From NCBI RefSeq assembly GCF_003633755.1, contig NZ_RBIL01000001.1, forward strand, positions 4,139,426 to 4,203,425: DNA of 64,000 bases, written 5' to 3'. Both the position numbers and the translations under genes were made by a program. This document shows, piece after piece, positions 1-64,000 of the stretch. The notes under the pieces are model-generated. The model did no database searches. It was not told the origin of the DNA and worked only from the letters and a program-made list of their open reading frames with translations. This DNA comes from Solirubrobacter pauli (GTDB taxonomy: Bacteria > Actinomycetota > Thermoleophilia > Solirubrobacterales > Solirubrobacteraceae). Positions within the stretch are counted from its first letter, which is position 1. The number at the start of each line of letters is the position of its first letter.

Positions 1-2
1 CG

Positions 3-1340
3 CACGGGATCGTCGGCCGCGCCGACCTCCCGATCCCCGAGACCCTCTTCGCCGCCGCCGCGGCCGCCGTCCTCGTCGTCTCGTTCGTCGCGCTGGCGCT
101 CGGCTGGTCACAGCCCAAGCTGCAGGCGAAGACGGGCCGGCCGCTGTTCGCGGTCCCGCGCGTGCTGGAGATCGTCCTCGGCGCGCTCGGCGTCTTCCTC
201 TTCTTCCTCGTCGTCTACGCCGGGCTGTTCGGCACGGACACGCAGAGCCAGAACCTCGCCCCGAGCGCGGTCTACGTCGGCTTCTGGGTCGGCGTCCCGT
301 TCCTCGCCCTGCTGTTCGGGGACGTGTTCCGCCACCTCAGCCCGTGGCGGGCGATCGGTCGCGCGACCGGCTGGACCGCCGCGCGCTTCGGCGCGCTCCC
401 GGAGCCGCTGGAGTACCCGGCGCGGCTCGGCCGCTACCCGGCGGCGTTCTGGCTGTTCGCGTTCGCGATCTGCGAGCTCGCGTGGGCGCGCGGCACGCAG
501 CCCGGCTCGCTCGCGGTGCTGATGCTGATCTACCTCGTGGTGATGCTGGTCGGCATGAGCCTCTACGGCGTGGAGCCGTGGGTGCGCAACGCGGACGGCT
601 TCGGCGTGCTGTTCGCGCTGATCGGCTCGCTGTCGCCGCTCGGCCGCGAGCCCGCCGACGGCAAGGTCCACCTGCGCGTGCCCGGCACCGGCACGGCGCG
701 GCTCGCGCCCGTCATCGGCACGGCCGCGCTGGCGATCGTCTCGGTCGGCTCGACCGCGTTCGACGGGGCGAAGGAGGGCGCGCTGTTCAACGACATCGCG
801 ATCGAGCTCCAGGGGTTCTTCCGCGACCTCGGCTTCGGGATCGGGCCGGCGCTGGAGCTCGGCTTCGTCGTCGGCCTCGCCGGTGCGGTGGCGATCGTCG
901 GGCTCATCTACTTCGCGGGCATGCGTGGGATGGTCCCGCCCGAGGGCATGAGCCGCCGCCGCCTGAGCCTCGCGTTCGCCCACACGCTGATCCCGATCGC
1001 CGCCGGGTACCTCGTCGCGCACTACTTCTCGCTGCTCGCCTACAACGGCCAGGACCTGTGGCGGCTGCTCAGCGACCCGCTCGGTGACGGCTCGGACCTG
1101 CTCGGCGCGGCGAACCGCGACATCGACTACGGCGTCGTCAGCGCCACCGGCATCTGGTACGTGCAGGTCGGCGCGCTCGTCGTCGGTCACGTCGCGGCGC
1201 TCGTCCTCGCCCACGACCGCGCGCTCGAGCTCTACGGCTCCGCCCGCGCCGCCACCCGCTCGCAGGTTGTCATGCTGATCCTGATGGTGGCGTTCACCTG
1301 TCTCGGCCTCTTCCTGCTGTCGGCGGCGCTGAACGCATGA
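3..1340 (+). CDS. Polytopic membrane protein, 5' end cut by window edge
   Basis: The frame is open from the window edge and 445 residues are visible, so the true start lies upstream. It begins HGIVGRADLPIP, probably just after a cleaved signal sequence, and then shows about ten hydrophobic segments separated by short loops (for example a segment with FLFFLVVYAGLF). There is no recognisable catalytic motif. From memory, homologues in related actinobacteria are sometimes labelled fenitrothion hydrolase (FedA/FedB-like); I would not rely on that activity. Its stop overlaps the ATG of the next small gene (ATGA), so the two are probably translated together. Confidence 0.8.
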   Translation, partial: HGIVGRADLPIPETLFAAAAAAVLVVSFVALALGWSQPKLQAKTGRPLFAVPRVLEIVLGALGVFLFFLVVYAGLFGTDTQSQNLAPSAVYVGFWVGVPFLALLFGDVFRHLSPWRAIGRATGWTAARFGALPEPLEYPARLGRYPAAFWLFAFAICELAWARGTQPGSLAVLMLIYLVVMLVGMSLYGVEPWVRNADGFGVLFALIGSLSPLGREPADGKVHLRVPGTGTARLAPVIGTAALAIVSVGSTAFDGAKEGALFNDIAIELQGFFRDLGFGIGPALELGFVVGLAGAVAIVGLIYFAGMRGMVPPEGMSRRRLSLAFAHTLIPIAAGYLVAHYFSLLAYNGQDLWRLLSDPLGDGSDLLGAANRDIDYGVVSATGIWYVQVGALVVGHVAALVLAHDRALELYGSARAATRSQVVMLILMVAFTCLGLFLLSAALNA

Positions 1341-1483
1341 CGCCCCTGTTCGCGCACCCGGGCCACTGGGCCGCGCAGCTGCTCTACCTCGCGCCGGTGC
1401 TCGCGATGGTCGGCGCACTTCTGTGGGCGCGGTACCGTGGGCCGTCCGAGGAGATCGGCGCCGACGACGAAGACGAGGTCTAG
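1337..1483 (+). CDS. Small single-span membrane protein (48 aa)
   Basis: A 48-residue frame starts at an ATG that overlaps the stop of the upstream membrane protein (ATGA), the usual mark of translational coupling. It has one hydrophobic stretch (LLYLAPVLAMVGALLW), then RYRG and a very acidic tail ending DDEDEV. It is probably an accessory subunit of the preceding membrane protein. No family is recognised. Evidence is the coupling, the membrane segment and the codon bias. Confidence 0.6.
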   Translation: MTPLFAHPGHWAAQLLYLAPVLAMVGALLWARYRGPSEEIGADDEDEV

Positions 1484-1610
1484 CGACGGGATCGCGAACC
1501 TCACGGCGGGCGCGCTCATCCTCGTCCGAGGTCCGAAAGGCAACCAGTTGGACCTGCAGTGCGTAGTTGATGGTGTGTCCAGCGAGCTTTCGGGCATCCC
1601 CCATCCCGCG

Positions 1611-1865
1611 ATGAGCACCAGCGATCTCCGCTCCCTCCTCGACGACGTGCCGGACACGCTCGAGATCGTGCTGCGCCGGGAACCCTCGTGGAGCCCGGTG
1701 GCGGAGGCCTGGCGGGACGCCGCCGAAGAGGCCGAGGACGCGCTGGCCGCCTGGCGCAGCCGGCCGTCACGAGGCGCCTACGCCGCCTACCGGGCGGCGC
1801 AGGACCGCGAGGACGCGGCGCAGGACGCGCTCTACACCCAGACGTCGCGCACGAGCGTCTCGTAG
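1611..1865 (+). CDS. Hypothetical acidic protein (84 aa)
   Basis: An ATG-started frame of 84 residues begins MSTSDLRSLLDDVPDTLEIV and is rich in Ala, Glu, Asp and Arg, probably alpha-helical. The frame is also open upstream of this ATG, but that part has an unlikely composition, so the internal ATG is preferred. No good Shine-Dalgarno sequence precedes it. Its last 34 bases overlap the convergent helicase gene. No family is recognised. It could be a chance frame, but its helical, charged composition is protein-like. Confidence 0.45.
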   Translation: MSTSDLRSLLDDVPDTLEIVLRREPSWSPVAEAWRDAAEEAEDALAAWRSRPSRGAYAAYRAAQDREDAAQDALYTQTSRTSVS

Positions 1866-4729
1866 CCGCCGTCGGCTGACGCCGCCTCGGCGCGTGCCTC
1901 GCGGCCCTCGTCGGTGCGCTGCGTGAACACGAGCCGGCCGGGCCCGACGGCTCGCCGCCACGCGCGCCCGAAGGTCTCGGCGCGCTCCTTGTTGCGCGCG
2001 AGGTCCTGCGGGACGGGGTGGAGGCGCTCCTCGAACGGCGGGCGGCGGACGAGCACACGACCGAGCAGGCCGAGCGCGCCGCGGCGCGGGTCGGCGAGCG
2101 GGCGCGAGACGAGGTAGCGCGGGTTGTCGGAGATGCCGACGAGCTCGTCGAGCGCGGCGGCGAACCGCTTGCCCTCCTCGGGCGTGGCCTTCGTCAGCTC
2201 GCAGCGCAGGTAGCCGGAGCTGCGCGGCTCGATCGTCAGGCTGCCCGCCGCCTCCGGGGTGAGCTCGCCGAGGTCCCGGTAGGTGTCGATCACCGCGCGC
2301 GCGGCCGCGCCCAGCGGCAGCACCAGCGGGAGCCGGCGCTTGATCGTGTGCAGGCGCACGGCGGCCCAGGCGAGCCCGGCGGGGGCGAGCGCGAGGCCGA
2401 TCAGCAGCGGGGACGCGCCGGTGGCGACGCCCAGCGCGCCGAACGCGGCGCCGCCGCCCACGCCGGACGCGATCGGGACCCGCTGCGAGAGCCGCAGCGG
2501 GCGGCCGGTGCTCGTTCTCACGGACGGCGGTGCGGTGTCGTCACCGCGGCGACGCACCAGCAGGGTGGGCAGCTCGACGCCGCGGTAGGGCGTGCCGATC
2601 TGCCAGCGCTCACGGGCGCCGTCGCGGTCGGCGGCGCGGGCGAGCAGCTCGCCGTTGAGGTCGTGGAAGTGCTCGACCCGGGGCGGGCCGAACGGGCCGA
2701 GCTCCGGGTGCACGTGCGACGGACCCGCTTCGACCATGCCGTCCTCGGCCGGGGCGAACAGGTTCAGGTGCTTGCGCACGAAGCGCTCGTAGTCGGCGCT
2801 GCCGCGGACGAGGTCGGGGGCGACGCAGACGACGTCCCAGTTGGAGGCGACCTTCTGCGGGTCCGAGCGGTCCAGCCGCAGGGTGCGGCCGCGCATCTGC
2901 TGGACGGAGACACCGGTGGTGGCGATCGTCATGTCCACCAGGACGTTCAACGGCGGGCAGTTCCAGCCCTCGCCGAGCAGCGCGCGGGTGCCGACGAGCA
3001 GCTGTGTCGTGCCTTCGACCAGCAGCCGGGTGGCGAGCTCCACCCACGCGCGCGGCATCCACTCGGCGCCCTGTGAGCGCAGCGTGACCAGCAGGCCGTC
3101 CGGCTCGGCCTCCCACTCGGTCAGCTTGAAGTGATCCGCGGCGGTGGCTTCCAGGGCTTGGAGGAGGACCTCCGCGTCGTTGGGGTGGCACCGCAGGCCG
3201 CGGCCGCTGACCAGCAGCGGGCGCAGGTGGCAGGTGCGGTCGTCGGCGGCGAGCGCGAGCAGCGCATGGCGGGCGGTGCCGGCGGCGGGGTCGAGCACGC
3301 CGGTGAGCGCGTCGTCGGGGCGCTGGGCGGCGAGCTCGGCGTCGCACAGGACGAGCGCGCGCAGCCGGTCCTCGCGCTGCTCGTGCTCGTGCGCGATCAC
3401 CTCGACCAGCCCGAGGGACTTGGCCTGCGAGCCGGTCAGCAGCCGGTCGACCTCGGACGTGCCGCGGCGGATGCCGTTGCGGGTGAGGTTGAAGCCGAGC
3501 TCGCGCAACGCGGCGGCGATCGCGTCATAGGTGTCGGCGGCCTTGCCGCCCGGCTGCGTCGCGAGGTGGCGCAGCGCGTAGTCCTCGAGCAGGACGAGCC
3601 AGTCGTCGAGGTCGGGCTGGCGGCGGTAGGCCTCACCGCGTGGCGCCCCCGGCGGGATCCGCAGGTCGGCGGAGAGCAGGAAGCGGATGCCGGCGCGGGC
3701 GAGCCGCGGGCTGCGCTTCTGGAACTCGGGCCAGCTCAGCTCGGTCTCGTCGTCGGCGGAGCGGCGCCGCTCGTGCAGCCGCTGGATCACCCACTCGGGG
3801 AACTCGGTCGAGTCGTGCAGCGAGGTCACCAGCTCGCGGAAGCGGGTGTCGTGCTCGGCCAGCCAGTCGCGCTCGACGGGCAGCGGCTCGGTCAGGTAGG
3901 CGAGCTCCTGGTACGGCGCGAGGTGGCCGTCGCGGACGACCGCCGGGGTGGGGACGGTGAAGTCGACCGGGCCGAGCAGCGCGTCGTAGAGCTCGGCCTC
4001 GGCCTCGGGCAGCGACACGGGCGGCGTGGCCGTCAGGCCGATCACGTGCACGCCCTCCGGCAGCTCCTGCAGGACCGCGCGGATCACGTAGCCCCAGAGG
4101 CTCGCGAGGTGGTGGCACTCGTCGAGCAGGACGACGCCGACACCCATCTTCGCGAGCTGCTGCACGCGCTGGCGCGCCGTTCCGCTGAGCAGGTCCCGCA
4201 GCTCGACGCCGGCGTGCTCGCCGCGCGCGACCTCGCGCTTGAGCGCGGCGCTGATGCGCGCGAGCTCCTTGGCGCGCCGGTCCGCCGCCGCGCCCTCGAA
4301 CGCCTCGCCCTCGCGCAGCGCCTCCTCGGGCGTCATGCCGGTCGCGGCGGCGCGCTGGTCCGCCCAGCGCGACTGCGCGAGCCGGCCGAGCACGATCTCC
4401 GGGTCCTCGAGCTGGCACAGCGCCTGGTAGGACAGGCAGGCGATCGGCTTGAGCGGGTCCGCGCCGGCGACCTCCTGCGGGTCCGGCGTGAACGCGCCGA
4501 CCGCGCGCGGCCACTGCTGCTGGATGCCCTGGTTGGGCGCGAGCACGAGCGCGCGCTTGCCGACCCGGCGGATCAGCTCGACGCCGAGCAGCGTCTTGCC
4601 GCTGCCGGGCGGGGCGACGATGTGCGTGCGCAGCCGCCCGTTGTGGCGGTCCTTCTCGAACGCGGCCAGCGCCGCGCGCTGGTACGGCCGCCACTCCCCG
4701 TAGAACTGCAGGTCGCGGAAGCGGCTCAC
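1832..4729 (-). CDS. SF2 DEAD/DEAH-type helicase with C-terminal hydrophobic region
   Basis: This 965-residue protein has the two RecA-like domains of superfamily 2. It shows Walker A APPGSGKT (residues 39-46), Walker B DECH (203-206), motif III TATPP (233-237) and motif VI QQMRGRTLRLD (610-620). It resembles type III restriction Res-subunit helicases, but no nuclease motif or methyltransferase partner is visible. Unusually, residues about 752-792 are strongly hydrophobic (GLALAPAGLAWAAV) and could form one or two membrane helices, followed by a soluble tail of about 170 residues. Its ATG overlaps the stop of the SCO gene, so it is the last gene of a long minus-strand operon. Substrate unknown. 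Confidence 0.9.
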   Translation of the reverse strand: MSRFRDLQFYGEWRPYQRAALAAFEKDRHNGRLRTHIVAPPGSGKTLLGVELIRRVGKRALVLAPNQGIQQQWPRAVGAFTPDPQEVAGADPLKPIACLSYQALCQLEDPEIVLGRLAQSRWADQRAAATGMTPEEALREGEAFEGAAADRRAKELARISAALKREVARGEHAGVELRDLLSGTARQRVQQLAKMGVGVVLLDECHHLASLWGYVIRAVLQELPEGVHVIGLTATPPVSLPEAEAELYDALLGPVDFTVPTPAVVRDGHLAPYQELAYLTEPLPVERDWLAEHDTRFRELVTSLHDSTEFPEWVIQRLHERRRSADDETELSWPEFQKRSPRLARAGIRFLLSADLRIPPGAPRGEAYRRQPDLDDWLVLLEDYALRHLATQPGGKAADTYDAIAAALRELGFNLTRNGIRRGTSEVDRLLTGSQAKSLGLVEVIAHEHEQREDRLRALVLCDAELAAQRPDDALTGVLDPAAGTARHALLALAADDRTCHLRPLLVSGRGLRCHPNDAEVLLQALEATAADHFKLTEWEAEPDGLLVTLRSQGAEWMPRAWVELATRLLVEGTTQLLVGTRALLGEGWNCPPLNVLVDMTIATTGVSVQQMRGRTLRLDRSDPQKVASNWDVVCVAPDLVRGSADYERFVRKHLNLFAPAEDGMVEAGPSHVHPELGPFGPPRVEHFHDLNGELLARAADRDGARERWQIGTPYRGVELPTLLVRRRGDDTAPPSVRTSTGRPLRLSQRVPIASGVGGGAAFGALGVATGASPLLIGLALAPAGLAWAAVRLHTIKRRLPLVLPLGAAARAVIDTYRDLGELTPEAAGSLTIEPRSSGYLRCELTKATPEEGKRFAAALDELVGISDNPRYLVSRPLADPRRGALGLLGRVLVRRPPFEERLHPVPQDLARNKERAETFGRAWRRAVGPGRLVFTQRTDEGREARAEAASADGGYETLVRDVWV

Positions 4730-5340
4730 AGGCGCCCCAGGTCGTGGGCGAGGGCCTCCTGCGTCATGAAGTCATAGGGAAAGCCGATCCGCTGCCTGCC
4801 ACTGGCGTCGGCGAGGATCGTGTGTGCCGAGTGCTCCAGGTTGTCCTGCTGGGGCTGGATCGCGAACGCGTCCCACACGGGCTGCAGCTGCTCCCGCGTG
4901 CCGAGCAGGAACTCCATCCGGCCGGTCATGCCCTGCTTGAGCAGGAACGACGCCGCCCGCTTGGGGTTGTCATTGACCGGGTCGACCGAGATGCCCACGA
5001 CACGCACGTCCTTGCGGTCGGCATCGTCGATCGCGCCCTTGATCGTCTGCACCTGCGCTGGACACGTGTCCTCGCAGGTCGAGTACACGAACGCGTACAC
5101 CACGGGGCGGCCCTTGAGCGACGCGGACGTGACCGTCTTGCCGTCCTGGTCCTTGAGCGTGAAGTCCGGCACCCGCTGCGTCGGCGGGCGGACGGCGCCG
5201 GCCCACCCGTCCTTGCTCAGCTCGAGCCCGCGCGTCTCGTTGGCGTTCCCGGCCCGCGAGGCGAGCGTCGCGCCGAGGACGGCGGCGACGGCGCACAGCG
5301 ACAGCGCGATGAGCGCGAGGCGGAGACGAGCCGGGAGCAT
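4726..5340 (-). CDS. SCO1/SenC-family copper-binding thioredoxin-fold protein
   Basis: The 204-residue protein starts with a membrane anchor (residues 5-28) and carries a thioredoxin-like domain. The SCO metal motif CEDTCP gives Cys89 and Cys93, and the later conserved His is His170 in LEHSAHTILAD. SCO proteins sit outside the membrane, bind copper and help assemble the CuA centre of cytochrome oxidase, or act as thiol reductases. No oxidase genes are nearby, so the target is unknown. It is 12 bp downstream of the preceding gene and overlaps the helicase start by four bases. Confidence 0.92.
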   Translation of the reverse strand: MLPARLRLALIALSLCAVAAVLGATLASRAGNANETRGLELSKDGWAGAVRPPTQRVPDFTLKDQDGKTVTSASLKGRPVVYAFVYSTCEDTCPAQVQTIKGAIDDADRKDVRVVGISVDPVNDNPKRAASFLLKQGMTGRMEFLLGTREQLQPVWDAFAIQPQQDNLEHSAHTILADASGRQRIGFPYDFMTQEALAHDLGRL

Positions 5341-5352
5341 CGGTCCCTCAGG

Positions 5353-5892
5353 CTAGTCGTAGGCGATCTCGTCCACGACGACGCCGGCCGCGTCGTAGGC
5401 CGTCAGGGTCGACGCGTCGCCGGGTGCGATCACGACCCAGGCACCGCACCACGGCGTGATCGGCACCTCGCACGTGCCGATCGCGAGCCGCGCGATGTCC
5501 GTGCCGGCGATGCCGAAGTACGAGTGACGCTGCTTCGGCTCGTCGTCCCACCCGCTGACGCCCCCGAACGAGACCCACTCGATGCCGCCGGTCGGGCGTG
5601 CGAACGGCGTCTCCGACGTCGTGTTGTCGTGCGGCGCCGCCGTGTAGCCCCAGAGGCCGTTGGTGCGCTGGTAGCTCTCCAGGAAGCACCACCAGCCCAT
5701 GGCGATGTCGGGATACGCGTCCAGGACGGCGAACGACACGGCGGCGAGGTCGCCGTTGACGCACAGGGCGAGCGGATAGCCGGTGCCGATCTTGAACGGC
5801 GGCGCGGGTGGGCCGGGCACGTGGCCGGCGTCCAGCACGGCGAACCCGAGCTCTCCGAGGCCGTCGGGGTAGTGGGGGTCGTACGTGGTCAT
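5353..5892 (-). CDS. Hypothetical protein (179 aa), operon partner of KUP
   Basis: The frame starts at an ATG overlapping the KUP stop (ATGA) and codes for 179 residues. It is rich in aromatic residues and Gly (for example GWWCFLESYQRTNGLWGY) and has no signal peptide or membrane segment, so it looks like a compact cytosolic protein. No family is recognised. Coupling to the potassium transporter upstream and 12-bp spacing to the SCO gene downstream put it in the two-component/KUP operon. The frame is also open far upstream inside KUP, but that part is only an overlapping frame. Confidence 0.75.
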   Translation of the reverse strand: MTTYDPHYPDGLGELGFAVLDAGHVPGPPAPPFKIGTGYPLALCVNGDLAAVSFAVLDAYPDIAMGWWCFLESYQRTNGLWGYTAAPHDNTTSETPFARPTGGIEWVSFGGVSGWDDEPKQRHSYFGIAGTDIARLAIGTCEVPITPWCGAWVVIAPGDASTLTAYDAAGVVVDEIAYD

Positions 5893-7775
5893 AGCTCGAT
5901 GTGGGAGCCCATCACGACCGTGCGGTCGTCCGGGAGGTGGAAGATCTCGACCGGGTTGGCGGTGTTGCGGGAGATCGCCAGGAACAGCTTCTTGCGCCAC
6001 GAGGCCATGCCCGGGCGCTTGGTCGGGATGATCGAGATGCGGCTGACGAAGTAGGAGGGGTGCTCGAGGTCGGGGTCGCCCTCGAGGCCCTGGCGGGCTG
6101 CCAGCCGCAGCAGCTCCGGGACGTTCAGCGCCTCCTGGAAGCCGAAGCGACCCGTGATGTGGGTGATGCCGTCGTCGCGGTAGCCGAGGTCGTCGATCGT
6201 CAGGCGCGTGTCCTCCTGCACGTACGGGACGCGCTCGGTCGCGAGCGAGACGATGATCACGCACTCGTGCAGCACGTGGTTGTGCTCCACGTTCGCGCGC
6301 AGGGCGAGCGGCGTGGTCTCCGGGTTGGCGTTCAGGAAGACGGCGGTGCCGGGCGCGCGGGCGACCGGCGGGTCGAGCTCGCGGACCTCCTCGACGAACG
6401 CGCGCAGCGGCCCCTCCTCCTCGATCCGCCGGTGGCTGACGATCTCCCGTCCGCGCTGCCAGGTGGTGAGGACGCCGAAGACGGCGAGCGCGATCGCGAG
6501 CGGGAACCAGCCGCCATGGAGGATCTTGGTCAGGTTGGCGGCGAAGAACGTGAGGTCGACGACCAGGAACGCGGTGGCGCCGGCGATCACGAGGCCGAGC
6601 GGGCGGCCCCAGAGCGCGCGCACGACGAAGAAGAACAGCAGCGTGTCGATCGCGAGCGTGCCGGTCACCGCGATGCCGTAGGCGCTCGCCAGCCGCTCGC
6701 TCGACTGGAAGCCGAGCACGAGCGCGACGACCGCGGCGAAGATGATCCAGTTCACGGCGGGCACGTAGACCTGGCCGACCTCGCGCTGGGACGTGTGGCG
6801 CACGACCAGCCGTGGGAGGAAGCCGAGCCGGATCGCCTGGCGGGTGACGCTGAACGCGCCGCTGATCACGGCCTGCGAGGCGATGATCGCGGCGACGGTG
6901 CTGAGGATCACCATCGGGATCCGCGCCCATTCCGGGAACAGCAGGAAGAACGGGCTGCCGCTCGTCTGCGGGTCGCCGACGATCAACGCCCCCTGGCCCA
7001 GGTAGTTGAGGATCAGCGCGGGGAAGACCAGCGCGAACCACGCCTTGCGGATCGCCCGCGCGCCGAAGTGGCCCATGTCGGCGTACAGCGCCTCGGCGCC
7101 CGTCACGGCCAGCACGACGCCACCGAGCGCGACGAACGCCTCGTGCCCGTGGTCGAAGAGGAACTCGACGCCGTGGTGGGGGGAGAGCGCCTGCAGGATC
7201 TCGGGGTGCTCGAGCATCCGGCCGAAGCCGGAGACCGCGAGCACGATGAACCAGAGGACCATGACCGGGCCGAACAGCCCGCCGACGCGGCCGGTGCCGA
7301 AGCGCTGCGCGGCGAACAGCGCGCCCAGCACGACCAGCGTGATCGGGATGACGAACCGCTCGAGGTCCTGGCTGACCACCTCGAGGCCCTCGACTGCGCT
7401 CAGCACCGAGATCGCCGGCGTGATCATGCCGTCGCCGTAGAACAGCGACGCGCCGAAGACGCCGAGCAGGACCAGCGTGAGCTGCGCGCCGCGCGAGCGC
7501 AGGTTCGAGCGCTGGACGAGCGCGATCAGGGCCATGATCCCGCCCTCGCCGTCGTTGTCCGCGCGCATGATGAACGTCACGTACTTGACGGAGACGATCA
7601 CCGTGATCGCCCAGAAGATCAGGCTGACGACGCCGTACACCTGCTCACGGCCGGCCTCGAGCCCGTGCTCGGGCGCGAAGACGGTCCGCAGCGTGTAGAG
7701 CGGGCTCGTCCCGATGTCCCCGAAGACGACGCCGATCGCGCCCAGGACCAAGCCCGCCGTGGAAGCCCGCTTCAT
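5889..7775 (-). CDS. kup: KUP/HAK/KT-family potassium uptake protein
   Basis: The 628-residue protein begins with the family signature GVVFGDIGTSPLYTL and has about twelve membrane segments over residues 1-450, then a soluble C-terminal domain. KUP proteins import K+ (often with protons) across the cytoplasmic membrane. Length and motif agree with the family. It lies 16 bp downstream of a NarL-type response regulator, which suggests that the two-component system controls it or responds to related stress. There is no room for a leader riboswitch between the two genes. Confidence 0.95.
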   Translation of the reverse strand: MKRASTAGLVLGAIGVVFGDIGTSPLYTLRTVFAPEHGLEAGREQVYGVVSLIFWAITVIVSVKYVTFIMRADNDGEGGIMALIALVQRSNLRSRGAQLTLVLLGVFGASLFYGDGMITPAISVLSAVEGLEVVSQDLERFVIPITLVVLGALFAAQRFGTGRVGGLFGPVMVLWFIVLAVSGFGRMLEHPEILQALSPHHGVEFLFDHGHEAFVALGGVVLAVTGAEALYADMGHFGARAIRKAWFALVFPALILNYLGQGALIVGDPQTSGSPFFLLFPEWARIPMVILSTVAAIIASQAVISGAFSVTRQAIRLGFLPRLVVRHTSQREVGQVYVPAVNWIIFAAVVALVLGFQSSERLASAYGIAVTGTLAIDTLLFFFVVRALWGRPLGLVIAGATAFLVVDLTFFAANLTKILHGGWFPLAIALAVFGVLTTWQRGREIVSHRRIEEEGPLRAFVEEVRELDPPVARAPGTAVFLNANPETTPLALRANVEHNHVLHECVIIVSLATERVPYVQEDTRLTIDDLGYRDDGITHITGRFGFQEALNVPELLRLAARQGLEGDPDLEHPSYFVSRISIIPTKRPGMASWRKKLFLAISRNTANPVEIFHLPDDRTVVMGSHIEL

Positions 7776-7791
7776 CGCGGGTGGACGTTAC

Positions 7792-8424
7792 TCAGGCTTC
7801 GGTGAGACCACGTCGGATCGCGTAGCGCACGAGCTCCACGCGGTCGCGCATGCCGAGCTTGCGCAGCAGGTTCGCGCGGTGGGACTCGACGGTCTTCTCG
7901 GCGAGGTGCAGCGTCTCGGCGATCTGCTTGTTCGTGTACGCCTCGGCGATCAGCTTCAGCACCTCCTGCTCACGCGGGGAGAGCGGCTCCTCAGGGCCGG
8001 AGCTGCTGTCGCTCATCCACTCGCGCACGATCGTGCGCTCGACCGCGTTCGTCAGGAAGGCGTCGCCGCGGGAGACGGCGCGGATCGCGTTCAGCAGCGC
8101 CTGGTCGACCTCGCGCTTGAGCACGTAGCCGGACGCGCCCGCCTTCAGGGCGTCGAACACGTACCGCTCGTCGTCGTGCATGGAGAGCGCGAGGACCTGG
8201 GTCTCGGGCAGGTGCGCGCGGATCTGGCGCGCGGCCTGGAGGCCGGTCATGCGCGGCATCGAGACGTCCATGACGCACAGGTCGGGCTTGGTCTGCAGCG
8301 CCATCTCGAACGCCTCGACGCCGTCGCCGGCCTCGGCGACCACCTCCATGTCGGGTTGGCGGTCGATCAACAGCTTCATGCCGCCACGGACGATCCCGTG
8401 GTCGTCGGCGATCAGGATCCTCAT
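7792..8424 (-). CDS. NarL/FixJ-family response regulator
   Basis: The 210-residue protein has a receiver domain (residues 1-120) with acidic pocket Asp7/Asp8, phospho-acceptor Asp53 in VMDVSMPRM, a switch Ser in ALSMHDD and Lys in YVLKREVD. A LuxR-type helix-turn-helix (about 145-205, LSPREQEVLKLIAEAYTNKQ) follows. It should be phosphorylated by the kinase encoded immediately upstream, whose stop overlaps its start (ATGA). The likely target is its own operon including kup, which is inference from position. Confidence 0.95.
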   Translation of the reverse strand: MRILIADDHGIVRGGMKLLIDRQPDMEVVAEAGDGVEAFEMALQTKPDLCVMDVSMPRMTGLQAARQIRAHLPETQVLALSMHDDERYVFDALKAGASGYVLKREVDQALLNAIRAVSRGDAFLTNAVERTIVREWMSDSSSGPEEPLSPREQEVLKLIAEAYTNKQIAETLHLAEKTVESHRANLLRKLGMRDRVELVRYAIRRGLTEA

Positions 8425-9437
8425 GAGGCCCCCATGGTCAGTTCGATGGTTGTTCCCTCGCCCGGGGCGGAGAAGACGTTCAGGCGGCCACCGACGAGCA
8501 GCGCGCGCTCGCGCATGCCGGACACGCCGAGGCGGCCGCCGGAGCCCTTCTTCGGGGCGAAGCCGCAACCGTCGTCGCGCACGCGCAACGTGGTGCGGCC
8601 GACGCTGTTGAGCTCGACGCGCACCGCGCTCGCGCCCGAGTGCTGGACGACGTTGCTCAAGGACTCCTGCGCCACGCGGTAGAGCACGAGCTGCTCCTCG
8701 TCGGACAGCTCGGGCATGTCGCCGTGGCGGTGGAAGGTGGTGCGGATGCCGGTGCGCTCGCCGAAGTTGGCCACCTGCGACGCGAGCGCGGGGACGAGGC
8801 CGTGGTCGTCGAGCGCGGTCGGGCGCAGCGTGCGGGCGAGCGTCAGCAGCTCCTCCATCGCCTGCGTGGCGAGCGTCTGGATCTCCTTGAGCTCCGAGCG
8901 CAGCCCGGGCGGGACGTCGAGCGCGGCGGCCTGGAGCCGGAGCAGGATCGCCGTCAGCGCCTGGTTGACCTCGTCGTGCAGGTCCTGGGCGATCCGGGCG
9001 CGCTCCTCCTCCTGCGCGCGGATGACGGCGCGGCCGCCCTCGATCCGCTCCTGCTCGATCCGGTCGAGCATCTTGTTGAACCCGGCGGTCAGCCGCTCGA
9101 CCTCCTGCGGCGCGTTGCGGGGCGCGTGGGCGCGCTGGCCGTGCATCCCGGGGTCGACGCGCTCGATCGCCTCCAGCAGCAGCTCCAGCGGCACGAGCCG
9201 GCGCTTGAGCAGCAGCGTGTTGAGCAGGATCGCGGCCACGACCGCGACGCCCATCAGCAGGTCGCGCTGCAGGTTCGCGAGCCCGCCCGCCCGGTCGGGG
9301 GCGAGCATCGCGGCGATCAGCGCGGTGAGCGTGACCAGCGTGGTGTTGACCGCGAGGACCTGCGGCAGGAGCGAGCGAGTACGCACTGTTCGGTACCCAT
9401 CGGCAACTCGCGGTCGGGTCGTTACCCCATACGGCAT
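8421..9437 (-). CDS. Membrane sensor histidine kinase (HisKA_3 type)
   Basis: From the chosen ATG the protein is 338 residues. It has two membrane segments (about 27-47 and 60-77) with a short external loop, a HAMP-like linker, the HisKA_3 phospho-acceptor His154 in RIAQDLHDEVNQ, and an HATPase domain with the N-box AQESLSNVVQHSG and G-box DDGCGFAP. This class pairs with NarL regulators, as here. There is almost no extracytoplasmic sensor domain, so it may sense the membrane itself. A GTG 16 codons in (VRTRSLLPQ) is an alternative start. It is divergent from the rhodanese-E1 gene. Confidence 0.93.
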   Translation of the reverse strand: MPYGVTTRPRVADGYRTVRTRSLLPQVLAVNTTLVTLTALIAAMLAPDRAGGLANLQRDLLMGVAVVAAILLNTLLLKRRLVPLELLLEAIERVDPGMHGQRAHAPRNAPQEVERLTAGFNKMLDRIEQERIEGGRAVIRAQEEERARIAQDLHDEVNQALTAILLRLQAAALDVPPGLRSELKEIQTLATQAMEELLTLARTLRPTALDDHGLVPALASQVANFGERTGIRTTFHRHGDMPELSDEEQLVLYRVAQESLSNVVQHSGASAVRVELNSVGRTTLRVRDDGCGFAPKKGSGGRLGVSGMRERALLVGGRLNVFSAPGEGTTIELTMGAS

Positions 9438-9494
9438 GGATGGGGCTATCCTTTGTGAAGCATTGAATCCCGATCCGAATTCTCGAGGACTGGC

Positions 9495-10691
9495 ATGAGC
9501 CCATCCGGCGCGGAGGTCATCCGCAAGATCCGCAGCGAGGTCGATGAGGTCGATCCGTCCGAGGTCAAGGCCGCGCTGAACGGCAATGGCAACAGCGGCG
9601 TGGTGCTGCTCGACGTCCGCGAGAGCGACGAGTGGGACGCCGGCCACATCCCGGGCGCCAAGCACGTCGCCCGCGGGTACCTCGAGTCGCGCGTCGAAGG
9701 CGCGATCGGGTCCGACCGCAGCCAGCGCGTGGTCATCTACTGCGCCTCCGGGCAGCGGTCCGCGCTGGCGGCGAACACGCTCAAGAACCTGCTCGGCTAC
9801 GAGAACGTCGTCTCCATGAACGGCGGCATCACGCTGTGGAAGGACCGCGGCTACGAGGTCGAGAAGCCGGTGGTGCTGACGCCGCAGCAGCGTGACCGCT
9901 ACTCGCGGCACCTGCTCGTGCCCGAGATCGGGCTCGAGGGCCAGACGAAGCTGCTCAACGCGAAGGTGCTGCTGCTCGGCGCCGGCGGCCTCGGCTCGCC
10001 GACCGCGCTGTACCTCGCGGCCGCCGGCGTCGGGACGCTGGGCGTCGTCGACGACGACGAGGTCGACCTCTCGAACCTGCAGCGCCAGGTCATCCACACC
10101 ACGGACCGGATCGGGACGCCGAAGGTCGACTCCGCGGAGATCGCCATCAACGGCATCAACCCGGACGTGCAGGTCGTCAAGTACAAGACGCGCCTCGACG
10201 CCTCCAACATCATGGAGATCATCGAGGGCTACGACGTGATCGTCGACGGCGTCGACAACTTCCCGACGCGCTACCTGCTCAACGACGCGACGGTGCGCCT
10301 GGACATCCCGGTGGTCAGCGCCTCGATCCTCGGGTTCGATGGCCAGCTGTCCGTCTTCAAGCCGCACGACGGCCCCTGCTACCGCTGCCTGTACCCGGTG
10401 CCGCCCCCGGCGGAGCTGGCGCCGTCCTGCGGCGCGAACGGCGTGCTCGGCGTGCTGCCGGGGACGATGGGCCTGCTGCAGGCGACCGAGGTCGTCAAGC
10501 TCATCGTGGGCGCGGGCGAGCCGCTGATCGGCCGCCTGCTGCTCTACGAAGCGCTCGGCGCGACGTTCACCGAGCTCAAGGTCCGCCGTGACCCGGAGTG
10601 CCCGATCTGCTCGATCGACCCGTCGGAGATCGACGAGTCGCAGCTCGGCGTGTTCCCGGACTACGAGGCGTTCTGCGCCGCCGCGGGCTAG
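9495..10691 (+). CDS. moeZ: Rhodanese-E1 fusion (MoeZ/MoeB/ThiF-like) sulfur-carrier activating enzyme
   Basis: The 398-residue protein has an N-terminal rhodanese domain (about 17-122) with active Cys83 in IYCASGQRS, then an E1 adenylyltransferase domain (about 130-375). The E1 part has the ATP loop GAGGLGSP (162-169), zinc cysteines Cys295/298 and Cys369/372, and the conserved SCGANGVLGV stretch with Cys312. It should adenylate the C-terminal Gly of a MoaD/ThiS-like carrier and deliver persulfide sulfur to make a thiocarboxylate. Mycobacterial MoeZ carries the rhodanese domain at the C terminus, so the order here is reversed. Its partner CysO lies 12 bp downstream. Confidence 0.93.
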   Translation: MSPSGAEVIRKIRSEVDEVDPSEVKAALNGNGNSGVVLLDVRESDEWDAGHIPGAKHVARGYLESRVEGAIGSDRSQRVVIYCASGQRSALAANTLKNLLGYENVVSMNGGITLWKDRGYEVEKPVVLTPQQRDRYSRHLLVPEIGLEGQTKLLNAKVLLLGAGGLGSPTALYLAAAGVGTLGVVDDDEVDLSNLQRQVIHTTDRIGTPKVDSAEIAINGINPDVQVVKYKTRLDASNIMEIIEGYDVIVDGVDNFPTRYLLNDATVRLDIPVVSASILGFDGQLSVFKPHDGPCYRCLYPVPPPAELAPSCGANGVLGVLPGTMGLLQATEVVKLIVGAGEPLIGRLLLYEALGATFTELKVRRDPECPICSIDPSEIDESQLGVFPDYEAFCAAAG

Positions 10692-10703
10692 GGTGACCTG
10701 ACG

Positions 10704-10982
10704 ATGGCGAAGATCAAGATCCCACCGGTCCTGCGTCCTTCCGTGGGCGGCGAGAAGGAAGTCCACGCGGACGGCGGCGACGTCGGCGCCGTCCTGCGCG
10801 CGCTCGCCGAGCAGCACCCCGCGACCCAGCAGCAGCTCTTCGGCGCTGACGGCTCGCTGAACCGCTACGTGAACGTGTACCTCAACGACGAGGACGTACG
10901 CGTGCTGGACGGCCTCGACACGACGGTCGGGGAGTCCGACACGCTCGTGATCCTGCCGGCGATGGCCGGCGGCGGCGCCTAG
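10704..10982 (+). CDS. cysO: CysO-like ThiS/MoaD-fold sulfur carrier protein ending GGGA
   Basis: The 92-residue beta-grasp protein resembles mycobacterial CysO throughout (start PPVLRPSVGGEKEV, then RYVNVYLNDEDVR, end TLVILPAMAGGGA). CysO carries sulfur as a C-terminal thiocarboxylate to CysM, which attaches O-phosphoserine-derived alanine to give CysO-cysteine; Mec then releases cysteine. The standard C terminus is Gly-Gly. Here an Ala follows the glycines, so the protein cannot be adenylated on Gly without trimming. The last codons and the stop lie in a GGCGCCTAGGCGCC palindrome. The preceding E1 enzyme is the likely activator. Confidence 0.9.
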   Translation: MAKIKIPPVLRPSVGGEKEVHADGGDVGAVLRALAEQHPATQQQLFGADGSLNRYVNVYLNDEDVRVLDGLDTTVGESDTLVILPAMAGGGA

Positions 10983-10987
10983 GCGCC
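10974..10987. repeat. 14-bp perfect palindrome across the cysO stop codon
   Basis: GGCGCCTAGGCGCC reads the same on both strands and has the cysO TAG at its centre. It encodes the last Gly-Ala of CysO. As RNA it could form a five-base-pair stem with a CUAG loop. It has no following T-run, so terminator function is uncertain. Confidence 0.5.
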
Positions 10988-11011
10988 TCCGGACCCGCTA
11001 CCTTCGCGGCC

Positions 11012-12637
11012 GTGGCTACCCCTTCGCTACGGCCGCTGAGCCTTGGAGAGATCCTCGACGCGGGCATCAAAGTCTGCACCCGGCACTGGAAGACGCTGGC
11101 GCTGTGCGTCATCGTGCCCCTGCTGCCGCTGTCGATCCTGCAGGTGCTGCTGATCGGCTCCATCGACGCCGAGCAGCTCGAGTTCCTGCCCGAGACCGAC
11201 ACCAGCACGACGTCCGCCGACGACATCGAGGCGGGCGTATGGGTGACGCTCGGCATCACGGCGCTGATCGGGGTGGTCTCGTTCCTCGTGGTGAACACGG
11301 CGTGCTTCAAAGCCGTCGCCGACGCCTGGCTCGGAGCCACGCCGGAGGCCGGCCGCTCGCTGCGCTTCGGCATCTCCCGGGCGCCGCGGATCTTCGTGCT
11401 GAGCCTGATCGCGGCGCCGCCCGTGCTGCTCGGGTTCGTCCTGTGCCTCGTTCCGGGCTTCTGGCTCGTCACCGTGTGGTCGCTGGCGCTCGCGGCGAGC
11501 CTGTTCGAACGCGTCGGCCCGTTCAAGGCGCTCGGTCGCAGCTACGGCCTCATCCGGGAGCGGTTCTGGGCGACGCTGCTGCTGCTGATCGTCTCCTGGC
11601 TGCTGGTCGGCATCCTCGGCGGGATCATCTCGTCGATCCCGTCGGCGTTCGCAGAGATATTCGCCTCGGAGAACCGGCTGGCCGCCGCCGTCGCCAACGT
11701 CGTCGGCACCACGCTCGGCAACGTCATCACCTACCCGTTCTCCGCGGCCGTGCTGACGATCCTCTACTTCGACCAGCGCATCCGCAAGGAAGGCTTCGAC
11801 GTCCAGATGCTCGCCGAGGGCCTGGGCCGGTCATTCGACCCGGACGCGCCGATCCCCGCGCCGCTGGAGCCGGGCCAGTACACGCCGCCCCCGCAGGGGT
11901 GGCAGCCGCAGGGCCAATATGGCGGCTGGAACGTGCCCTCGCACCAGGACGCGCCGCTGCGCTGGGGTCCGGCGGCGCAGAACCCGCCGGACGCCCGCCC
12001 GCCGGAGGAGTCGCCGTGGATGCGGCCCGCGCCGGGAGCGCCGGGGGCGCCGCCGCAGGGCGGGCCGGGTGGGCCGCCGCAGGGCGCGCCGGGTGGGCCG
12101 CCCTCGGGGCCGTCGCGCTGGGCGCCGCCGACCCCACCGGCCGGGCCGCCGCCCGCCGCGCCGGCCGGCCCCCCGACGGGACCGGGCGGGTCGCAGCCCG
12201 CGGGCGCGGGTGGGTCGCTCTGGGACCGCCCCGCCGAAGGCGCGCCGAGAACGAGCACCGACGAGGAAGCCCGCTGGGGGCGTCCGTCCGAGGCCCCGCC
12301 GAGCACCGACGAGGCGCGCTCGGGCCGCCCGTCCGAGGGCGCGCCGGCCACGCCTGACGAGGAGGCCCGCTGGGGCCGCCCGCCGGCCACGCCCGGTGAC
12401 GGGCTCACGTCCGGCTCGCCGCTCGGGGACGAGGCCGCGCCGACCGATCCGCTGCCGCCCGTCGACGAGCCCACGGACCCGTTGCCGCCCAAGGAGGAGC
12501 CGCCCGCGTGGGAGTCCCGCTGGGGCGCGTCGTCGCCGTTCGGCGAGTCCCCGTGGGAGGACAAGAAGGACAAGAAGGACAAGGATCGGGCGGACTGGCA
12601 GCCGCCCGAGGAGCCGCGCGGGCCGGGCGGGCTGTGA
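11012..12637 (+). CDS. Membrane protein with long Pro/Gly-rich cytoplasmic tail
   Basis: A GTG start gives 541 residues. Residues 1-260 hold five to six membrane segments and resemble the membrane domain found N-terminal to some glycerophosphodiester phosphodiesterases. Residues about 280-520 are low-complexity Pro/Gly/Glu sequence with repeats of the type RWGRPSE, and the end is charged (DKKDKKDKDR). No catalytic motif is seen. It begins a chain of genes joined by GTGA overlaps (DUF4129, DUF4350, MoxR, DUF58), which suggests a membrane complex. Its role is not known. Confidence 0.85.
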   Translation: MATPSLRPLSLGEILDAGIKVCTRHWKTLALCVIVPLLPLSILQVLLIGSIDAEQLEFLPETDTSTTSADDIEAGVWVTLGITALIGVVSFLVVNTACFKAVADAWLGATPEAGRSLRFGISRAPRIFVLSLIAAPPVLLGFVLCLVPGFWLVTVWSLALAASLFERVGPFKALGRSYGLIRERFWATLLLLIVSWLLVGILGGIISSIPSAFAEIFASENRLAAAVANVVGTTLGNVITYPFSAAVLTILYFDQRIRKEGFDVQMLAEGLGRSFDPDAPIPAPLEPGQYTPPPQGWQPQGQYGGWNVPSHQDAPLRWGPAAQNPPDARPPEESPWMRPAPGAPGAPPQGGPGGPPQGAPGGPPSGPSRWAPPTPPAGPPPAAPAGPPTGPGGSQPAGAGGSLWDRPAEGAPRTSTDEEARWGRPSEAPPSTDEARSGRPSEGAPATPDEEARWGRPPATPGDGLTSGSPLGDEAAPTDPLPPVDEPTDPLPPKEEPPAWESRWGASSPFGESPWEDKKDKKDKDRADWQPPEEPRGPGGL

Positions 12638-13476
12638 TCCGCGCCCGCATCGCGGGCGCCGTGGTCCTGCTCGCGGCGTGCCTGGCGCCGGCCACCGCGC
12701 ACGCCAAGGAGGTCAGCCTCTCGGAGTACCAGGCGCTGGTCGCCGACGGCAACGCGGCCGCGCTCGAGCAGGTGACGTCGGTCGACGGCCAGCCGGTCGA
12801 CGTCGCGGGCTCGCTGGCGGGCGCGGAAGGGGAGGAGCTCGAGCAGCGGCTCGAGACGCTCCGGTCATTCCGGTACGAAGGCGCGCCGCCGCTGGACGAC
12901 CCGACGACGCAGGCGCGCGACATCCTCCAGGAGGAGCGCTTCCACGGCGGCGAGGCGCCCGGGCCGTTCCGCGGCTTCGTCGACTGGCTGCGCGATCTCG
13001 CCCCGACCGGGCTGCTCGACCTGCTCGACGACCTGCTGCCGGGCGGGCGCAACGTCGTCTGGATCGTGCTCGGCGCGCTCCTGTTCACGGTCGGCTACCT
13101 GCTCGCGCGGTTCTTCCTGACGCGCCGGATCGCGCTGTCGGAGGCGACGGCGCAGGCGCACGCCCCCGCCGGCGATGACCCCAGGGCGCTCGAGCGGCGC
13201 GCCGCCGACGCCGAGGCCGCCGGGAACTACGAGGCCGCGCTGCGGCTCCGCTTCCGCGCCGGCCTGCTGCGGCTCGACCAGCGCGGCGCGATCGCCTTCC
13301 GGCCGTCGATCTCCACGCACGAGGTGCGCCGCACGCTGCGCTCCAGCGACTTCGACGACCTCTCCACGACGTTCGACGACGTCGTCTATGGCGGCCGCGA
13401 GCCGCACACCGAGGACGTCGCCCAGGCGCGCGAGCGCTGGCCGGACGTCGTCTCCCACGCCCGGGAGCGCGGGTGA
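12634..13476 (+). CDS. DUF4129 domain membrane protein
   Basis: GTG overlaps the upstream stop (GTGA). The 280-residue protein has a signal or anchor at the N terminus (VVLLAACLAPATAHA), an external helical region, one membrane helix (about 132-154, VWIVLGALLFTVGYLLARF) and a cytoplasmic DUF4129 domain with the pattern DFDDLSTTFDDVVYGGR. In other bacteria DUF4129 proteins are encoded with MoxR ATPases, DUF58 proteins and transglutaminase-like proteins, as here. Biochemical role unknown. Confidence 0.88.
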   Translation: MIRARIAGAVVLLAACLAPATAHAKEVSLSEYQALVADGNAAALEQVTSVDGQPVDVAGSLAGAEGEELEQRLETLRSFRYEGAPPLDDPTTQARDILQEERFHGGEAPGPFRGFVDWLRDLAPTGLLDLLDDLLPGGRNVVWIVLGALLFTVGYLLARFFLTRRIALSEATAQAHAPAGDDPRALERRAADAEAAGNYEAALRLRFRAGLLRLDQRGAIAFRPSISTHEVRRTLRSSDFDDLSTTFDDVVYGGREPHTEDVAQARERWPDVVSHARERG

Positions 13477-14350
13477 GCTCGCGGCGCGGCACCACGCTGG
13501 CGCTGCTCGGCCTGCTCGCCGGCTTCATCGTCGTGCTGGTCGTGATCGACCGGGTCTCGCCCGCGCCCGAAGGCCCGCCGTCGTCCTCGTACGCGACCAC
13601 GCCGCTCGGCGCCGCCGCCTACGCGTCGCTGCTCGACCGGGCGGGCATCCCGGTCCGCCAGGTGCGCACGCCGATCGCCGATCGCGAGCCGCGCGAAGGG
13701 GAGACCCTCGTGATCCTCGACCCCGACGTGATGGAGCCCGAGGAGGCCGACGCGATCCGCGCCTGGGTCGAGGGCGGCGGGCGGCTCGTGCTCGGCGCGA
13801 GCAGCGAGGTCGCGTGGATCGAGCAGCTGCTCGACGATCCACCGCGGTGGACGAGCGCGGACAGCGACGAGCACGTGCCGCTCGTCCCGATCGCCGACGT
13901 CCGGACGGTCGTGAGCTTCGACCGGACCGGCTTCGACGACCTCGGCGGCCTGCTGCCGCTGCTCGGCCCGCCGCGCACGCCGCTGGCCGCGTTCGCCCCG
14001 CTCGGCGCCGGCCACGTGACCCTGCTGGCCGACACCTCGCCGCTGACCAACCGCGGCCTCGCGCGCGCCGACAACGCCGCCTTCGCGCTCTCGCTCTCCG
14101 GCGACGCGCCGGTCGCGTTCCTGGAGACGGTGCACGGCTACGGCGTGTCGCGCGGCTTCGGCGGCCTGCCGACCTCCGTCAAGTGGGCGCTGCTCGGCCT
14201 CGCGCTCACGTCGCTCGTCGCCCTGTGGGCGGCGGGGAAGCGCTTCGGGGACCCGGAGGACGAGGACTCCGACCCGCCGCCCCCGCGCGTGGAATACGTC
14301 GACGCCCTCGCGGGCTCCCTGGCCCGCGCCAAGCCCGAGAAGGAGCACAC

Positions 14351-14354
<4 letters not shown>
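13473..14354 (+). CDS. DUF4350 domain membrane protein
   Basis: GTG overlaps the DUF4129 stop. The 293-residue protein has an N-terminal membrane helix (residues 7-26), an external GATase-like alpha/beta domain of the DUF4350 type with ILDPDVMEPEEADAIRAWVE and GGGRLVLGA, and a second helix near residue 235 before a charged tail. Family members accompany MoxR and DUF58 genes. Function unknown. The overlap with the MoxR start (GTGA) supports co-translation. Confidence 0.88.
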
Positions 14355-15276
<922 letters not shown>

Positions 15277-15280
<4 letters not shown>

Positions 15281-15372
15281 CCGCCCCGCGTCCGCGCCGC
15301 ACGGCCGGCCTCGCCGCGCCCGCCGGCCCCGCCTGCGTTCACCGCGACGTCCGGAGCCGCCGGCCGCGATGA
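15277..15372 (+). CDS. Possible 31-aa coupling peptide between MoxR and DUF58 genes
   Basis: An ATG overlapping the MoxR stop (ATGA) opens a 31-codon frame whose TGA overlaps the ATG of the DUF58 gene (again ATGA). The peptide is Arg/Ala/Pro-rich with one Cys and has no recognisable fold. The exact double overlap suggests a frame that hands ribosomes from moxR to the DUF58 gene rather than a functional peptide. Coincidence in GC-rich DNA is possible. Confidence 0.35.
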
Positions 15373-16613
15373 GCCCTGCCCCGCGCGTGGTCGTCATCCT
15401 CGCGGCGCTTGCGCTGAGCGCCCTGCTGGTCCCGATCGGGGTCGTGGCGCTGCTCGCGATCGCGCTCGTCGGCGCGGTGGTCGTCGACGCCCGGGCGGCC
15501 CGGCGCGCTCCGACGGTCACCCGGCGCGCGCCCGAGGTCCTCAGCCGTGGCGTCCCCGCGCCGCTGCGGGTCACGGCGGCGGCGCCCGCGGGCGGCAGCG
15601 TGCTCGTCCGCCAGGGCGCGCCCGCCAGCGTCGAGATCGAGCCCCGTCAAGGGCCGTCGATCGACGCCACCGTGACCGCCCTGCGGCGCGGACGGCACAC
15701 GCTCCCGCCCGTGGCCACGCGCGCGACCGGTCCGCTGGGCCTCGCCCGCTGGGACCACAAGGCGTCGGAGCCGGCGACGCTGCGCGTGTTCCCCGACCTG
15801 CACACCGCGCGCCGGCTCGCCCTGGCCGTGGCCCGCGGGCGGTTCCGGGACCAGGGCGCGACGGCGCGCGGGCCGCTCGGCCTCGGCACGGAGTTCGAGC
15901 TGATCCGCGACTACGAGCCCGACGACGACATCCGTCAGGTGAACTGGCGCGCGACGGCCCGGCTCGGCCGGCCGATGAGCAACCAGTACCGGCTCGAGCA
16001 GGACCGGGACCTGATCCTGCTGATCGACGCCGGGCGCCTCTCGACGGCCCCGCTCGCCGACGCCACGATCCTCGACGCGGAGCTCGACGCCGCGGTGGCG
16101 CTCGCGTTCGTCGCCGACGAGCTGGGCGACCGCACCGGAACGGTCGCCTTCGACGACGACGTGCGCGTGGTGCTGCCGCCGCAGCGCAAGGGCGGCCAAG
16201 CCGTCGTGCGCGCGCTCTACGACCTCGAGGCGAACCCGGTCGACTCGGACTTCGAGCTCGCCTTCCGGCGCGCGGAGGGCTCCAAGCGGGCGCTCGTCGT
16301 CGTGCTCTGCGACCTGCTGGAGGAAGCCGCCACGCGCCCGCTCGTGCGCGCCGTGCCCGTGCTCACCCGCCGGCACGCGGTGGTGGTGGCCAGCCCGTCC
16401 GACCCGGCGCTGGAGGCGATCGCGCACTCGGTGCCGACCGACCGCCTCGGGGAGGCCCGAGCGACCGTCGCCAACGACGTGCTCGCCGCCCGCGCCCGCG
16501 CGGCCGCTCAGGTCCGCGCGGCCGGCGCGCGGGTCATCGAAGCGCCGCCGGAGAAGCTGCCCGCGACGCTCGTGGCGCAGTACCTGCGCGCGAAGTCCCG
16601 CGCGATCCTCTGA
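15369..16613 (+). CDS. DUF58 domain protein (VWA-like)
   Basis: The 414-residue protein has one or two N-terminal membrane helices (residues 8-42), a beta-rich linker, and the DUF58 signature [20 protein letters not shown] (about 177-196) followed by a VWA-like domain with [11 protein letters not shown]58 proteins are the usual partners of MoxR ATPases. The C-terminal 80 bp overlap the convergent SpoIIM-family gene. Confidence 0.92.
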
Positions 16614-17538
16614 CGTACACCAGCGTCCAGAACAGCGCCGCCAAGGAGAACCCGAGCGACGCCTGGAGCCACACCGGCAGCTCCGGCCCGGTCGCGAAGC
16701 CCTCGAGCACGCCGCACAGGACGAGCCACGGGATCGTCCCCGCCGCCATCTCCACGGCCGGCAGCGCCTCGCGTCGCAGCGACGTCGAACGCCGCAGCGT
16801 CCCGGGCCGGATCAGCGCCCAGCCCATCCGCAGCCCCGCGATCCCGCCGACGATGATGCACGAGAACTCGAGCGGCCCGTGCGAGGAGACGAGCCGCAGG
16901 AACGCGACGCCGTTGCCTGCGCCGATCGCCAGCCCCGCGATCACGCCGAGGATCAGCCCGTTGAAGACGAGCGCCCAGACGGTGAAGGCGCCGAACGCGA
17001 TCCCGCCCGCGAAGGCGATCAGCGTCACCTGGATGTTGTTGAACATCACCGAGGCCGAGAACGCGCTCGCCTCCGCGGCGTCGTAGTCGCGGCCCTCGAC
17101 CGGCGGGTCGGCCGCGCCCTGGAACTGGGCGGGCATCAGCCCGGCGGCGGTCGGCGGGTCCAGCAGCCCCCAGAGCGCGCCGAGCAGCCCGGGCCCGAGC
17201 AGCAGCGCCCACGCCGCGAAGATCAGCCACGGGCGCTCGGCGAGCCGCTGCCAGTAGCCGCGGGACACGAACTGCCAGAGCGACTGGCGCGTGCCGGAGC
17301 GGCCGTAGACCGCGGCGCGGCCGCGCAGCACCAGCGGCTCGAGCCGCGTCAGCAGCGGGTCGCCCGGGAAGCGCCGGCGGGCGAAGGCGAGGTCCGCGGC
17401 GGCCGCGCGGTAGAGCTCGCCGAGCCGCCGCACACCCGCGGCGCCGAGCTTCTCCGGCTTGTTGCCGGCCTTGCGCACGAGGGCGTCGAGCTCGCCCCAA
17501 CTCGACGCACGCTCCGCTTCGAAGCGCTCAGGGCTCAT
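16534..17538 (-). CDS. SpoIIM-like (stage II sporulation protein M) membrane protein
   Basis: From the second of two adjacent ATGs the protein is 334 residues. It has a helical N-terminal cytosolic part (MSPERFEAERASSWGELDAL), then about six membrane segments with the SpoIIM/DUF95 hallmark FNNIQVTLIAFAGGIAFGAFT and a SHGPLEF stretch. Non-sporulating bacteria carry this family beside RDD proteins and MoxR/DUF58 genes, as here. Sporulation is not implied. It is divergent from the RDD gene with only about 9 bp between the starts, so both promoters must lie inside the coding regions or the transcripts are leaderless. Confidence 0.9.
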   Translation of the reverse strand: MSPERFEAERASSWGELDALVRKAGNKPEKLGAAGVRRLGELYRAAAADLAFARRRFPGDPLLTRLEPLVLRGRAAVYGRSGTRQSLWQFVSRGYWQRLAERPWLIFAAWALLLGPGLLGALWGLLDPPTAAGLMPAQFQGAADPPVEGRDYDAAEASAFSASVMFNNIQVTLIAFAGGIAFGAFTVWALVFNGLILGVIAGLAIGAGNGVAFLRLVSSHGPLEFSCIIVGGIAGLRMGWALIRPGTLRRSTSLRREALPAVEMAAGTIPWLVLCGVLEGFATGPELPVWLQASLGFSLAALFWTLVYVRGSRGTSRAGTAPRASRAASPAALR

Positions 17539-17547
17539 CATGTGGCC

Positions 17548-18306
17548 ATGGAGTATGAGGATCGGCGGGAGATCGCCACCCCGGAAGGAGTCCAGCTCGC
17601 GCTTCCGCTCGCGAACATCGGCAGTCGCTTCCTGTCGACGCTGATCGACCTGCTGATCGGCGGCGCCGCCGCGCTGGTCGTGATCCTGCTCGCGGCCGCG
17701 CTCGGCGGTGAGATCGCCGCGACGATCGCCGCGGCCGCCGCGTTCCTCGTGTTCTACGTCGGCTACCACGTGGTGTTCGAGGTCGTCGGCGGTGGCCGCA
17801 CGATCGGCCGCCGCGCCGCCGGGCTGCGGGTGGTGATGGACAGCGGCGCGCCCGTCGGGCTGCGCGCCAGCCTGATCCGCAACATCCTGCGCATCCTCGA
17901 AGGCGCCGCGCTCAGCTACCTGCCGGCGATCATCGCGATCCTCTCCACCAAGAACAACCAGCGCCTGGGGGACCTGGCGGCCGGGACGCTCGTCGTGCGC
18001 GACGTCAAGACGCCGGCGTACGAGCCGCCGCGCGCCGCGATCCCGCCCGCGCAGTTCCAGAGCTGGGACGTCGCCGGCGTGGGGGAGCAGGAGCTGATGG
18101 CGGTGCGCACCTTCCTGGACCGCCGGCACTCGTTCGCCCCGGGGCCGCGCGCCGCGCTCGCCGCCGAGCTGGCCACGAAGCTGCGCCCGCTCGTCCCCGG
18201 CGTGCGTCCGGGGCTCCACGACGAGCAGTTCCTCGAGTACCTGGCAGCGGCAAAATCCGGTCCAATGGTTCCCCCCGTCGGGGGGTCGCACACGCCCTAC
18301 GGTTGA
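17548..18306 (+). CDS. RDD-family membrane protein
   Basis: The 252-residue protein has an N-terminal stretch (residues 1-25), three to four membrane helices and the RDD residues (SRFLSTLIDLLIGG with Arg and two Asp). Then come GRTIGRRAAGLRVV, SLIRNILRIL and the typical NNQRLGDLAAGTLVV. RDD proteins are thought to be ion or small-solute transporters. This one has a C-terminal cytosolic extension of about 90 residues. It is divergent from the SpoIIM-like gene, a recurrent pairing. Confidence 0.92.
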   Translation: MEYEDRREIATPEGVQLALPLANIGSRFLSTLIDLLIGGAAALVVILLAAALGGEIAATIAAAAAFLVFYVGYHVVFEVVGGGRTIGRRAAGLRVVMDSGAPVGLRASLIRNILRILEGAALSYLPAIIAILSTKNNQRLGDLAAGTLVVRDVKTPAYEPPRAAIPPAQFQSWDVAGVGEQELMAVRTFLDRRHSFAPGPRAALAAELATKLRPLVPGVRPGLHDEQFLEYLAAAKSGPMVPPVGGSHTPYG

Positions 18307-18330
18307 TTATCCGAAGCGGCTGCGCTCAAA

Positions 18331-18344
18331 TGGAACCGCTTTCA
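18331..18344. promoter_or_regulatory. LacI/cre-like 14-bp operator overlapping ROK start codon
   Basis: TGGAACCGCTTTCA fits the LacI-family/cre pattern TGNNANCGNTNNCA on both strands, and its last base is the A of the ROK ATG. A nearby GAAGCGG at 18313-18319 is inverted to its CCGCTTTC part. A repressor bound here would block initiation. The pattern is short, so a chance match is possible. Confidence 0.4.
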
Positions 18345-19549
18345 TGCCCCCCGGTCGCGCAGGCTCACTCGAATCACTCCGCCGTCTCAACCGCCTGCGC
18401 GTCATCCGCGCGCTGCGTGACGAGGGACAGATCTCGCGTGCGGAGATCGCGCGCCGCACCGGCCTGAGCCGCTCGACGGTCTCCAGCCTGGTCGCCGACC
18501 TGCAGGCCGACGGGCTCGTCGTCGAGCGCCCCGAGCCGGGCCTCGCGCACGGCTCCTCGGGCGGCCGCCCGCCGATCCTGCTGAGCTTCGACGCCAGCGC
18601 CGGCGCCGCCGTCGGCGTGGACTTCGGCCACAGCCACCTGCGCGTCGCGGTGTCCGACCTGGCGAGCACCATCCTCGCCGAGCGCACGCGGCCGCTGGAC
18701 ACCGACCACGACGCGTTCGCGGGCCTGGAGATGGCCGCGGAGCTCGTGGTCGAGACGCTCGCCGACGCGGGGGTCGCGAAGGAGCTCGTGATCGGCGCCG
18801 GCATGGGCCTGCCGGGCCCGGTCGACCAGGGCGACGGCACCGTGCACTCGTCCGCGATCCTGCCGGGCTGGATCGGCATGACCGTCGCCGAGGAGCTGCA
18901 GAAGCGCCTCGAGATCCCGGTGATGGTCGACAACGACGCGAACCTCGGCGCGCTCGCCGAGGCGGCGTTCGGCGCGGGCCGCGACGCGACCGACCTCGTC
19001 TACCTGAAGGTGTCGAGCGGCATCGGGGCCGGGCTCATCCTCAACGGCCGCCTGTACCGTGGCAGCGCCGGCCTCGCGGGCGAGCTCGGGCACGTGCTCG
19101 TCCACCCCGAGGGCATCGTCTGCCGCTGCGGCAACCGCGGCTGCCTGGAGACCGTCGCCGCCTCGGGCGCGCTCGTGGACCTGCTGCGCCGCTCACACGG
19201 CGACGACATCACGATCGAGCGCATCCTCGAAGCCGCCCACGCGGGTGACGCGGGCTGCGTCCGCGTCATCCACGACGCCGGTCGCGCCCTCGGCACGGTC
19301 GCGGCCACGCTGCTGAACGTGCTCAACCCCGAGATGCTGATCATCGGCGGCCACCTCGCCGCCGCCGGCGACCTGCTGCTCGACGGCATGCGCGAGTCCG
19401 TCGCGCGCGCCGCGCTGCCCGAGACGTCACGCGGTGCCCAGGTCGTCGCGGGCGTGCTCGGCGAGCGCGCCCACGTCCTCGGCGCCCTCGCGCTCGTGGT
19501 CTCCGAGGCCGATCGGGTGCTCCCGACCCGCCTCGCACTGGCCGGTTAG
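18344..19549 (+). CDS. ROK-family transcriptional regulator (first of two)
   Basis: The 401-residue protein has an N-terminal winged helix-turn-helix (about 10-65, ISRAEIARRTGLSRSTVSSL) and a ROK sugar-kinase-like domain with the phosphate loop DFGHSHLRVAVSD, sugar-binding GAGMGLPGPV and the zinc motif CRCGNRGCLE. XylR/NagC-type ROK proteins repress sugar uptake genes and are released by the sugar. The tandem ROK and xylose-type ABC operon just downstream are the likely targets. Confidence 0.93.
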   Translation: MPPGRAGSLESLRRLNRLRVIRALRDEGQISRAEIARRTGLSRSTVSSLVADLQADGLVVERPEPGLAHGSSGGRPPILLSFDASAGAAVGVDFGHSHLRVAVSDLASTILAERTRPLDTDHDAFAGLEMAAELVVETLADAGVAKELVIGAGMGLPGPVDQGDGTVHSSAILPGWIGMTVAEELQKRLEIPVMVDNDANLGALAEAAFGAGRDATDLVYLKVSSGIGAGLILNGRLYRGSAGLAGELGHVLVHPEGIVCRCGNRGCLETVAASGALVDLLRRSHGDDITIERILEAAHAGDAGCVRVIHDAGRALGTVAATLLNVLNPEMLIIGGHLAAAGDLLLDGMRESVARAALPETSRGAQVVAGVLGERAHVLGALALVVSEADRVLPTRLALAG

Positions 19550-19557
19550 TACCGGTT

Positions 19558-19588
19558 CCGAAGTAATTCGGCGTTGCTATCTCGATAG
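19558..19588. promoter_or_regulatory. Two short dyads upstream of second ROK gene
   Basis: CCGAA-GTAA-TTCGG (19558-19571) and CTATC-TC-GATAG (19577-19588) lie in the 65-bp gap before the second ROK gene. They could be operator half-sites or part of a promoter. Both are short and other explanations are possible. Confidence 0.3.
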
Positions 19589-19614
19589 TTCCGCGTGTAG
19601 CGTTCCGAGGCCGA

Positions 19615-20772
19615 ATGGATAGGACGTCTCGCCGCGACGCTCGCGCGCGTGTCGTCGGGGTCCTGGCTGAAGCCGGGGCCGTGTCGCGCGCCGATCTCGC
19701 CCGCCGTGCAGCCTTAGCGCCCTCGACCGTGTCGGCGGTGGTGAGCGACCTGCAGGCCGCGGGCCTCGTCGTCGAGCCCGCCGAGCCGGTCCATCCGCCC
19801 GAGCGCCAGGCGGTCGGCCGCCCGCCGGTGCTGATCGCGCTGCACCGCAAGGCGGGCGTGGTCGCGGGCCTGGACTTCGGCAAGCGTCACCTGCGGGTGG
19901 CGATCTCGGACCTCAGCCATCAGCTCCTGGCCGAGCGCCGGCAGCCGCTGGCCGACGATCTGCCTGCTCAGGAGGCGATCGCGCTCGCCCAGGACCAGTT
20001 CCGCGACGCGCTCGAGGAAGCTGAGGTCCACTCGGGCGAGCTGCTCGGCGTCGGCATGGGGCTGCCCGGTCCGGTGCACCGGCCTTCGGGGCAGCTCGGG
20101 AACTCGACGATCCTGCCGGGCTGGGTCGGCATCAACGCCGCGGAGGCCGTCGCGGAGGCGCTCGGCCACCCGGTCGAAGTCGAGAACGACGCCAACCTCG
20201 GCGCGCTCGGCGAGTGGATGTGGGGCTCGGGCCGGGGAGTCGACCACATGGCGTACGTGAAGGCCGCGACCGGCATCGGCGCGGGGTTCATCGTCAACGG
20301 CCAGCCGTACGTGGGCGCGGGCGGCACGGCCGGGGAGCTCGGGCACACGGTCGTCGACCCCGGCGGGCCGATCTGCCGCTGCGGCAACCGCGGCTGCCTG
20401 GAGACGCTCGCGGCCGGTCCGGCCGTCCTGAGCTCGTTAAGAGATGTTCACGGCGACCACCTGACGCTGCCCGAGGCGGTCGGGCTCGCGCTGCTCGGCG
20501 ACGCCGGCTGCGCGCGGGCGATCGCCGACGCCGGAACCGCGATCGGCACGGCCGTCGCGACGCTCTGCAACCTCTTCAATCCGCGCAGGGTCGTGGTCGG
20601 CGGCGATCTCGGGCACGCCGGGGAGCTGCTGCTCGAGCCGCTCCGCGATTCCCTGCGCCGCGGCGCGATCCGCTCGGCGGCGGACGACGTCCAGGTGGTC
20701 GAGGGGGCGCTCGGCGAACGGGCCGAGGTCCTGGGCGCCGTCGCGCTCGTTCTCGGGCGCGTCGCGGCTTGA
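19615..20772 (+). CDS. ROK-family transcriptional regulator (second of two)
   Basis: The 385-residue protein is a paralogue of the preceding ROK protein: winged HTH (VSRADLARRAALAPSTVSAV), DFGKRHLRVAISD, GVGMGLPGPV, END sugar-binding motif and the zinc motif CRCGNRGCLE. The start is an ATG (MDRTSRRDAR). It lies directly upstream of the sugar ABC operon, and its TGA is inside the operon's -35 box. It is the likely repressor of that operon. Confidence 0.92.
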   Translation: MDRTSRRDARARVVGVLAEAGAVSRADLARRAALAPSTVSAVVSDLQAAGLVVEPAEPVHPPERQAVGRPPVLIALHRKAGVVAGLDFGKRHLRVAISDLSHQLLAERRQPLADDLPAQEAIALAQDQFRDALEEAEVHSGELLGVGMGLPGPVHRPSGQLGNSTILPGWVGINAAEAVAEALGHPVEVENDANLGALGEWMWGSGRGVDHMAYVKAATGIGAGFIVNGQPYVGAGGTAGELGHTVVDPGGPICRCGNRGCLETLAAGPAVLSSLRDVHGDHLTLPEAVGLALLGDAGCARAIADAGTAIGTAVATLCNLFNPRRVVVGGDLGHAGELLLEPLRDSLRRGAIRSAADDVQVVEGALGERAEVLGAVALVLGRVAA

Positions 20773-20798
20773 CACCTGTACATTTGGGGGGAGATACT
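20769..20798 (+). promoter_or_regulatory. Sigma70-like promoter of the sugar ABC operon
   Basis: TTGACA (20769-20774) is a perfect -35 box overlapping the ROK stop codon. GATACT (20793-20798) is a good -10 box at 18-bp spacing. The first gene starts at 20855 after a leader of about 50 nt. Confidence 0.65.
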
Positions 20799-20805
20799 TC
20801 GAATT

Positions 20806-20827
20806 CGCAGATAGTCGCCAGTCTGCG
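20806..20827. promoter_or_regulatory. Leader dyad CGCAGA-N10-TCTGCG before the sugar-binding protein
   Basis: Perfect 6-bp arms with a 10-nt spacer lie at or just after the expected transcription start and before the Shine-Dalgarno GGAGAAGGGGAG. It could be the ROK operator or a leader hairpin. Confidence 0.4.
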
Positions 20828-20854
20828 GTTCAACAGGAGAAGGGGAGAACCCAT

Positions 20855-21976
20855 ATGAAGTTCCGTGCCCTTGGGGCAGTCGCCGTCGCAGCGACCCTTG
20901 CGTTCAGCGTCGCCGCGTGCGGCGATGACGAGCCGACCACGTCCGGTGGTGGCGGTGGCGGTGAGGCCACACAGGAAGCAACGAAGGCCAAGGTCGGCGT
21001 GATCCTGCCTGACGCTGCATCCTCGGCCCGCTGGGAGACGGCGGACCGGAAGTTCCTCGGCGAGGCGTTCGACGCCGCCGGGGTGGAGTCGGACATCCAG
21101 AACGCGAACGGCGACAAGGCCAAGTTCGCGACGATCGCCGACCAGATGCTCAACGCGGGCGCCAATGTGCTCCTGATCGTCAACCTCGACTCGCCGTCCG
21201 CGGCGGCCGTGATCAACAAGGCCAAGCAGCAGGGCGTGCCGGTCATCGACTATGACCGCCTGACCCTCGGTGGTGGCGCTCAGTACTACGTGTCCTTCGA
21301 CAACGTCGCCGTCGGCACCGCGATCGGCTCCGGTCTAGTGAAGTGCATGCAGGACAACGGGAAGACGTCTGGTCCGGTCGCGCTGCTCAACGGCTCGCCG
21401 ACCGACAACAACGCGACGCTGTTCAAGCAGGGCTACGAGAAGGCCATCACCGACGGCGGCTACACCGTCGCCGCCGACCAGTCCGTCCCGGACTGGGACA
21501 ACACGAAGGCCGGCACGATCTTCGAGCAGATGTTCACGAAGGCCAAGGGCGACTTCGTGGGCGTCGCCGCCGCCAACGACGGCCTCGGCGGCGCCGTGGC
21601 CGCGGTCCTCAAGCGCGAGGGCGCCGAGGAGATCCCGACCACGGGTCAGGACGCGACCGACGAGGGCCTGCAGCGCGTGCTCCTCGGCACCCAGTGCGTG
21701 ACCGTCTACAAGGCGATCAAGAAGGAGGCCGACGCGGCCGCCCAGCTCGCCATCGCGCTGGCCAAGGGCGACACGGCCGGTGCCGACAGCCAGGCCACGG
21801 GCCAGGTCGAGGACACCGAGACCAAGCAGCAGGTCAAGTCCGTCCTGCTCGAGCCGCAGCAGATCACCAAGGAGAACGTGAAGGACGTCATCGCCGACGG
21901 CTTCACCACCGCCGACAAGATCTGCACGAACGAGGCCCTCAAGAAGGCCTGCGAAGAGAACGGCGTCAGCGGATGA
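20855..21976 (+). CDS. Sugar ABC transporter substrate-binding lipoprotein (xylose type)
   Basis: The 373-residue protein has a lipoprotein signal with lipobox VAAC (Cys22), then a Gly-rich linker and a periplasmic-binding-protein type 1 fold. GVILPDAASSARWETADRK and a DYDRL stretch resemble XylF-type pentose binders. It should be anchored outside the membrane and deliver sugar to the permease encoded two genes on. The sugar cannot be told from sequence alone. It is preceded by a strong Shine-Dalgarno and a clear promoter. Confidence 0.93.
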   Translation: MKFRALGAVAVAATLAFSVAACGDDEPTTSGGGGGGEATQEATKAKVGVILPDAASSARWETADRKFLGEAFDAAGVESDIQNANGDKAKFATIADQMLNAGANVLLIVNLDSPSAAAVINKAKQQGVPVIDYDRLTLGGGAQYYVSFDNVAVGTAIGSGLVKCMQDNGKTSGPVALLNGSPTDNNATLFKQGYEKAITDGGYTVAADQSVPDWDNTKAGTIFEQMFTKAKGDFVGVAAANDGLGGAVAAVLKREGAEEIPTTGQDATDEGLQRVLLGTQCVTVYKAIKKEADAAAQLAIALAKGDTAGADSQATGQVEDTETKQQVKSVLLEPQQITKENVKDVIADGFTTADKICTNEALKKACEENGVSG

Positions 21977-22779
21977 CGGAAGCCGTCGAGGGACAGCAGC
22001 GCGCCCCGCTGCTGTCCCTGCGCGGGATCAACAAGAGCTTCGGCGCGGTGCACGTCCTCCGGGACGTGGACTTCGACGTCCGGCCTGGTGAGGTGACCGC
22101 GCTGGTCGGCGACAATGGCGCCGGCAAGTCCACTTTGATCAAGTGCATCGCGGGGATCCATCCCTTCGACGACGGCGAGCTCATCTTCGAGGGCAAGCCC
22201 GTCACGATCCACGGGCCGAAGGACGCGAACGCGCTGGGGATCGAGATCGTCTACCAGGACCTCGCGCTGTGCGACAACCTCGACGTTGTCCACAACATGT
22301 TCCTCGGGCGTGAGCTCAAGTCGGGCGTCACGCTGAACGAGACCGAGATGGAGAAGCGGGCGGGGGAGACCCTCAAGTCGCTGTCCGTCCGCACGCTCCG
22401 GTCGCTGCGTCAGAACGTGTCCTCGCTCTCGGGCGGTCAGCGCCAGACCGTGGCGATCGCGCGTTCGGTCCTGTGGAACTCGAAGGTCGTGATCCTCGAC
22501 GAGCCGACCGCGGCGTTGGGCGTCGCCCAGACCGAGCAGGTGCTCAACCTGGTGCGCCGGCTGGCGGACAACGGGCTCGGCGTCGTCTTGATCACGCACA
22601 ACATGAACGACGTCTTCCAGGTCGCGGACAGCATCGCGACGCTGTTCCTGGGCCAGATGGCCGCGCAGGTGCGGGCGAAGGACGTCAACAACACCCAGGT
22701 GATCGAGCTGATCACGGCGGGTCGCTCGGGTGAGCTCGGGCTCAAGCCGCGCGAAGCCGCCGAGGTGGGCGTCGTATGA
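21973..22779 (+). CDS. Sugar ABC transporter ATP-binding protein (single domain)
   Basis: ATG overlaps the stop of the binding protein. The 268-residue protein has one ATPase domain: Walker A GDNGAGKST, Q-loop VYQDLALCDNLD, signature LSGGQRQTV, Walker B VVILDEPTAALG and H-loop LITHNM. Classic XylG/RbsA proteins have two fused ATPase domains of about 500 residues; this is a single-domain form, so it probably works as a homodimer. Confidence 0.95.
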   Translation: MTEAVEGQQRAPLLSLRGINKSFGAVHVLRDVDFDVRPGEVTALVGDNGAGKSTLIKCIAGIHPFDDGELIFEGKPVTIHGPKDANALGIEIVYQDLALCDNLDVVHNMFLGRELKSGVTLNETEMEKRAGETLKSLSVRTLRSLRQNVSSLSGGQRQTVAIARSVLWNSKVVILDEPTAALGVAQTEQVLNLVRRLADNGLGVVLITHNMNDVFQVADSIATLFLGQMAAQVRAKDVNNTQVIELITAGRSGELGLKPREAAEVGVV

Positions 22780-24047
22780 GCACGACTCAGGACCCGAGCC
22801 AGGTCTCGCAGTTCGACCTGGAGACGACGCCCGGCCAGGGCGGCATCGGCGAGGCCGCCGGCGCGTACTGGGACCGGATCAAGGGCGGCGACCTCGGCGC
22901 CCTGCCGGCCGTCATCGGCGCAGTCGTGCTGGTGATCGTCTTCGGGATCATGGAGCCCGACTCGTTCCTCACGGAGCAGAACTTCGCCAACCTGCTCAAC
23001 CAGGGCGCGGCGATCATGGTGCTCGCGATGGGGTTGGTGTTCGTCCTGCTGCTGGGCGAGATCGACCTGTCGGCCGGCTTCACGGCCGGCACCGGCGCGG
23101 CGATCCTCGGCGTCACGCTCACCAACCACAACTGGGCGTGGCCCCTGGCGATCGGCGCGGCGCTGATCACCGGCGTGGCGATCGGCTTCGCGATCGCGGT
23201 GCTGGTCGCCCGGTTGGGCATCCCGTCGTTCGTGGTCTCGCTGGCCTTCTTCCTCGGCCTGCAGGGCGCGATGCTGCTGATCATCGGCGAGGGCGGGACG
23301 ATCCCGATCCGCAACGAGGCCGTGTTGAAGGTCATGAACCAGAACATGTCGGTCGCGCTCGGCTGGCTGCTGGCGCTGATCGTCATCGCGGGCTACGCGG
23401 GCACGTCGTTCTGGGCCATCCGCACGCGCAAGAACGCGGGGCTGCCCGTGCCGGCGATGTCGGTGTGGGCGGCCAAGGTGGTCGCCCTCGGCGTGGTCGT
23501 CGTGATCGCCGTGTTCCTGCTCAACCAGGAGCGCCAGCGGCCCAACGCGCCGATCGTCATCCAGGGCGTCCCCTGGGTGGTGCCGCTCGTGGTGGCGCTC
23601 GTCGTCGCGCTCACGTTCCTGTTGATGCGGACGAGCTTCGGCCGGCACGTGTACGCGGTCGGTGGCAACGCCGAGGCGGCGCGCCGGGCGGGCATCAACG
23701 TCCCGAACATCAAGACGGTCTGCTTCATCCTGGGCTCGACGCTGGCGATCGTGGCGGGCATCCTGCTCGCCTCGCGTGACAACAGCGTCTCGCCGACCAC
23801 CGGTGGCGCGCAGACGCTGCTGTACGCGGTCGGCGCGGCGGTCATCGGCGGCACCTCGCTGTTCGGTGGGCGCGGTCGGATCGTGGACGCCGTCACCGGC
23901 GGCCTGGTGGTGGCGATCATCGCCAACGGCCTGCCGCTGGTCACCCAGAAGTCCGGCGTGCAGTTCATCATCAACGGCCTCGTGCTCCTGCTCGCGGCCA
24001 GCGTCGACGCCATCTCCCGTAGAAGGGCAGCGGCAACCGGCAGATGA
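22776..24047 (+). CDS. Sugar ABC transporter permease (XylH/RbsC family)
   Basis: ATG overlaps the ATPase stop. The 423-residue protein has a cytosolic N terminus of about 45 residues and ten or more membrane helices, with the family stretch LGEIDLSAGF and a C-terminal TGGLVVAIIANGLPLV. A long insertion around residues 210-260 adds extra helices, as in XylH. It forms the channel of the importer with the preceding ATPase. Confidence 0.94.
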   Translation: MSTTQDPSQVSQFDLETTPGQGGIGEAAGAYWDRIKGGDLGALPAVIGAVVLVIVFGIMEPDSFLTEQNFANLLNQGAAIMVLAMGLVFVLLLGEIDLSAGFTAGTGAAILGVTLTNHNWAWPLAIGAALITGVAIGFAIAVLVARLGIPSFVVSLAFFLGLQGAMLLIIGEGGTIPIRNEAVLKVMNQNMSVALGWLLALIVIAGYAGTSFWAIRTRKNAGLPVPAMSVWAAKVVALGVVVVIAVFLLNQERQRPNAPIVIQGVPWVVPLVVALVVALTFLLMRTSFGRHVYAVGGNAEAARRAGINVPNIKTVCFILGSTLAIVAGILLASRDNSVSPTTGGAQTLLYAVGAAVIGGTSLFGGRGRIVDAVTGGLVVAIIANGLPLVTQKSGVQFIINGLVLLLAASVDAISRRRAAATGR

Positions 24048-25012
24048 TCCGCTGGGGAGTGCTCTCGACCGCGCGCATCGCGGACCGCATCGTCGACGGT
24101 GCGCGCGGGGCCGAGAACGCGGAAGTCACGGCGGTGGGCTCGCGCGACCTCGCGCGGGCCCGCGCCTGGGCCGACGAGCGCGGCGTCGCCCACGCCTACG
24201 GCTCCTATGAGGAGCTGCTCGCGTCCGACGAGGTCGACGCGATCTACATCCCGCTGCCGAACTCCCTCCACGTCGAGTGGTCGGTCAAGGCGTTGGAGGC
24301 CGGCAAGCACGTGCTGTCGGAGAAGCCGCTGACGCGTGACCCGGCGCAGGTCGACCACGCGTTCGACGCCGCCGACCGTGCCGGCCGGCTGCTGATGGAG
24401 GCGTTCATGTGGCGCTTCCACCCGCAGACCGAGGAGGTCGTCCGGCTCGTCCGCGACGGCTCGATCGGCGAGCTGCGCGTGATCCGCGCGGCGTTCGGCT
24501 TCAACCTGCCGTGGATGGAGAACGTCCGCTGGGACCCGGCCCTCGAGGGCGGTGCCCTGATGGACGTCGGCTGCTACTGCGTGAGCGCGGCGCGGCTGAT
24601 CGCGGGCGCCGAGCCGGAGCGCGTGAGCGGCGAGCAGGTCCTCGGTGGCGGCGGCGTGGACGCGCGCTTCACCGGCCTGCTGCGGTTCCCCGGCGACGTG
24701 CTGGCGACGTTCGACTGCGGCATGGACGTGCACCGCCGCAACCAGCTCGAGGTCGTCGGCAGCGAGGGCACGATCTTCGTCCCCTCGCCCTGGCAGACCC
24801 CGCTCGGCGCGAAGATCGTCCTCACGCGTGAGGAGGCCGAGGAGCTGTCGCCCGAGTCCGTGGACCCCTACACGCGTGAGCTGGAGGAGTTCGGCCGCGC
24901 GGTCGAGGGCGGCCCGCCGCCCCGGCTGGGCCGCGCCGACGCGCTCGGCCAGGCCCGCACGATCGAGGCGCTCTACCGCGCCGCCGAGAGCGGCGCGGCG
25001 GTCAGCCTCTAG
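24044..25012 (+). CDS. Gfo/Idh/MocA-family NAD(P)-dependent oxidoreductase
   Basis: ATG overlaps the permease stop. The 322-residue protein has a Rossmann fold at the N terminus (MIRWGVLSTARIADR), the family EKP motif (VLSEKPLTRD, about residues 93-102) and the C-terminal alpha/beta domain (GGALMDVGCYCVSAARLIAG). The second residue of the usual GxGxxG is replaced (GVLSTA). It probably oxidises a sugar, inositol or sugar derivative brought in by the coupled ABC system, possibly xylose or glucose. Specificity is inference from the operon. Confidence 0.92.
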   Translation: MIRWGVLSTARIADRIVDGARGAENAEVTAVGSRDLARARAWADERGVAHAYGSYEELLASDEVDAIYIPLPNSLHVEWSVKALEAGKHVLSEKPLTRDPAQVDHAFDAADRAGRLLMEAFMWRFHPQTEEVVRLVRDGSIGELRVIRAAFGFNLPWMENVRWDPALEGGALMDVGCYCVSAARLIAGAEPERVSGEQVLGGGGVDARFTGLLRFPGDVLATFDCGMDVHRRNQLEVVGSEGTIFVPSPWQTPLGAKIVLTREEAEELSPESVDPYTRELEEFGRAVEGGPPPRLGRADALGQARTIEALYRAAESGAAVSL

Positions 25013-25610
25013 CGATCCGGCGCGCTTCGACCACCTTCTGGTCGAAGCGCGTCCCGCACTCGCTGCCACCCACCCGGATCACGGTTCCCGGCGGGATGAA
25101 CGCGGTGCCGTGGCGCTGCAGCTCGACCTTGGTCTTCGCGTTGACGACGATCCTGACGCCGTTGACGGAGAGCCCGGTGGCGTCGATCTTCGCCGGGCCC
25201 TTGATCTGGCAGCTCGGGCCGGTGATGTCGGGCCAGGCGATCGCCGCGATCCTGCCGTGCAGCGGGTGCGACTTCAGGATCGGGAAAGTGCCCTGGTTGA
25301 CGTAGACCTGCGACGTGCCGGCGGCGAGTGCGATCGACGGCGGCACGCCCTCGATCTGCGCCACGGGCAAGTCGCTGTAGGTCACGGGCGGGACGTAGCC
25401 GTTGACGATCGTGTCGTTGCAGCTCGGGAGCTTCGCCCGCTCGGGGAGCTCCGCGCCGATCTTCACCCCGGGCACGTTGTTCTGCATCCCGGTGTAGGTG
25501 TACGTCCGCCAGTTGAAGGTGGCGATGCACGCGGCCTCGCTGGGCGCGGCATGAGCGGCGAAGGCGGCGGCGCACGCGAGGCCGCCGACCAGCACTGAGG
25601 CTCTCCTCAT
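25002..25610 (-). CDS. Secreted hypothetical protein (202 aa)
   Basis: The protein has a Sec signal peptide (MRRASVLVGGLACAAAFAAHA) with probable cleavage near residue 26, then a beta-rich domain with six cysteines likely to form disulfides (CIATFNW, SCNDTIVNGY, SCQIKGP, SECGTRF). No family is recognised. Its last 11 bp overlap the convergent oxidoreductase, and a perfect hairpin lies inside its C-terminal codons. It is about 10 bp from the SDR gene on the same strand. Confidence 0.75.
   Translation of the reverse strand: MRRASVLVGGLACAAAFAAHAAPSEAACIATFNWRTYTYTGMQNNVPGVKIGAELPERAKLPSCNDTIVNGYVPPVTYSDLPVAQIEGVPPSIALAAGTSQVYVNQGTFPILKSHPLHGRIAAIAWPDITGPSCQIKGPAKIDATGLSVNGVRIVVNAKTKVELQRHGTAFIPPGTVIRVGGSECGTRFDQKVVEARRIARG
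25022..25050. terminator. Perfect 12-bp hairpin between convergent genes
   Basis: GCGCTTCGACCA, a five-base loop, then TGGTCGAAGCGC form a perfect stem 9 bp after the sugar operon's stop. It lies within the C-terminal codons of the convergent secreted-protein gene. There is no T-run, so it may be a Rho-assisted or hairpin-only terminator, or simply block RNA decay. Confidence 0.55.
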
Positions 25611-25620
25611 AAGAGCGAGG

Positions 25621-26403
25621 CTAGCGCGAGATCCGCTGAGCGAACGCGCCTGCCAGACCTTTGTCCGCGAAGTGCCCGCGGCGGGCGAGCGTGGCCATCC
25701 GACGGCGGGTCACGGCGTCCACCAGACGACGCGGGAGCAGGCGGACGACGGCGTACGTGATCGTGCCCTCACGGGTCGTCGCGAGGTCGCGGGCGGGCTC
25801 GCCGAGCGCGGCGCGGACGAGCGTGCGGGCCGCGTCGGCCACGTTCTCGACGGGCACGGCGCCTTCGAGCGGGACACCCGCGGCCGTGGACTCCTTGTGG
25901 ATCGGCGTGCGGATGTAGCCGGGGTAGACGGTCGTGACGTCGATCCGGTCGCCCTCTTCGAGGCGCAGCAGGTCGCTGTACGCGACGACGCCACGCTTGG
26001 ACATGGTGTACGCGGTCGAGAACGGGACGGTCACGTGCGCGAGGCCGGACGCGACGTTGACGACGCGGCCGTGGGACTCGCGCAGCGCGGGCAGCGCGGC
26101 GCTCGTCACGCGCCAGGGGCCGACCAGGTTCACGTCCAGGACGGCGAGCGCGGGATCGTCGGGCGCCGCGGCCGCGCTCTGGGGCGTGCCGAGGCCGGCG
26201 TTGTTGATGAGGACGTCGAGCCCGCCGAGCCGCTCGACGGCTTGCGCCACCGCCGCGTCCACCGACGCCTGCGAGCGCACGTCGCACTCGATGTCCGCCC
26301 CGGCCAGGTCGAGGCCCACGACCGCGCAGCCGCGCGAGCGCAGCAGCGCGACGGTCGCGCTGCCGATCCCGCCGGCCGCGCCGGTGATGACGACTCGCTT
26401 CAT
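25621..26403 (-). CDS. Short-chain dehydrogenase/reductase
   Basis: The 260-residue classical SDR has TGAAGGIG (7-14) for the nucleotide, NNAG (67-70) and the catalytic triad Ser119 (NVASG), Tyr132 and Lys136 (YTMSK). It is coupled by a four-base overlap to the Baeyer-Villiger-type monooxygenase upstream. The natural reading is that it makes a ketone from an alcohol for the monooxygenase, or handles its product. The frame is also open upstream inside the monooxygenase, but the ATG at the overlap matches the SDR fold. Confidence 0.94.
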   Translation of the reverse strand: MKRVVITGAAGGIGSATVALLRSRGCAVVGLDLAGADIECDVRSQASVDAAVAQAVERLGGLDVLINNAGLGTPQSAAAAPDDPALAVLDVNLVGPWRVTSAALPALRESHGRVVNVASGLAHVTVPFSTAYTMSKRGVVAYSDLLRLEEGDRIDVTTVYPGYIRTPIHKESTAAGVPLEGAVPVENVADAARTLVRAALGEPARDLATTREGTITYAVVRLLPRRLVDAVTRRRMATLARRGHFADKGLAGAFAQRISR

Positions 26404-27821
26404 GTGATCACGTACTCCTCTTCCTTGAAGTGGGCGGTCCGCCGGCGGTAGCGCCAGGTCCAGTCGGGCCAGAGCGTCGGGTTGCCGCCGCTCGCGTCCT
26501 GGTACCAGCTCCGGCAGCCGGTGCTCCAGATCGTGCCCCGCATCCGCCGCTGGACCTCGGCGTGGAAGCGGGCCTCGGCCTCGGGGCGGACCTCGATCGT
26601 CGCGGCGCCCGTGCGCAGCGCGTCCAGCACGTAGGCGATCTGCGACTCGATCATGTAGACGACCGACGTGTGCCCGAGGCCGGTGTTCGGGCCCATCAGG
26701 ACGAACAGGTTCGGGAAGCCCGGGACGGTCACGCCCAGGTGCGCCCGCGGCGAGCCGTTCCACGCCTCGGCGAGCGTGCGGCCGCCCTGGTCGCGGACGA
26801 GCCGCCCGACCGGCATGTCGAGCACCTGGAAGCCCGTCCCGAAGATCAGCGCGTCGACCTCCAGCTCGCGGCCGCTGTCGAGGACCACCGAGTGCGCGCG
26901 CACCTCGCGCACGCCGTCGGTGATGAGCTCGACGTTCTCGCGCGCGAGTGCCGGATACCACTCGTTGGAGGGCAGGATGCGCTTGCAGCCGACGGTGTAG
27001 TCCGGTGTCGCCTTCGCGATCAGCTCTGGGTCCGTCAGCGCGGCCTGCATGTGCTTGCGGCCCGCGCGCTCGAGCAGCTTCATCGCGCCCGGCTGCTTGA
27101 CCATGCCCAGCACGAGCGCCTCGCGCAGCGCGTAGATGCCGCCACGCAGCGCGCGCTGCAGCGGCGGGAAGCGCCGGAAGAGGCGGCGCTCGAAGGCGCT
27201 GATCGGCCGCGCGCTGTGCGGCATCACCCACGGCGCGGTCCGCTGCAGGACGTAGAGCCGTTCGGCGTCCGGCGCGATCCGCGGCACGTATTGGATCGCC
27301 GACGCGCCCGTCCCGACGCTCGCCACGCGCAGGCTCTTCAGGTCCACGTCGTGATCCCACCGCGCGGAGTGCATCGTGATGCCGGCGAACGTGTCGAGCC
27401 CGGGGAACGCGGGGAGCTTGGGCTCGACGAGCGGGCCGGTGCCGGCGACGAGGTACTGCGCGCGCACCAGGCCGTCGGCGGTGTCGAGGTTCCAGCGCGA
27501 GCCGTCCCACTGCGCGCGCGTGACCTCGCAGCGCAGCTTGACCTTGTCCGCGACCCCCGCCGCCACGCGCTCCAGGTACGCGCGGATCTCCGGCTGGCGC
27601 GAGTAGGTGCGCGTCCAGTCCGGGTTGGGCGCGAACGAGAACGAGTACAGGTGCGAGGGGACGTCGCAGGCGCAGCCCGGGTACGTGTTGTAGTGCCACG
27701 TGCCGCCGACGCCGTCACCACGTTCGAGCACGACGAAGTCCTCGATCCCCGCGGGCCGCAGGCGCAGCGCCATCCCGAGGCCGGCGAAACCGCTGCCGAT
27801 GATCGCGATCGAGACGTCCAT
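26400..27821 (-). CDS. Flavin-containing Baeyer-Villiger-type monooxygenase
   Basis: The 473-residue protein has an FAD loop IIGSGFAGLG (8-17), the Baeyer-Villiger fingerprint FAGITMHSARWD (145-156, F-x-G-x3-H-x3-W-D) and an NADPH loop SVGTGASAIQ (168-177). BVMOs insert oxygen next to ketones using NADPH and O2, giving esters or lactones. It is divergent from a TetR gene over a 33-bp dyad and coupled to an SDR. The set resembles a regulated module for breaking down or modifying a hydrophobic ketone or alcohol. Confidence 0.94.
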   Translation of the reverse strand: MDVSIAIIGSGFAGLGMALRLRPAGIEDFVVLERGDGVGGTWHYNTYPGCACDVPSHLYSFSFAPNPDWTRTYSRQPEIRAYLERVAAGVADKVKLRCEVTRAQWDGSRWNLDTADGLVRAQYLVAGTGPLVEPKLPAFPGLDTFAGITMHSARWDHDVDLKSLRVASVGTGASAIQYVPRIAPDAERLYVLQRTAPWVMPHSARPISAFERRLFRRFPPLQRALRGGIYALREALVLGMVKQPGAMKLLERAGRKHMQAALTDPELIAKATPDYTVGCKRILPSNEWYPALARENVELITDGVREVRAHSVVLDSGRELEVDALIFGTGFQVLDMPVGRLVRDQGGRTLAEAWNGSPRAHLGVTVPGFPNLFVLMGPNTGLGHTSVVYMIESQIAYVLDALRTGAATIEVRPEAEARFHAEVQRRMRGTIWSTGCRSWYQDASGGNPTLWPDWTWRYRRRTAHFKEEEYVIT

Positions 27822-27825
27822 GGAC

Positions 27826-27858
27826 GGTTACATTGCCGTAACTTACGCCACTGTAACC
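27826..27858. promoter_or_regulatory. 33-bp near-perfect operator dyad between monooxygenase and tetR
   Basis: Two 16-bp half-sites flank a central C (27842): GGTTACATTGCCGTAA, and on the other strand GGTTACAGTGGCGTAA; 14 of 16 positions match. Each half holds two nested elements (GGTTAC and GTAA). The dyad fills the 50-bp gap between the divergent genes and is the obvious site for the TetR protein encoded at 27872. Confidence 0.85.
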
Positions 27859-27871
27859 TGACATTGGTCAC

Positions 27872-28405
27872 ATGCGCATGACCGCCGAGCAGCGCAGGGA
27901 GCAGCTTCTGGACGCGACGAAGGCGATCGTGCTCGAGCGCGGCTTCCACGCCGTGTCGATCGAGGCGGTCGCGCGCGCGGCGGGAATCACGCGCCCGGTC
28001 GTCTACGGGCACTTCGACGACCTCCGGGGACTGCTCGAAGCGCTCGTCGACCGCGAGGCGCTTCGTGCGCTGCGCCAGCTCCCCGAGACCTACGACGACC
28101 TGCTCGCCGCGCTGACCGCGTATCTGAGCGCCGTGCGCGACGACCCCGGCACGTGGCGGCTCGTGCTGATGCCGCAGGAGGGCGCGCCGCGGCTGCTCGG
28201 CGAGCGGATCGCGGCGGGGCGCGCGGCGGTGGTGGCGCGCCTGGCCGCCGCGCTGGGTCCCGACACCGGCCTGCCGGACCCGGAGCTGAGCGCCCACATG
28301 CTGCGCGCCTACGCCGACGAGGCCGCGCGGCTGGTCCTCGCGGGCTACGACGTCGACCGCATCCTCGCGCTCACGCGCCACACGCTCGCCAAGCTGTCCC
28401 GGTGA
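27872..28405 (+). CDS. TetR-family transcriptional regulator
   Basis: The 177-residue protein has an N-terminal HTH (about 8-55, FHAVSIEAVARAAGITRPVVYGHFDD) and a helical ligand-binding domain. It should repress itself with the MFS gene and the divergent monooxygenase-SDR pair through the intergenic dyad. Two ATGs (27872 and 27878) are possible starts. No Shine-Dalgarno is seen, so the mRNA may be leaderless. Confidence 0.94.
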   Translation: MRMTAEQRREQLLDATKAIVLERGFHAVSIEAVARAAGITRPVVYGHFDDLRGLLEALVDREALRALRQLPETYDDLLAALTAYLSAVRDDPGTWRLVLMPQEGAPRLLGERIAAGRAAVVARLAAALGPDTGLPDPELSAHMLRAYADEAARLVLAGYDVDRILALTRHTLAKLSR

Positions 28406-29613
28406 TCCTCCCCGACCTCGGCCTCCTGCGCAGGCGGCGTGACCTGCGGCTGCTCGTCGGCGGCTCGACGGTCTCGCTGATCGGCGCCGCGTTCACGCAG
28501 GTGGCGCTCACGATCCAGGTGTTCGCCCTGACGGACTCGTCGATCGCGGTCGGCCTGCTCGGCGTCGCGCAGTTCATCCCGATCATCGCGCTGGCGCTGA
28601 TCGGTGGCGCGCTGGCCGACGCGTTCGACCGGCGCAAGCTGATCTTCGGGGCCGAGCTGGCGTCGGCGTTCGTGAGCGCGGCGCTGCTCGTCAACGCGCT
28701 GCTGCCGTCGCCCCAGCTGTGGCTGCTGTACGTCGCCTCGACCCTGTTCGCGGCCGCCACCGCCGTGCTCCGCCCGCCGCTGGACGCGCTCCTGCCGCGC
28801 CTCGTCGAGCGCGACGAGCTCAAGGCGGCGAGCGCGATCAGCTGGTCGCTGATGAGCATCTCCGGGATCGTCGGGCCGGCGCTGGCGGGCCTCGTGATCG
28901 CGGGCGGTGGGGTGGAGGCCGCGTACGCGATCGACGTGGTGTCCTTCGTGGGCTCGCTGTCCGCGTTCGCGCTGATGCGCACGCCGCCTCCGCCGCCGGA
29001 CGCGGAGCCGCCGTCGCTGCGCGGCGTGATCGAGGGCGTCAAGTACGCGGGCTCGCGCCAGGAGATCCTCGGGTCCTACGTGATCGACATGCACGCGATG
29101 TTCTTCGGGATGCCGTTCGCGCTCTTCCCCGCGGTGGCGGAGCGCTACGGCGGGACGGAGGTCGTCGGCCTGCTGTGGGCGGCGCCCGCGGTCGGCGCGA
29201 TCGTCGCGATGCTGACGAGCGGCTGGAGCGTCCGCGTGCACCACAACGGCCGCGCGATCGTGTTCGCCGCCGCGGGCTGGGGCGGGTTCGTCGCGCTGTT
29301 CGGGTTCGCCGACGTGCTCTGGCTGGCGCTGCTCGCCCTTGCGCTCGCGGGAGCCGCCGACGCCATCAGCGGCATCTTCCGCGGCGCCCTCTGGAACGAG
29401 ACGATCCCGGACCGCCTGCGCGGGCGGCTGGCGGGCATGGAGATGATCTCGTGGTCCTCGGGGCCGCTGCTCGGCAATGCGCGCGCGGGCTTCGGCGCGT
29501 CGTGGCTCGGGCTCGGGCCGTCGATCGTCGCAGGCGGCGTCGTGGTGGTCGCCGGCTGCTTCGCGCTCGCCGCCGCGCTGCCGAAGTTCTGGAACTACGA
29601 CTCGAGAGCGTGA
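28402..29613 (+). CDS. MFS efflux transporter (EntS/MFS_3 type)
   Basis: The GTG start overlaps the tetR stop (GTGA). The 403-residue protein has about twelve membrane helices, the MFS motif ADAFDRRKLIF between helices 2 and 3, and the general layout of exporters of the enterobactin-exporter type. Coupling to tetR suggests that it exports the inducer or a product of the BVMO/SDR pathway. Confidence 0.92.
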   Translation: MILPDLGLLRRRRDLRLLVGGSTVSLIGAAFTQVALTIQVFALTDSSIAVGLLGVAQFIPIIALALIGGALADAFDRRKLIFGAELASAFVSAALLVNALLPSPQLWLLYVASTLFAAATAVLRPPLDALLPRLVERDELKAASAISWSLMSISGIVGPALAGLVIAGGGVEAAYAIDVVSFVGSLSAFALMRTPPPPPDAEPPSLRGVIEGVKYAGSRQEILGSYVIDMHAMFFGMPFALFPAVAERYGGTEVVGLLWAAPAVGAIVAMLTSGWSVRVHHNGRAIVFAAAGWGGFVALFGFADVLWLALLALALAGAADAISGIFRGALWNETIPDRLRGRLAGMEMISWSSGPLLGNARAGFGASWLGLGPSIVAGGVVVVAGCFALAAALPKFWNYDSRA

Positions 29614-30716
29614 AGCCGCGCGGCGGCCTCGTCGATCACGGAGAGCCGCTTGCAGAAGGCGAAGCGCAGGTACGGCTTCAGCCGTTCCCTGTCGGTGCTG
29701 AAGACCGCGGTCGGGATCGCGACGACGCCGGCGCGGTGTGGCAGCTCGCGCGCGAACTCGGTCGCGTCCGCGCCGACGTCGACGTTCGCGAAGTAGGTGC
29801 CCTGCGGGCGCGCGACCGTGAACTGGCTGAGCGCGTCGCACAGGTGGTCGCGCTTGGCCTGCAGCTCCGCCGCGAAGTCCGTGTAGAAGTGGGTGGGCAG
29901 GCGCAGCGCGGCGGCACCCGCGTGCTGGAACGGGGTCGCGCCCGCGAACGTCAGGAACTGCTTGGCCGTGCGCACCGCCGCCACGAGCGGCGCCGGTCCC
30001 GTCGCCCAGCCGACCTTCCAGCCGGTCACGCTGAACGTCTTGCCGAGGCTGGAGATCGACAGCGTGCGCTCGGCCATGCCCGGCAGCGTGGACAACGGGA
30101 TGTGCTCGAGCCCGTCGAACACGAGGTGCTCGTAGACCTCGTCGGTGATGGCGATCAGGTCATGCTCGATCACGAAGTCCGCGATCCGCTGCAGCTCCTC
30201 GCGCGTGAACACGCGTCCCGTCGGGTTGTGCGGGGAGTTGACGAGCAGGATGCGCGCGTTCGGCGTGGCCTTCAACTCGTCGAACGTGAAGTCCGGCGGG
30301 TTGAGCGGGATCGGCACGAAGTTCGCGCCGGTCATCTTCGCGGCCGCCGAGTACGAGTCGTAGGACGGGTCGAACGCGAGCACGTCGTCGCCCGGCTCGG
30401 CCAGCGCGAGGATCGCCGCCGCGATCGCCTCCGTGGCACCCATCGTCACCTGCACCTGGGTCGCCGGGTCGAGCTCGATCCCGTAGAAGCGCTGCTGGTG
30501 CTCGGCGATCGCCTCCCGCAGCGCCGGCACGCCCGGCAGCGGCGCGTACTGGTTGTGCCCGTCGCGGATCGCGGCGTGCGCTGCCTCGAGCACGGCCCGC
30601 GGCCCGTCCTCGTCCGGGAACCCCTGCCCGAGGTTGATCGCGCCCGTCTGCTCGGCGAGCGCGGACATCTCGGTGAAGATGGTGGTGCCGAACCCGGCCA
30701 GGCGCGAAGCGATCAT
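29595..30716 (-). CDS. PLP-dependent class I/II aminotransferase
   Basis: The 373-residue protein resembles kynurenine/methionine aminotransferases (YbdL, KAT): NLGQGFPDEDGP near the N terminus, NSPHNPTGR (160-168), ITDEVYEHLVF and PLP Lys226 in SISSLGKTFSVTGWKVGW. It transfers amino groups between an aromatic or sulfur amino acid and a keto acid. The ATG at 30716 is the family-consistent start; the frame is also open further upstream. It overlaps the convergent MFS gene by 19 bp. Confidence 0.93.
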   Translation of the reverse strand: MIASRLAGFGTTIFTEMSALAEQTGAINLGQGFPDEDGPRAVLEAAHAAIRDGHNQYAPLPGVPALREAIAEHQQRFYGIELDPATQVQVTMGATEAIAAAILALAEPGDDVLAFDPSYDSYSAAAKMTGANFVPIPLNPPDFTFDELKATPNARILLVNSPHNPTGRVFTREELQRIADFVIEHDLIAITDEVYEHLVFDGLEHIPLSTLPGMAERTLSISSLGKTFSVTGWKVGWATGPAPLVAAVRTAKQFLTFAGATPFQHAGAAALRLPTHFYTDFAAELQAKRDHLCDALSQFTVARPQGTYFANVDVGADATEFARELPHRAGVVAIPTAVFSTDRERLKPYLRFAFCKRLSVIDEAAARLHALES

Positions 30717-30729
30717 GTGACGGCGAACG

Positions 30730-31335
30730 CTATACGCAGCGGTCGCTGTCGGTGCGCGGCCCACCGCCGTACAGCTTCGCGGCCGCGCGGATGTCCGCGG
30801 GCGTCGGGACGCACCACAGCTCGCGATAGCGGGGCACGTCCTCGCTGAGCGTCGGGGCGCACCGCGTGTCGAACCACCCGGGCGACATGATCGTGCAGGT
30901 CGGGCTGTCCTTCACGTGCCGGAGCCCGAGCACGTGCCCGAGCTCGTGCGCGGCCACCCACACCGACAGCGACGTCGGCTTGCCCAGGCGCTCGCGCAGC
31001 ACGATCTCGCTCTTGCCGTCCTTCGGTCGGCCGATCGCGGTCGTGAACCCGAAGCAGCGCGGGCCGCACTCCCGGGTGAGCCGCGCGTCGTCCAGGCGCA
31101 CCAGCACGTCCGCGTCGCGCTCGTACTTGACGACGCGCACCTTGACGTCGGCGCCCGATCCCGTCCAGCGCTTGGCGGCGAAGATCAGCGAGTCGACCGC
31201 CCCCTGGGTGGGGGCGAAGACGTTCACCTCGCCCCGTGGCCAGCGCGGGTCAGGCGGCCCGTCGTCGCCCAGGGCGAGCGAGCCGACGCCGACGGCGATC
31301 GCGGTGGCGATGAGGAACAGGGCGAGGAGGCGCAC
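30730..31335 (-). CDS. Secreted or membrane-tethered matrixin-like metalloprotease
   Basis: The 201-residue protein has an N-terminal signal or anchor (residues 2-22) and a metzincin zinc site HELGHVLGLRH (130-140, HExxHxxGxxH), with Met-turn Met in CTIMSP. Four to six Cys suggest disulfides. There is no obvious propeptide cysteine switch. It is a close paralogue of the next gene, so the pair arose by tandem duplication. It acts outside the membrane; the substrate is unknown. Confidence 0.88.
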   Translation of the reverse strand: MRLLALFLIATAIAVGVGSLALGDDGPPDPRWPRGEVNVFAPTQGAVDSLIFAAKRWTGSGADVKVRVVKYERDADVLVRLDDARLTRECGPRCFGFTTAIGRPKDGKSEIVLRERLGKPTSLSVWVAAHELGHVLGLRHVKDSPTCTIMSPGWFDTRCAPTLSEDVPRYRELWCVPTPADIRAAAKLYGGGPRTDSDRCV

Positions 31336-31356
31336 GCCTCGCCCGAGGGTAGTCGG

Positions 31357-32001
31357 CTAGCGGCAACGCGGATCGCGCAGCGTCGCGGCGCCGCCGTAGA
31401 TCGAGGCCGCCACGTCCACATCCGCCGGAGCGGGCACGCACGCCAGCTCGGACTGCGTCGGGATCGTCGCCGCCAGCGACGGCGCGCAGCGCGTGTCGAA
31501 CGCCCGCGGGGACATCACGGAGCAGTCGTGGCCGTCGCGGTGATGGAGGCCGAGGACGTGGCCGAGCTCGTGGGCCGCGACCCAGACCGACAGCGGACGT
31601 GGTGCGCCGCCGAGCGAGGAGCGCATGACGATCTCGCTGCTGCCGTCGCCGGGACGGCCGATCGAGGTGCTGTAGCCGAGGCAGTCGCGCCCGCAGAGGT
31701 CCAGCAGGCGCGCGTCGTCGCGGCGGACGATCACGTCGGCCTGGCGCTCGTCACGGACGACGCGGATGTCGACCTTGGCGCCGGACCGCGTCCAGCGCTC
31801 CGCGGCGACGAGCATGGTGCCGGTCATCCCGCTGGCGTCGTAGACGTGGACGACGCCGTCGGGCCAGCGGTGGTCGGTGGGGCCGGCCACCGCGGTGTAC
31901 ATCCGGGGGGCCAGGAGGAGGGTGAGGAGGGCGACGAGGCCGAGGCACGCGAGTGCGCGCACAGGGCGTGGCCGCTCGAAGACATGAGCCGATGCACGCA
32001 C
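31357..32001 (-). CDS. Secreted or membrane-tethered matrixin-like metalloprotease (paralogue)
   Basis: The 214-residue protein has a longer cytosolic N terminus before a membrane helix (about 15-32) and the zinc site HELGHVLGLHH (144-154), with Met-turn HDCSVMSP. Core order and Cys positions match the neighbour downstream. A GTG start is used; later in-frame starts are possible. The pair is probably co-transcribed, 21 bp apart. Confidence 0.87.
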   Translation of the reverse strand: MRASAHVFERPRPVRALACLGLVALLTLLLAPRMYTAVAGPTDHRWPDGVVHVYDASGMTGTMLVAAERWTRSGAKVDIRVVRDERQADVIVRRDDARLLDLCGRDCLGYSTSIGRPGDGSSEIVMRSSLGGAPRPLSVWVAAHELGHVLGLHHRDGHDCSVMSPRAFDTRCAPSLAATIPTQSELACVPAPADVDVAASIYGGAATLRDPRCR

Positions 32002-32042
32002 GAGGATTTGCGGCGGGCGGCCCGTTTCGCGTAAGGAGAGTG

Positions 32043-32063
32043 CGGCGTCTGCTAGTGACGCCG
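32043..32063 (-). terminator. Hairpin downstream of methyltransferase gene
   Basis: CGGCGTC-N7-GACGCCG is a perfect 7-bp stem, 16 bp past the methyltransferase stop on the minus strand. There is no T-run; possible terminator between it and the metalloprotease pair. Confidence 0.4.
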
Positions 32064-32079
32064 AGGCCCCCGCCTAACT

Positions 32080-32799
32080 TTATGTATGCCCACGCGCACC
32101 TCGATCAAACCGCAGCGTGTGGATCGAGACGTCCTTGCCCGCTTCGGTCTCGTGGGGGAAATGGGCGAGGAAGTGCTGGGCTCCCGCGCGGTTCGGATCG
32201 GCGATCACGAGCCGCCCTCCAGGCGCCACCAGACGCGGGAACAGCGCCGCGGCGGCGTCGGCGTTCGCGCGCGTGTAGAGCACGTCCGCGGCGAGCACGA
32301 GGTCGAACGGGCCGCGCGCCACGAGCGCGTCACCATGCGTTGACCAGTCGACGTGCGCGACCTCGCCGACCACCTCGTTGAGCGCGAGCACGTGGGCGGC
32401 GAACGCGACCGCGTCGGTGTGCCCGTCCGTCGCCAGCACGTGCGCGCCCGCGCGCGCGGCCATCGCACTCGGCAGCGCCAGGCCACACCCGAGCTCGAGC
32501 ACCGACGTCCCCGGCGCGGGCGGGTCGTCGTAGAGCGCACCCGCGAGTCCGACGCCTGACGGCCACGGCCGCGCCCAGTACGGAACCGGACGCCGGGCCC
32601 CGCCTTCCTCGTGGCGGAGCTGCTCCCAGCTCGACGGGCACACGTAATAGGCCTGTCCGACGCGCCGCACGGAGATGTCCAGAAGCGCCGGCGGAAGCTC
32701 CTCCACGGGCACGCCGCGCAGCGATGAGAGCTGCTCGGCGAGCGAGGTCCGGAGCGCGATGAGCTGATCGGTCAATGGCACTACACTTCCTGAAGTCAT
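32080..32799 (-). CDS. Class I SAM-dependent methyltransferase (METTL21/FAM86-like)
   Basis: The 239-residue protein has the SAM loop VLELGCGLALPS (about 95-106), an acidic residue in LATDGHTD and the post-loop FDLVLAADVLYTRAN, typical of the Methyltransf_16 group that methylates lysines in proteins. An upstream region with WPSGVGLAGALYDDP matches this group. The ATG at 32799 shares bases with the divergent cysM ATG. A GTG at 32781 is an alternative that would relieve this clash. Confidence 0.88.
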   Translation of the reverse strand: MTSGSVVPLTDQLIALRTSLAEQLSSLRGVPVEELPPALLDISVRRVGQAYYVCPSSWEQLRHEEGGARRPVPYWARPWPSGVGLAGALYDDPPAPGTSVLELGCGLALPSAMAARAGAHVLATDGHTDAVAFAAHVLALNEVVGEVAHVDWSTHGDALVARGPFDLVLAADVLYTRANADAAAALFPRLVAPGGRLVIADPNRAGAQHFLAHFPHETEAGKDVSIHTLRFDRGARGHT

Positions 32800-33769
32800 G
32801 GCCCAGGAACTGCGCAACCGTCCCTGCGGTGGCCGCTACGGCGACATCGTCCAGGCGATCGGCAACACGCCGCTCGTCGAGCTGAAGCGTCTCTCACCGA
32901 AGCCGGGCGTGCGCCTCTGGGCAAAGCTCGAGTCTGCCAACCCGACCGGGTCGGTCAAGGACCGCGTCGCGCGCGCGTTGATCGAGGACGCCGAGGAGAA
33001 GGGCGCGATCCGCCCCGGCCAGACCATCCTGGAGCCGACCTCCGGCAACACCGGCATCTCGCTGGCGATGATCTGCTCGCGCAAGGGCTACAAGCTCAAG
33101 GTCGTCATGCCGGACAACGTGACGCCCGAGCGCACGCAGCTCCTGGAGATGTACGGCGCGGAGATCGTCTATTCGCCCGGCAACCTCGGCTCCAACGGTG
33201 CGGTCGAGCTCGCGCTGAAGATGGCCTCCGAGGACTCCTCGTACTACATGCCGTACCAGTACGGCAACCCCGCCAACCCGGGCGCGCACTACAACGGCAC
33301 CGCGGTCGAGATCCTCGACGAGCTCGACAACGACGTCAGCGCGTTCGTCGCCGGCCTGGGCACGGGCGGGACGCTGATGGGCGTCGGCCGGCGCTTGCGC
33401 GAAGAGCTCGGTGACGCCGTGAAGATCGTCGCCGCCGAGCCGATGCAGGGCGAGCCCGTCCAGGGCCTGCGCTCGCTCGACGACGGCTTCATCCCGCCGA
33501 TCATCGACCTCTCGCTGCTGGACCGGAAGATCTTCGTCACCAACCGCGACGCGGTCGTGTGGACGAAGAAGCTCCTCGACGAGGAGGGGATCTTCGCCGG
33601 CGTCTCCACGGGCGCGATCGCGTCGATCGCCGTCCGCATCGCCAAGGAGATGGACGAGGGCAACATCGTCTTCATCGTGTGCGACGACGGCTCGAAGTAC
33701 CTGTCGTCGGGCCTCTACACGAAGCCTGTCGAAGAGCTCGAGAACCTCGACACGACCGTTTGGTGGTAA
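32798..33769 (+). CDS. cysM: Cysteine synthase, CysM type (PLP-dependent)
   Basis: The 323-residue protein is a fold-type II PLP enzyme: PLP Lys54 in GSVKDR, the substrate loop TSGNTGI (81-87) and a phosphate-binding GTGGTLMG. The C-terminal tail ends DTTVWW. In mycobacteria CysM uses O-phosphoserine and CysO-thiocarboxylate rather than sulfide. CysO at 10.7 kb and Mec at 34.9 kb support the same chemistry here. The ATG overlaps the divergent methyltransferase start. A TACACT box (32782-32787) about 10 nt upstream fits a leaderless mRNA. Confidence 0.93.
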   Translation: MAQELRNRPCGGRYGDIVQAIGNTPLVELKRLSPKPGVRLWAKLESANPTGSVKDRVARALIEDAEEKGAIRPGQTILEPTSGNTGISLAMICSRKGYKLKVVMPDNVTPERTQLLEMYGAEIVYSPGNLGSNGAVELALKMASEDSSYYMPYQYGNPANPGAHYNGTAVEILDELDNDVSAFVAGLGTGGTLMGVGRRLREELGDAVKIVAAEPMQGEPVQGLRSLDDGFIPPIIDLSLLDRKIFVTNRDAVVWTKKLLDEEGIFAGVSTGAIASIAVRIAKEMDEGNIVFIVCDDGSKYLSSGLYTKPVEELENLDTTVWW

Positions 33770-34194
33770 GCCGCCGAGCCTTGCTCGGCGCCGGTGCTCT
33801 GCTCCTCGTGGGCTGCGGCCCGCCCGACGAGCCTGAAGTCGACGCGGCCACCGTCTGGGGCGAGCAGCTGCGCGTCTCGCAGGCCGCGCTGGAGGCGTAT
33901 CCGCCGAACGCGTTGCGCTCCGCGGCGGACAGCCGCGTCAAGCAGCTCGAGTCGCTGGCCGGCGCCACCGGCACGGCGCCGACCGCCACGCCGAGCCTCG
34001 AAGCGGCGTTGAACGCCGAGCGCCGCGCGCTGCAAGCGCACGTCGCCGCCGTGGGCGAGCTCTCCGACCGCGCCTCACGCGAGCTGCTGGCCACGCTCAT
34101 CGCCGGCACGGCCGAGGCGGTCTCCGCGCTCCGCGCCGAGCTGGACGAGCCGCCGATCGTGGACTCGTTCCCCGGACAGAGGAACCGCCCGTGA
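33763..34194 (+). CDS. Small lipoprotein, helical (143 aa)
   Basis: A GTG seven bases inside the cysM end gives 143 residues with Arg-Arg near the start and lipobox LLVGC (Cys18), so it is probably a lipoprotein. The rest is helical (Ala/Leu/Glu-rich) with no cofactor motif visible. Its stop overlaps the start of the ferritin-like gene, so the two probably act together at the outer face of the membrane. No family is recognised. Confidence 0.75.
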   Translation: MVSRRALLGAGALLLVGCGPPDEPEVDAATVWGEQLRVSQAALEAYPPNALRSAADSRVKQLESLAGATGTAPTATPSLEAALNAERRALQAHVAAVGELSDRASRELLATLIAGTAEAVSALRAELDEPPIVDSFPGQRNRP

Positions 34195-34670
34195 ACCGCC
34201 GTCAGCTTCTGGCCGGCGGTGCCGCGGCCGCGCTCACGCTGCGCGCCGCGCCCGCGCTCGCCGCACCCGACGAGGGGACGCTCCTGCTCGGCCTGTGGCG
34301 CCGGGAGCAGGCGCTGGCGCTCGCCTACGGGCAGCAGGTGCACACCAATCCGGAGCTGCTCGGCCCTGCCCGCCGGCACGCCCTCGACCATGCGGCCGCG
34401 ATCGCCACCGAGCTGGCCGCGGTCGGGCTCGGCACGCCGAAGCCGCCGTGGACGCCGAACGACCTCGACGTCGCCGCCCAGCGACTCGCCACCTCCCGGC
34501 CCGCGGACGTGCTCGCCAACGCCGTCATCGTCGAGGAGGACATGGTCGAGGTCTACAAGACCGCGCTCCCGTCGCTGCCGGACGCGAAGATCGCGATGAC
34601 GGCGGCGACGATCCTCGCCTCACACGCGCAGCGTCTTTTCATCTTGCGCCGCGCCGCCCAGGTAACCTAG
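34191..34670 (+). CDS. Secreted ferritin-like (DUF4439-type) protein
   Basis: GTG overlaps the lipoprotein stop. The 159-residue protein has a Tat-like signal (MNRRQLLAGGAAAALTL) with likely cleavage after ALA, then a four-helix bundle resembling the DUF4439 ferritin-like group. A di-metal site is not clear, because few Glu-x-x-His pairs remain (EEDMVEVYK). It is followed 4 bp later by tatA, so Tat export is plausible. Function unknown. Confidence 0.7.
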   Translation: MNRRQLLAGGAAAALTLRAAPALAAPDEGTLLLGLWRREQALALAYGQQVHTNPELLGPARRHALDHAAAIATELAAVGLGTPKPPWTPNDLDVAAQRLATSRPADVLANAVIVEEDMVEVYKTALPSLPDAKIAMTAATILASHAQRLFILRRAAQVT

Positions 34671-34674
34671 GCAC

Positions 34675-34875
34675 ATGCCGTTCGCAGGAAACATCGGGAT
34701 CGGCGAGATCGCCATCGTCCTTGTCATCGCGCTGATCGTGCTCGGGCCCAAGCGCCTGCCCGACGCGGGCCGTGCGCTCGGCCGCGGGATGAAGGAGTTC
34801 CGCGACTCGCTGAGCGGTGTCGCCCGCCGCGACGACGACGACGAGCTCGACACGCCCCTGACCCGGGCCAAGTAG
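34675..34875 (+). CDS. tatA: Sec-independent translocase subunit TatA/TatE
   Basis: The 66-residue protein has one membrane helix (GEIAIVLVIALIVLGPKRLP), the conserved hinge Gly-Pro and an amphipathic helix (DAGRALGRGMKEFRDSL), followed by an acidic tail. It forms the pore of the twin-arginine export system. No tatB or tatC is in the window. It sits between a Tat-signal protein and mec. Confidence 0.95.
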   Translation: MPFAGNIGIGEIAIVLVIALIVLGPKRLPDAGRALGRGMKEFRDSLSGVARRDDDDELDTPLTRAK

Positions 34876-34877
34876 CT

Positions 34878-35297
34878 CTGCGCATCTCGCGACAGCTCCT
34901 CGCCGACGTCGTCGCGCACGCGCGCGAGGAGTCGCCCAAGGAGTGCTGCGGGCTGATCGCCAGCCGTGACGGCGAGGCCGTCGCCGTCCATCGCGCGCGC
35001 AACGCCGCCAACAGCGCGCTGCGCTACGTGATGGACCCGATGGAGCAGTACAAGCTCCAGGAGGCGATCGACGACGCCGGGCTGGACCTCGGCGTCATCT
35101 ACCACTCGCACACGCGGTCGGACCCCGTCCCGTCGCAGACCGACATCAACCTCGCCCGCCTGGGCGACTCGGACCAGCCCGCGTTCCCGGGCACCCTCTA
35201 CCTGATCGTCGGCGTCAAGGGCGACGAGGACGACCTCCGCCTCTGGTCGATCGTCGGCAACGACGTCCAGCAGGTCGAGCTCCAGGTGACAGAGTGA
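34878..35297 (+). CDS. mec: JAMM/Mpn+ metallopeptidase, Mec-like, CTG start
   Basis: The frame begins LRISRQLLADVVAHAREESPKECCG and gives 139 residues with a complete JAMM site: Glu22, His76-x-His78, Ser86 and Asp89. There is no in-frame ATG, GTG or TTG upstream before the frame has run deep into tatA. The first conventional start (GTG, 35028) would remove Glu22, so CTG at 34878 is the best start. Mycobacterial Mec releases cysteine from CysO-cysteine; cysM lies four genes upstream. It may also trim the extra Ala of CysO here. Confidence 0.88.
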   Translation: MRISRQLLADVVAHAREESPKECCGLIASRDGEAVAVHRARNAANSALRYVMDPMEQYKLQEAIDDAGLDLGVIYHSHTRSDPVPSQTDINLARLGDSDQPAFPGTLYLIVGVKGDEDDLRLWSIVGNDVQQVELQVTE

Positions 35298-35773
35298 TCT
35301 GGCTGCTCGTGTGTCCCGTGTGCGACGCCGCGCACGAGCCGCACGAGCGCTTCTGCGCCGATTGCGGCGTGCCCCTGACGTTCGTCAACCACGAGATGTC
35401 CGAGTCCGAGCGCCGCGCGCGCAAGATCCGCCCGGGCTACACCGACGGTCCGCTCGTGCGCGTCGCCACCGCCCGCCACCAGGCCGAGGCGGAGATGATC
35501 CAGAACCTGCTGCTCGAGGAGGGCATCCCGTCGCTCGTGCGCCGCACCGGCGGCTTCGACGTGCCCGACTTCCTCGCCGCGGGCCCGCGTGACATCGTCG
35601 TCGCCGCTTCGGGTGAGGAGGCCGCGCGGGAGATCCTCGGCGACCGTCGCGAGGAGCAGCAGGGCCGGCTGCCGCCGCACAAGCACCCGGCGTGGGTGCG
35701 CGCGCTAGCGGTGACGATGTCGGTCTGCGCGCTCGCCGCCTTCGCGAGCAGCGTCCTGCTCCCCTTCACGTAG
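35294..35773 (+). CDS. Zinc-ribbon DUF2007-type protein with C-terminal membrane helix
   Basis: GTG overlaps the mec stop. The 159-residue protein has a zinc ribbon (Cys7, Cys10, Cys21, Cys24), a DUF2007-like domain (VRVATARHQAEAEMIQNLLLEEG) and a C-terminal membrane helix (ALAVTMSVCALAAFASSVLL). DUF2007 is proposed to be a signalling domain. Its last 69 bp overlap the convergent gene at 35705. Confidence 0.8.
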   Translation: MIWLLVCPVCDAAHEPHERFCADCGVPLTFVNHEMSESERRARKIRPGYTDGPLVRVATARHQAEAEMIQNLLLEEGIPSLVRRTGGFDVPDFLAAGPRDIVVAASGEEAAREILGDRREEQQGRLPPHKHPAWVRALAVTMSVCALAAFASSVLLPFT

Positions 35774-36508
35774 GCGACCCAAGTGAGAACGCCACGCCTC
35801 CTCGGTGTGGCGCAGCGAGCGCGGGAACGCGACTTCGAGCGCTCGCACCGGGCCGTCCGGGTGCGGCCCGCGCGCAAGCGTCACGCAGGCGCGGTCGCCC
35901 TCCTCGCGGGCGAGCAGGTCGAAGATCGTGCCGCCGAGCAGCAGCGCGTCCGTGCGTGAAGGCGGGAAGTCGGGCTTCGGGCCCTCGCGCAGGCGGCGCG
36001 CGACCGCCGGGCGCACGTGGCGCGTCTGACCGCTGAGCCACTGCGCCGCGCCCTCGACGAGCCACGCCCAGCGCGACCAGCGCGCGATCCGGCCCGGCGT
36101 GGCCGGCGGCGGCAGCTTCGGGTGGTTGGCGGCGACGTAGCGCCGCGCGAGCAGCGCCGAGGGCGTCAGCATCAGCATCTCGAGCGAGCCTTCGACGTTC
36201 GAGGCCCGGTGGGCGAGCAGGCGCGGGGCGAGCACGTGCAGCTCCCGCGTCCCGGCCCAGCCTACGACGTAGCGGCGCGCCGCCGGTGCCGTCAGCCGGC
36301 GCGCGAGCGGGATCCACGGCTGGGCCGCGTCCAGCTGCGCGAGCGAGGAGTGCAGGACGACCTCGAGCTCGCCGAGGTCGGTTCCGAACCGGTCCTCGAG
36401 CCGGCGCCGCGCGAGCTCGAGCTGCGACAGGACGCGCTCCGCGTCCGCCGTGTCGCGCGCGTCGTGGCGCGCCACGAACGTCTCGGAGGGCGTGTCCACC
36501 CAGGCCAT
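35705..36508 (-). CDS. Peptidase-MA-like protein lacking the HExxH zinc site
   Basis: The 267-residue protein follows the layout of gluzincin-like families: YVVGWAGTRELHVLAP and the downstream WLVEGAAQWLSGQ, which normally follows HExxH. Where HExxH would be expected it reads LEMLMLTPSALLARRY. It therefore looks like an inactive relative or a member with another role. There is no signal peptide. The last 69 bp overlap the zinc-ribbon gene; the charged tail (REGEQDAAREGGERADRHRHR in outline) may be non-essential. Confidence 0.6.
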   Translation of the reverse strand: MAWVDTPSETFVARHDARDTADAERVLSQLELARRRLEDRFGTDLGELEVVLHSSLAQLDAAQPWIPLARRLTAPAARRYVVGWAGTRELHVLAPRLLAHRASNVEGSLEMLMLTPSALLARRYVAANHPKLPPPATPGRIARWSRWAWLVEGAAQWLSGQTRHVRPAVARRLREGPKPDFPPSRTDALLLGGTIFDLLAREEGDRACVTLARGPHPDGPVRALEVAFPRSLRHTEEAWRSHLGRLREGEQDAAREGGERADRHRHR

Positions 36509-36548
36509 CGGGCGCTTACGTTAGTAGCGCCCGATGTGGGTCTGACGC

Positions 36549-37181
36549 CTAGGCGTAGGCGGGGGCGCCGTTGGCCTCGGCGATGCCCGCGATCTCCTGC
36601 GAGACGCGGTCGAACTCCTCGTCGGAGAGCACCGGTGTGCCCTCGAACGGGAGGTCGCGCGTGATCTCCAGCCAGGAGCGGCATCCGCCGTAGTCGTCGC
36701 GGACGCGCACCGTGACGGGGCGCGGGATGCGGTAGGTGCGCAGCAGGAGGACGTGGAGCGGGTGACGACGCTTCCAGGCCAACCGCTTCTCGGCGTAGTC
36801 CGACGTCCACACGTGGAACGGCGTGAGCCCGTCCAGCGCGCGGCGGTCGGTCACCGTCCACGCCCCGGCGACCTCGGCCCACGCGCGGATGCGCACGCGG
36901 TCGGGCTGGGGGATCCCGCCGTCCATCGTGAGCGCGCGGGCGGGCGGCTCGCCCTCCGGCCACACGCCCTCTTCGAGGGCGCGGCGCAGCTCGGGCTGAT
37001 GGGACTCACGCACCAGATCGTTGCGCTGGTGATCGAACGTCGGGTACAGGAAGAACCGGTCGTGCTCGAGGGCGAAGTGCTTGCCCGTCTCGCGGATGCC
37101 GCCCTTGCGCAGGGTGAGCAGTTGCTCACCCTCGGCGAGAGCGCGCACAGTGACGGCCCATTCCTTGAAAGCGATCGGCAT
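36549..37181 (-). CDS. DUF1802 family protein
   Basis: The 210-residue protein begins MPIAFKEWAVTVRALAEGEQ, with LRKGGIRE and FFLYPTFDHQ typical of DUF1802. The family is cytosolic and of unknown function, found in bacteria and archaea, sometimes near nucleases. The start is placed at the family-consistent ATG. It follows an unusually AT-rich intergenic stretch that likely holds its promoter. Confidence 0.85.
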   Translation of the reverse strand: MPIAFKEWAVTVRALAEGEQLLTLRKGGIRETGKHFALEHDRFFLYPTFDHQRNDLVRESHQPELRRALEEGVWPEGEPPARALTMDGGIPQPDRVRIRAWAEVAGAWTVTDRRALDGLTPFHVWTSDYAEKRLAWKRRHPLHVLLLRTYRIPRPVTVRVRDDYGGCRSWLEITRDLPFEGTPVLSDEEFDRVSQEIAGIAEANGAPAYA

Positions 37182-37390
37182 AAACCTGGTTGAAAGAGAG
37201 TTGTAAGACCTACGAGTTCCCTGCACAGCGAGCGTGCGCCACGACCCTGCCCGAAGCTGCGACGGAGAAACCTCCCGTAAGGCGTCACATACTATGCACA
37301 AGCCCCTGAAATCGCAAAACTTCGCTGCAAATTCGCAGTTTTTGCCAGAAATGTCCAATTTCTGGCAGTGAGCGCTTATGTGCCAAGTTC
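37182..37390. other. AT-richer intergenic stretch upstream of DUF1802
   Basis: This 209-bp gap is visibly lower in GC than its surroundings and contains runs such as GCAAAAC and GCAGTTTTTG. It has a perfect 10-bp inverted repeat (37343-37367) and two TTCGC direct repeats just before it. It must hold the 3' end signals of the dehydrogenase operon and the promoter of the DUF1802 gene. No conserved RNA is recognised. Confidence 0.6.
37343..37367. promoter_or_regulatory. Perfect 10-bp inverted repeat, 5-bp spacer
   Basis: TGCCAGAAAT-GTCCA-ATTTCTGGCA is fully symmetric. It lies 23 bp past the dehydrogenase stop and about 160 bp upstream of the DUF1802 start, both on the minus strand. It is flanked by AAAAA on the minus-strand 3' side rather than T, so it is more like an operator than an intrinsic terminator. 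Confidence 0.5.
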
Positions 37391-38269
37391 TTACAGACGT
37401 GCACCGGTGAGGCCTTCGATCACTTCGACCACCGCGGCGAAGTCCTGGTCGCCCAGGCCCTTGCCCATGCCGGCCCCGTAGAGCTCGGCGGCGAGGCCGG
37501 CGAACGGGAACGCACCGCCGGCGGTGCGGGCCTCGGCCAGGCAGAGCTGGACGTCCTTGAGCATGTGAGCGAGCTTGAACAGCGGCGTGAAGTCGTGCTC
37601 GAGCATCGGCTTGCCCTTCAGCGCGCGCATGGTCGAGTCGCTCGATCCGCCGTCCATCGTCTCCAGGAGGGCGTCGACGTCCACGTTCGCCTGACGTGCG
37701 AGCACGAGCGCCTGGGCGAGCGTCGCGCAGTTGACCGCGGTGACGGCCTGCGAGATCACCTTGACGGCCTGGCCCTGGCCGGCCGCACCGCACAGGACGA
37801 TCTTCTCGCCCATGATCTCGAACAGCGGGCGTGCGCGCTCGATGTCGTCCGGCGCACCGCCGACCATGATCGTCAGCGTGCCCGTGCGGGCCTTGGGGGA
37901 CGAGCCCGTCACGGGCGCGTCGACGAAAGCGTGCCCGTCCGCGCTGCAGCGCTCGGCGAGCGCGCGGGCGGTGTCCGGCGCGATCGTCGACATGTCGATG
38001 AAGAGCGTGCCCGGCTTGGCGCCCTCGAGCGCCTGGCCGATCATGTCCTCGACCTGGGCGCCGTCGACCACCATCGTGATCACGACGTCCGAGGCCTCCG
38101 CGACCGCCTTGGGCGAGTCCGCCACGGTCCCGCCGTGCTCGGCCGCCCATGCCTCCGCCTTCTCGCGCGTGCGGTTGAAGACGGTCAGCTCGACGCCCGC
38201 TTTGGCCAGGTTCATGGCCTGCAGCGAGCCCATGATCCCCAATCCGATGAATCCGACCTTCTCAGCCAT
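37391..38269 (-). CDS. Beta-hydroxyacid dehydrogenase (HIBADH/tartronate semialdehyde reductase family)
   Basis: The 292-residue protein has the Rossmann loop GFIGLGIMG (6-14), the substrate motif DAPVTGSSPKARTGTL and catalytic Lys170 in GQGQAVKVISQ. It reduces or oxidises a small beta-hydroxyacid with NAD(P). The start overlaps the end of the hydantoinase B gene by eight bases, so it belongs to that operon. It may handle a carbon fragment from the hydantoinase product, which is inference. Confidence 0.92.
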   Translation of the reverse strand: MAEKVGFIGLGIMGSLQAMNLAKAGVELTVFNRTREKAEAWAAEHGGTVADSPKAVAEASDVVITMVVDGAQVEDMIGQALEGAKPGTLFIDMSTIAPDTARALAERCSADGHAFVDAPVTGSSPKARTGTLTIMVGGAPDDIERARPLFEIMGEKIVLCGAAGQGQAVKVISQAVTAVNCATLAQALVLARQANVDVDALLETMDGGSSDSTMRALKGKPMLEHDFTPLFKLAHMLKDVQLCLAEARTAGGAFPFAGLAAELYGAGMGKGLGDQDFAAVVEVIEGLTGARL

Positions 38270-39722
38270 AGCCGCCGCCTCCCGGTGTCTCTATCCGTAG
38301 TCGTTGTCCCGGCTGGAGCGTGCCGCGCGCCTTCGGCGGCTGCTCCTCGCCGTCGATCAGGTTCCTGCCCGTCGCGCCCGGCCGCCCACCGCTCGCGCCG
38401 GGGGGCGCGTGCCGTCGGCGCTCGGTGAGCAACGAGTAGTCCATCGCCGCGAGCGCCTCGAGCTCGCGCACGATGCCGTCGCCGCCCCGGTGGGCGCCCT
38501 GGCCGCCCGAGCCCCGGCGCACGGCGTACTCGACGACCTTGAGCGGGAACTCGAGCTCGAGCGCCTCGACCGGCGTGTTGAGCGTGTTGGACATCGCGAC
38601 GTGCACGCCGCTCGGGCCGTCGGCGTCCGCGCACGCGCCTTGGCCGCCGCCGAGCGTCTCGTAGTACGTGAACTCGTCGTTGCCCAGCGTGAGGTTGTTC
38701 ATCGTGCCCTGGCCGAGCGCGTGGCCGAAGGCCTTGAGCACGAGGTCGGCGACGCGGCTGGACGTCTCGACGTTGCCGGCGACCACCGCCGCGGGTGGGT
38801 TCGCGTTCAGGAGCGAGCCCTCGGGCGCCGTCACCGTCACCGGGCGCATCGCGCCGCTGCTGGGCGGGATGTCGGGGTCGGTGAGCACGCGGACGGCGAA
38901 CCAGCAGGCGGAGACGGTGACCGCGAGCGGGCAGTTGAGGTTGCCCTCGTGCTGGTCGGTGGAGCCCGTGAAGTCCAGGTGCAGCTCGTCGCCGCGGACG
39001 GTGGCGGTGAGCTGCAGGTGCAGATCCTCGTCGGCCGCCTCGAGCACGTCCGCCGCCGTGTACTCGCCGTCCGGCAGCGCCTCGATCGCGGCCCGGGTAC
39101 GCCGCTCGGCGTAGTCGATCGTCGCTGCCATGGCCGCGGCGAGCGGCATCCGGGCGTGCAGCTCCTCGAGGCGGGCGACGCCGGTGCGGTTGGCGGCGAG
39201 CTGCGCACGGAGGTCGGCCCGGCGCTGCGCCGGCTGGCGCATCTGGGCCACGAGCCGCTCGATCGCGTCCTCGTCGAGGCGCTGCGGGCTGATGACCACG
39301 CCCTCGTCGTCGAGGGTCTTGGAGTCGGCGGGCATCGAGCCGGGGGTGGGGCCGCCGACGTCCGCGTGGTGCGCGCGGTTGGCGGCGAACCCGATCAGCT
39401 CGTCGTCGGCGAAGGCGGGGGTGATGACCGTGATGTCGGGGAGGTGTGTGCCGCCGGCGTACGGGTCGTTGAGCACCCAGCTGACGCCGGGCGCGTGGTC
39501 GCGGCGCGCGACCGCCGCGACGGCCGCCGGCATCGCGCCCAGGTGCACCGGGATGTGCTCGGCCTGCATGACGAGCTCACCACGCGGATCGAAGAGCGCG
39601 CATGAGGCGTCGCGCCGCTCCTTGATGTTCGCGCTGTGGCTGGCGCGGATGAGCACGGCGCCCATCTCCTCGCACGCGGCCCTGAGCGCGCCGGACGCGA
39701 CGCGCAGCGTTACCGGGTCCAT
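38262..39722 (-). CDS. hyuB: Hydantoinase B / N-methylhydantoinase-like subunit (HyuB)
   Basis: The 486-residue protein begins MDPVTLRVASGALRAACEEMG and has HLPDITVITPAF and DYAERRTRAAI typical of HyuB, with a C-terminal GGGDGIVRELE region. HyuA/HyuB pairs hydrolyse hydantoins or 5-oxoproline with ATP. It overlaps hyuA by 13 bp and the dehydrogenase by eight. Substrate not determinable from sequence. Confidence 0.9.
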   Translation of the reverse strand: MDPVTLRVASGALRAACEEMGAVLIRASHSANIKERRDASCALFDPRGELVMQAEHIPVHLGAMPAAVAAVARRDHAPGVSWVLNDPYAGGTHLPDITVITPAFADDELIGFAANRAHHADVGGPTPGSMPADSKTLDDEGVVISPQRLDEDAIERLVAQMRQPAQRRADLRAQLAANRTGVARLEELHARMPLAAAMAATIDYAERRTRAAIEALPDGEYTAADVLEAADEDLHLQLTATVRGDELHLDFTGSTDQHEGNLNCPLAVTVSACWFAVRVLTDPDIPPSSGAMRPVTVTAPEGSLLNANPPAAVVAGNVETSSRVADLVLKAFGHALGQGTMNNLTLGNDEFTYYETLGGGQGACADADGPSGVHVAMSNTLNTPVEALELEFPLKVVEYAVRRGSGGQGAHRGGDGIVRELEALAAMDYSLLTERRRHAPPGASGGRPGATGRNLIDGEEQPPKARGTLQPGQRLRIETPGGGGYG

Positions 39723-41638
39723 CGCTCGATCCTGATCGTCCCGCTGCCGAGGACCTCGGCGGCCCAGCCCGGCGGGACCGCCAGCGTCGACTCGCGCAGC
39801 TCGACGACCGCGGGGCCCTGGATGCGCTCGCCGGGCGCGGGCTCGCCGCGGATGATCTCCGTCTCGCCGTAGAGCGTGGTGCGCGTGCTGCGGCTGGCGC
39901 CCTCCGCCGTCGCGCCCACGGCGTCGGCGTCGATCCCGGGGCCCGGCGTCGTGGCGGTCGCCCGCAACGTCACCAGCTCAACCTCAGCTTGAGGGTCACG
40001 GTAGCCGTAGGCGTCCTCGTGCGCGGCGTGGAAGTCCTCCTCCAGGTGATCCGAGAGCGGCACGCTCAGCTCGAACGCCTGGCCGCGGTAGCGCAGCTCG
40101 GCGACGACCCGCACGTCGGCGTCAGGGTCGCCCAGCTCCTCGCGTGCGCGCTGCGTGAGCTCGTCCGCTTCGATGGTGAGCGCGTCGGCCGTGAGCAGGA
40201 CGCTGCGCTGGGCGTCCCGTCGGCGCTCGGAGACGACGAGCCCGAGCGCGGCGAGCACACCCGACGCACGCGGGCAGAGGATCTTCGTGATGCCGAGCTC
40301 CTCGGCGATCGCGGCGGCGTGCAGGCCACCGGCGCCGCCGAAGGCCATCAGCGCGAGCGAGCGCGGGTCGACGCCGCGCTCGACCGTCATCACGCGCAAC
40401 GCCCGGACCATCTCGGCGTTCGCGACCCTGATGATCCCCTCCGCGGTCTCCTGGCGGCCGAGGCCGAGCGTGTCGCCCAAGGCATCCACGGCCCGCTCGG
40501 CGGCGGCGCGATCGAGCTCGATCCCGCCCGCGATCCCGCCCAGCAGGCCGAGGAGCAGGTTCGCGTCGGTCACGGTCGGCTCCTCGCCGCCGTGCCCGTA
40601 CGCCGCCGGCCCCGGCCGCGCGCCCGCCGACCGCGGACCCACCCGCAGCGCGCCGCCCGCGTCGCGCCAGGCGATCGAGCCACCGCCCGCGCCGACCGTG
40701 TGGATGTCGAGCATCGGCAGCGCGACCGGCCGCCCGCCGACCTCGCGCCCGCTCGCCTCGCGGACCTCGCCGCCGAGCACCACGCACACGTCGCAGCTGG
40801 TGCCACCCATGTCGAAGCACAGCGTGTCCGGCTCGCCGGCCGCGGCGGCCGCCCACGCCGCCCCGGCCGCGCCGCCCGCGGGCCCGGACAGCACGGTCAG
40901 CACCGCGTGGTCGGCCGCCTGCTCGACGCTCGCCAGCCCGCCACTGGACTGCATCACGCTCGGCTCCGGCAGACCCGCGTCCGCGGCCCGGCGGGTGAGG
41001 CTGCGCAGGTAGGCGGCGAGAAGGGGGGAGAGGGCGGCGTCCAGCTCGGTCGTCGCGGCGCGCTCGTACTCGCGGAACGTCCCGACGACCTGATGGCTGA
41101 GGGAGACGTGGACATCGTGCTCGCGGAGCGCGTCGCCCAGCTGCTGCTCGTGCTGCGGGTGGCGGTAGGCGTGCAGGAAGCAGACGGCGACCGCCTCGGG
41201 CTCGAGGGCGAGGATCGCGCGCACGGCGTCGTCGACGTCCAAGGCCGTTTCCGGGCCGGCGGGCGTCATCCGCTCCGTCGCCCCGACACGCAGCTCCGGC
41301 GGCACCAGCGGGGCCGGACGGGCCTCGCAGAGGCGGTACAGGTCCGCCCGCGCCTGCCGGGCGAGCTCGACGACGTCCTCGAAGCCCCTGGTGGCCACGA
41401 ACACCGTCTTCGCGCCCTCGCCTTCGAGGAGCGCGTTGGTCGCCGCGGTCGTGCCGTGCGCGAACGTGGTCACGTCGGCGGCGGCTTCGCCGGCGCGCTC
41501 GAGCACGGCCCGGACGGCGTCGAGCACGCCCTCGGACTGGTCGTGCGGCGTCGTCGGCGCCTTAGCCGTCCACAGCCGACCGCCGACCGCCAGCACGGCA
41601 TCGGTGAAGGTCCCGCCCACGTCCACGCCCAGGAGCAT
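39710..41638 (-). CDS. hyuA: Hydantoinase A / 5-oxoprolinase-like subunit (HyuA)
   Basis: The 642-residue protein starts with the actin-like ATPase loop LLGVDVGGTFTDAVL, has VTTFAHGTTAATNALLEG and the second phosphate motif DMGGTSCDVCVV, with GAGGGSIAW. It is the ATP-binding partner of HyuB. It is slightly shorter than the usual about 690 residues, mostly at the C terminus. First gene of the operon after a 31-bp gap. Confidence 0.92.
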   Translation of the reverse strand: MLLGVDVGGTFTDAVLAVGGRLWTAKAPTTPHDQSEGVLDAVRAVLERAGEAAADVTTFAHGTTAATNALLEGEGAKTVFVATRGFEDVVELARQARADLYRLCEARPAPLVPPELRVGATERMTPAGPETALDVDDAVRAILALEPEAVAVCFLHAYRHPQHEQQLGDALREHDVHVSLSHQVVGTFREYERAATTELDAALSPLLAAYLRSLTRRAADAGLPEPSVMQSSGGLASVEQAADHAVLTVLSGPAGGAAGAAWAAAAAGEPDTLCFDMGGTSCDVCVVLGGEVREASGREVGGRPVALPMLDIHTVGAGGGSIAWRDAGGALRVGPRSAGARPGPAAYGHGGEEPTVTDANLLLGLLGGIAGGIELDRAAAERAVDALGDTLGLGRQETAEGIIRVANAEMVRALRVMTVERGVDPRSLALMAFGGAGGLHAAAIAEELGITKILCPRASGVLAALGLVVSERRRDAQRSVLLTADALTIEADELTQRAREELGDPDADVRVVAELRYRGQAFELSVPLSDHLEEDFHAAHEDAYGYRDPQAEVELVTLRATATTPGPGIDADAVGATAEGASRSTRTTLYGETEIIRGEPAPGERIQGPAVVELRESTLAVPPGWAAEVLGSGTIRIERWTR

Positions 41639-41669
41639 CGGGCGTGGACGCTAGCGCCGGAGGCCGCGG

Positions 41670-42077
41670 CTATGCGGCCTGGAGGGCGACGTCCTCGGTC
41701 TCAGCCAGGTGCTGATGCGAGGGGCAGTAGCCGTTGTGCGGCAGCGGCGTGCGCTGGCACGGCGTGCCGCGACGCGTGGTGGCGCGGCATTCGAGCCGCT
41801 CGGCGACCGGGTTCGCGGCGAAGTACTCCCGCGCGAAGTTCATGTAGCGGTCGCAGACCTTGTAGACGCGCAGCTGCTGGGACATCGGGAAGTAGATCCG
41901 GATGTCGTTGAACAGCGTCTTGGTCGGCTTGGCGAAGTAGTGCCAATCCGTGGCGAGGCGCTCGACGCACGTCTCACACGACCGTAGGACGCGCTCGTGG
42001 TTCGCTGTGTCGCCGTCGTGCTCCTCGACGATGTCGGAAGCAAGCTCGCGATAGATGGAACGGCTGAAGTGGTACAT
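41670..42077 (-). CDS. Small protein with C-terminal Cys/His cluster (135 aa)
   Basis: The protein starts MYHFSRSIYRELASDIVEEH after a GGGGAGA Shine-Dalgarno. It has a helical N-terminal half with two Cys (SCETC) and ends with the pattern C-x8-C-x10-C-x2-H (CRATTRRGTPCQRTPLPHNG then YCPSH), resembling the zinc motif of phage and transposon proteins with RSGxxC and GxCxxH. It may bind zinc and nucleic acid. Function unknown. Confidence 0.8.
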   Translation of the reverse strand: MYHFSRSIYRELASDIVEEHDGDTANHERVLRSCETCVERLATDWHYFAKPTKTLFNDIRIYFPMSQQLRVYKVCDRYMNFAREYFAANPVAERLECRATTRRGTPCQRTPLPHNGYCPSHQHLAETEDVALQAA

Positions 42078-42214
42078 CGCTGTCTCCCCGGGACTGCCTT
42101 TGGCGGCGGCGGTCCCCTCCGTGGCCCGGTGGTTGGGTGTTTGCCGCTGATGCAGAGGCCTCAAACGTCCGCATTGTTGACTTCGCGTTAAGAAGGCCGC
42201 GGGGAGAAAGTCGA

Positions 42215-43636
42215 TCAGGTGTGCTGCCAGGCCTCGAAGCGCGGGATTTCGGTGTCTGGATCGAGGATCGTGTGGTGCGCGTCGAGCGCCGGGTCGGTGT
42301 CGGGATACTCCGCTCGGCCGTGCGCCCCGCGGGTCTCGTGGCGGTGCAGCGCGCTGGCGGCGACGAGACGCGCGAGCGGGTAGGGGTCCTCCCGCAGGCG
42401 CTCCAGGTTGGCCTGCGTCCGCTCGAGCCCGGCGAGCCTCCAGACGTTGGCGCGGGTCTCGCGGGTGGGCGCGGTGACGTCGGCGGCGATCGGCGCGCCG
42501 TCGGTGGGCTCGGGGTCGTCGAGCGCCGCGAGCGCTGCCCGGCGCCCGAACACGAAGCACTCGCTGAGGCTGTTGGACGCGAGGCGGTTGGCTCCGTGCA
42601 GCCCGGTGCACGCACATTCGCCGACCGCGTACAGGCGTGGCGCTCCGGTCGCGCGGCCGTCGAGGTCGGTGACGATGCCGCCCATCACGTAGTGGCTGGC
42701 CGGCGCGACCGGGATGCGCTCGCGCGTCGGGTCGAGCCCGGCGAGCTGAAGCGCCTCGACGATGTTCGGGAACCGCTTCGGGTCGACGTGCGTCATGTCG
42801 AGCTCAGCCTGCTGCCCGGGCAGGTTGAAGATGGCGCGCGCGACGTGGTCGCGGGGCTTGAGCTCGTCCACGAACCGCTCGCCGTCCGGCCCGTGGAGCG
42901 TGGCGCCCTCGCCGCGGACCGCCTCGGAGATCAGGAAGCCCTCGCGGCCCTTGAGCCCGACCACCGCGGTCGGGTGGAACTGCGTGAACTCGAGGTCGGC
43001 CAGCTGCGCGCCCGCCGCGCGGGCGAGGATCAGCCCGGAGCCGAACGAGCCGGGCGGGTTGGTCGTGCGCGACCACAGCGCCGCTGCTCCGCCGGTCGCC
43101 AGGATCGTGCCGCGCGCTTGGATCCGGCGTTCGCCGTCGCGGAGCACGACGCCGCCGCCGTCGAGCAGCCCGGCGACCCGTTCCCCTTCCAGGATCGTGA
43201 TCCGCGGGTGTTCAGCCGCGGCGGCGGACAGCGCGCGCAGGACCCGGCGGCCGGTCGCGCTGCCGCCGGCGTGGATGATGCGGCGGCGCCGGTGGCCGCC
43301 CTCCAAGCCGAGCGCGAGGTCGCCGTGGCGGTCGGCGTCGAACTGGCAGCCCAGCTCCTGCAGGTCGCGCACGCGGGCCGCGGCCTCGTCCGTCAGCACC
43401 TGGGCGGCGGAGTACCGCGTGAGCCCGCGGCCGGCCTCGAGCGTGTCCTCGAGGTGGATGGCAGGCGAGTCGTCGACGGCGAGCGCCGCGGCGGCGCCGC
43501 CCTGGGCCCAGTAGGAGGCCGTCTCGGCGAGCGGGCGCGCGCTGACGAGCGTCACGCGGGCACCCGCGCGCGCCGCGGTCAAAGCCGCGAACAGCCCGGC
43601 CGCGCCGGCACCGACGACGACGAGGTCGGATCGCAC
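42215..43636 (-). CDS. nadB: L-aspartate oxidase
   Basis: From the GTG at 43636 the protein is 473 residues: FAD loop VVVGAGAAGLFAA, SYWAQGGAAAA, GEGATL, HPTAV, ASHYVMGGIVTD and ECACTGLHGANRLASNSLSE, all typical of NadB. It oxidises aspartate to iminoaspartate for NAD synthesis. nadA and nadC are not in the window. The frame extends upstream, but the FAD loop fixes the start. Divergent from the deacetylase-like gene with a gap of about 28 bp. Confidence 0.95.
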   Translation of the reverse strand: MRSDLVVVGAGAAGLFAALTAARAGARVTLVSARPLAETASYWAQGGAAAALAVDDSPAIHLEDTLEAGRGLTRYSAAQVLTDEAAARVRDLQELGCQFDADRHGDLALGLEGGHRRRRIIHAGGSATGRRVLRALSAAAAEHPRITILEGERVAGLLDGGGVVLRDGERRIQARGTILATGGAAALWSRTTNPPGSFGSGLILARAAGAQLADLEFTQFHPTAVVGLKGREGFLISEAVRGEGATLHGPDGERFVDELKPRDHVARAIFNLPGQQAELDMTHVDPKRFPNIVEALQLAGLDPTRERIPVAPASHYVMGGIVTDLDGRATGAPRLYAVGECACTGLHGANRLASNSLSECFVFGRRAALAALDDPEPTDGAPIAADVTAPTRETRANVWRLAGLERTQANLERLREDPYPLARLVAASALHRHETRGAHGRAEYPDTDPALDAHHTILDPDTEIPRFEAWQHT

Positions 43637-43664
43637 TCGCCAGCAGCCTATTACGGTGTTCGTG

Positions 43665-44708
43665 ATGGAGGAGACATCCCGGCGCGCGATCTGGGTGCGC
43701 GATGAGGACTTCATGGCGCACGACGTACCGCGCCATCCCGAGCGGCCGGCGCGGATCCGGGCGCTCGAGGCCGAGATGAGCGCGAACGGCTGGTTCGGCG
43801 CCCGGCGCGTGCAGGCGGTGGAAGCCGAGCGGTCCTGGTTGCACGCGGTGCACCCGGAGGAGCACGTCGCGCTGATCGAGGCGATCTGCGCCGACGGCGG
43901 CGGCGCGATCGACGCCGACACGTACCTCGTGCCCGGCTCCTACGGCGCCGCGCTGCGCGCGGCGGGCGGTGCGGCGCAGCTGGTGGACGCGCTGCTCGGC
44001 GGCGACGCCGACGTGGGCGTGAGCGCGTTGCGCCCTCCCGGGCACCACGCCGAGGCGGCGCGCGCGATGGGGTTCTGCTTCTTCGGGAACGTCGCGGTCG
44101 CCGCGCGGCGCGCGACATCCGCCCACGGGCTCGAGCGGGTGATGATCGTCGACTGGGACGTCCACCACGGCAACGGCACCAACGACATCTTCCACGCGGA
44201 CGCCGACGTGCTCTTCGTGTCGGTGCACGAGTACCCGCTGTATCCGGGCACGGGGCCCGCCTCCGACCTCGGCTCGGGCACGGGTGAGGGGTTCACCGTC
44301 AACCTGCCCGTGCCGGGCGGGAGCGGCGACGCCGCCTACCGGTCACTGGTCGAGCACGTCGCGGCCGGCCTGATCCGCGAGTGGGAGCCGCAGCTCGTCC
44401 TGATCTCCGCGGGCTTCGACGCGCACCGTGACGACCCGCTCGCGACCTGCCGCGTGACCGAGGCCGGCTTCGCGGGGATGGCCGCGTCCCTGCGCCAGGC
44501 CGCCGACGCGGTGGGCGCGCCGTTGGGCGTCGTCCTGGAAGGCGGCTACGACCTCGGCGCGCTGTCGCGCTCGATGGCGGCGGTCATGCCGGTGCTCGTG
44601 GACGGGGTTGCGCCCGAGGTGGGCGACGTGGCGGTCCACCCGCTCGCGCGGGACGCCGCCGCCCGGCTCGCGCCCTGGTGGCCGGGGCTTACTCTTCGAT
44701 CTTCTTGA
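43665..44708 (+). CDS. Histone-deacetylase-superfamily hydrolase
   Basis: About 347 residues from the ATG (a GTG nine bases earlier is possible). It has the arginase/deacetylase fold: RPPGHHAEAARAMGFCFFGN with the catalytic His pair, DWDVHHGNGT with zinc ligands Asp and His, and SAGFDAHRDDPLATCRVT. Bacterial members deacetylate acetoin, polyamines or lysine residues. The target is unknown. The last 20 bp overlap the convergent SPOR gene. Confidence 0.92.
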   Translation: MEETSRRAIWVRDEDFMAHDVPRHPERPARIRALEAEMSANGWFGARRVQAVEAERSWLHAVHPEEHVALIEAICADGGGAIDADTYLVPGSYGAALRAAGGAAQLVDALLGGDADVGVSALRPPGHHAEAARAMGFCFFGNVAVAARRATSAHGLERVMIVDWDVHHGNGTNDIFHADADVLFVSVHEYPLYPGTGPASDLGSGTGEGFTVNLPVPGGSGDAAYRSLVEHVAAGLIREWEPQLVLISAGFDAHRDDPLATCRVTEAGFAGMAASLRQAADAVGAPLGVVLEGGYDLGALSRSMAAVMPVLVDGVAPEVGDVAVHPLARDAAARLAPWWPGLTLRSS

Positions 44709-45453
44709 CGTACGCGTCCGAGTAGTCGGCCCGGATCGGGCCGAGGGCGTCCTCCGCCTCGGACTTCTTCGCGTACGCGCCCGAGTAGACGACCCAGTAG
44801 CCGCCGTTCAGCGAGCTGTAGTCGTCCGAGTTGAGCACCTCGGCCGTGATGTTCTTGTCCGCGGCCTGGTCGGCGACCTTGTTCGCCTTCGACTCGCTGG
44901 TCTCGGACGCGATGATGATCGTCCAGTCGCCGTTGTTCCCGCTGAACGAGCCGGTCGTGCCCAGGCCGGGGTCGTCGGTCGGGGCGGGGGTCGGCTCCGT
45001 GGTCGGCTCCGGAGACGGCGTGTCCTCCGGCGCCACAGTGGCCTCCGGGTTGAGCGGATCGACGGTCGGCGTCGCCTCCGGGTTCAACGGGTCGACCGTC
45101 GCCGTGGGCACCGGATCGGTCGTCGGCAGCGGCGAAGGCGTCGTGGTGGCCGGCGGCGCGGCACTCGCGGACGGCGTGGGCGTCGGGTTCTGCGCCGTCT
45201 CCTCCCGATCCGACATCGCCGCGATCGCCAGGATCACGCCGAGGATCGCAAGCGCCACCAGACCGCCGCCGAGGTAGATCGGCACCCGCCAGCCCCGCGA
45301 CTCGACCACTTCCGTCCCGGCCGCCGCACCGCACGCCAAGCACCACTCCTGTTCCGGGGCCAGCGTGCTCCCGCACCGCGGGCACCGCCGCTCGGGCGGC
45401 CCGGGCGGGACCATCGCGTCAGGCGGCGGCGGGGTCTCCATCGGCGTACTCAC
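44689..45453 (-). CDS. Zinc-ribbon, membrane-anchored SPOR-like protein
   Basis: The 254-residue protein has an N-terminal zinc ribbon (CPRCG then CLACG), one membrane helix (about 57-79), a Pro/Thr/Ser-rich linker with two near-identical DPLNPEAT repeats, and a C-terminal SPOR-like domain (GDWTIIIASETSESKANKVADQ, then GGYWVVYSGAYAKKSEAED). SPOR domains bind denuded peptidoglycan at division sites. It is coupled to the repeat-rich zinc-ribbon gene upstream by a four-base overlap. Confidence 0.85.
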   Translation of the reverse strand: MSTPMETPPPPDAMVPPGPPERRCPRCGSTLAPEQEWCLACGAAAGTEVVESRGWRVPIYLGGGLVALAILGVILAIAAMSDREETAQNPTPTPSASAAPPATTTPSPLPTTDPVPTATVDPLNPEATPTVDPLNPEATVAPEDTPSPEPTTEPTPAPTDDPGLGTTGSFSGNNGDWTIIIASETSESKANKVADQAADKNITAEVLNSDDYSSLNGGYWVVYSGAYAKKSEAEDALGPIRADYSDAYVKKIEE

Positions 45454-47762
45454 GGGCGTCGCTCCACGGGACTGAAGATAGATCCATTGCGCGGCGAATC
45501 GACGTCATCCGCACCTTCCGGTCCGGGCTGCCCCGTCGCGGCCTCGCCACCGGCCGGTGCGTTCCCCGCCGCGGACGCCTCGTCGGACGTGCCGTCGGGC
45601 CGCTCCTGGGGCGCGGCGTCAGCGTCGGTGTCGGCTTCGACGCCGTGCTGGGCCGGAGGGGCGTCGTCGGCACCGGGTGCGCCGTCGTGGGGCGCGTCGC
45701 TTGCGGCTTGTGCGTCGGCCGCGGGATGGGCCTCGTCGCCGGGGGGCGCGTCGCCGGCCTGCACCTCGTTGCGAGCGGCCGCGTCGGCCGAGGCGTCGCC
45801 ACTGGCGGGCGTGTCGCCGGTCTGATCCTCGTCGACGGCGGCCGGCTCGTCGGCCTGCACCTCGTCGCGAAGGGGCGCGTCGGCGTTGGCGTCGGCGCTC
45901 GTCTCGGCGGCCTGCGCGTCGCCGATCGCGGGCGTGTCGTCGGGCTGCGCGTCGCCGATCGCGGGCGTGTCGTCGGGCTGTGCGTCGCCGTTCGTGGGCG
46001 TGTCGTCGGGCTGTGCGTCGCCGTTCGTGGGCGTGTCGCCAGTCAGTGCGTCGCTGCTCGCGGGCGTGTCGCCGGTTTGGTCGCCAGCTGCGGGCGTCTC
46101 GCCGGCCTGCGCGTCGCCGCTCGCGGGCGTGTCGCCAGCCAGTGCGTCGCTGCTCGCGGGCGTGTCGCCGGTTTGGTCGCCAGCTGCGGGCGTCTCGCCG
46201 GCCTGCGCGTCGCCGCTCGCGGGCGCGGCGCCCGGCTCGCCAAGGCTCGGGGCCTCGCCACTCGCGGCTGCGTGGTGCGGCTCGCCGCCACCGTGAGTCT
46301 CGCCACTCGCCGGCGTCGCGTTGCCGGCCGGTTCGCTCTGCGCGTACGCGGTCGTCGGGGCGTCGGGCGCGGCCGTCGCGGGCTCGCCCGTCGGCGCGTG
46401 CTGTGCGCCCGCCGTGTCGGCGTGGCCGATGTCGCTCGAGCGGCTCGGCCACTGGAAGTCGGCGGCCGCCGACGGGTGGTCCGGGTCCAGCGGGGAGAGC
46501 TCCTGGGTCGGCTGGTCGACGGGCGCGACCGCGACGGGCGCGGGGCCGACCACCGGGTCCGGAGCCGGTTCGGGCTGCGGGGCGGCCGCGCGCTCGACGG
46601 TCTTGCGGGCCGACTCGGTGAGCGGCAAGCCGCAGTGCGAGCAGTACTCCGCCCAGCTGCTGAAGAGCTCGCCGCACTGGGGGCAGTCGCCGCCGATGCC
46701 GGGCTCGCGGACGAGCACCTGGCGGCGCACGTCGTCCAGGCGGACCTCGATCTCGTGCAGCTCCGCGTCTACGCGCGCGAGCCGGACGAGCTTGGTCTCG
46801 CGCAGGCGGCGGTGCGCCTCGTGCTCCATGTCGTGCGCGGTGCGGTGCAGCTCGTAGACGAAACCGCCCAGATCCCGCAGCAGCACCTCGCGCGCGGCGC
46901 GCAGGAAGGCGGCGCGGCGGCGGAGCTTGCCGCGGCGGGCGCTCGTCGGGATCGACGCGGCGAGCTCATCCGGGTCCAGGCCCGCGGGCAGGTCGGCGAC
47001 CGGCACGGCCGGCGGCACCAGCTGGCCGGCATACGCGGCCTCAGGCGACACCGGTTGCGCCGGGTACCCGGCCGGGTAGGCGGCGGCGAGCTCCGGCGGC
47101 ACGGGCGGCCCGGGGACCGGGGCGTAGCCCGGCACGGGCTGAGCGGCGTACGGGCCGGCGGCCGCGGGCGCGCCGTACGCCGGCGGGGGCGTGTACGGCG
47201 GCGTGGCCGGATAGGACGGAGAGATCGGAGCGGGCGACGCGAGCGGGTCGCCGGACGTGAGGCCACCGGCTCCGGGAATCACCTGCGTCGCGTCGGTGGG
47301 GCCGGCGGGCTCGGGACCGGCGCCGGGCACCGGGCCGCTGGGCTCGGGCACATGCCCGGTGGCCGGACTCGCGTGAGAGGCTGCAGCGTGGCTCGCGGAC
47401 GAATCGGTCGGCGTGCCGCCCGCGGGCGCGGAGCCCGGGGCCGGGTCGCCGCCCGGGGCTGCCGGAGCATCGGCCTGCGGCGCGTAGCCGGACGCGGCAT
47501 CGGCGTGCGCGCCGGGCTGGGGCGTGGAGCCGGTGGCAGAGCCTGTCGGGGCGTCGCCCTGGGGCACGTAGCCCGTGGGCGGGTCGGCCTGCGCGGGCGC
47601 CGTGCCGGCGGCCGGGTCCGTCAGCAACGACTGATGGCCCCGCTCGTCGGCGGGGGTAGAGGCCTGCGCGTCCGCGGTTCCCGGTTCGGCGGCCGACTGC
47701 GGCTCGTTGCCTTCGGGACCCTCGGAGCGCCGGCTGGACAAGCGTCGGAACAGGCCGCTCAT
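45450..47762 (-). CDS. Large repeat-rich protein with central zinc ribbon (770 aa)
   Basis: From ATG at 47762. Residues about 1-300 are Pro/Ala/Gly-rich low complexity, about 300-400 helical with Arg/Leu pattern (VRLARVDAELHEIEVRLDDVRR), then a zinc ribbon CPQCGELFSSWAEYCSHCG, then an acidic Ala/Asp/Pro tail of about 340 residues that contains exact tandem repeats (see 45932-46222). No signal peptide. It is coupled to the SPOR gene downstream, so it may be a cytosolic scaffold for the same envelope process. The low-complexity tail is likely disordered. Confidence 0.8.
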   Translation of the reverse strand: MSGLFRRLSSRRSEGPEGNEPQSAAEPGTADAQASTPADERGHQSLLTDPAAGTAPAQADPPTGYVPQGDAPTGSATGSTPQPGAHADAASGYAPQADAPAAPGGDPAPGSAPAGGTPTDSSASHAAASHASPATGHVPEPSGPVPGAGPEPAGPTDATQVIPGAGGLTSGDPLASPAPISPSYPATPPYTPPPAYGAPAAAGPYAAQPVPGYAPVPGPPVPPELAAAYPAGYPAQPVSPEAAYAGQLVPPAVPVADLPAGLDPDELAASIPTSARRGKLRRRAAFLRAAREVLLRDLGGFVYELHRTAHDMEHEAHRRLRETKLVRLARVDAELHEIEVRLDDVRRQVLVREPGIGGDCPQCGELFSSWAEYCSHCGLPLTESARKTVERAAAPQPEPAPDPVVGPAPVAVAPVDQPTQELSPLDPDHPSAAADFQWPSRSSDIGHADTAGAQHAPTGEPATAAPDAPTTAYAQSEPAGNATPASGETHGGGEPHHAAASGEAPSLGEPGAAPASGDAQAGETPAAGDQTGDTPASSDALAGDTPASGDAQAGETPAAGDQTGDTPASSDALTGDTPTNGDAQPDDTPTNGDAQPDDTPAIGDAQPDDTPAIGDAQAAETSADANADAPLRDEVQADEPAAVDEDQTGDTPASGDASADAAARNEVQAGDAPPGDEAHPAADAQAASDAPHDGAPGADDAPPAQHGVEADTDADAAPQERPDGTSDEASAAGNAPAGGEAATGQPGPEGADDVDSPRNGSIFSPVERRP
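45932..46222. repeat. Coding tandem repeats: three 33-bp and two 96-bp units
   Basis: GCGTGTCGTCGGGCT begins at 45932, 45965 and 45998 (33-bp period). From 46031 a 96-bp unit is repeated almost exactly (46031-46126 and 46127-46222). In protein these give 11-residue DDTP(T/A)(N/I)GDAQP and 32-residue units. Both periods are multiples of three, so the frame is kept. Not CRISPR: the repeats are contiguous and coding. Confidence 0.85.
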
Positions 47763-47848
47763 AGGTCGTCGGAAGCCGCGGGGGACTCCGAGCGGTCGAG
47801 TATAGGGTCGAGGTCTCTCGCCACGACTAAGTTCAACGTAAGCATTGG

Positions 47849-48784
47849 TCAGGCGTTGCGCTCGTCGAGAAGATCGCGCCAGGCGTCGACGACGCGCGCG
47901 GCCATCGCGTCCGCGGAGAACAGCTCGGCCCGTGCGCGGCCGTCGACGCGCGGATCGGCCGCTTCGAGGTGCGGCGCCAGCGCGGCGCGCCATGCGTCTC
48001 GATCCCACTCCCCGCAGTACGCGCCCTCGATGCCTTCGAGGATCACGGGGTGGATGCCGACCGGCGTGCCGAGCGCCGGGACGCCGCACGCGAGCGCCTC
48101 GATGACCGCGAGCCCGAACCCCTCGGTCTGCGACGGCACCAGCACGGCGTTGGCCGCGTTGATCCAGTAGGGCACCTCGTCGGGTGGGACGCCGCCGAGC
48201 GTGAGCAGCGGCACGTCACCCGCGGCCTCCACCGCGCGGTCGTGACGCTTGAGCGGCCGCGAGGGGTCGTGCGGGAACAACAGGTACGGCCCCTCGGGGT
48301 CCAGACCCAGGCGCGCACGCGCCTCCGCGCGCGGGATGGGACGGAAGCGATGCACGTCGATGCCGACCGGCAACACGGCGACCCGTCGTCTGGTGCCGGC
48401 GCCGGGCAGGTTCGAGCTGAAGTCGCGTGAGACCGCCGCCGTCAGCGCCGTGAACGGGAGGATCGCGCGCGTGGCGAGGTACGAGCGGCGCACGAGCAGG
48501 TCGTTCCCGTGCAGCGTCACGACGACCGGCCCGAGCCGCGACAGGACCGCCGGCCAGGCGGTGAGCCCGAAGTGCGCGTGGACGATGTCGAACCGCTGTC
48601 CTCGGTAGCGCCGGCGCAGCGCGCGGGTGGCGCTCGCCAGCGCGCGCGGGCCTGGGCCGAACGCGAACAGCTCGACCTCGACGTCGTCGCGCCGGCGCAG
48701 CGCCTCCACCTGGTCACGCACGAAGGGGCCGAGCGCCGGGCGTTCTGCTGTCGGGTACATGTTGGACACGATCAGGGCTCGCAC
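47849..48784 (-). CDS. Family 4 glycosyltransferase (GT-B fold)
   Basis: From GTG at 48784 the protein is 311 residues: N-terminal IVSNMYPTAERPALGPFV, FDIVHAHFG, VTLHGNDLL, then the C-terminal nucleotide-sugar domain with VLVPSQTEGFGLAVIEALACG, the GT4 EX7E signature. It transfers a sugar from a nucleotide donor to a lipid or polymer. No other glycan genes adjoin it. Probably cytosolic and membrane-associated. Confidence 0.92.
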   Translation of the reverse strand: MRALIVSNMYPTAERPALGPFVRDQVEALRRRDDVEVELFAFGPGPRALASATRALRRRYRGQRFDIVHAHFGLTAWPAVLSRLGPVVVTLHGNDLLVRRSYLATRAILPFTALTAAVSRDFSSNLPGAGTRRRVAVLPVGIDVHRFRPIPRAEARARLGLDPEGPYLLFPHDPSRPLKRHDRAVEAAGDVPLLTLGGVPPDEVPYWINAANAVLVPSQTEGFGLAVIEALACGVPALGTPVGIHPVILEGIEGAYCGEWDRDAWRAALAPHLEAADPRVDGRARAELFSADAMAARVVDAWRDLLDERNA

Positions 48785-48917
48785 GGCCGCCAACGCTATC
48801 GGCGCGTGTTTTCTCACGAAGACGGCACAGAAAAGGCGCAATTGCGCGTAGAGCCGTCACAGGGGTCGCCTCGAAGCTTCCGGCATGTTCCGCACAGGGC
48901 GGGACGCACAGCCTTAC

Positions 48918-48922
48918 GGAGG
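48918..48922 (+). promoter_or_regulatory. Ribosome binding site GGAGG setting the pilin start
   Basis: GGAGG lies 7 nt before ATG at 48930 and favours this start over an earlier in-frame ATG at 48885. A GCGCAATTGCGC palindrome (48836-48847) lies further upstream in the promoter region. Confidence 0.6.
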
Positions 48923-48929
48923 TCGCGAG

Positions 48930-49139
48930 ATGTACGAGTGGATGGGCCGCGCGCACGCGTGGCTGGCGCAGGAACGAGGGCAGGGGACGGTCGAGTACGT
49001 CGGCTTGATCCTGCTGCTGGCGGGGGTGATGGCCGCCGTGGTGCTCGCGGGCGCGGGCATGAAGACCGACATCGCGACGACGATCGTGGACAAGGTCAAA
49101 GCCGCGATCGGCAGCGTCGACGCTCCGCCGAAGAAGTGA
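48930..49139 (+). CDS. Flp/Fap-type pilin-like protein (69 aa)
   Basis: The 69-residue protein has a short basic leader, then ERGQGTVEYVGLILLLAGVM, matching the Flp pilin pattern with processing at Gly before the hydrophobic helix and Glu at position 5 of the mature form. Flp pilins are cleaved by a prepilin peptidase and assembled by the Tad machinery. None of those genes is nearby, so it is an orphan. A strong hairpin follows the stop. Confidence 0.85.
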   Translation: MYEWMGRAHAWLAQERGQGTVEYVGLILLLAGVMAAVVLAGAGMKTDIATTIVDKVKAAIGSVDAPPKK

Positions 49140-49156
49140 CCCGCGCGTGACGCGGG
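49140..49156 (+). terminator. Hairpin right after pilin gene
   Basis: CCCGCG-CGTGA-CGCGGG starts one base after the pilin TGA. There is no T-run; likely a terminator or decay block separating pilin from rph. Confidence 0.5.
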
Positions 49157-49261
49157 GAGCGGAGATCCGTGTGGGGGCCGTGCCAGACTGGCGGCGTGGT
49201 CCCGTTCCCCACGTCCGCGCGGCTGCGCGGCGCCCTGAACCGCACCTGAGGAGGCGCACGA

Positions 49262-49984
49262 ATGTCCCGCGAGAGAAGTGGCGGCCGCGCGCCGAACGAG
49301 CTCCGTCCCGTCACGATCGAGCCCGGCTTCGTGAAGACCGCGACGGGCAGCGCGCTGATCTCGTGCGGGGGCACCCGCGTGATCTGCACGGCCTCCGTGC
49401 AGGAGTCGGTGCCGCGCTGGCTGGTCGGCAAGGGCCGTGGCTGGATGACGGCCGAGTACGGGATGCTCCCCGCTTCGACCGGCGAGCGCAAGCAGCGCGA
49501 CATCTCGAAGGGGCGGGCGGATGGGCGTTCGGTGGAGATCCAACGGCTGATCGGCCGCAGCCTGCGCGGGATCGCCGACCTCGAGGCGCTCGGCGAGCGC
49601 ACGATCTACGTGGACTGCGATGTCCTGGAGGCCGACGGCGGCACGCGCTGCGCATCGATCACCGGCGGCTACGTGGCGCTGGCGCTCGCGGTGCAGCGCC
49701 TGCAGTCGCAGGGCCTGCTGACCAAGTCGCCCCTGACGGGGACGATCGCGGCCGTGTCCTGCGGTGTGGTCGACGGCGTTCCGATGCTCGACCTCAACTA
49801 CCCAGAAGACAGCACCGCCGAGGTGGACGCCAACGTCGTCATGACGGGCGAGGGCGGTCTGGTCGAAGTGCAGGCGACCGCCGAGCGCACGCCGCTCAGC
49901 CGCGCGCACCTCGACGAGCTGCTCGCCCTGGCGCAGACCGGCATCGAGGGCCTGCGCGAGGCGCAGGAGGCCGCGCTGCGATGA
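49262..49984 (+). CDS. rph: Ribonuclease PH
   Basis: The 240-residue protein has the RNase PH fold: [61 protein letters not shown] and [13 protein letters not shown]. It trims tRNA 3' ends with phosphate. A GGAGG site lies just upstream. It overlaps rdgB by four bases, a common gene pair. Confidence 0.96.
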
Positions 49985-50544
49985 GCCTGGTCCTCGCCAC
50001 CCGCAACGCCCACAAGGTCCGCGAGTTCGAGCGGCTGATGCCGGGCGTGGCGATCGAGCCTTTGCCCGACAGCGCCCCGACGCCCGAGGAGACCGGCACC
50101 ACGTTCGCCGAGAACGCCCTGATCAAGGCGCGCAGCGCTGCCGAGGCGACCGGCAAGCCGGCGTTCGCCGACGACTCCGGCGTCGAGGCCGAAGCGCTGG
50201 ACTGGCGGCCGGGCGTCTACTCGGCTCGCTTCGCCGGCCCGGACGCGTCCGACGGCGAGAACCTCGCCAAGCTCCACCGCGAAGCGCCGGCGGGCAGCCG
50301 TGCCCGCTACGTCTGCGTGATCGCCCACGTCACCCCGGACGGCGACGAGCACCTCTTCGAAGGTCGCTGCGAGGGCACCCTGGCGGCCGAGCCCGCAGGC
50401 GGCGGCGGCTTCGGCTACGACCCGCTGTTCGTGCCCGAGGAGTTCCCGGACCGCACGATGGCCGAGCTGACGGACGAGCAGAAGGACGACATCTCGCACC
50501 GGGGCAAGGCTGCGCGCGAGTTCCGCGCCTGGCTGGGCCGCTGA
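49981..50544 (+). CDS. rdgB: dITP/XTP pyrophosphatase (RdgB/HAM1)
   Basis: ATG overlaps the rph stop. The 187-residue protein has [14 protein letters not shown] (substrate loop), [32 protein letters not shown] and [10 protein letters not shown], all HAM1-family. It removes non-canonical purine nucleotides such as dITP and XTP. The gene's stop lies in the first of four direct repeats that extend into the gap. Confidence 0.96.
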
Positions 50545-50707
50545 GCGGCGGCGTGGTCCCGCGGCCGCGCGCGCGGTGTCGCCGTGGCCGGGGCGCTGAG
50601 CGGGGACGCGGTCTTGCGGTCGTGACGCGGTCCGGGCGCTGAGGGGGCCGCGGTCCTTCGACCGCACGCGGGGTCGACGCGACCGCGCGCTGAGCGGGGC
50701 CGTCTCC
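50539..50707 (+). repeat. Four direct repeats of a GCGCTGAGCGGGG-type unit
   Basis: Copies at about 50539 (containing the rdgB TGA), 50593, 50636 and 50687 share CGCTGAGCGG/GGG followed by a variant of CCGCGGTC. Spacing is 43-54 bp. They look like degenerate duplications of the rdgB 3' end. Confidence 0.6.
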
Positions 50708-50870
50708 TTCGGGCCCGGGTGCGTGCGCTCGTGCGGGCGGATGCGGCCGGGCGTGCGGTCGCACGCGTGGTCTCGACGCGGCTGAGGGCTGTGCCCCTCC
50801 TGCGTCGGCCGTGTGGCGTTCCGCTCGGGTGGCGCGCGGGGTGCGGTGCGTGGTTCGGGAGCACACCGCC

Positions 50871-50950
50871 GGGCGTCGCGTCAAGAAATCCGTGCGCGGG
50901 CGGTGGCGACAGCGTGCGGCGGCGGTCACGGGTTTCTTGACCCGCCGCGC
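50871..50950. repeat. Long imperfect palindrome, arms about 25 bp
   Basis: GTCAAGAAATCCGTG (50880-50894) pairs with CACGGGTTTCTTGAC (50927-50941) with one mismatch, and pairing continues outwards with few mismatches to 50871/50950. The spacer is 32 bp. As RNA or extruded DNA this is a stable stem. Confidence 0.65.
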
Positions 50951-51031
50951 GCCGGCGCGCTCTTGTGCGGGTGAGCGGCTGCGTCGGATTGCGCCCGGGC
51001 GCGGGCATGCGCGTGTCCTTCGGGCCGGGTT

Positions 51032-51087
51032 GCCACGCGAGCGTCGAGTTTGTACCTGTGCGGTTGTTTTCTCGAGGTTCGCGTGGC
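51032..51087. repeat. 17-bp inverted repeat, 15/17 matched, 22-bp spacer
   Basis: GCCACGCGAGCGTCGAG (51032-51048) is inverted at 51071-51087 with two mismatches. The left arm recurs directly at 51092 (GCCACGCGAGCGTTCGA). The spacer is notably T-rich for this DNA. Confidence 0.65.
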
Positions 51088-51649
51088 CGGCGCCACGCGA
51101 GCGTTCGATTGCTCAACCAGAGGCCGACCAAGGCATCGTTCGCGCGGCAGGGCGGCGGCGAGGGGGGGGTCAGCTCGAGTAGCGCGCAGCGGGCTTCGTC
51201 CTGCCGGTGCGCTCTTGGGTGGCCGGGTGCGGTGCACCGGGCGGGGCCGCGCGCCGGTCCCGATCACGCGAGTGTTGGGTACCCAGGCTGAGAACCCGGT
51301 TAGTCAACGCTCGGCGCGGGCGAGGGCACCCAGCGCGGGTTCGCCCCGCGCGGGGGCTCGCCGGCCCCGGCCGGCTTGCCAGCCCGGAGCACGCCGGACG
51401 CGGCGGGTCAGGCCACTCGTGACGGCCGCAGCGCAGCGCCCCGAGGCCGGCGCACGGGTCGATTGACGCGACGCCCGACGGTGTGCTTCCGGTGCGGCGA
51501 CAAGGGCCGGCGCGGCGCGCGCGGCGCTCCGCGGCGGCCCCGAACACGCCTCCCAGGGGGCACCGAGCGGCGCCCGCCCGGGCCTGCGGTGCCGAAAAAC
51601 GCGCCCCAGAGCGACGAAACCGCCGAGTTGGCGCCTCGCCGCTCGTCGA

Positions 51650-51793
51650 TCAGAACAGGTTGATGCCCGCGGCGATCGCGACGGCGAGGGTGACGCCGGC
51701 GTAGCCGGTGTAGCCGGAGATGAGGAGGACCAACGCCGTGACGAGGCAGAGGCCGACGGTGACGATCCAGGCGAGGCGGTTGAGCTGAGGCAC
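51650..51793 (-). CDS. Small two-helix membrane protein (47 aa)
   Basis: A GTG-started frame of 47 residues begins VPQLNRLAWIVTVG and is almost wholly hydrophobic, with a turn at SGYTGYAG separating two membrane helices. It ends INLF. This is much more protein-like than the DNA next to it. It is divergent from the gene at 51818 with 24 bp between starts. No family is recognised. Confidence 0.55.
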   Translation of the reverse strand: MPQLNRLAWIVTVGLCLVTALVLLISGYTGYAGVTLAVAIAAGINLF

Positions 51794-51817
51794 GAGCTCG
51801 TATTGTCGCGGACGGAC

Positions 51818-52213
51818 ATGACGACGCGACTTACGGCTGAGGTGGCGCTCGCGTACGTGCGCGAGTTGTCGACGGATTTCCGGGCTGGGATCGTGCTGAA
51901 TGGCGCGCTAGAGCCAATTGCGGGCGATCGTGAGCTGGCGGCGGCGGCGAGGGCGCTGTTCGAGGCGCATCCCGACGCGCGCGAGTTGCAGGCGGGAGCG
52001 GTGTTCGCGGCGCGCGGGGAGGACCGTGCGATCGTCGTCGTGACCGGTGAGTTCGCGCTGCAGCGTGTGACTCGCGGGGACCTGCGGACGGCGCTGTTTG
52101 GAGCGGGTGTGTCGAACGCGCAGGAGGGGTCACTTGAACGCCCTCAGGCGGCACTTGTGAAGGCGCTGGTGACAGCCTCGGCTGACGCTTTTCGGCGTCA
52201 CAGAGCCGTTTGA
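51818..52213 (+). CDS. Hypothetical protein (131 aa)
   Basis: From ATG at 51818 (a TTG at 51803 is possible) the protein reads MTTRLTAEVALAYVRELSTD and has an alpha/beta pattern (AGIVLNGALEPIAGD, RAIVVVTGEFALQRV) that recalls roadblock- or GAF-like small domains, but I cannot assign a family. No signal or membrane helix. A TCTGAA/TTCAGA hairpin follows the stop. Confidence 0.65.
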   Translation: MTTRLTAEVALAYVRELSTDFRAGIVLNGALEPIAGDRELAAAARALFEAHPDARELQAGAVFAARGEDRAIVVVTGEFALQRVTRGDLRTALFGAGVSNAQEGSLERPQAALVKALVTASADAFRRHRAV

Positions 52214-52214
52214 C

Positions 52215-52258
52215 GGTCTGAATACGTCCTTCAGATCTTCGCAAATTGCGGGTTTTTT
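52215..52258 (+). terminator. Hairpin plus six-T run after the 131-aa gene
   Basis: TCTGAA-N7-TTCAGA (52217-52235) is followed by a small CGCAAATTGCG dyad and GGG then TTTTTT (52253-52258), the only T-run of this kind in the area. Candidate intrinsic terminator. Confidence 0.45.
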
Positions 52259-52261
52259 CGC

Positions 52262-52341
52262 TATGGTGCGCCGACCCCGTCCGAAGGCACTGTTAGCTTC
52301 GGGCCTCCACCAGCCCCTGCGGGGGAAACACAGGAGGACGC
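52262..52341 (+). promoter_or_regulatory. Promoter and leader of the HU gene
   Basis: TATGGT (52262-52267) is a possible -10 box. The leader includes a CCCC-TGC-GGGG hairpin (52314-52324) just before a strong CAGGAGG ribosome site (52331-52337), so folding may affect translation. Confidence 0.4.
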
Positions 52342-52614
52342 ATGACGAAGAACGAGTTCGTCGACCGTGTCGCGGCAGACACCGGCTTGAGCAAGAAGGA
52401 TGCGGGTGCAGCGGTCGATTCCGTGCTCCGCTCCATCGAGAGCGCTCTCGGCTCGGGCGAAGAGGTCAACTTCACCGGTTTCGGCAAGTTCCACGTCGCT
52501 GAACGCGGCGCTCGCGAGGGTCGGAACCCGCGTACCGGCGAGACCATGACCATCTCCGCCAGCCGGGTGCCGCGCTTCACGGCCGGCTCGGGCCTCAAGA
52601 AGGCCGTCAAGTAA
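52342..52614 (+). CDS. hup: HU-family nucleoid DNA-binding protein
   Basis: The 90-residue protein begins MTKNEFVDRVAADTGLSKKDA, has GFGKFHVAERGAREGRNPRTGE with the DNA-binding arm (RNPRTGE) and ends GSGLKKAVK. It lacks the Lys-rich tail of mycobacterial and Streptomyces HupS, so it is the short bacterial type. It bends and packs DNA. A clear hairpin terminator follows. Confidence 0.96.
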   Translation: MTKNEFVDRVAADTGLSKKDAGAAVDSVLRSIESALGSGEEVNFTGFGKFHVAERGAREGRNPRTGETMTISASRVPRFTAGSGLKKAVK

Positions 52615-52628
52615 GTCGCGACCACGAG

Positions 52629-52656
52629 GGGCGCCGGCACTAACCCGCCGGCGCCC
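52629..52656 (+). terminator. GC hairpin terminator after hup
   Basis: GGGCGCCGGC-N8-GCCGGCGCCC, a perfect 10-bp stem, begins 15 bp after the hup stop. No long T-run follows, as is usual in high-GC actinobacteria. Confidence 0.7.
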
Positions 52657-52675
52657 GGCTGGGCCCTTATCTGCC

Positions 52676-53686
52676 ATGACCGCTTCCCATTCGGGCAACG
52701 GCCGGCCAAGCCCCAGTCCGACGTTCGGCGACCGGCTGTCTCAGGCCGTCGCCGAACGTGAGTCCCAGATCGTGCTCGGCATCGATCCGGACCCGGCCAA
52801 GTTGTGGCCGGCCGCGATCGACCGGGCCAGTGAGGCGCGGGCCCGGCTCGCGCTGACGTTCTCGGACGCGGAAGAGGCAGCCGGCGAGTCCCCGCCCAGC
52901 GCGGGCGTCGTCGCGCGCCTCGAGACGGCCGCCGCCGTGCTCGCGCACTGCCGCGCGATGATCGACGCGGTCGCGCCCGCCGTGATCGCCATCAAGCCCC
53001 AGCTCGCCTGCTTCGAGCGCCTCGGCGCGCCCGGCTGGCTCGCGCTGGAGCACGTCACCACTTACGCGCACGAGCAGGGCCTGCTCGTGCTGGCCGACGG
53101 CAAGCGCGGAGACGTCCCCGTCACCGCGGCCGCGTACGGCCAGGCGCTCGTCGCCAGCACACCGTCGCCGTTCGGCGCGGTCGACGGCCTCGGCGCCGAC
53201 GCCTTCACGGCCAACCCGCTGCTCGGTCGCGACTCGCTCGAGCCGCTCGTGCAGGCCGCGCGCGACCACCAGGCCGGCGTGTTCGTGCTCGTCCGCACGT
53301 CCAACCAGGGCGCCGCGGACATCCTCGACACCCGGCTCGAGAACGGCGAGCGGCTGTGGGAGCACCTTGCACGGCTCGTCGACGACCTCGGCCAGGCCGG
53401 GCCGGCCGGGCTCAAGGACATCGGCGCGGTCACCGGAGCCACCGAGCCCGAGCACCTCGCCCGCCTGCGGGAGCTGATGCCGCGCACGCCGTTCCTGCTG
53501 CCGGGGATCGGCGCCCAGGGCGGCGACGTCAGCGCCATCGCGCCCGCGTTCGCCCCCGGGAAGGCCGGAGGGCTCGTCACCGCCTCACGCTCGATCGCCA
53601 ACGCGCACGAGACCGCCAACCGCAGCCCGGCAGACGCTGCCCGTGCCGAAGCGGAGCGGCTCCGTGAGCAGGCGTGGTCCCTCTAG
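52676..53686 (+). CDS. pyrF: Orotidine 5'-phosphate decarboxylase, type 2
   Basis: The 336-residue protein has VLGIDPDP near the start, IAIKPQLACFE, the catalytic ADGKRGDV and GIGAQGGD, as in actinobacterial type 2 PyrF. It makes UMP. It has a longer insertion (EEAAGESPPS region) than E. coli PyrF, usual for this subtype. Other pyr genes are not in the window. Confidence 0.95.
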   Translation: MTASHSGNGRPSPSPTFGDRLSQAVAERESQIVLGIDPDPAKLWPAAIDRASEARARLALTFSDAEEAAGESPPSAGVVARLETAAAVLAHCRAMIDAVAPAVIAIKPQLACFERLGAPGWLALEHVTTYAHEQGLLVLADGKRGDVPVTAAAYGQALVASTPSPFGAVDGLGADAFTANPLLGRDSLEPLVQAARDHQAGVFVLVRTSNQGAADILDTRLENGERLWEHLARLVDDLGQAGPAGLKDIGAVTGATEPEHLARLRELMPRTPFLLPGIGAQGGDVSAIAPAFAPGKAGGLVTASRSIANAHETANRSPADAARAEAERLREQAWSL

Positions 53687-53697
53687 ACTGAACCTCG

Positions 53698-54027
53698 ATG
53701 GTCGGTCGCAACCCCGCGCGCTTCCTGGCGCCCATCGCGCTGATCGCCTTCGCCTTCGCGCTCTACTCGGTGCTCAACTCGGGCAACACGCCCGCGGGCG
53801 AGGACTCGGGCAGCCGCACGAGCCAGGAGGCGAACCCGACGCCGACGGAGACCGCGGAGAAGAAGAAGTCCTCGAAGAAGCGCAAGACCTACACGGTCAA
53901 GGCGGGCGACACGCTCTCCGCCATCGCGGAGAAGAACGACATGGACCTGGAGACGTTGTCGGAGCTCAACCCGGATCTCGACGCGTCGACGCTGTCCCCC
54001 GGTCAGAAGATCAAGCTCGAAGGATGA
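53698..54027 (+). CDS. LysM domain membrane-anchored protein
   Basis: The 109-residue protein has an N-terminal membrane helix (about 8-26), a Lys/Ser/Thr-rich linker and one LysM domain (TYTVKAGDTLSAIAEKNDMD). LysM binds peptidoglycan GlcNAc. It is coupled (ATGA) to the D,D-carboxypeptidase gene, so the two act on the wall together. Confidence 0.92.
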   Translation: MVGRNPARFLAPIALIAFAFALYSVLNSGNTPAGEDSGSRTSQEANPTPTETAEKKKSSKKRKTYTVKAGDTLSAIAEKNDMDLETLSELNPDLDASTLSPGQKIKLEG

Positions 54028-55259
54028 GGCGCGCCGCCGTGGCGGCGCTGGCTGCGGCAGCGACGCTCCTCACCGTCCCCAACCAGGCGCAGGCCCGGGA
54101 TTGCCCGGATGCCGTGGGCGCGCAGGCCGCGATCGTGATCGAGGCCTCGACCGGCACGGTCGTCTGCCAGCGCCAGGCCGACAAGCGCCTGTCGATCGGC
54201 TCGGCCACGAAGCTGATGACCGCGCTCGTGACGCTCGAGAAGGCGAAGATGAGCGAGACCTTCACGGCGTCCGACTACCGGCCGGCGCCGATCGAGTCGC
54301 AGATCCGGCTCCTCCCGGGCGAGCGGATGAAGGTCTCCGACCTCATGCGCGGCCTGCTGCTTGAGTCCGGCAACGACGCCGCCGTCACGCTCGCCGAGGG
54401 CGTCTCCGGCTCGCGCAAGGCGTTCATCCGCGAGATGAACCGCCGCGCACGCGAGCTGGAGCTCGAGAACACGCACTTCGCGAACCCGATCGGGCTCGAC
54501 CAGGAGGGCAACTACTCGTCCGCGCGCGACCTGGTCCTGCTCGCGAAGGTCCTGCGTGAGTACACGTTCTTCAACAAGATCGTCGACTCGCCGTCGGGCA
54601 CGCTGAAGACCGGCGACCACCCGCGCACCTTCCGCAACCGCAACAAGCTCGTCGCCCGCTACCCGTGGGTGAACGGCGTCAAGACGGGCCACACGCGCGG
54701 CGCGGGCTACGTGCTGGTGGGCTCGGGCAGCCGCAACGGCATCCAGCTGATCTCGGCCGTGCTCGGCACGCCGAGCGAGGCGGCGCGCGACAACGACACG
54801 ATGGCGCTGCTGAATTGGGCGATCCCGAAGTTCCAGCGCGTCCGCGCGGTGGTCGAGGGCAAGACGATGGCCACGGCCCAGATCCGCGACCGCCAGGGCG
54901 CGACGCTCAAGCTCGCCCCGGACCGCACGGTGCGCCGCATCATCGAGCGCGGCAAGCGCGACGAGATCACGACCACGGTCCAGGCGCCGGACGTCGTCGA
55001 GGGCCCGATCCGCAGCGGTCAGCGCCTCGGCCGCGTCGAGGTGCGGCAGGCGGGAACGCTGGTCGCGACCGTCGCGCTCGTAGCCAAGTCGGCGGTCCCC
55101 GCGCCCACTCCAGCGCAAAAGGCCAAAACCTGGGCGGCGCGCCCGTGGGTGATCGGCGGCATCGGAGTGGTCTTAATCGCTACGGTCCTGCTTGTGAGCC
55201 GCCGTGCCCGAACCAGCCGCCGGCGGCCGTCGCGCCGCGAGGCCCGCGCCGCATCATGA
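54024..55259 (+). CDS. dacF: D-alanyl-D-alanine carboxypeptidase (PBP5/DacF family)
   Basis: The 411-residue protein has a signal peptide (to about residue 24), catalytic Ser and Lys in IGSATKLMT (SxxK), SGN in LESGNDAAV and KTG in VKTGHTRGAGY, then a C-terminal beta domain and a membrane helix (VIGGIGVVLIATVLLV) with a basic tail. It trims the last D-Ala of peptidoglycan side chains. Starts in an overlap with the LysM gene. Confidence 0.94.
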   Translation: MRRAAVAALAAAATLLTVPNQAQARDCPDAVGAQAAIVIEASTGTVVCQRQADKRLSIGSATKLMTALVTLEKAKMSETFTASDYRPAPIESQIRLLPGERMKVSDLMRGLLLESGNDAAVTLAEGVSGSRKAFIREMNRRARELELENTHFANPIGLDQEGNYSSARDLVLLAKVLREYTFFNKIVDSPSGTLKTGDHPRTFRNRNKLVARYPWVNGVKTGHTRGAGYVLVGSGSRNGIQLISAVLGTPSEAARDNDTMALLNWAIPKFQRVRAVVEGKTMATAQIRDRQGATLKLAPDRTVRRIIERGKRDEITTTVQAPDVVEGPIRSGQRLGRVEVRQAGTLVATVALVAKSAVPAPTPAQKAKTWAARPWVIGGIGVVLIATVLLVSRRARTSRRRPSRREARAAS

Positions 55260-56233
55260 TCGTCACCGTCACGCTCAACACGGCCATCGACAAGACGCTG
55301 TCGGTGCCCAACTTCCGCCTCGGCCGCCGCCACCGGACCGTCGAGCAGACCACGATGCCGGGCGGCAAGGGCGTCAACGTCGCGCGCGTGCTCAAGACGC
55401 TCGGCGCGCCCGTGATCGCCACCGGCCTGGCGGGCGGGGCGACCGGCACGCGGATCGTCGACCAGCTCACGCAGCTGTCCGTGCTCAGCGACTTCGTCCG
55501 CATCGGCGAGGAGTCGCGCACCAACACCGCGGTGATCGACCCGACCACCGGCGAGCAGACCGAGATCAACGAGAAGGGCCCGAAGGTCACGCCGCAGGAG
55601 ATCGAGCTGTTCGTCGACAAGCTCCTGTACCTGGCCAAGGGCGCCAGCCTGTGCGTGTTCGCGGGCTCGCTCCCGCGCGAGGTCGACACGGACATCTACG
55701 CGTTCCTGATCCGCGAGCTGCGCAAGCTGAACGTCACGACGATCGTCGACACCGACGGTGACCCGCTCCGCCGCGCCGTGCGCGCCGAGCCGGACGTGGT
55801 CTCGCCGAACATCCTCGAAGCCGAGGAGCTCGTCGGCCACGAGTTCAATGACGACGAGGACCGCACGTACGCCGTCAAGGAGGTCTGCGACATGGGCGCC
55901 CGCGAAGCGCTCATGACGATGCCGGACGGCTGCTTCGCCCGCATGCACCCGCCGCACGAGGCCGACCCCGTGATCTACCGGGTCCGCGTGCGCGGGGGAG
56001 CGATCGAGCCGCGGGCCACGGTCGGCTCCGGTGACGCCTTCCTGGCCGGCTACGTGGCCGCCCGCTACCAGAGCAAGCCGGTCGAGGAGGCACTCGCCTT
56101 CGCGGTCGCGTGCGGCGCGGAATCAACCCAGCATCTGGGCGCGGGCCTCGTGGATCCGGACCGCGTTCAGCGGCTCCTCGGCGAGGTGGACGTAGAGCGG
56201 ATGTCGGCGACTCATAACGACGCTCTAACGTAA
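55256..56233 (+). CDS. PfkB-family hexose kinase (1-phosphofructokinase-like)
   Basis: ATG overlaps the dac stop. The 325-residue protein has MIVTVTLNTAIDKTL, PGGKGVNVARVLKTLG, the substrate region and VGSGDAFLAGYVA (usually GAGDAF). It fits 1-phosphofructokinase or tagatose-6-phosphate kinase. No fru PTS genes adjoin, so the exact sugar is open. The coupling to a wall enzyme is unusual and may reflect only compact packing. Confidence 0.9.
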   Translation: MIVTVTLNTAIDKTLSVPNFRLGRRHRTVEQTTMPGGKGVNVARVLKTLGAPVIATGLAGGATGTRIVDQLTQLSVLSDFVRIGEESRTNTAVIDPTTGEQTEINEKGPKVTPQEIELFVDKLLYLAKGASLCVFAGSLPREVDTDIYAFLIRELRKLNVTTIVDTDGDPLRRAVRAEPDVVSPNILEAEELVGHEFNDDEDRTYAVKEVCDMGAREALMTMPDGCFARMHPPHEADPVIYRVRVRGGAIEPRATVGSGDAFLAGYVAARYQSKPVEEALAFAVACGAESTQHLGAGLVDPDRVQRLLGEVDVERMSATHNDALT

Positions 56234-56281
56234 GACCACCCGCCCGGGGTCTACGTCCGCTTCCCACCCTAGGATTTCGCC

Positions 56282-57472
56282 ATGGAAATCGAGATCGGCC
56301 GAGGCAAGAAGGCGCGTCGCGCCTACGGCTTCGATGACGTCGCCATTGTCCCTTCGCGCAGGACGCGGGACCCCGATGACGTGGACATCACGTGGACTCT
56401 GGGGCCGTACCGCTTCGAGCTTCCTCTGCTCGCGTCCGCGATGGACGGCGTCGTATCGCCTGACAGCGCCGGCATCATCGGCAAGCTCGGCGGTCTCGCC
56501 GTCCTGAACCTCGAGGGCATCTGGACCCGCTACGAGGACGCCGACAACATCCTGGCCCGCATCGCGTCGCTGCCCAAGGAGCAGGCGACCCGTGAGATGC
56601 AGGACATCTACCAGGAGCCGGTCAAGGAAGAGCTGATCGTCCAGCGCATCAAGGAGATCAAGGCCCACGGCGTCGTCGCCTCGGCCTCGCTCACTCCTCA
56701 GCGCGTCGAGCAGTACTACGAGCTCTGCCTCGACGCCGGCCTGGACATCCTCGTGATCCAGGGCACGGTGATCTCGGCCGAGCACGTTTCCTCCTCGGGC
56801 CACGTGCTCAACCTCAAGGAGTTCGTCAAGGAGGTGCCGGTCCCGGTCGTCCTCGGCGGCTGCGCCTCGTACTCGACCGGCCTGCACCTGATGCGCGCCG
56901 GCGCGGCGGGCGTCCTCGTGGGCGTCGGCCCCGGCGCGGCGTGCACCACGCGCGGCGTGCTCGGCATCGGCGTCCCGCAGGCCACCGCCATCGCCGACGT
57001 GGCGGCCGCCCGCAACCAGCACATGCTGGAGACCGGCGACTACGTCCGCGTCATCGCCGACGGCGGCATGCGCACCGGCGGCGACGTCTCGAAGGCCATC
57101 GCCTGCGGCGCCGACGCGGTCATGGTCGGCTCCCCGCTCGCCCGTGCGTACGAGGCCCCCGGCCACGGCTTCCACTGGGGCATGGCGACCTTCCACCCGA
57201 CGCTCCCCCGCGGCGCGCGTGTGAAGACGACGCAGAACGGCACGCTCGAGGAGATCATCTCCGGCCCGGCGCGCGAGAACGACGGCACGTTCAACCTCAT
57301 GGGCGGCCTGCGCACCTCGATGGCCACCTGCGGCTACCAGGACATCGCCGAGTTCAACCGGGCCGAGCTGATGATCGCCCCGTCGCTGCAGACCGAGGGC
57401 AAGCAGCTCCAGCGCGACCAGGCGATCGGCATGGGCGTCCGCGGCGGGGATGTCGCGCTTGTCGCCGACTGA
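56282..57472 (+). CDS. guaB3: GuaB3-family IMP dehydrogenase-related protein
   Basis: The 396-residue protein has the IMPDH barrel without CBS domains: [33 protein letters not shown] and the catalytic loop [10 protein letters not shown], where classic IMPDH has GPGSICTTR. GuaB3 proteins occur beside guaA in actinobacteria, with guaB2 elsewhere as the main enzyme. Activity on IMP is probable but not proven. Overlaps guaA by 23 bp. Confidence 0.93.
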
Positions 57473-59084
57473 GGCCACGTCTCTAGGGCACGGCTCCTCG
57501 CTTCCGGCTGGCCAGCCGGTCGAGGAGCTCGCCCTCGAGCGCGAGGTCGCCACGGATGAAGTCGTCGTCCTCGACTACGGCGGACAGTACTCGCAGCTGA
57601 TCGCGCGTCGCGTGCGCGAGCTGGGCGTGTTCTCGGAGCTGCTCCCGCACCATGTGGGGGTCGACGAGGTGCGCAAGCGCAAGCCGAAGGGCCTGATCCT
57701 GTCGGGTGGCCCCGCGTCCGTGTACGCGGAGGGCGCCCCGCGGCTGGATCCGGAGCTGCTCGAGCTCGGCATCCCCGTGCTCGGCATCTGCTACGGCATG
57801 CAGGCGCTCGTCCTGACGCTCGGCGGCAAGGTCGAAGGCGCGGAGGTCGGCGAGTTCGGCCGGTCCCAGCTGACCGTCGGCGAGCACGGCCGCCTGCTCG
57901 CGGGCACGCCGGACACGCAGGCGTGCTGGATGTCGCACCGGGACACGGTGTACGAGGCGCCCGAGGGCTTCACGGCGCTCGCGTCGTCCACGGAGTCGCC
58001 GGTCGCGGCGCTCGAGGACGTCGAACGCGGCCTCTACGGCATCCAGTTCCACCCGGAGGTCGTCCACACGCCCTACGGCCAGCACGTGCTGACGACGTTC
58101 CTCGAGGACATCGCCGGCGCGTCGCGCACGTGGTCGGCGGCGAACATCATCGACGAGCAGGTCGAGGCGATCCGCAAGCAGGTCGGCGACAGCAAGGTCA
58201 TCTGCGGCCTCTCCGGCGGCGTGGACTCGTCCGTGGCCGCGCTGCTCGTGCACAAGGCGGTCGGTGACCAGCTCACGTGCGTGTTCGTGGACCACGGGAT
58301 GATGCGCCAGGACGAGGGCGAGCAGGTCATCCGCGCGTTCCGCGACCAGTTCCACGTGCCGCTGGTGGCCGTGGACGCCGAAGAGCGCTTCCTGGAACGC
58401 CTGAAGGGCGTGTCGGAGCCCGAGGCCAAGCGCAAGGCGATCGGCGCCGAGTTCATCCGCGTGTTCGAGGAGGAGGCCGCCAAGATCGGCGACGCCAAGT
58501 TCCTCGTCCAGGGCACGCTGTACTCGGACGTGATCGAGTCGGGCGGCGGCACGGGCGCGGCGACGATCAAGTCGCACCACAACGTGGGCGGCCTGCCGGA
58601 CGACATGGAGTTCCAGCTCGTCGAGCCGCTCCGGGCGCTGTTCAAGGACGAGGTGCGCGCCGTCGGCGCGGAGCTCGGCCTGCCCGAGAAGTTCGTCTGG
58701 CGCCAGCCGTTCCCCGGCCCGGGTCTCGCGATCCGCGTCGTCGGCGGCGAGGCCACCAAGGAGCGCCTGGACACGCTGCGGGCCGCGGACTTCATCCTCC
58801 AGGACGAGATCCGCAAGGCCGGCCTGTACCGCGAGCTGTGGCAGTCGTTCTGCGTGCTCCCGGACATCCGGACCGTCGGCGTGCAGGGCGACGAGCGCAC
58901 CTACGGCTACGTCGTGGCCATCCGCGCGGTCACCTCGGACGACGCGATGACCGCCGACTGGGCGCGGCTCCCGTACGACCTGCTCGAGCAGATCGCGTCG
59001 CGGATGATCAACGAGATCCGCGAGGTCAACCGCGTCGTGCTCGACATCACGAGCAAGCCCCCCGGCACCATCGAGTGGGAGTAG
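57450..59084 (+). CDS. guaA: GMP synthase (glutamine-hydrolysing)
   Basis: The 544-residue protein has a class I amidotransferase domain ([16 protein letters not shown], nucleophile Cys in GICYGMQAL, His-Glu in QFHPEVVHT), the ATP-pyrophosphatase loop [14 protein letters not shown] and the C-terminal dimer domain ending KPPGTIEWE. It converts XMP to GMP. It is about 20 residues longer at the N terminus than usual because the start lies inside guaB3; a shorter start is not visible. Confidence 0.96.
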
Positions 59085-59347
59085 ACCCCGCAGACGACAA
59101 GCAGCCCGGGGACGAGCTCCTCGGGCTGAAGTCCCGTCTGATCATGGGCGCGATCTTCGCGTGCCTGTACATCGTGACGTTCCTGCCCCGCCAGGCCGAC
59201 TTCCCGGCGATCCTGTCGGGCGTCCTCGGCGGGGCCGTCGTCTTCCTGCTCCTGCGGGAGGTCGACGAGCGACGCAAGCGGCGCCGGCGGCAGGGCATCG
59301 CGCCCTACCAGCGGCCTGTGCGCCGCAAGCACCGCCGCCGGGACTAG
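59075..59347 (+). CDS. Small two-helix membrane protein with basic tail (90 aa)
   Basis: GTG inside the guaA end gives 90 residues: an acidic N terminus ([14 protein letters not shown]), two hydrophobic helices ([15 protein letters not shown] and [15 protein letters not shown]) and a very Arg-rich tail ([16 protein letters not shown]). No family is recognised. Its tail stops 7 bp before the convergent M23 gene. Confidence 0.65.
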
Positions 59348-59354
59348 TCGCGCG

Positions 59355-60521
59355 TCAGCTGTTCGCGGCCCAGGACCGCAGCATCGCAAGCGGGTTGATC
59401 GGGGCCCCGCCCGCCTGCCAGCCCGGCGCGGTCCAGGCCTCGAAGTGCAGGTGGCATCCGGTCGCGACGCCCGTGTCGCCCACGTAGCCGATCGGCTGTC
59501 CGGTGAAGACGGTGGCGCCCGTGGCCACCAGCGGCACGTCGCGCAGGTGCATGTAGACGTAGTCCGTGTCCGTGCCGTGGTTGTCGATGACCACGTAGTT
59601 GCCCGCTCGCGCGTGCCAGCCGGCGAACTTGACCACGCCGCCGTGCGCGGCGACGAGCGGTGTGCCGCACGCGGCGAACACGTCGTGGCCCTGGTGCCCG
59701 CGACCACCGCCGAACGCGGCCGCGCCCGTGCCGAACGTCACCTTCCCCAGCACCGGGAACTGGTCACGCGCGAAGTCGAAGACGACCGGCGGCTGGGCGA
59801 CGCCACCGACGGTGACGCGGAACTCGTACGTGCCGGTGCGCTGGACCTTGCCGTTGGCCATGCCGTCCCACGTCACCCGCTGCGGGACCTCGGGGGCGAC
59901 CTGCGGGATGTCCCAGTGCGCGATCACGAGCCCGTCGGGCCGGCGCGCCAGGTCGATGCTGACGTCGGCGGGCGCCGCGCCGCGGACGACGTACGTGAGC
60001 GCGGCGGGCTGAGCGGCGCCGAAGAACGCGCGCGGGGCGCGCACGCCGAGCTCGAACGGCGCGGACGGGGGAGAGGGCTCGACCACGAGCGGCGCGACCG
60101 ACGGCGCCGTCAGCGCGCCCTGGCGGTCCACGACCGCGATCGGTCCGGAGACCGCACCGAGCGGGACGCGCACGTCGGCCGACGTCGTGCGCCGGGTGAC
60201 CGCCTCGGCGATCACGTCGTCGGCGTCACCCGCCGCGCCGAGGAAGACGATCTCGTCCGCCTGCTTGAGCGCCTTGCCGCGGACGCGCAGGAGCGAGCCG
60301 TAGCGCGACGTGCCCGCCGCCCCGCAGCGATCGACGCACTGGAGCGTCGCGACCGCGGCCGGGCTGGACGGCGCGGGGGCCGAGGAGACGGCCGGCGCCG
60401 ACTGGGCCGTGGGCGCGGGCGCGGTCACCTGCGCGTGGGCAGCCGACGGCGCACAGAGACCCGCGAGCGCGACCAGGTATGCGGTTGTCCGCGTCTTGCC
60501 TCTCAACCAGGTTCCCTCCAT
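59355..60521 (-). CDS. Secreted M23-family (LytM-type) zinc peptidase
   Basis: From ATG at 60521 the protein is 388 residues: signal peptide (to about AAHA), Pro/Ala linker, an IPT/TIG-like beta domain (CVDRCGAAGTSRYGSLLRV), a middle Ig-like part and a C-terminal M23 domain with zinc ligands in RGHQGHDVFA (HxxxD) and the catalytic HLH in TGCHLHFEAW. It cuts peptidoglycan cross-bridges or binds them. An in-frame TTG 15 bases earlier is possible. Confidence 0.92.
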   Translation of the reverse strand: MEGTWLRGKTRTTAYLVALAGLCAPSAAHAQVTAPAPTAQSAPAVSSAPAPSSPAAVATLQCVDRCGAAGTSRYGSLLRVRGKALKQADEIVFLGAAGDADDVIAEAVTRRTTSADVRVPLGAVSGPIAVVDRQGALTAPSVAPLVVEPSPPSAPFELGVRAPRAFFGAAQPAALTYVVRGAAPADVSIDLARRPDGLVIAHWDIPQVAPEVPQRVTWDGMANGKVQRTGTYEFRVTVGGVAQPPVVFDFARDQFPVLGKVTFGTGAAAFGGGRGHQGHDVFAACGTPLVAAHGGVVKFAGWHARAGNYVVIDNHGTDTDYVYMHLRDVPLVATGATVFTGQPIGYVGDTGVATGCHLHFEAWTAPGWQAGGAPINPLAMLRSWAANS

Positions 60522-60607
60522 CAGGCCGGTGACCAAACCGGCGAAGGCGGGAACATATCGGCTGGGTCGGTCGGGTGCCCATAACGCCCCCGATAGGGTG
60601 ATGGTCC

Positions 60608-61684
60608 ATGGCCGTCCCGCTCTTCAACACGTCCGCCCCGCTCGCCGCCATCGACGCGGAGATCCGGGCGAAGGTCGCCGCGATCCTGGACGCCGGCGTC
60701 TACGTGCTCGGCCCCGAGGTGCGGGCGTTCGAGTCGGAGTTCGCCGCCTACACGGGCACCGACCACGCCATCGGCGTCGCCAACGGCACCGACGCGCTCG
60801 TGCTCGCCCTGCGCGCGCTCGGCGTCGGCCCGGGTGACGAGGTGATCGTCCCCAGCTTCACGTTCTACGCGTCCGCCGAGGCGATCCCGCACACCGGCGC
60901 GCGCCCCGTCTTCTGCGACGTGGACCCGGACACGATGTGCATCACGCCCGAGACGGTGAAGGCCGTGATGACGGAGAATACGAAGGCCGTGATCGCCGTG
61001 CACCTGTTCGGCAACGTCGCGCCGGTCGACGAGATCGAGGCGCTGGGCGTGCCCGTGCTCGAGGACGCCGCGCAGGCGGCGGGCACGATCCTCGAAGACG
61101 GCCGCCGCCCCGGGGCGCTGGGCACGATCGCCACCTGGTCGTTCTACCCCTCCAAGAACCTCGGCGCGTTCGGTGACGGCGGCGCCGTGACCACCAACGA
61201 CGACATACTCGCCGAGACGATCCGCACGCTGCGCTTCCACGGGTCACGGGACAAGCAGACGTTCGAGATGGTCGGGCACAACTCGCGCCTGGACGAGCTG
61301 CAGGCCGGCATCCTGCGCGTGCAGCTGCCGCACCTGGACGGCTGGGCCGACGGCCGCCGCGCCGGCGCACGCCACTACGAGGAGGCCGGGCTCGGCGAGC
61401 TCGTCACGCTCCCGAAGGCCGCCGCCGGTGCCAAGCCCGCGTGGCACCTGTACGTCGTGCGCTCCGAGCGCGCGGACGAGCTGCGCACGGCGCTCAACGA
61501 CGCCGGCATCGGGGCACGCGCGTACTACCGCACGCCGGCCCACCTGCAGCCGGCGATGGCGGAGTGGGGTGCGGGCCTCGACCTGCCCGGCACCGCCGAG
61601 GTGGCGCGCACCAACCTGGCGGTGCCGATCAGCCCGGTCCTGAGCCGCGCCGAGGCCGACGAGGTCGTCGCCGCGGCTCGCTGA
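60608..61684 (+). CDS. DegT/DnrJ/EryC1-family sugar aminotransferase
   Basis: The 358-residue protein begins MAVPLFNTSAPLAAIDAEI, has IGVANGTDALVLAL, VPSFTFYASAEA, EDAAQAAG and the PLP Lys in FYPSKNLGAFGDGG, then HNSRLDELQAG. It transfers an amino group to a keto-sugar nucleotide, as in surface glycan or antibiotic sugar synthesis. No other nucleotide-sugar genes are adjacent. Confidence 0.94.
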   Translation: MAVPLFNTSAPLAAIDAEIRAKVAAILDAGVYVLGPEVRAFESEFAAYTGTDHAIGVANGTDALVLALRALGVGPGDEVIVPSFTFYASAEAIPHTGARPVFCDVDPDTMCITPETVKAVMTENTKAVIAVHLFGNVAPVDEIEALGVPVLEDAAQAAGTILEDGRRPGALGTIATWSFYPSKNLGAFGDGGAVTTNDDILAETIRTLRFHGSRDKQTFEMVGHNSRLDELQAGILRVQLPHLDGWADGRRAGARHYEEAGLGELVTLPKAAAGAKPAWHLYVVRSERADELRTALNDAGIGARAYYRTPAHLQPAMAEWGAGLDLPGTAEVARTNLAVPISPVLSRAEADEVVAAAR

Positions 61685-61696
61685 CCGCGCGGGTCG

Positions 61697-64000
61697 CTAC
61701 GGGCTGATCGGCGTGGCCATGTCGCTCTGCAGCTCGGTCGCCGTGAGCGCCCGGTTGTAGATCCGCACCTCGTCGATCAGGCCGCTGAACCACTCGCCCC
61801 AGACGGCGTTGCCGCCGATCCGGAGCACGCCCGTCGAGGTGCGGATCGATCCGGAGATCGACGACGACGCGGCCTGCACGCCGTTGACGAACACCCGCAA
61901 CGCCGACCCGTCATAGGTCGCGGCGAGGTGGGTCCACACGTTGGTCGGCATCGTCCCCGGCCCGGCGATCCCGCGGTCGGCCGATGTAAACACGTGCGCG
62001 GCCGGGCGGCTGCTGGTGTCGTCGGCGTAGAGCGCGTAGATCAGGTCCGACGGCTGCTCCTTGATCAGCACCGTCCGCCAGGCGCCGCCGATCGTGGTCG
62101 GTCGCACCCAGGCCTCCAGCGTCATGCCGGTGGTGAGGTCCAGCACGTTGGCGTCGGGCACGTTGACGCGGTCGTTGACGCCGTCGAAGCTCAACGCGCC
62201 ACCGAAGCGACCCGCGGTGGAGCGGGTCGCCCCGTCGACCGTGCCGGTGTTGCCCCGCCCGGAGGCGTCGGTGGCCGAGGTCCCGCTCGTCTCGTCGAAT
62301 CCCCAGGCGCCGACGAGGTTGGACGGCGCCGCCGCGACGGTCAGCGTGACGGGGATCGTCTTCGGTGAACCCGTCGCGCCGCTGGTGGTCGCCGTGACCG
62401 TCACGTTCGCCGCGTAGGTCCCCGCCGCGAGCCCGGTGATGCTGGGCGTGACGGTGACGGTCAGCGGCGCGGAGCCCGACGCGGGCGTGGCCGTGAGCCA
62501 GGCCGCGTCGTCGGCGACCGTCACGGCGAGCGAGCCGCTGCCGCTGTTGCTCACCGCGAGCGTCTTCGCGGCCGGGTTGGCCTGGCCGAGGGTGGCGGCG
62601 AACGCGAGCGTGGTGGGGGTGACCGCCAACGCCGGTGGCGGCGGCGCGGTGATCGTCAACGTGACCGGGATCGAGGCGGGCGACCCGGTCGCGCCGGCCG
62701 CGGAGACCGTCACCGTCCCGGAGTAGGTGCCCGGGTCGAGCCCGGCGATCGACGGGGTGACCGTGATCGTGCCGCCTCCGCTGCCGGACGCCGGCGCGGC
62801 GCTCAGCCACGAGGCGTTCGTCTCGGCCGTCCAGGTCAGCGTCCCGCCGCCGCCGTTGGCCACGGTGAGCGTCTTGGCGGCCGGGGCCGCTCCGCCGGTG
62901 GTCGCGCTGAACGCGAGGCTCGACGGTGAGACCTGCAGCGACGGTGGCACCGGCGCGCTGACGGTGAAGGTCACCGGCACCGTCGACGGCGACCCGGTCG
63001 CCCCGGGAGCAGTGATCGTGACGTCGGTCGTGTACGTCCCGGCGGCGAGACCGGAGACGTCAGGCGTCACGGTGACCGTGCCCGCGTTGGTGCCCGAGCC
63101 GGGGGAGACGGACAGCCAGCCGACGCTCTCGGACGCCGTCCAGGAAAGCGTTCCGCCGCCGGCGTTGCTGATGGCGAGCGTCTTGGCGGCTGGGCTCGTC
63201 GCGCCGACGGTGCCGGAGAACGACAGCGCTCCGGGGCTGACGGCGACGGTCGGCGGTGCGGGCGCGCCCGCCTTGAACACGACCGTGGCCATCGACCAGG
63301 TCGTCGACGCGCCGGTGGAGACCCGCGCGGCCGGGGTGCTGCCGCGCGCGGCCGCCGCGTCCTCGACGACGAACTCCATGTCCGACGCGGGCGAGACGTT
63401 CACGCGTTGCGTGAAGCTCGGGTCGGCGGTGAGCGTGCGCGAGAACCCGCTGTCGGCGTAGAAGCCGAGCGCGAGCCCGCCGTCGCCGGTCACCGCGGGC
63501 GTCGCGCCGGAGGTCACGGAGCCGGCGGCGGTGGTGCGCCCGGTCGCGGTCTTGAGCACGTCGACCGCGCCGGCGCCGGCCGCGGGCGAGAGGTTCGCGT
63601 ACTCGAGCGCGGCCGCCCCGATGTCCGCCGCGCCCGTCGCGGTGACGGTGATCGTCGGTCGGGTCCCGTCACCGGCGGTGATCGGCGCCGACCACACGCT
63701 CAGCTCGGTGTCGTCGGACGCCACGACGCGCGTCAGCATCGTGTACGTGTTCCCCGCGGAGTCGGTGACGCCGAACGCCTTCGCCTTGCCGAGGCTCCAG
63801 ACGCCCGCCATCACGACGATCCGGTCGCCCACGGTGACCGCGTTGCCCGGGGTCAGCTGGAGCGTGGACTGGTTGACGACGCGTCCGTTGACCTGCTGAA
63901 CGAACCGCGGCGCGGAGCTCGGGGTCACGGCGTTCGACGCGGCCGAGTCGGCGCCGTCGCCGACCGCGTTGGTCGCGCGCACCTTGAACGTGTAGCTGGA
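61697..64000 (-). CDS. Secreted multi-domain protein with three tandem Ig-like repeats and LamG, 5' end beyond window
   Basis: The frame runs off the window edge (SYTFKVRATNAVGDG, the end of a fibronectin type III domain), so 767 residues of a longer protein are visible. After a beta-rich domain of about 210 residues come three tandem BACON-like units of about 100 residues (VSPGALSFSG, VSPSSLAFSA, VTPTTLAFAA), then a LamG/concanavalin-like domain (GAWGFDETSGTSATDASGRG, ending DEVRIYNRALTATEL). Such proteins are extracellular and bind glycans. It ends 12 bp from the convergent DegT gene. Confidence 0.9.
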   Translation of the reverse strand, partial: SSYTFKVRATNAVGDGADSAASNAVTPSSAPRFVQQVNGRVVNQSTLQLTPGNAVTVGDRIVVMAGVWSLGKAKAFGVTDSAGNTYTMLTRVVASDDTELSVWSAPITAGDGTRPTITVTATGAADIGAAALEYANLSPAAGAGAVDVLKTATGRTTAAGSVTSGATPAVTGDGGLALGFYADSGFSRTLTADPSFTQRVNVSPASDMEFVVEDAAAARGSTPAARVSTGASTTWSMATVVFKAGAPAPPTVAVSPGALSFSGTVGATSPAAKTLAISNAGGGTLSWTASESVGWLSVSPGSGTNAGTVTVTPDVSGLAAGTYTTDVTITAPGATGSPSTVPVTFTVSAPVPPSLQVSPSSLAFSATTGGAAPAAKTLTVANGGGGTLTWTAETNASWLSAAPASGSGGGTITVTPSIAGLDPGTYSGTVTVSAAGATGSPASIPVTLTITAPPPPALAVTPTTLAFAATLGQANPAAKTLAVSNSGSGSLAVTVADDAAWLTATPASGSAPLTVTVTPSITGLAAGTYAANVTVTATTSGATGSPKTIPVTLTVAAAPSNLVGAWGFDETSGTSATDASGRGNTGTVDGATRSTAGRFGGALSFDGVNDRVNVPDANVLDLTTGMTLEAWVRPTTIGGAWRTVLIKEQPSDLIYALYADDTSSRPAAHVFTSADRGIAGPGTMPTNVWTHLAATYDGSALRVFVNGVQAASSSISGSIRTSTGVLRIGGNAVWGEWFSGLIDEVRIYNRALTATELQSDMATPISP

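What the first reader, a model, noticed from the sequence alone, without database searches (positions are those of the whole stretch)
27822..27871. 33-bp near-perfect operator in the BVMO/TetR divergent promoter
Two 16-bp halves match at 14 positions about a central base and contain nested GGTTAC and GTAA elements, giving one of the clearest operators in the window. It makes the monooxygenase-SDR and TetR-MFS pairs a single inducible module, probably for a hydrophobic ketone or alcohol.
Basis: partly seen in the sequence, partly recalled or inferred. Interest (0 to 1): 0.6.

Follow-up and report, generated by a model that had tools for sequence, protein, structure and literature searches.

The report
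Tandem TetR operator controlling BVMO genes
The short DNA between a Baeyer-Villiger-type monooxygenase gene and its TetR regulator in a soil actinobacterium holds two side-by-side copies of a small regulator-binding site, and a search for that pattern alone in other bacteria lands mostly on fatty-acid desaturase and other membrane-linked genes, hinting at an old shared control code.

Summary
The dyad is real (27826-27841/27843-27858, 14 of 16 paired) inside a 50-bp divergent gap. As a bare dyad it is not rare in this GC-rich window (2 found, 1.27 expected); conservation is the evidence. It is better read as two head-to-tail 14-bp palindromes, TTAC-N6-GTAA, at 15-bp pitch, presumably one TetR dimer each. 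Of 59 TetR homologues found by protein search, 16 of 19 divergent from a BVMO carry the array (7 of 7 in the genus, 9 of 12 outside) against 2 of 39 others. In one rearranged locus it stands before the BVMO. Some relatives have three units. Two related TetR groups with other recognition helices carry other palindromes at 14-bp pitch. A DNA-only scan of 84,980 species genomes gave 51 loci: 24 at fatty-acid desaturases or their reductase partner, 11 at HlyIII genes, 6 at BVMO, 10 unassigned; no control scan was possible. Closest fold: FasR, an acyl-CoA sensor. Most likely: cooperative repression of both divergent operons, relieved by a fatty-acyl-like ligand (repression, cooperativity and ligand are inferred). 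The patterns used found no second site in this genome. New variant of a known kind.

The parts
27828..27841 (.). operator unit 1, TTAC-N6-GTAA (TTACATTGCCGTAA)
   Evidence: 8 of 8 defined bases; conserved in relatives
27843..27856 (.). operator unit 2, TTAC-N6-GTAA (TTACGCCACTGTAA), 15 bp from unit 1
   Evidence: 8 of 8 defined bases; TTAC, gap 6, pitch 15 is the best of the scanned half-sites, gaps and pitches in 12 protein-found loci
27826..27858 (.). the 33-bp dyad as reported, a by-product of the two units plus flanking GG/CC
27839..27844 (-). presumed -10 hexamer of the BVMO promoter (TAAGTT read on the - strand), in the array centre
   Evidence: 10 of 20 BVMO loci have a -35 of at least 5/6 TTGACA 16-18 bp upstream of it; the window itself only 3/6
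26400..27821 (-). flavin monooxygenase with type I BVMO fingerprint FAGITMHSARWD (residue 145), 473 aa
   Evidence: Pfam Pyr_redox_3 and FMO-like; fingerprint and Rossmann motifs (motif definitions recalled)
25621..26403 (-). short-chain dehydrogenase, start overlaps BVMO stop
   Evidence: Pfam adh_short 2.4e-37; TGAAGGIG, NNAG, YTMSK motifs (motif definitions recalled)
27872..28405 (+). TetR-family regulator, 177 aa; recognition helix TRPVVYGHF from residue 40
   Evidence: Pfam TetR_N 5.2e-12; nearest PDB fold FasR; helix position
28402..29613 (+). MFS transporter, GTG start overlaps TetR stop
   Evidence: Pfam MFS_3 6.7e-29; NCBIfam EntS and 2A0121 matched below their cut-offs

Best explanation
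The intergenic region is a two-unit tandem operator for the adjacent TetR protein. Each unit, TTAC-N6-GTAA, has its half-sites one helical turn apart and should take one TetR dimer; the second unit starts 15 bp on, so two dimers sit side by side. Bound dimers cover the presumed -10 region of the BVMO-SDR promoter and the start region of TetR-MFS, and so repress both operons. A hydrophobic, probably fatty-acyl-like, molecule releases the protein. Shown here: anatomy, conservation, presence before the BVMO when gene order differs, association with the recognition helix, promoter overlap in relatives. Inferred: one dimer per unit, cooperativity, repression rather than activation, ligand class.
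For: Protein-only search: array (score 13 or more of 16) upstream of TetR in 16 of 19 BVMO-divergent homologues (7 of 7 in the genus, 9 of 12 outside) against 2 of 39 without a BVMO homologue in the stretch held; Fisher p 1.6e-9 with near-copies left in. TetRs with helix [TS]RP[IVL]VYx[HQ]F: 18 of 21 with the array; all others 0 of 38 (this helix class was drawn after seeing the table). Shuffled upstream regions never passed 12 of 16 in 3600. Scan over all 4-mer half-sites, gaps 2-10 and pitches 11-21: TTAC, gap 6, pitch 15 is best in 12 loci, 183 of 192, maximum of 12 shuffles 144. In G084 BVMO and TetR are codirectional and a perfect array stands before the BVMO. Related groups: TKPVVYDFF with TACG-N4-CGTA at 14-bp pitch, 110 of 112 against 92; IARTVIYSHF with TACA-N4-TGTA at 14-bp pitch, 80 of 80 against 65. 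A -35 box 16-18 bp from the array centre in 10 of 20 BVMO loci, against about 0.5% of 6000 random draws. Divergent TetRs with gaps under 200 bp usually repress the neighbour (PMC3511530, passages).
Against: No binding data. The window's own -35 is poor, 3 of 6. Dyads of this quality are at chance level window-wide. Three BVMO-divergent pairs lack the standard array (L021, L132, L141). L024 and L027 have a fitting helix but no array upstream. Of the 6 phylum-level homologues outside the class (L113-L118) none has the array upstream, L118 with a fitting desaturase-type helix included. Two TetR homologues near unassigned sites, L075 and L103, have other helices. 10 of 51 scanned sites lie by none of the recurring genes. 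FasR, the nearest fold, is an activator, and its published 25-mer does not hold the unit.
Confidence: 0.8

Rival explanations
1. One composite operator centred on 27842, bound by interleaved dimers on opposite faces as in QacR or Rv0078/EthR2 (7-bp stagger), not one dimer per unit.
For: Rv0078 has DNA contacts by Thr47, Arg48 and Tyr52 and an operator holding TTTAC and GTAAC, with two dimers staggered by 7 bp (PMC6016246, section 8). Half of the 15-bp pitch is 7.5 bp.
Against: Three-unit arrays in L039, L055, L056, L057, L059, L060 (third unit 6-8 of 8 bases) and 14-bp-pitch arrays in other groups show a modular unit. No TTAC/GTAA half-sites stand where a dimer centred on 27842 would need them (sequence). 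The Rv0078 probes score at most 4-5 of 8 for the unit.
Confidence: 0.12
2. TetR acts here as an activator or has mixed effects, as FasR does on fas-acpS.
For: FasR is the best NCBIfam model (52.7 bits) and the top PDB fold match, and is an activator at three inverted repeats (PMC7382501, passages).
Against: The array centre covers the presumed -10 box in relatives, which fits repression; the FasR membership cut-off of 330 bits is far from met.
Confidence: 0.08
3. The conserved sequence is a pair of back-to-back promoter elements (TAACTT/TAAGTT), not a protein-binding operator.
For: The centre resembles a -10 hexamer in both directions.
Against: The outer half-sites and the 15-bp register are conserved too and the pattern goes with the recognition helix; third units lie outside the central element.
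Confidence: 0.03
4. Chance dyad without function.
For: Dyads of this quality are expected about once per window.
Against: Conservation across genera and at a rearranged locus.
Confidence: 0.01

Closest known systems
EthR / ethA (Mycobacterium tuberculosis)
   Same: TetR repressor divergent from a monooxygenase; short gap (75 bp in PMC3511530, passages); EthR binds as a homo-octamer (PMC5403819, passages). That EthA is a BVMO is recalled.
   Different: EthR's 55-bp operator is described as long direct repeats plus inverted repeats (PMC9210681, passages), not TTAC-N6-GTAA units; EthR is not named among the 60 PDB sequence matches shown of 102.
Rv0078 (EthR2) / Rv0077c
   Same: Divergent pair 61 bp apart; Thr-Arg-...-Tyr contacts; operator with TTTAC and GTAAC; two dimers; fatty-acid-like density in the pocket (PMC6016246, passages and section 8). 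Among the first fold matches.
   Different: 7-bp stagger on a 21-bp site, not 15-bp head-to-tail units.
FasR (mycobacterial)
   Same: Best NCBIfam model and top PDB fold; binds three inverted repeats; released by acyl-CoA of C16 or more.
   Different: Score far below the family cut-off; activator; published 25-mer lacks the unit.
SCO7222 / SCO7223 (Streptomyces coelicolor)
   Same: TetR divergent from a monooxygenase gene, represses it, three perfect palindromes in the gap (PMC3511530, passages).
   Different: Palindrome TGGAACGNCGTTCCA; three discrete protected regions rather than an abutting array.
QacR, CgmR, RolR multi-dimer operators
   Same: Pairs of TetR-family dimers on 28-32 bp operators (PMC9210681, passages).
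   Different: Different sequences; the passage seen mentions no variable number of units.

Membership tests
TetR family of regulators | N-terminal TetR helix-turn-helix | tested here: met
   PF00440 E 5.2e-12, 45.8 bits, cut-off 24; all-helical model whose top PDB matches are TetR-family regulators
TetR family of regulators | specific binding of the palindromic site and ligand release | not testable with these tools
   needs gel shift or footprint
FasR | NCBIfam NF053731 cut-off 330 bits | tested here: not met
   52.7 bits
FasR | shared operator sequence | tested here: not met
   the FasR 25-mer scores at most 4 of 8 for the unit; the full fas promoter was not examined
EthR/EthA system | TetR divergent from a BVMO with a multi-dimer operator | tested here: inconclusive
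   divergence and BVMO fingerprint met; dimer number untested
EthR/EthA system | EthR sequence homology beyond the general family | tested here: inconclusive
   EthR not named among the 60 matches shown of 102
EthR2 (Rv0078) | two dimers staggered by 7 bp on a 21-bp site | tested here: not met
   the repeat here is 15 bp; the Rv0078 probes do not hold the unit pair; dimer placement itself untested
Type I Baeyer-Villiger monooxygenase (enzyme) | FxGxxxHxxxW[PD] fingerprint and Rossmann motifs | tested here: met
   FAGITMHSARWD at 145, GSGFAG at 9, GTGASA at 170 (motif recalled)
Type I Baeyer-Villiger monooxygenase (enzyme) | oxidation of a ketone to an ester | not testable with these tools
   needs an enzyme assay

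The most novel reading that the evidence does not exclude
One ancient TetR operator code, a head-to-tail lattice of TTAC-N6-GTAA units at 15-bp pitch with two or more copies, governs membrane-lipid genes (several kinds of desaturase gene set, HlyIII/PAQR) across Actinomycetota and some Myxococcota. The BVMO module is a branch, and half-site and pitch (15 to 14 bp) changed together with the recognition helix in paralogues, giving natural orthogonal repressor-operator pairs whose copy number tunes cooperativity.
Probability: 0.45. Interest if true: 0.65.

Novelty: new variant of a known kind. Interest (0 to 1): 0.5.

Why it matters
It replaces a single-dyad reading by a modular one with countable units that can be tested by stoichiometry. 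It gives a bioinformatic handle, one 29-bp pattern, for finding candidate lipid-control sites across Actinomycetota, and a ligand hypothesis (acyl-CoA or fatty acid) for a BVMO regulator. The paralogue series, in which half-site, pitch and recognition helix differ together, would help decode TetR-family DNA recognition.

Tried and rejected
Dyad significance in the whole window: not significant on its own (2 seen, 1.27 expected).

Own-genome regulon from the half-site: no excess over the reversed control. The one other exact TTAC-N6-GTAAC place, G000:C2:2497781, has a single unit and no TetR, BVMO or desaturase homologue in the 3 kb fetched.

Arrays with other half-sites upstream of TetRs lacking the standard one, tested locus by locus (generic score, 21 loci): none clearly above shuffles. 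The group-wise test (only 12 shuffles per group) found two groups (B and C) and failed for F (87 against 89) and G (100 against 102); D (92 against 91) and E (41 against 38) were marginal. The GTAGCTAC-centred variant in group F therefore rests on reading by eye.

TetR homologues in the rest of the phylum: 9 of 396 genomes at E 1e-18 or better; the 6 outside the class carry no array upstream.

MadR as the relative: its motif TCTGTGN7GT differs (PMC8872791, passages). FasR operator as the same code: not found in its 25-mer. AtsR: different motif. PMC4482099: no hits for the terms looked up. fasO of Corynebacterium: operator letters not given in the passages seen.

Desaturase-linked and BVMO-linked TetRs as one close clade: not supported; the desaturase-type TetRs (12 rows, one of them, L118, so labelled by its helix alone) form their own clade (100/100) on a long branch, so the shared operator is either ancient or convergent.

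Paper searches: all 10 used. In one search (exact array-core strings) 25 of 93 papers were listed and I followed one, PMC6016246. I saw no paper in these listings that describes this tandem array with desaturase or BVMO genes, but most lists were cut and most subscription papers are not held.

Full report
WHAT IS THERE. The window lies in a 7.1-Mb genome (G000). Genomes of its genus (G033, G061, G012, G048) have contig lengths equal to records titled Solirubrobacter (L077, L082, L086, L109), so the genus is very probably Solirubrobacter. The BVMO gene (26400-27821, - strand) and the TetR gene (27872-28405, + strand) are divergent with 50 bp between them; SDR and MFS follow each with overlapping stop and start codons. 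The dyad is confirmed. Taken alone it is no rarer than chance in so GC-rich a window, so its meaning rests on comparison.

ANATOMY. The arms GGTTACATTGCCGTAA and, on the other strand, GGTTACAGTGGCGTAA hide a simpler order: TTAC-N6-GTAA, one base, TTAC-N6-GTAA. The halves of each unit are 10 bp apart, one turn, as a dimer needs; the inner halves of neighbouring units are only 5 bp apart. Because each unit is a palindrome, two in tandem make one long dyad with an axis at 27842.

CONSERVATION. A protein search with the TetR in 101 genomes of the family gave 59 matches in 39 genomes at E 1e-20 or better. I examined all 59: 19 are divergent from a BVMO homologue, and 16 of these carry the array (7 of 7 in the genus, 9 of 12 outside); 39 show no BVMO homologue in the stretch held, some of them on short contigs, and 2 of these carry it; 1 has another arrangement (Fisher p 1.6e-9). 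Near-copies were not removed; G012 and G048 appear to be the same strain by title. The other arrangement, G084, has BVMO and TetR in one direction and a perfect array before the BVMO. One further TetR without BVMO, L015, has an array about 0.9 kb upstream, before the preceding gene. The three misses have the helix TRPV[VI]YD[LQ]F; two of them (and L143) show GTNAC-N6-GTAGCTAC-N6-GTTAC and the third a weaker form (by eye; the group-wise scan did not support this group). In a DNA-only search of 399 class genomes with up to 2 mismatches, 44 places in 31 genomes matched (three-unit arrays count twice) against 16 places in 14 genomes for the reversed pattern (counted by me from the table).

UNITS AND PITCH. 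A scan over all 256 half-sites, gaps 2-10 and pitches 11-21 picked TTAC, gap 6, pitch 15 in 12 loci (12 of the 21 helix-class members; near-copies and some others left out): 183 of 192, maximum of 12 shuffles 144. Three units occur in L039, L055, L056, L057, L059 and L060, the weakest unit with 6 or 7 of 8 bases. Two related groups show arrays of other palindromes at 14-bp pitch, with two or three units. Groups F and G gave nothing above shuffles; D and E were marginal.

PROMOTER. In 20 BVMO loci scored (some found by DNA pattern), 10 have a -35 box with at least 5 of 6 TTGACA bases 16-18 bp upstream of the array's central hexamer (TAASTT or TAGGTT in those ten); about 0.5% of 6000 random draws reach that. 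The window itself has only 3 of 6, so its promoter is inferred from relatives.

THE WIDER PATTERN. One exact pattern scan of 84,980 species genomes (TTACN5CGTAASTTACGN5GTAA) gave 51 stretches. By the gene starting within 200 bp and reading away from the site: FA_desaturase 18, its FAD/2Fe-2S reductase partner 3 (in L092 only the reductase is on the stretch), FA_desaturase_2 (acyl-ACP type) 3, HlyIII 11 (L065 weak, E 1e-9), BVMO 6, none of these 10 (Pfam of representatives; similarity; the tally is mine). The representatives were chosen from these same loci. A TetR homologue lies in 12 of the 21 FA_desaturase or reductase loci, and in L067. The six BVMO loci are all titled Solirubrobacter or Solirubrobacterales. 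Records of one genus (Bifidobacterium, Actinotignum, Solirubrobacter) are not independent.

REGULATOR. The TetR's best NCBIfam model is FasR at 52.7 bits (cut-off 330). In a mixed set of 10 BVMO-linked and desaturase-linked TetRs, FasR and six other models match all 10 members; the lowest E-value is FasR's, 4.1e-34. The AlphaFold model (mean pLDDT 88.9) has FasR chains at the top of the PDB list, with Bacillus FadR, EthR2 and DesT in the first 50. Recognition helix: BVMO group mostly TRP[IV]VYGHF and near forms, desaturase group SKP[VI][VIL]Y[EQ]HF; TetR homologues near two unassigned sites, L075 and L103, have other helices. In Rv0078 Thr47, Arg48 and Tyr52 contact DNA, Arg48 a guanine (PMC6016246, section 8 read); our T40, R41 and Y45 have the same spacing, an inference as I did not align the Rv0078 sequence. 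A tree of 74 TetRs puts the desaturase-type ones in a clade of their own (100/100) and the BVMO group as several branches among the rest, rooted at the midpoint and with long-branch warnings.

MECHANISM. Most likely two TetR dimers bind side by side and occlude both promoters; a fatty-acyl-like ligand releases them. Steps shown: anatomy, conservation, association with the recognition helix, promoter overlap in relatives. Steps inferred: occupancy, cooperativity, sign of regulation, ligand.

MODULE. BVMO, SDR, TetR and MFS are together in 6 of 7 genus genomes, the MFS of G012 and G048 reading in two frames; G072 shows no MFS match and only a 28-residue SDR match. Outside the genus, in 11 loci with wider DNA (L074 and L150-L159), an SDR follows the BVMO in 7 and the MFS is found in none; L074 ends about 260 bases after the TetR.

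PAPERS. PMC6016246: passages and section 8. PMC7382501, PMC7652896, PMC8872791, PMC9210681, PMC5403819, PMC5895659, PMC3511530, PMC6460773, PMC8634040: passages only. PMC4482099: look-up without hits. Others: search listings only.

Noticed in passing
window 21988-22020: A second 16-bp-arm dyad with 14 of 16 matches and one central base; at the level expected by chance.
   Followed up: no
window 30730-31335 and 31357-32001 (- strand): Two adjacent similar small proteins, both with a zinc-protease-like HELGHVLGL motif, look like a tandem duplication (read from the ORF list).
   Followed up: no
L004/L005/L086/L109: The MFS gene matches in two frames, residues 18-241 and 242-402, in what appears by title to be one strain sequenced twice.
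   Followed up: partly
L149 (G072) 2695-2778: Only a 28-residue SDR match stands beyond the BVMO, and no MFS match: the module may have decayed or been replaced here.
   Followed up: partly
L136, L145, L148; L127, L128, L130, L023, L131: Related TetRs carry two to three abutting palindromes at 14-bp pitch, CTAC-N6-GTAG/C type and GTAC-N6-GTAT/C type.
   Followed up: partly
L066, L079, L080, L105 (Actinotignum): Three-unit arrays, one pitch of 16 bp, between a biotin/lipoate-ligase-like gene (L105, Pfam) and a gene pair that looks like an ABC transporter (by eye).
   Followed up: partly
L044, L045: Array-like sites (2 and 1 mismatches) by AurF-type oxygenase genes in G039 and G021.
   Followed up: partly
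L122, L123: BVMO genes with a diverged array but no TetR homologue in the 6 kb held; L123 has a GntR-family gene instead.
   Followed up: partly
L016 2127-2155: A second array-like pair lies downstream of the TetR in G015.
   Followed up: no
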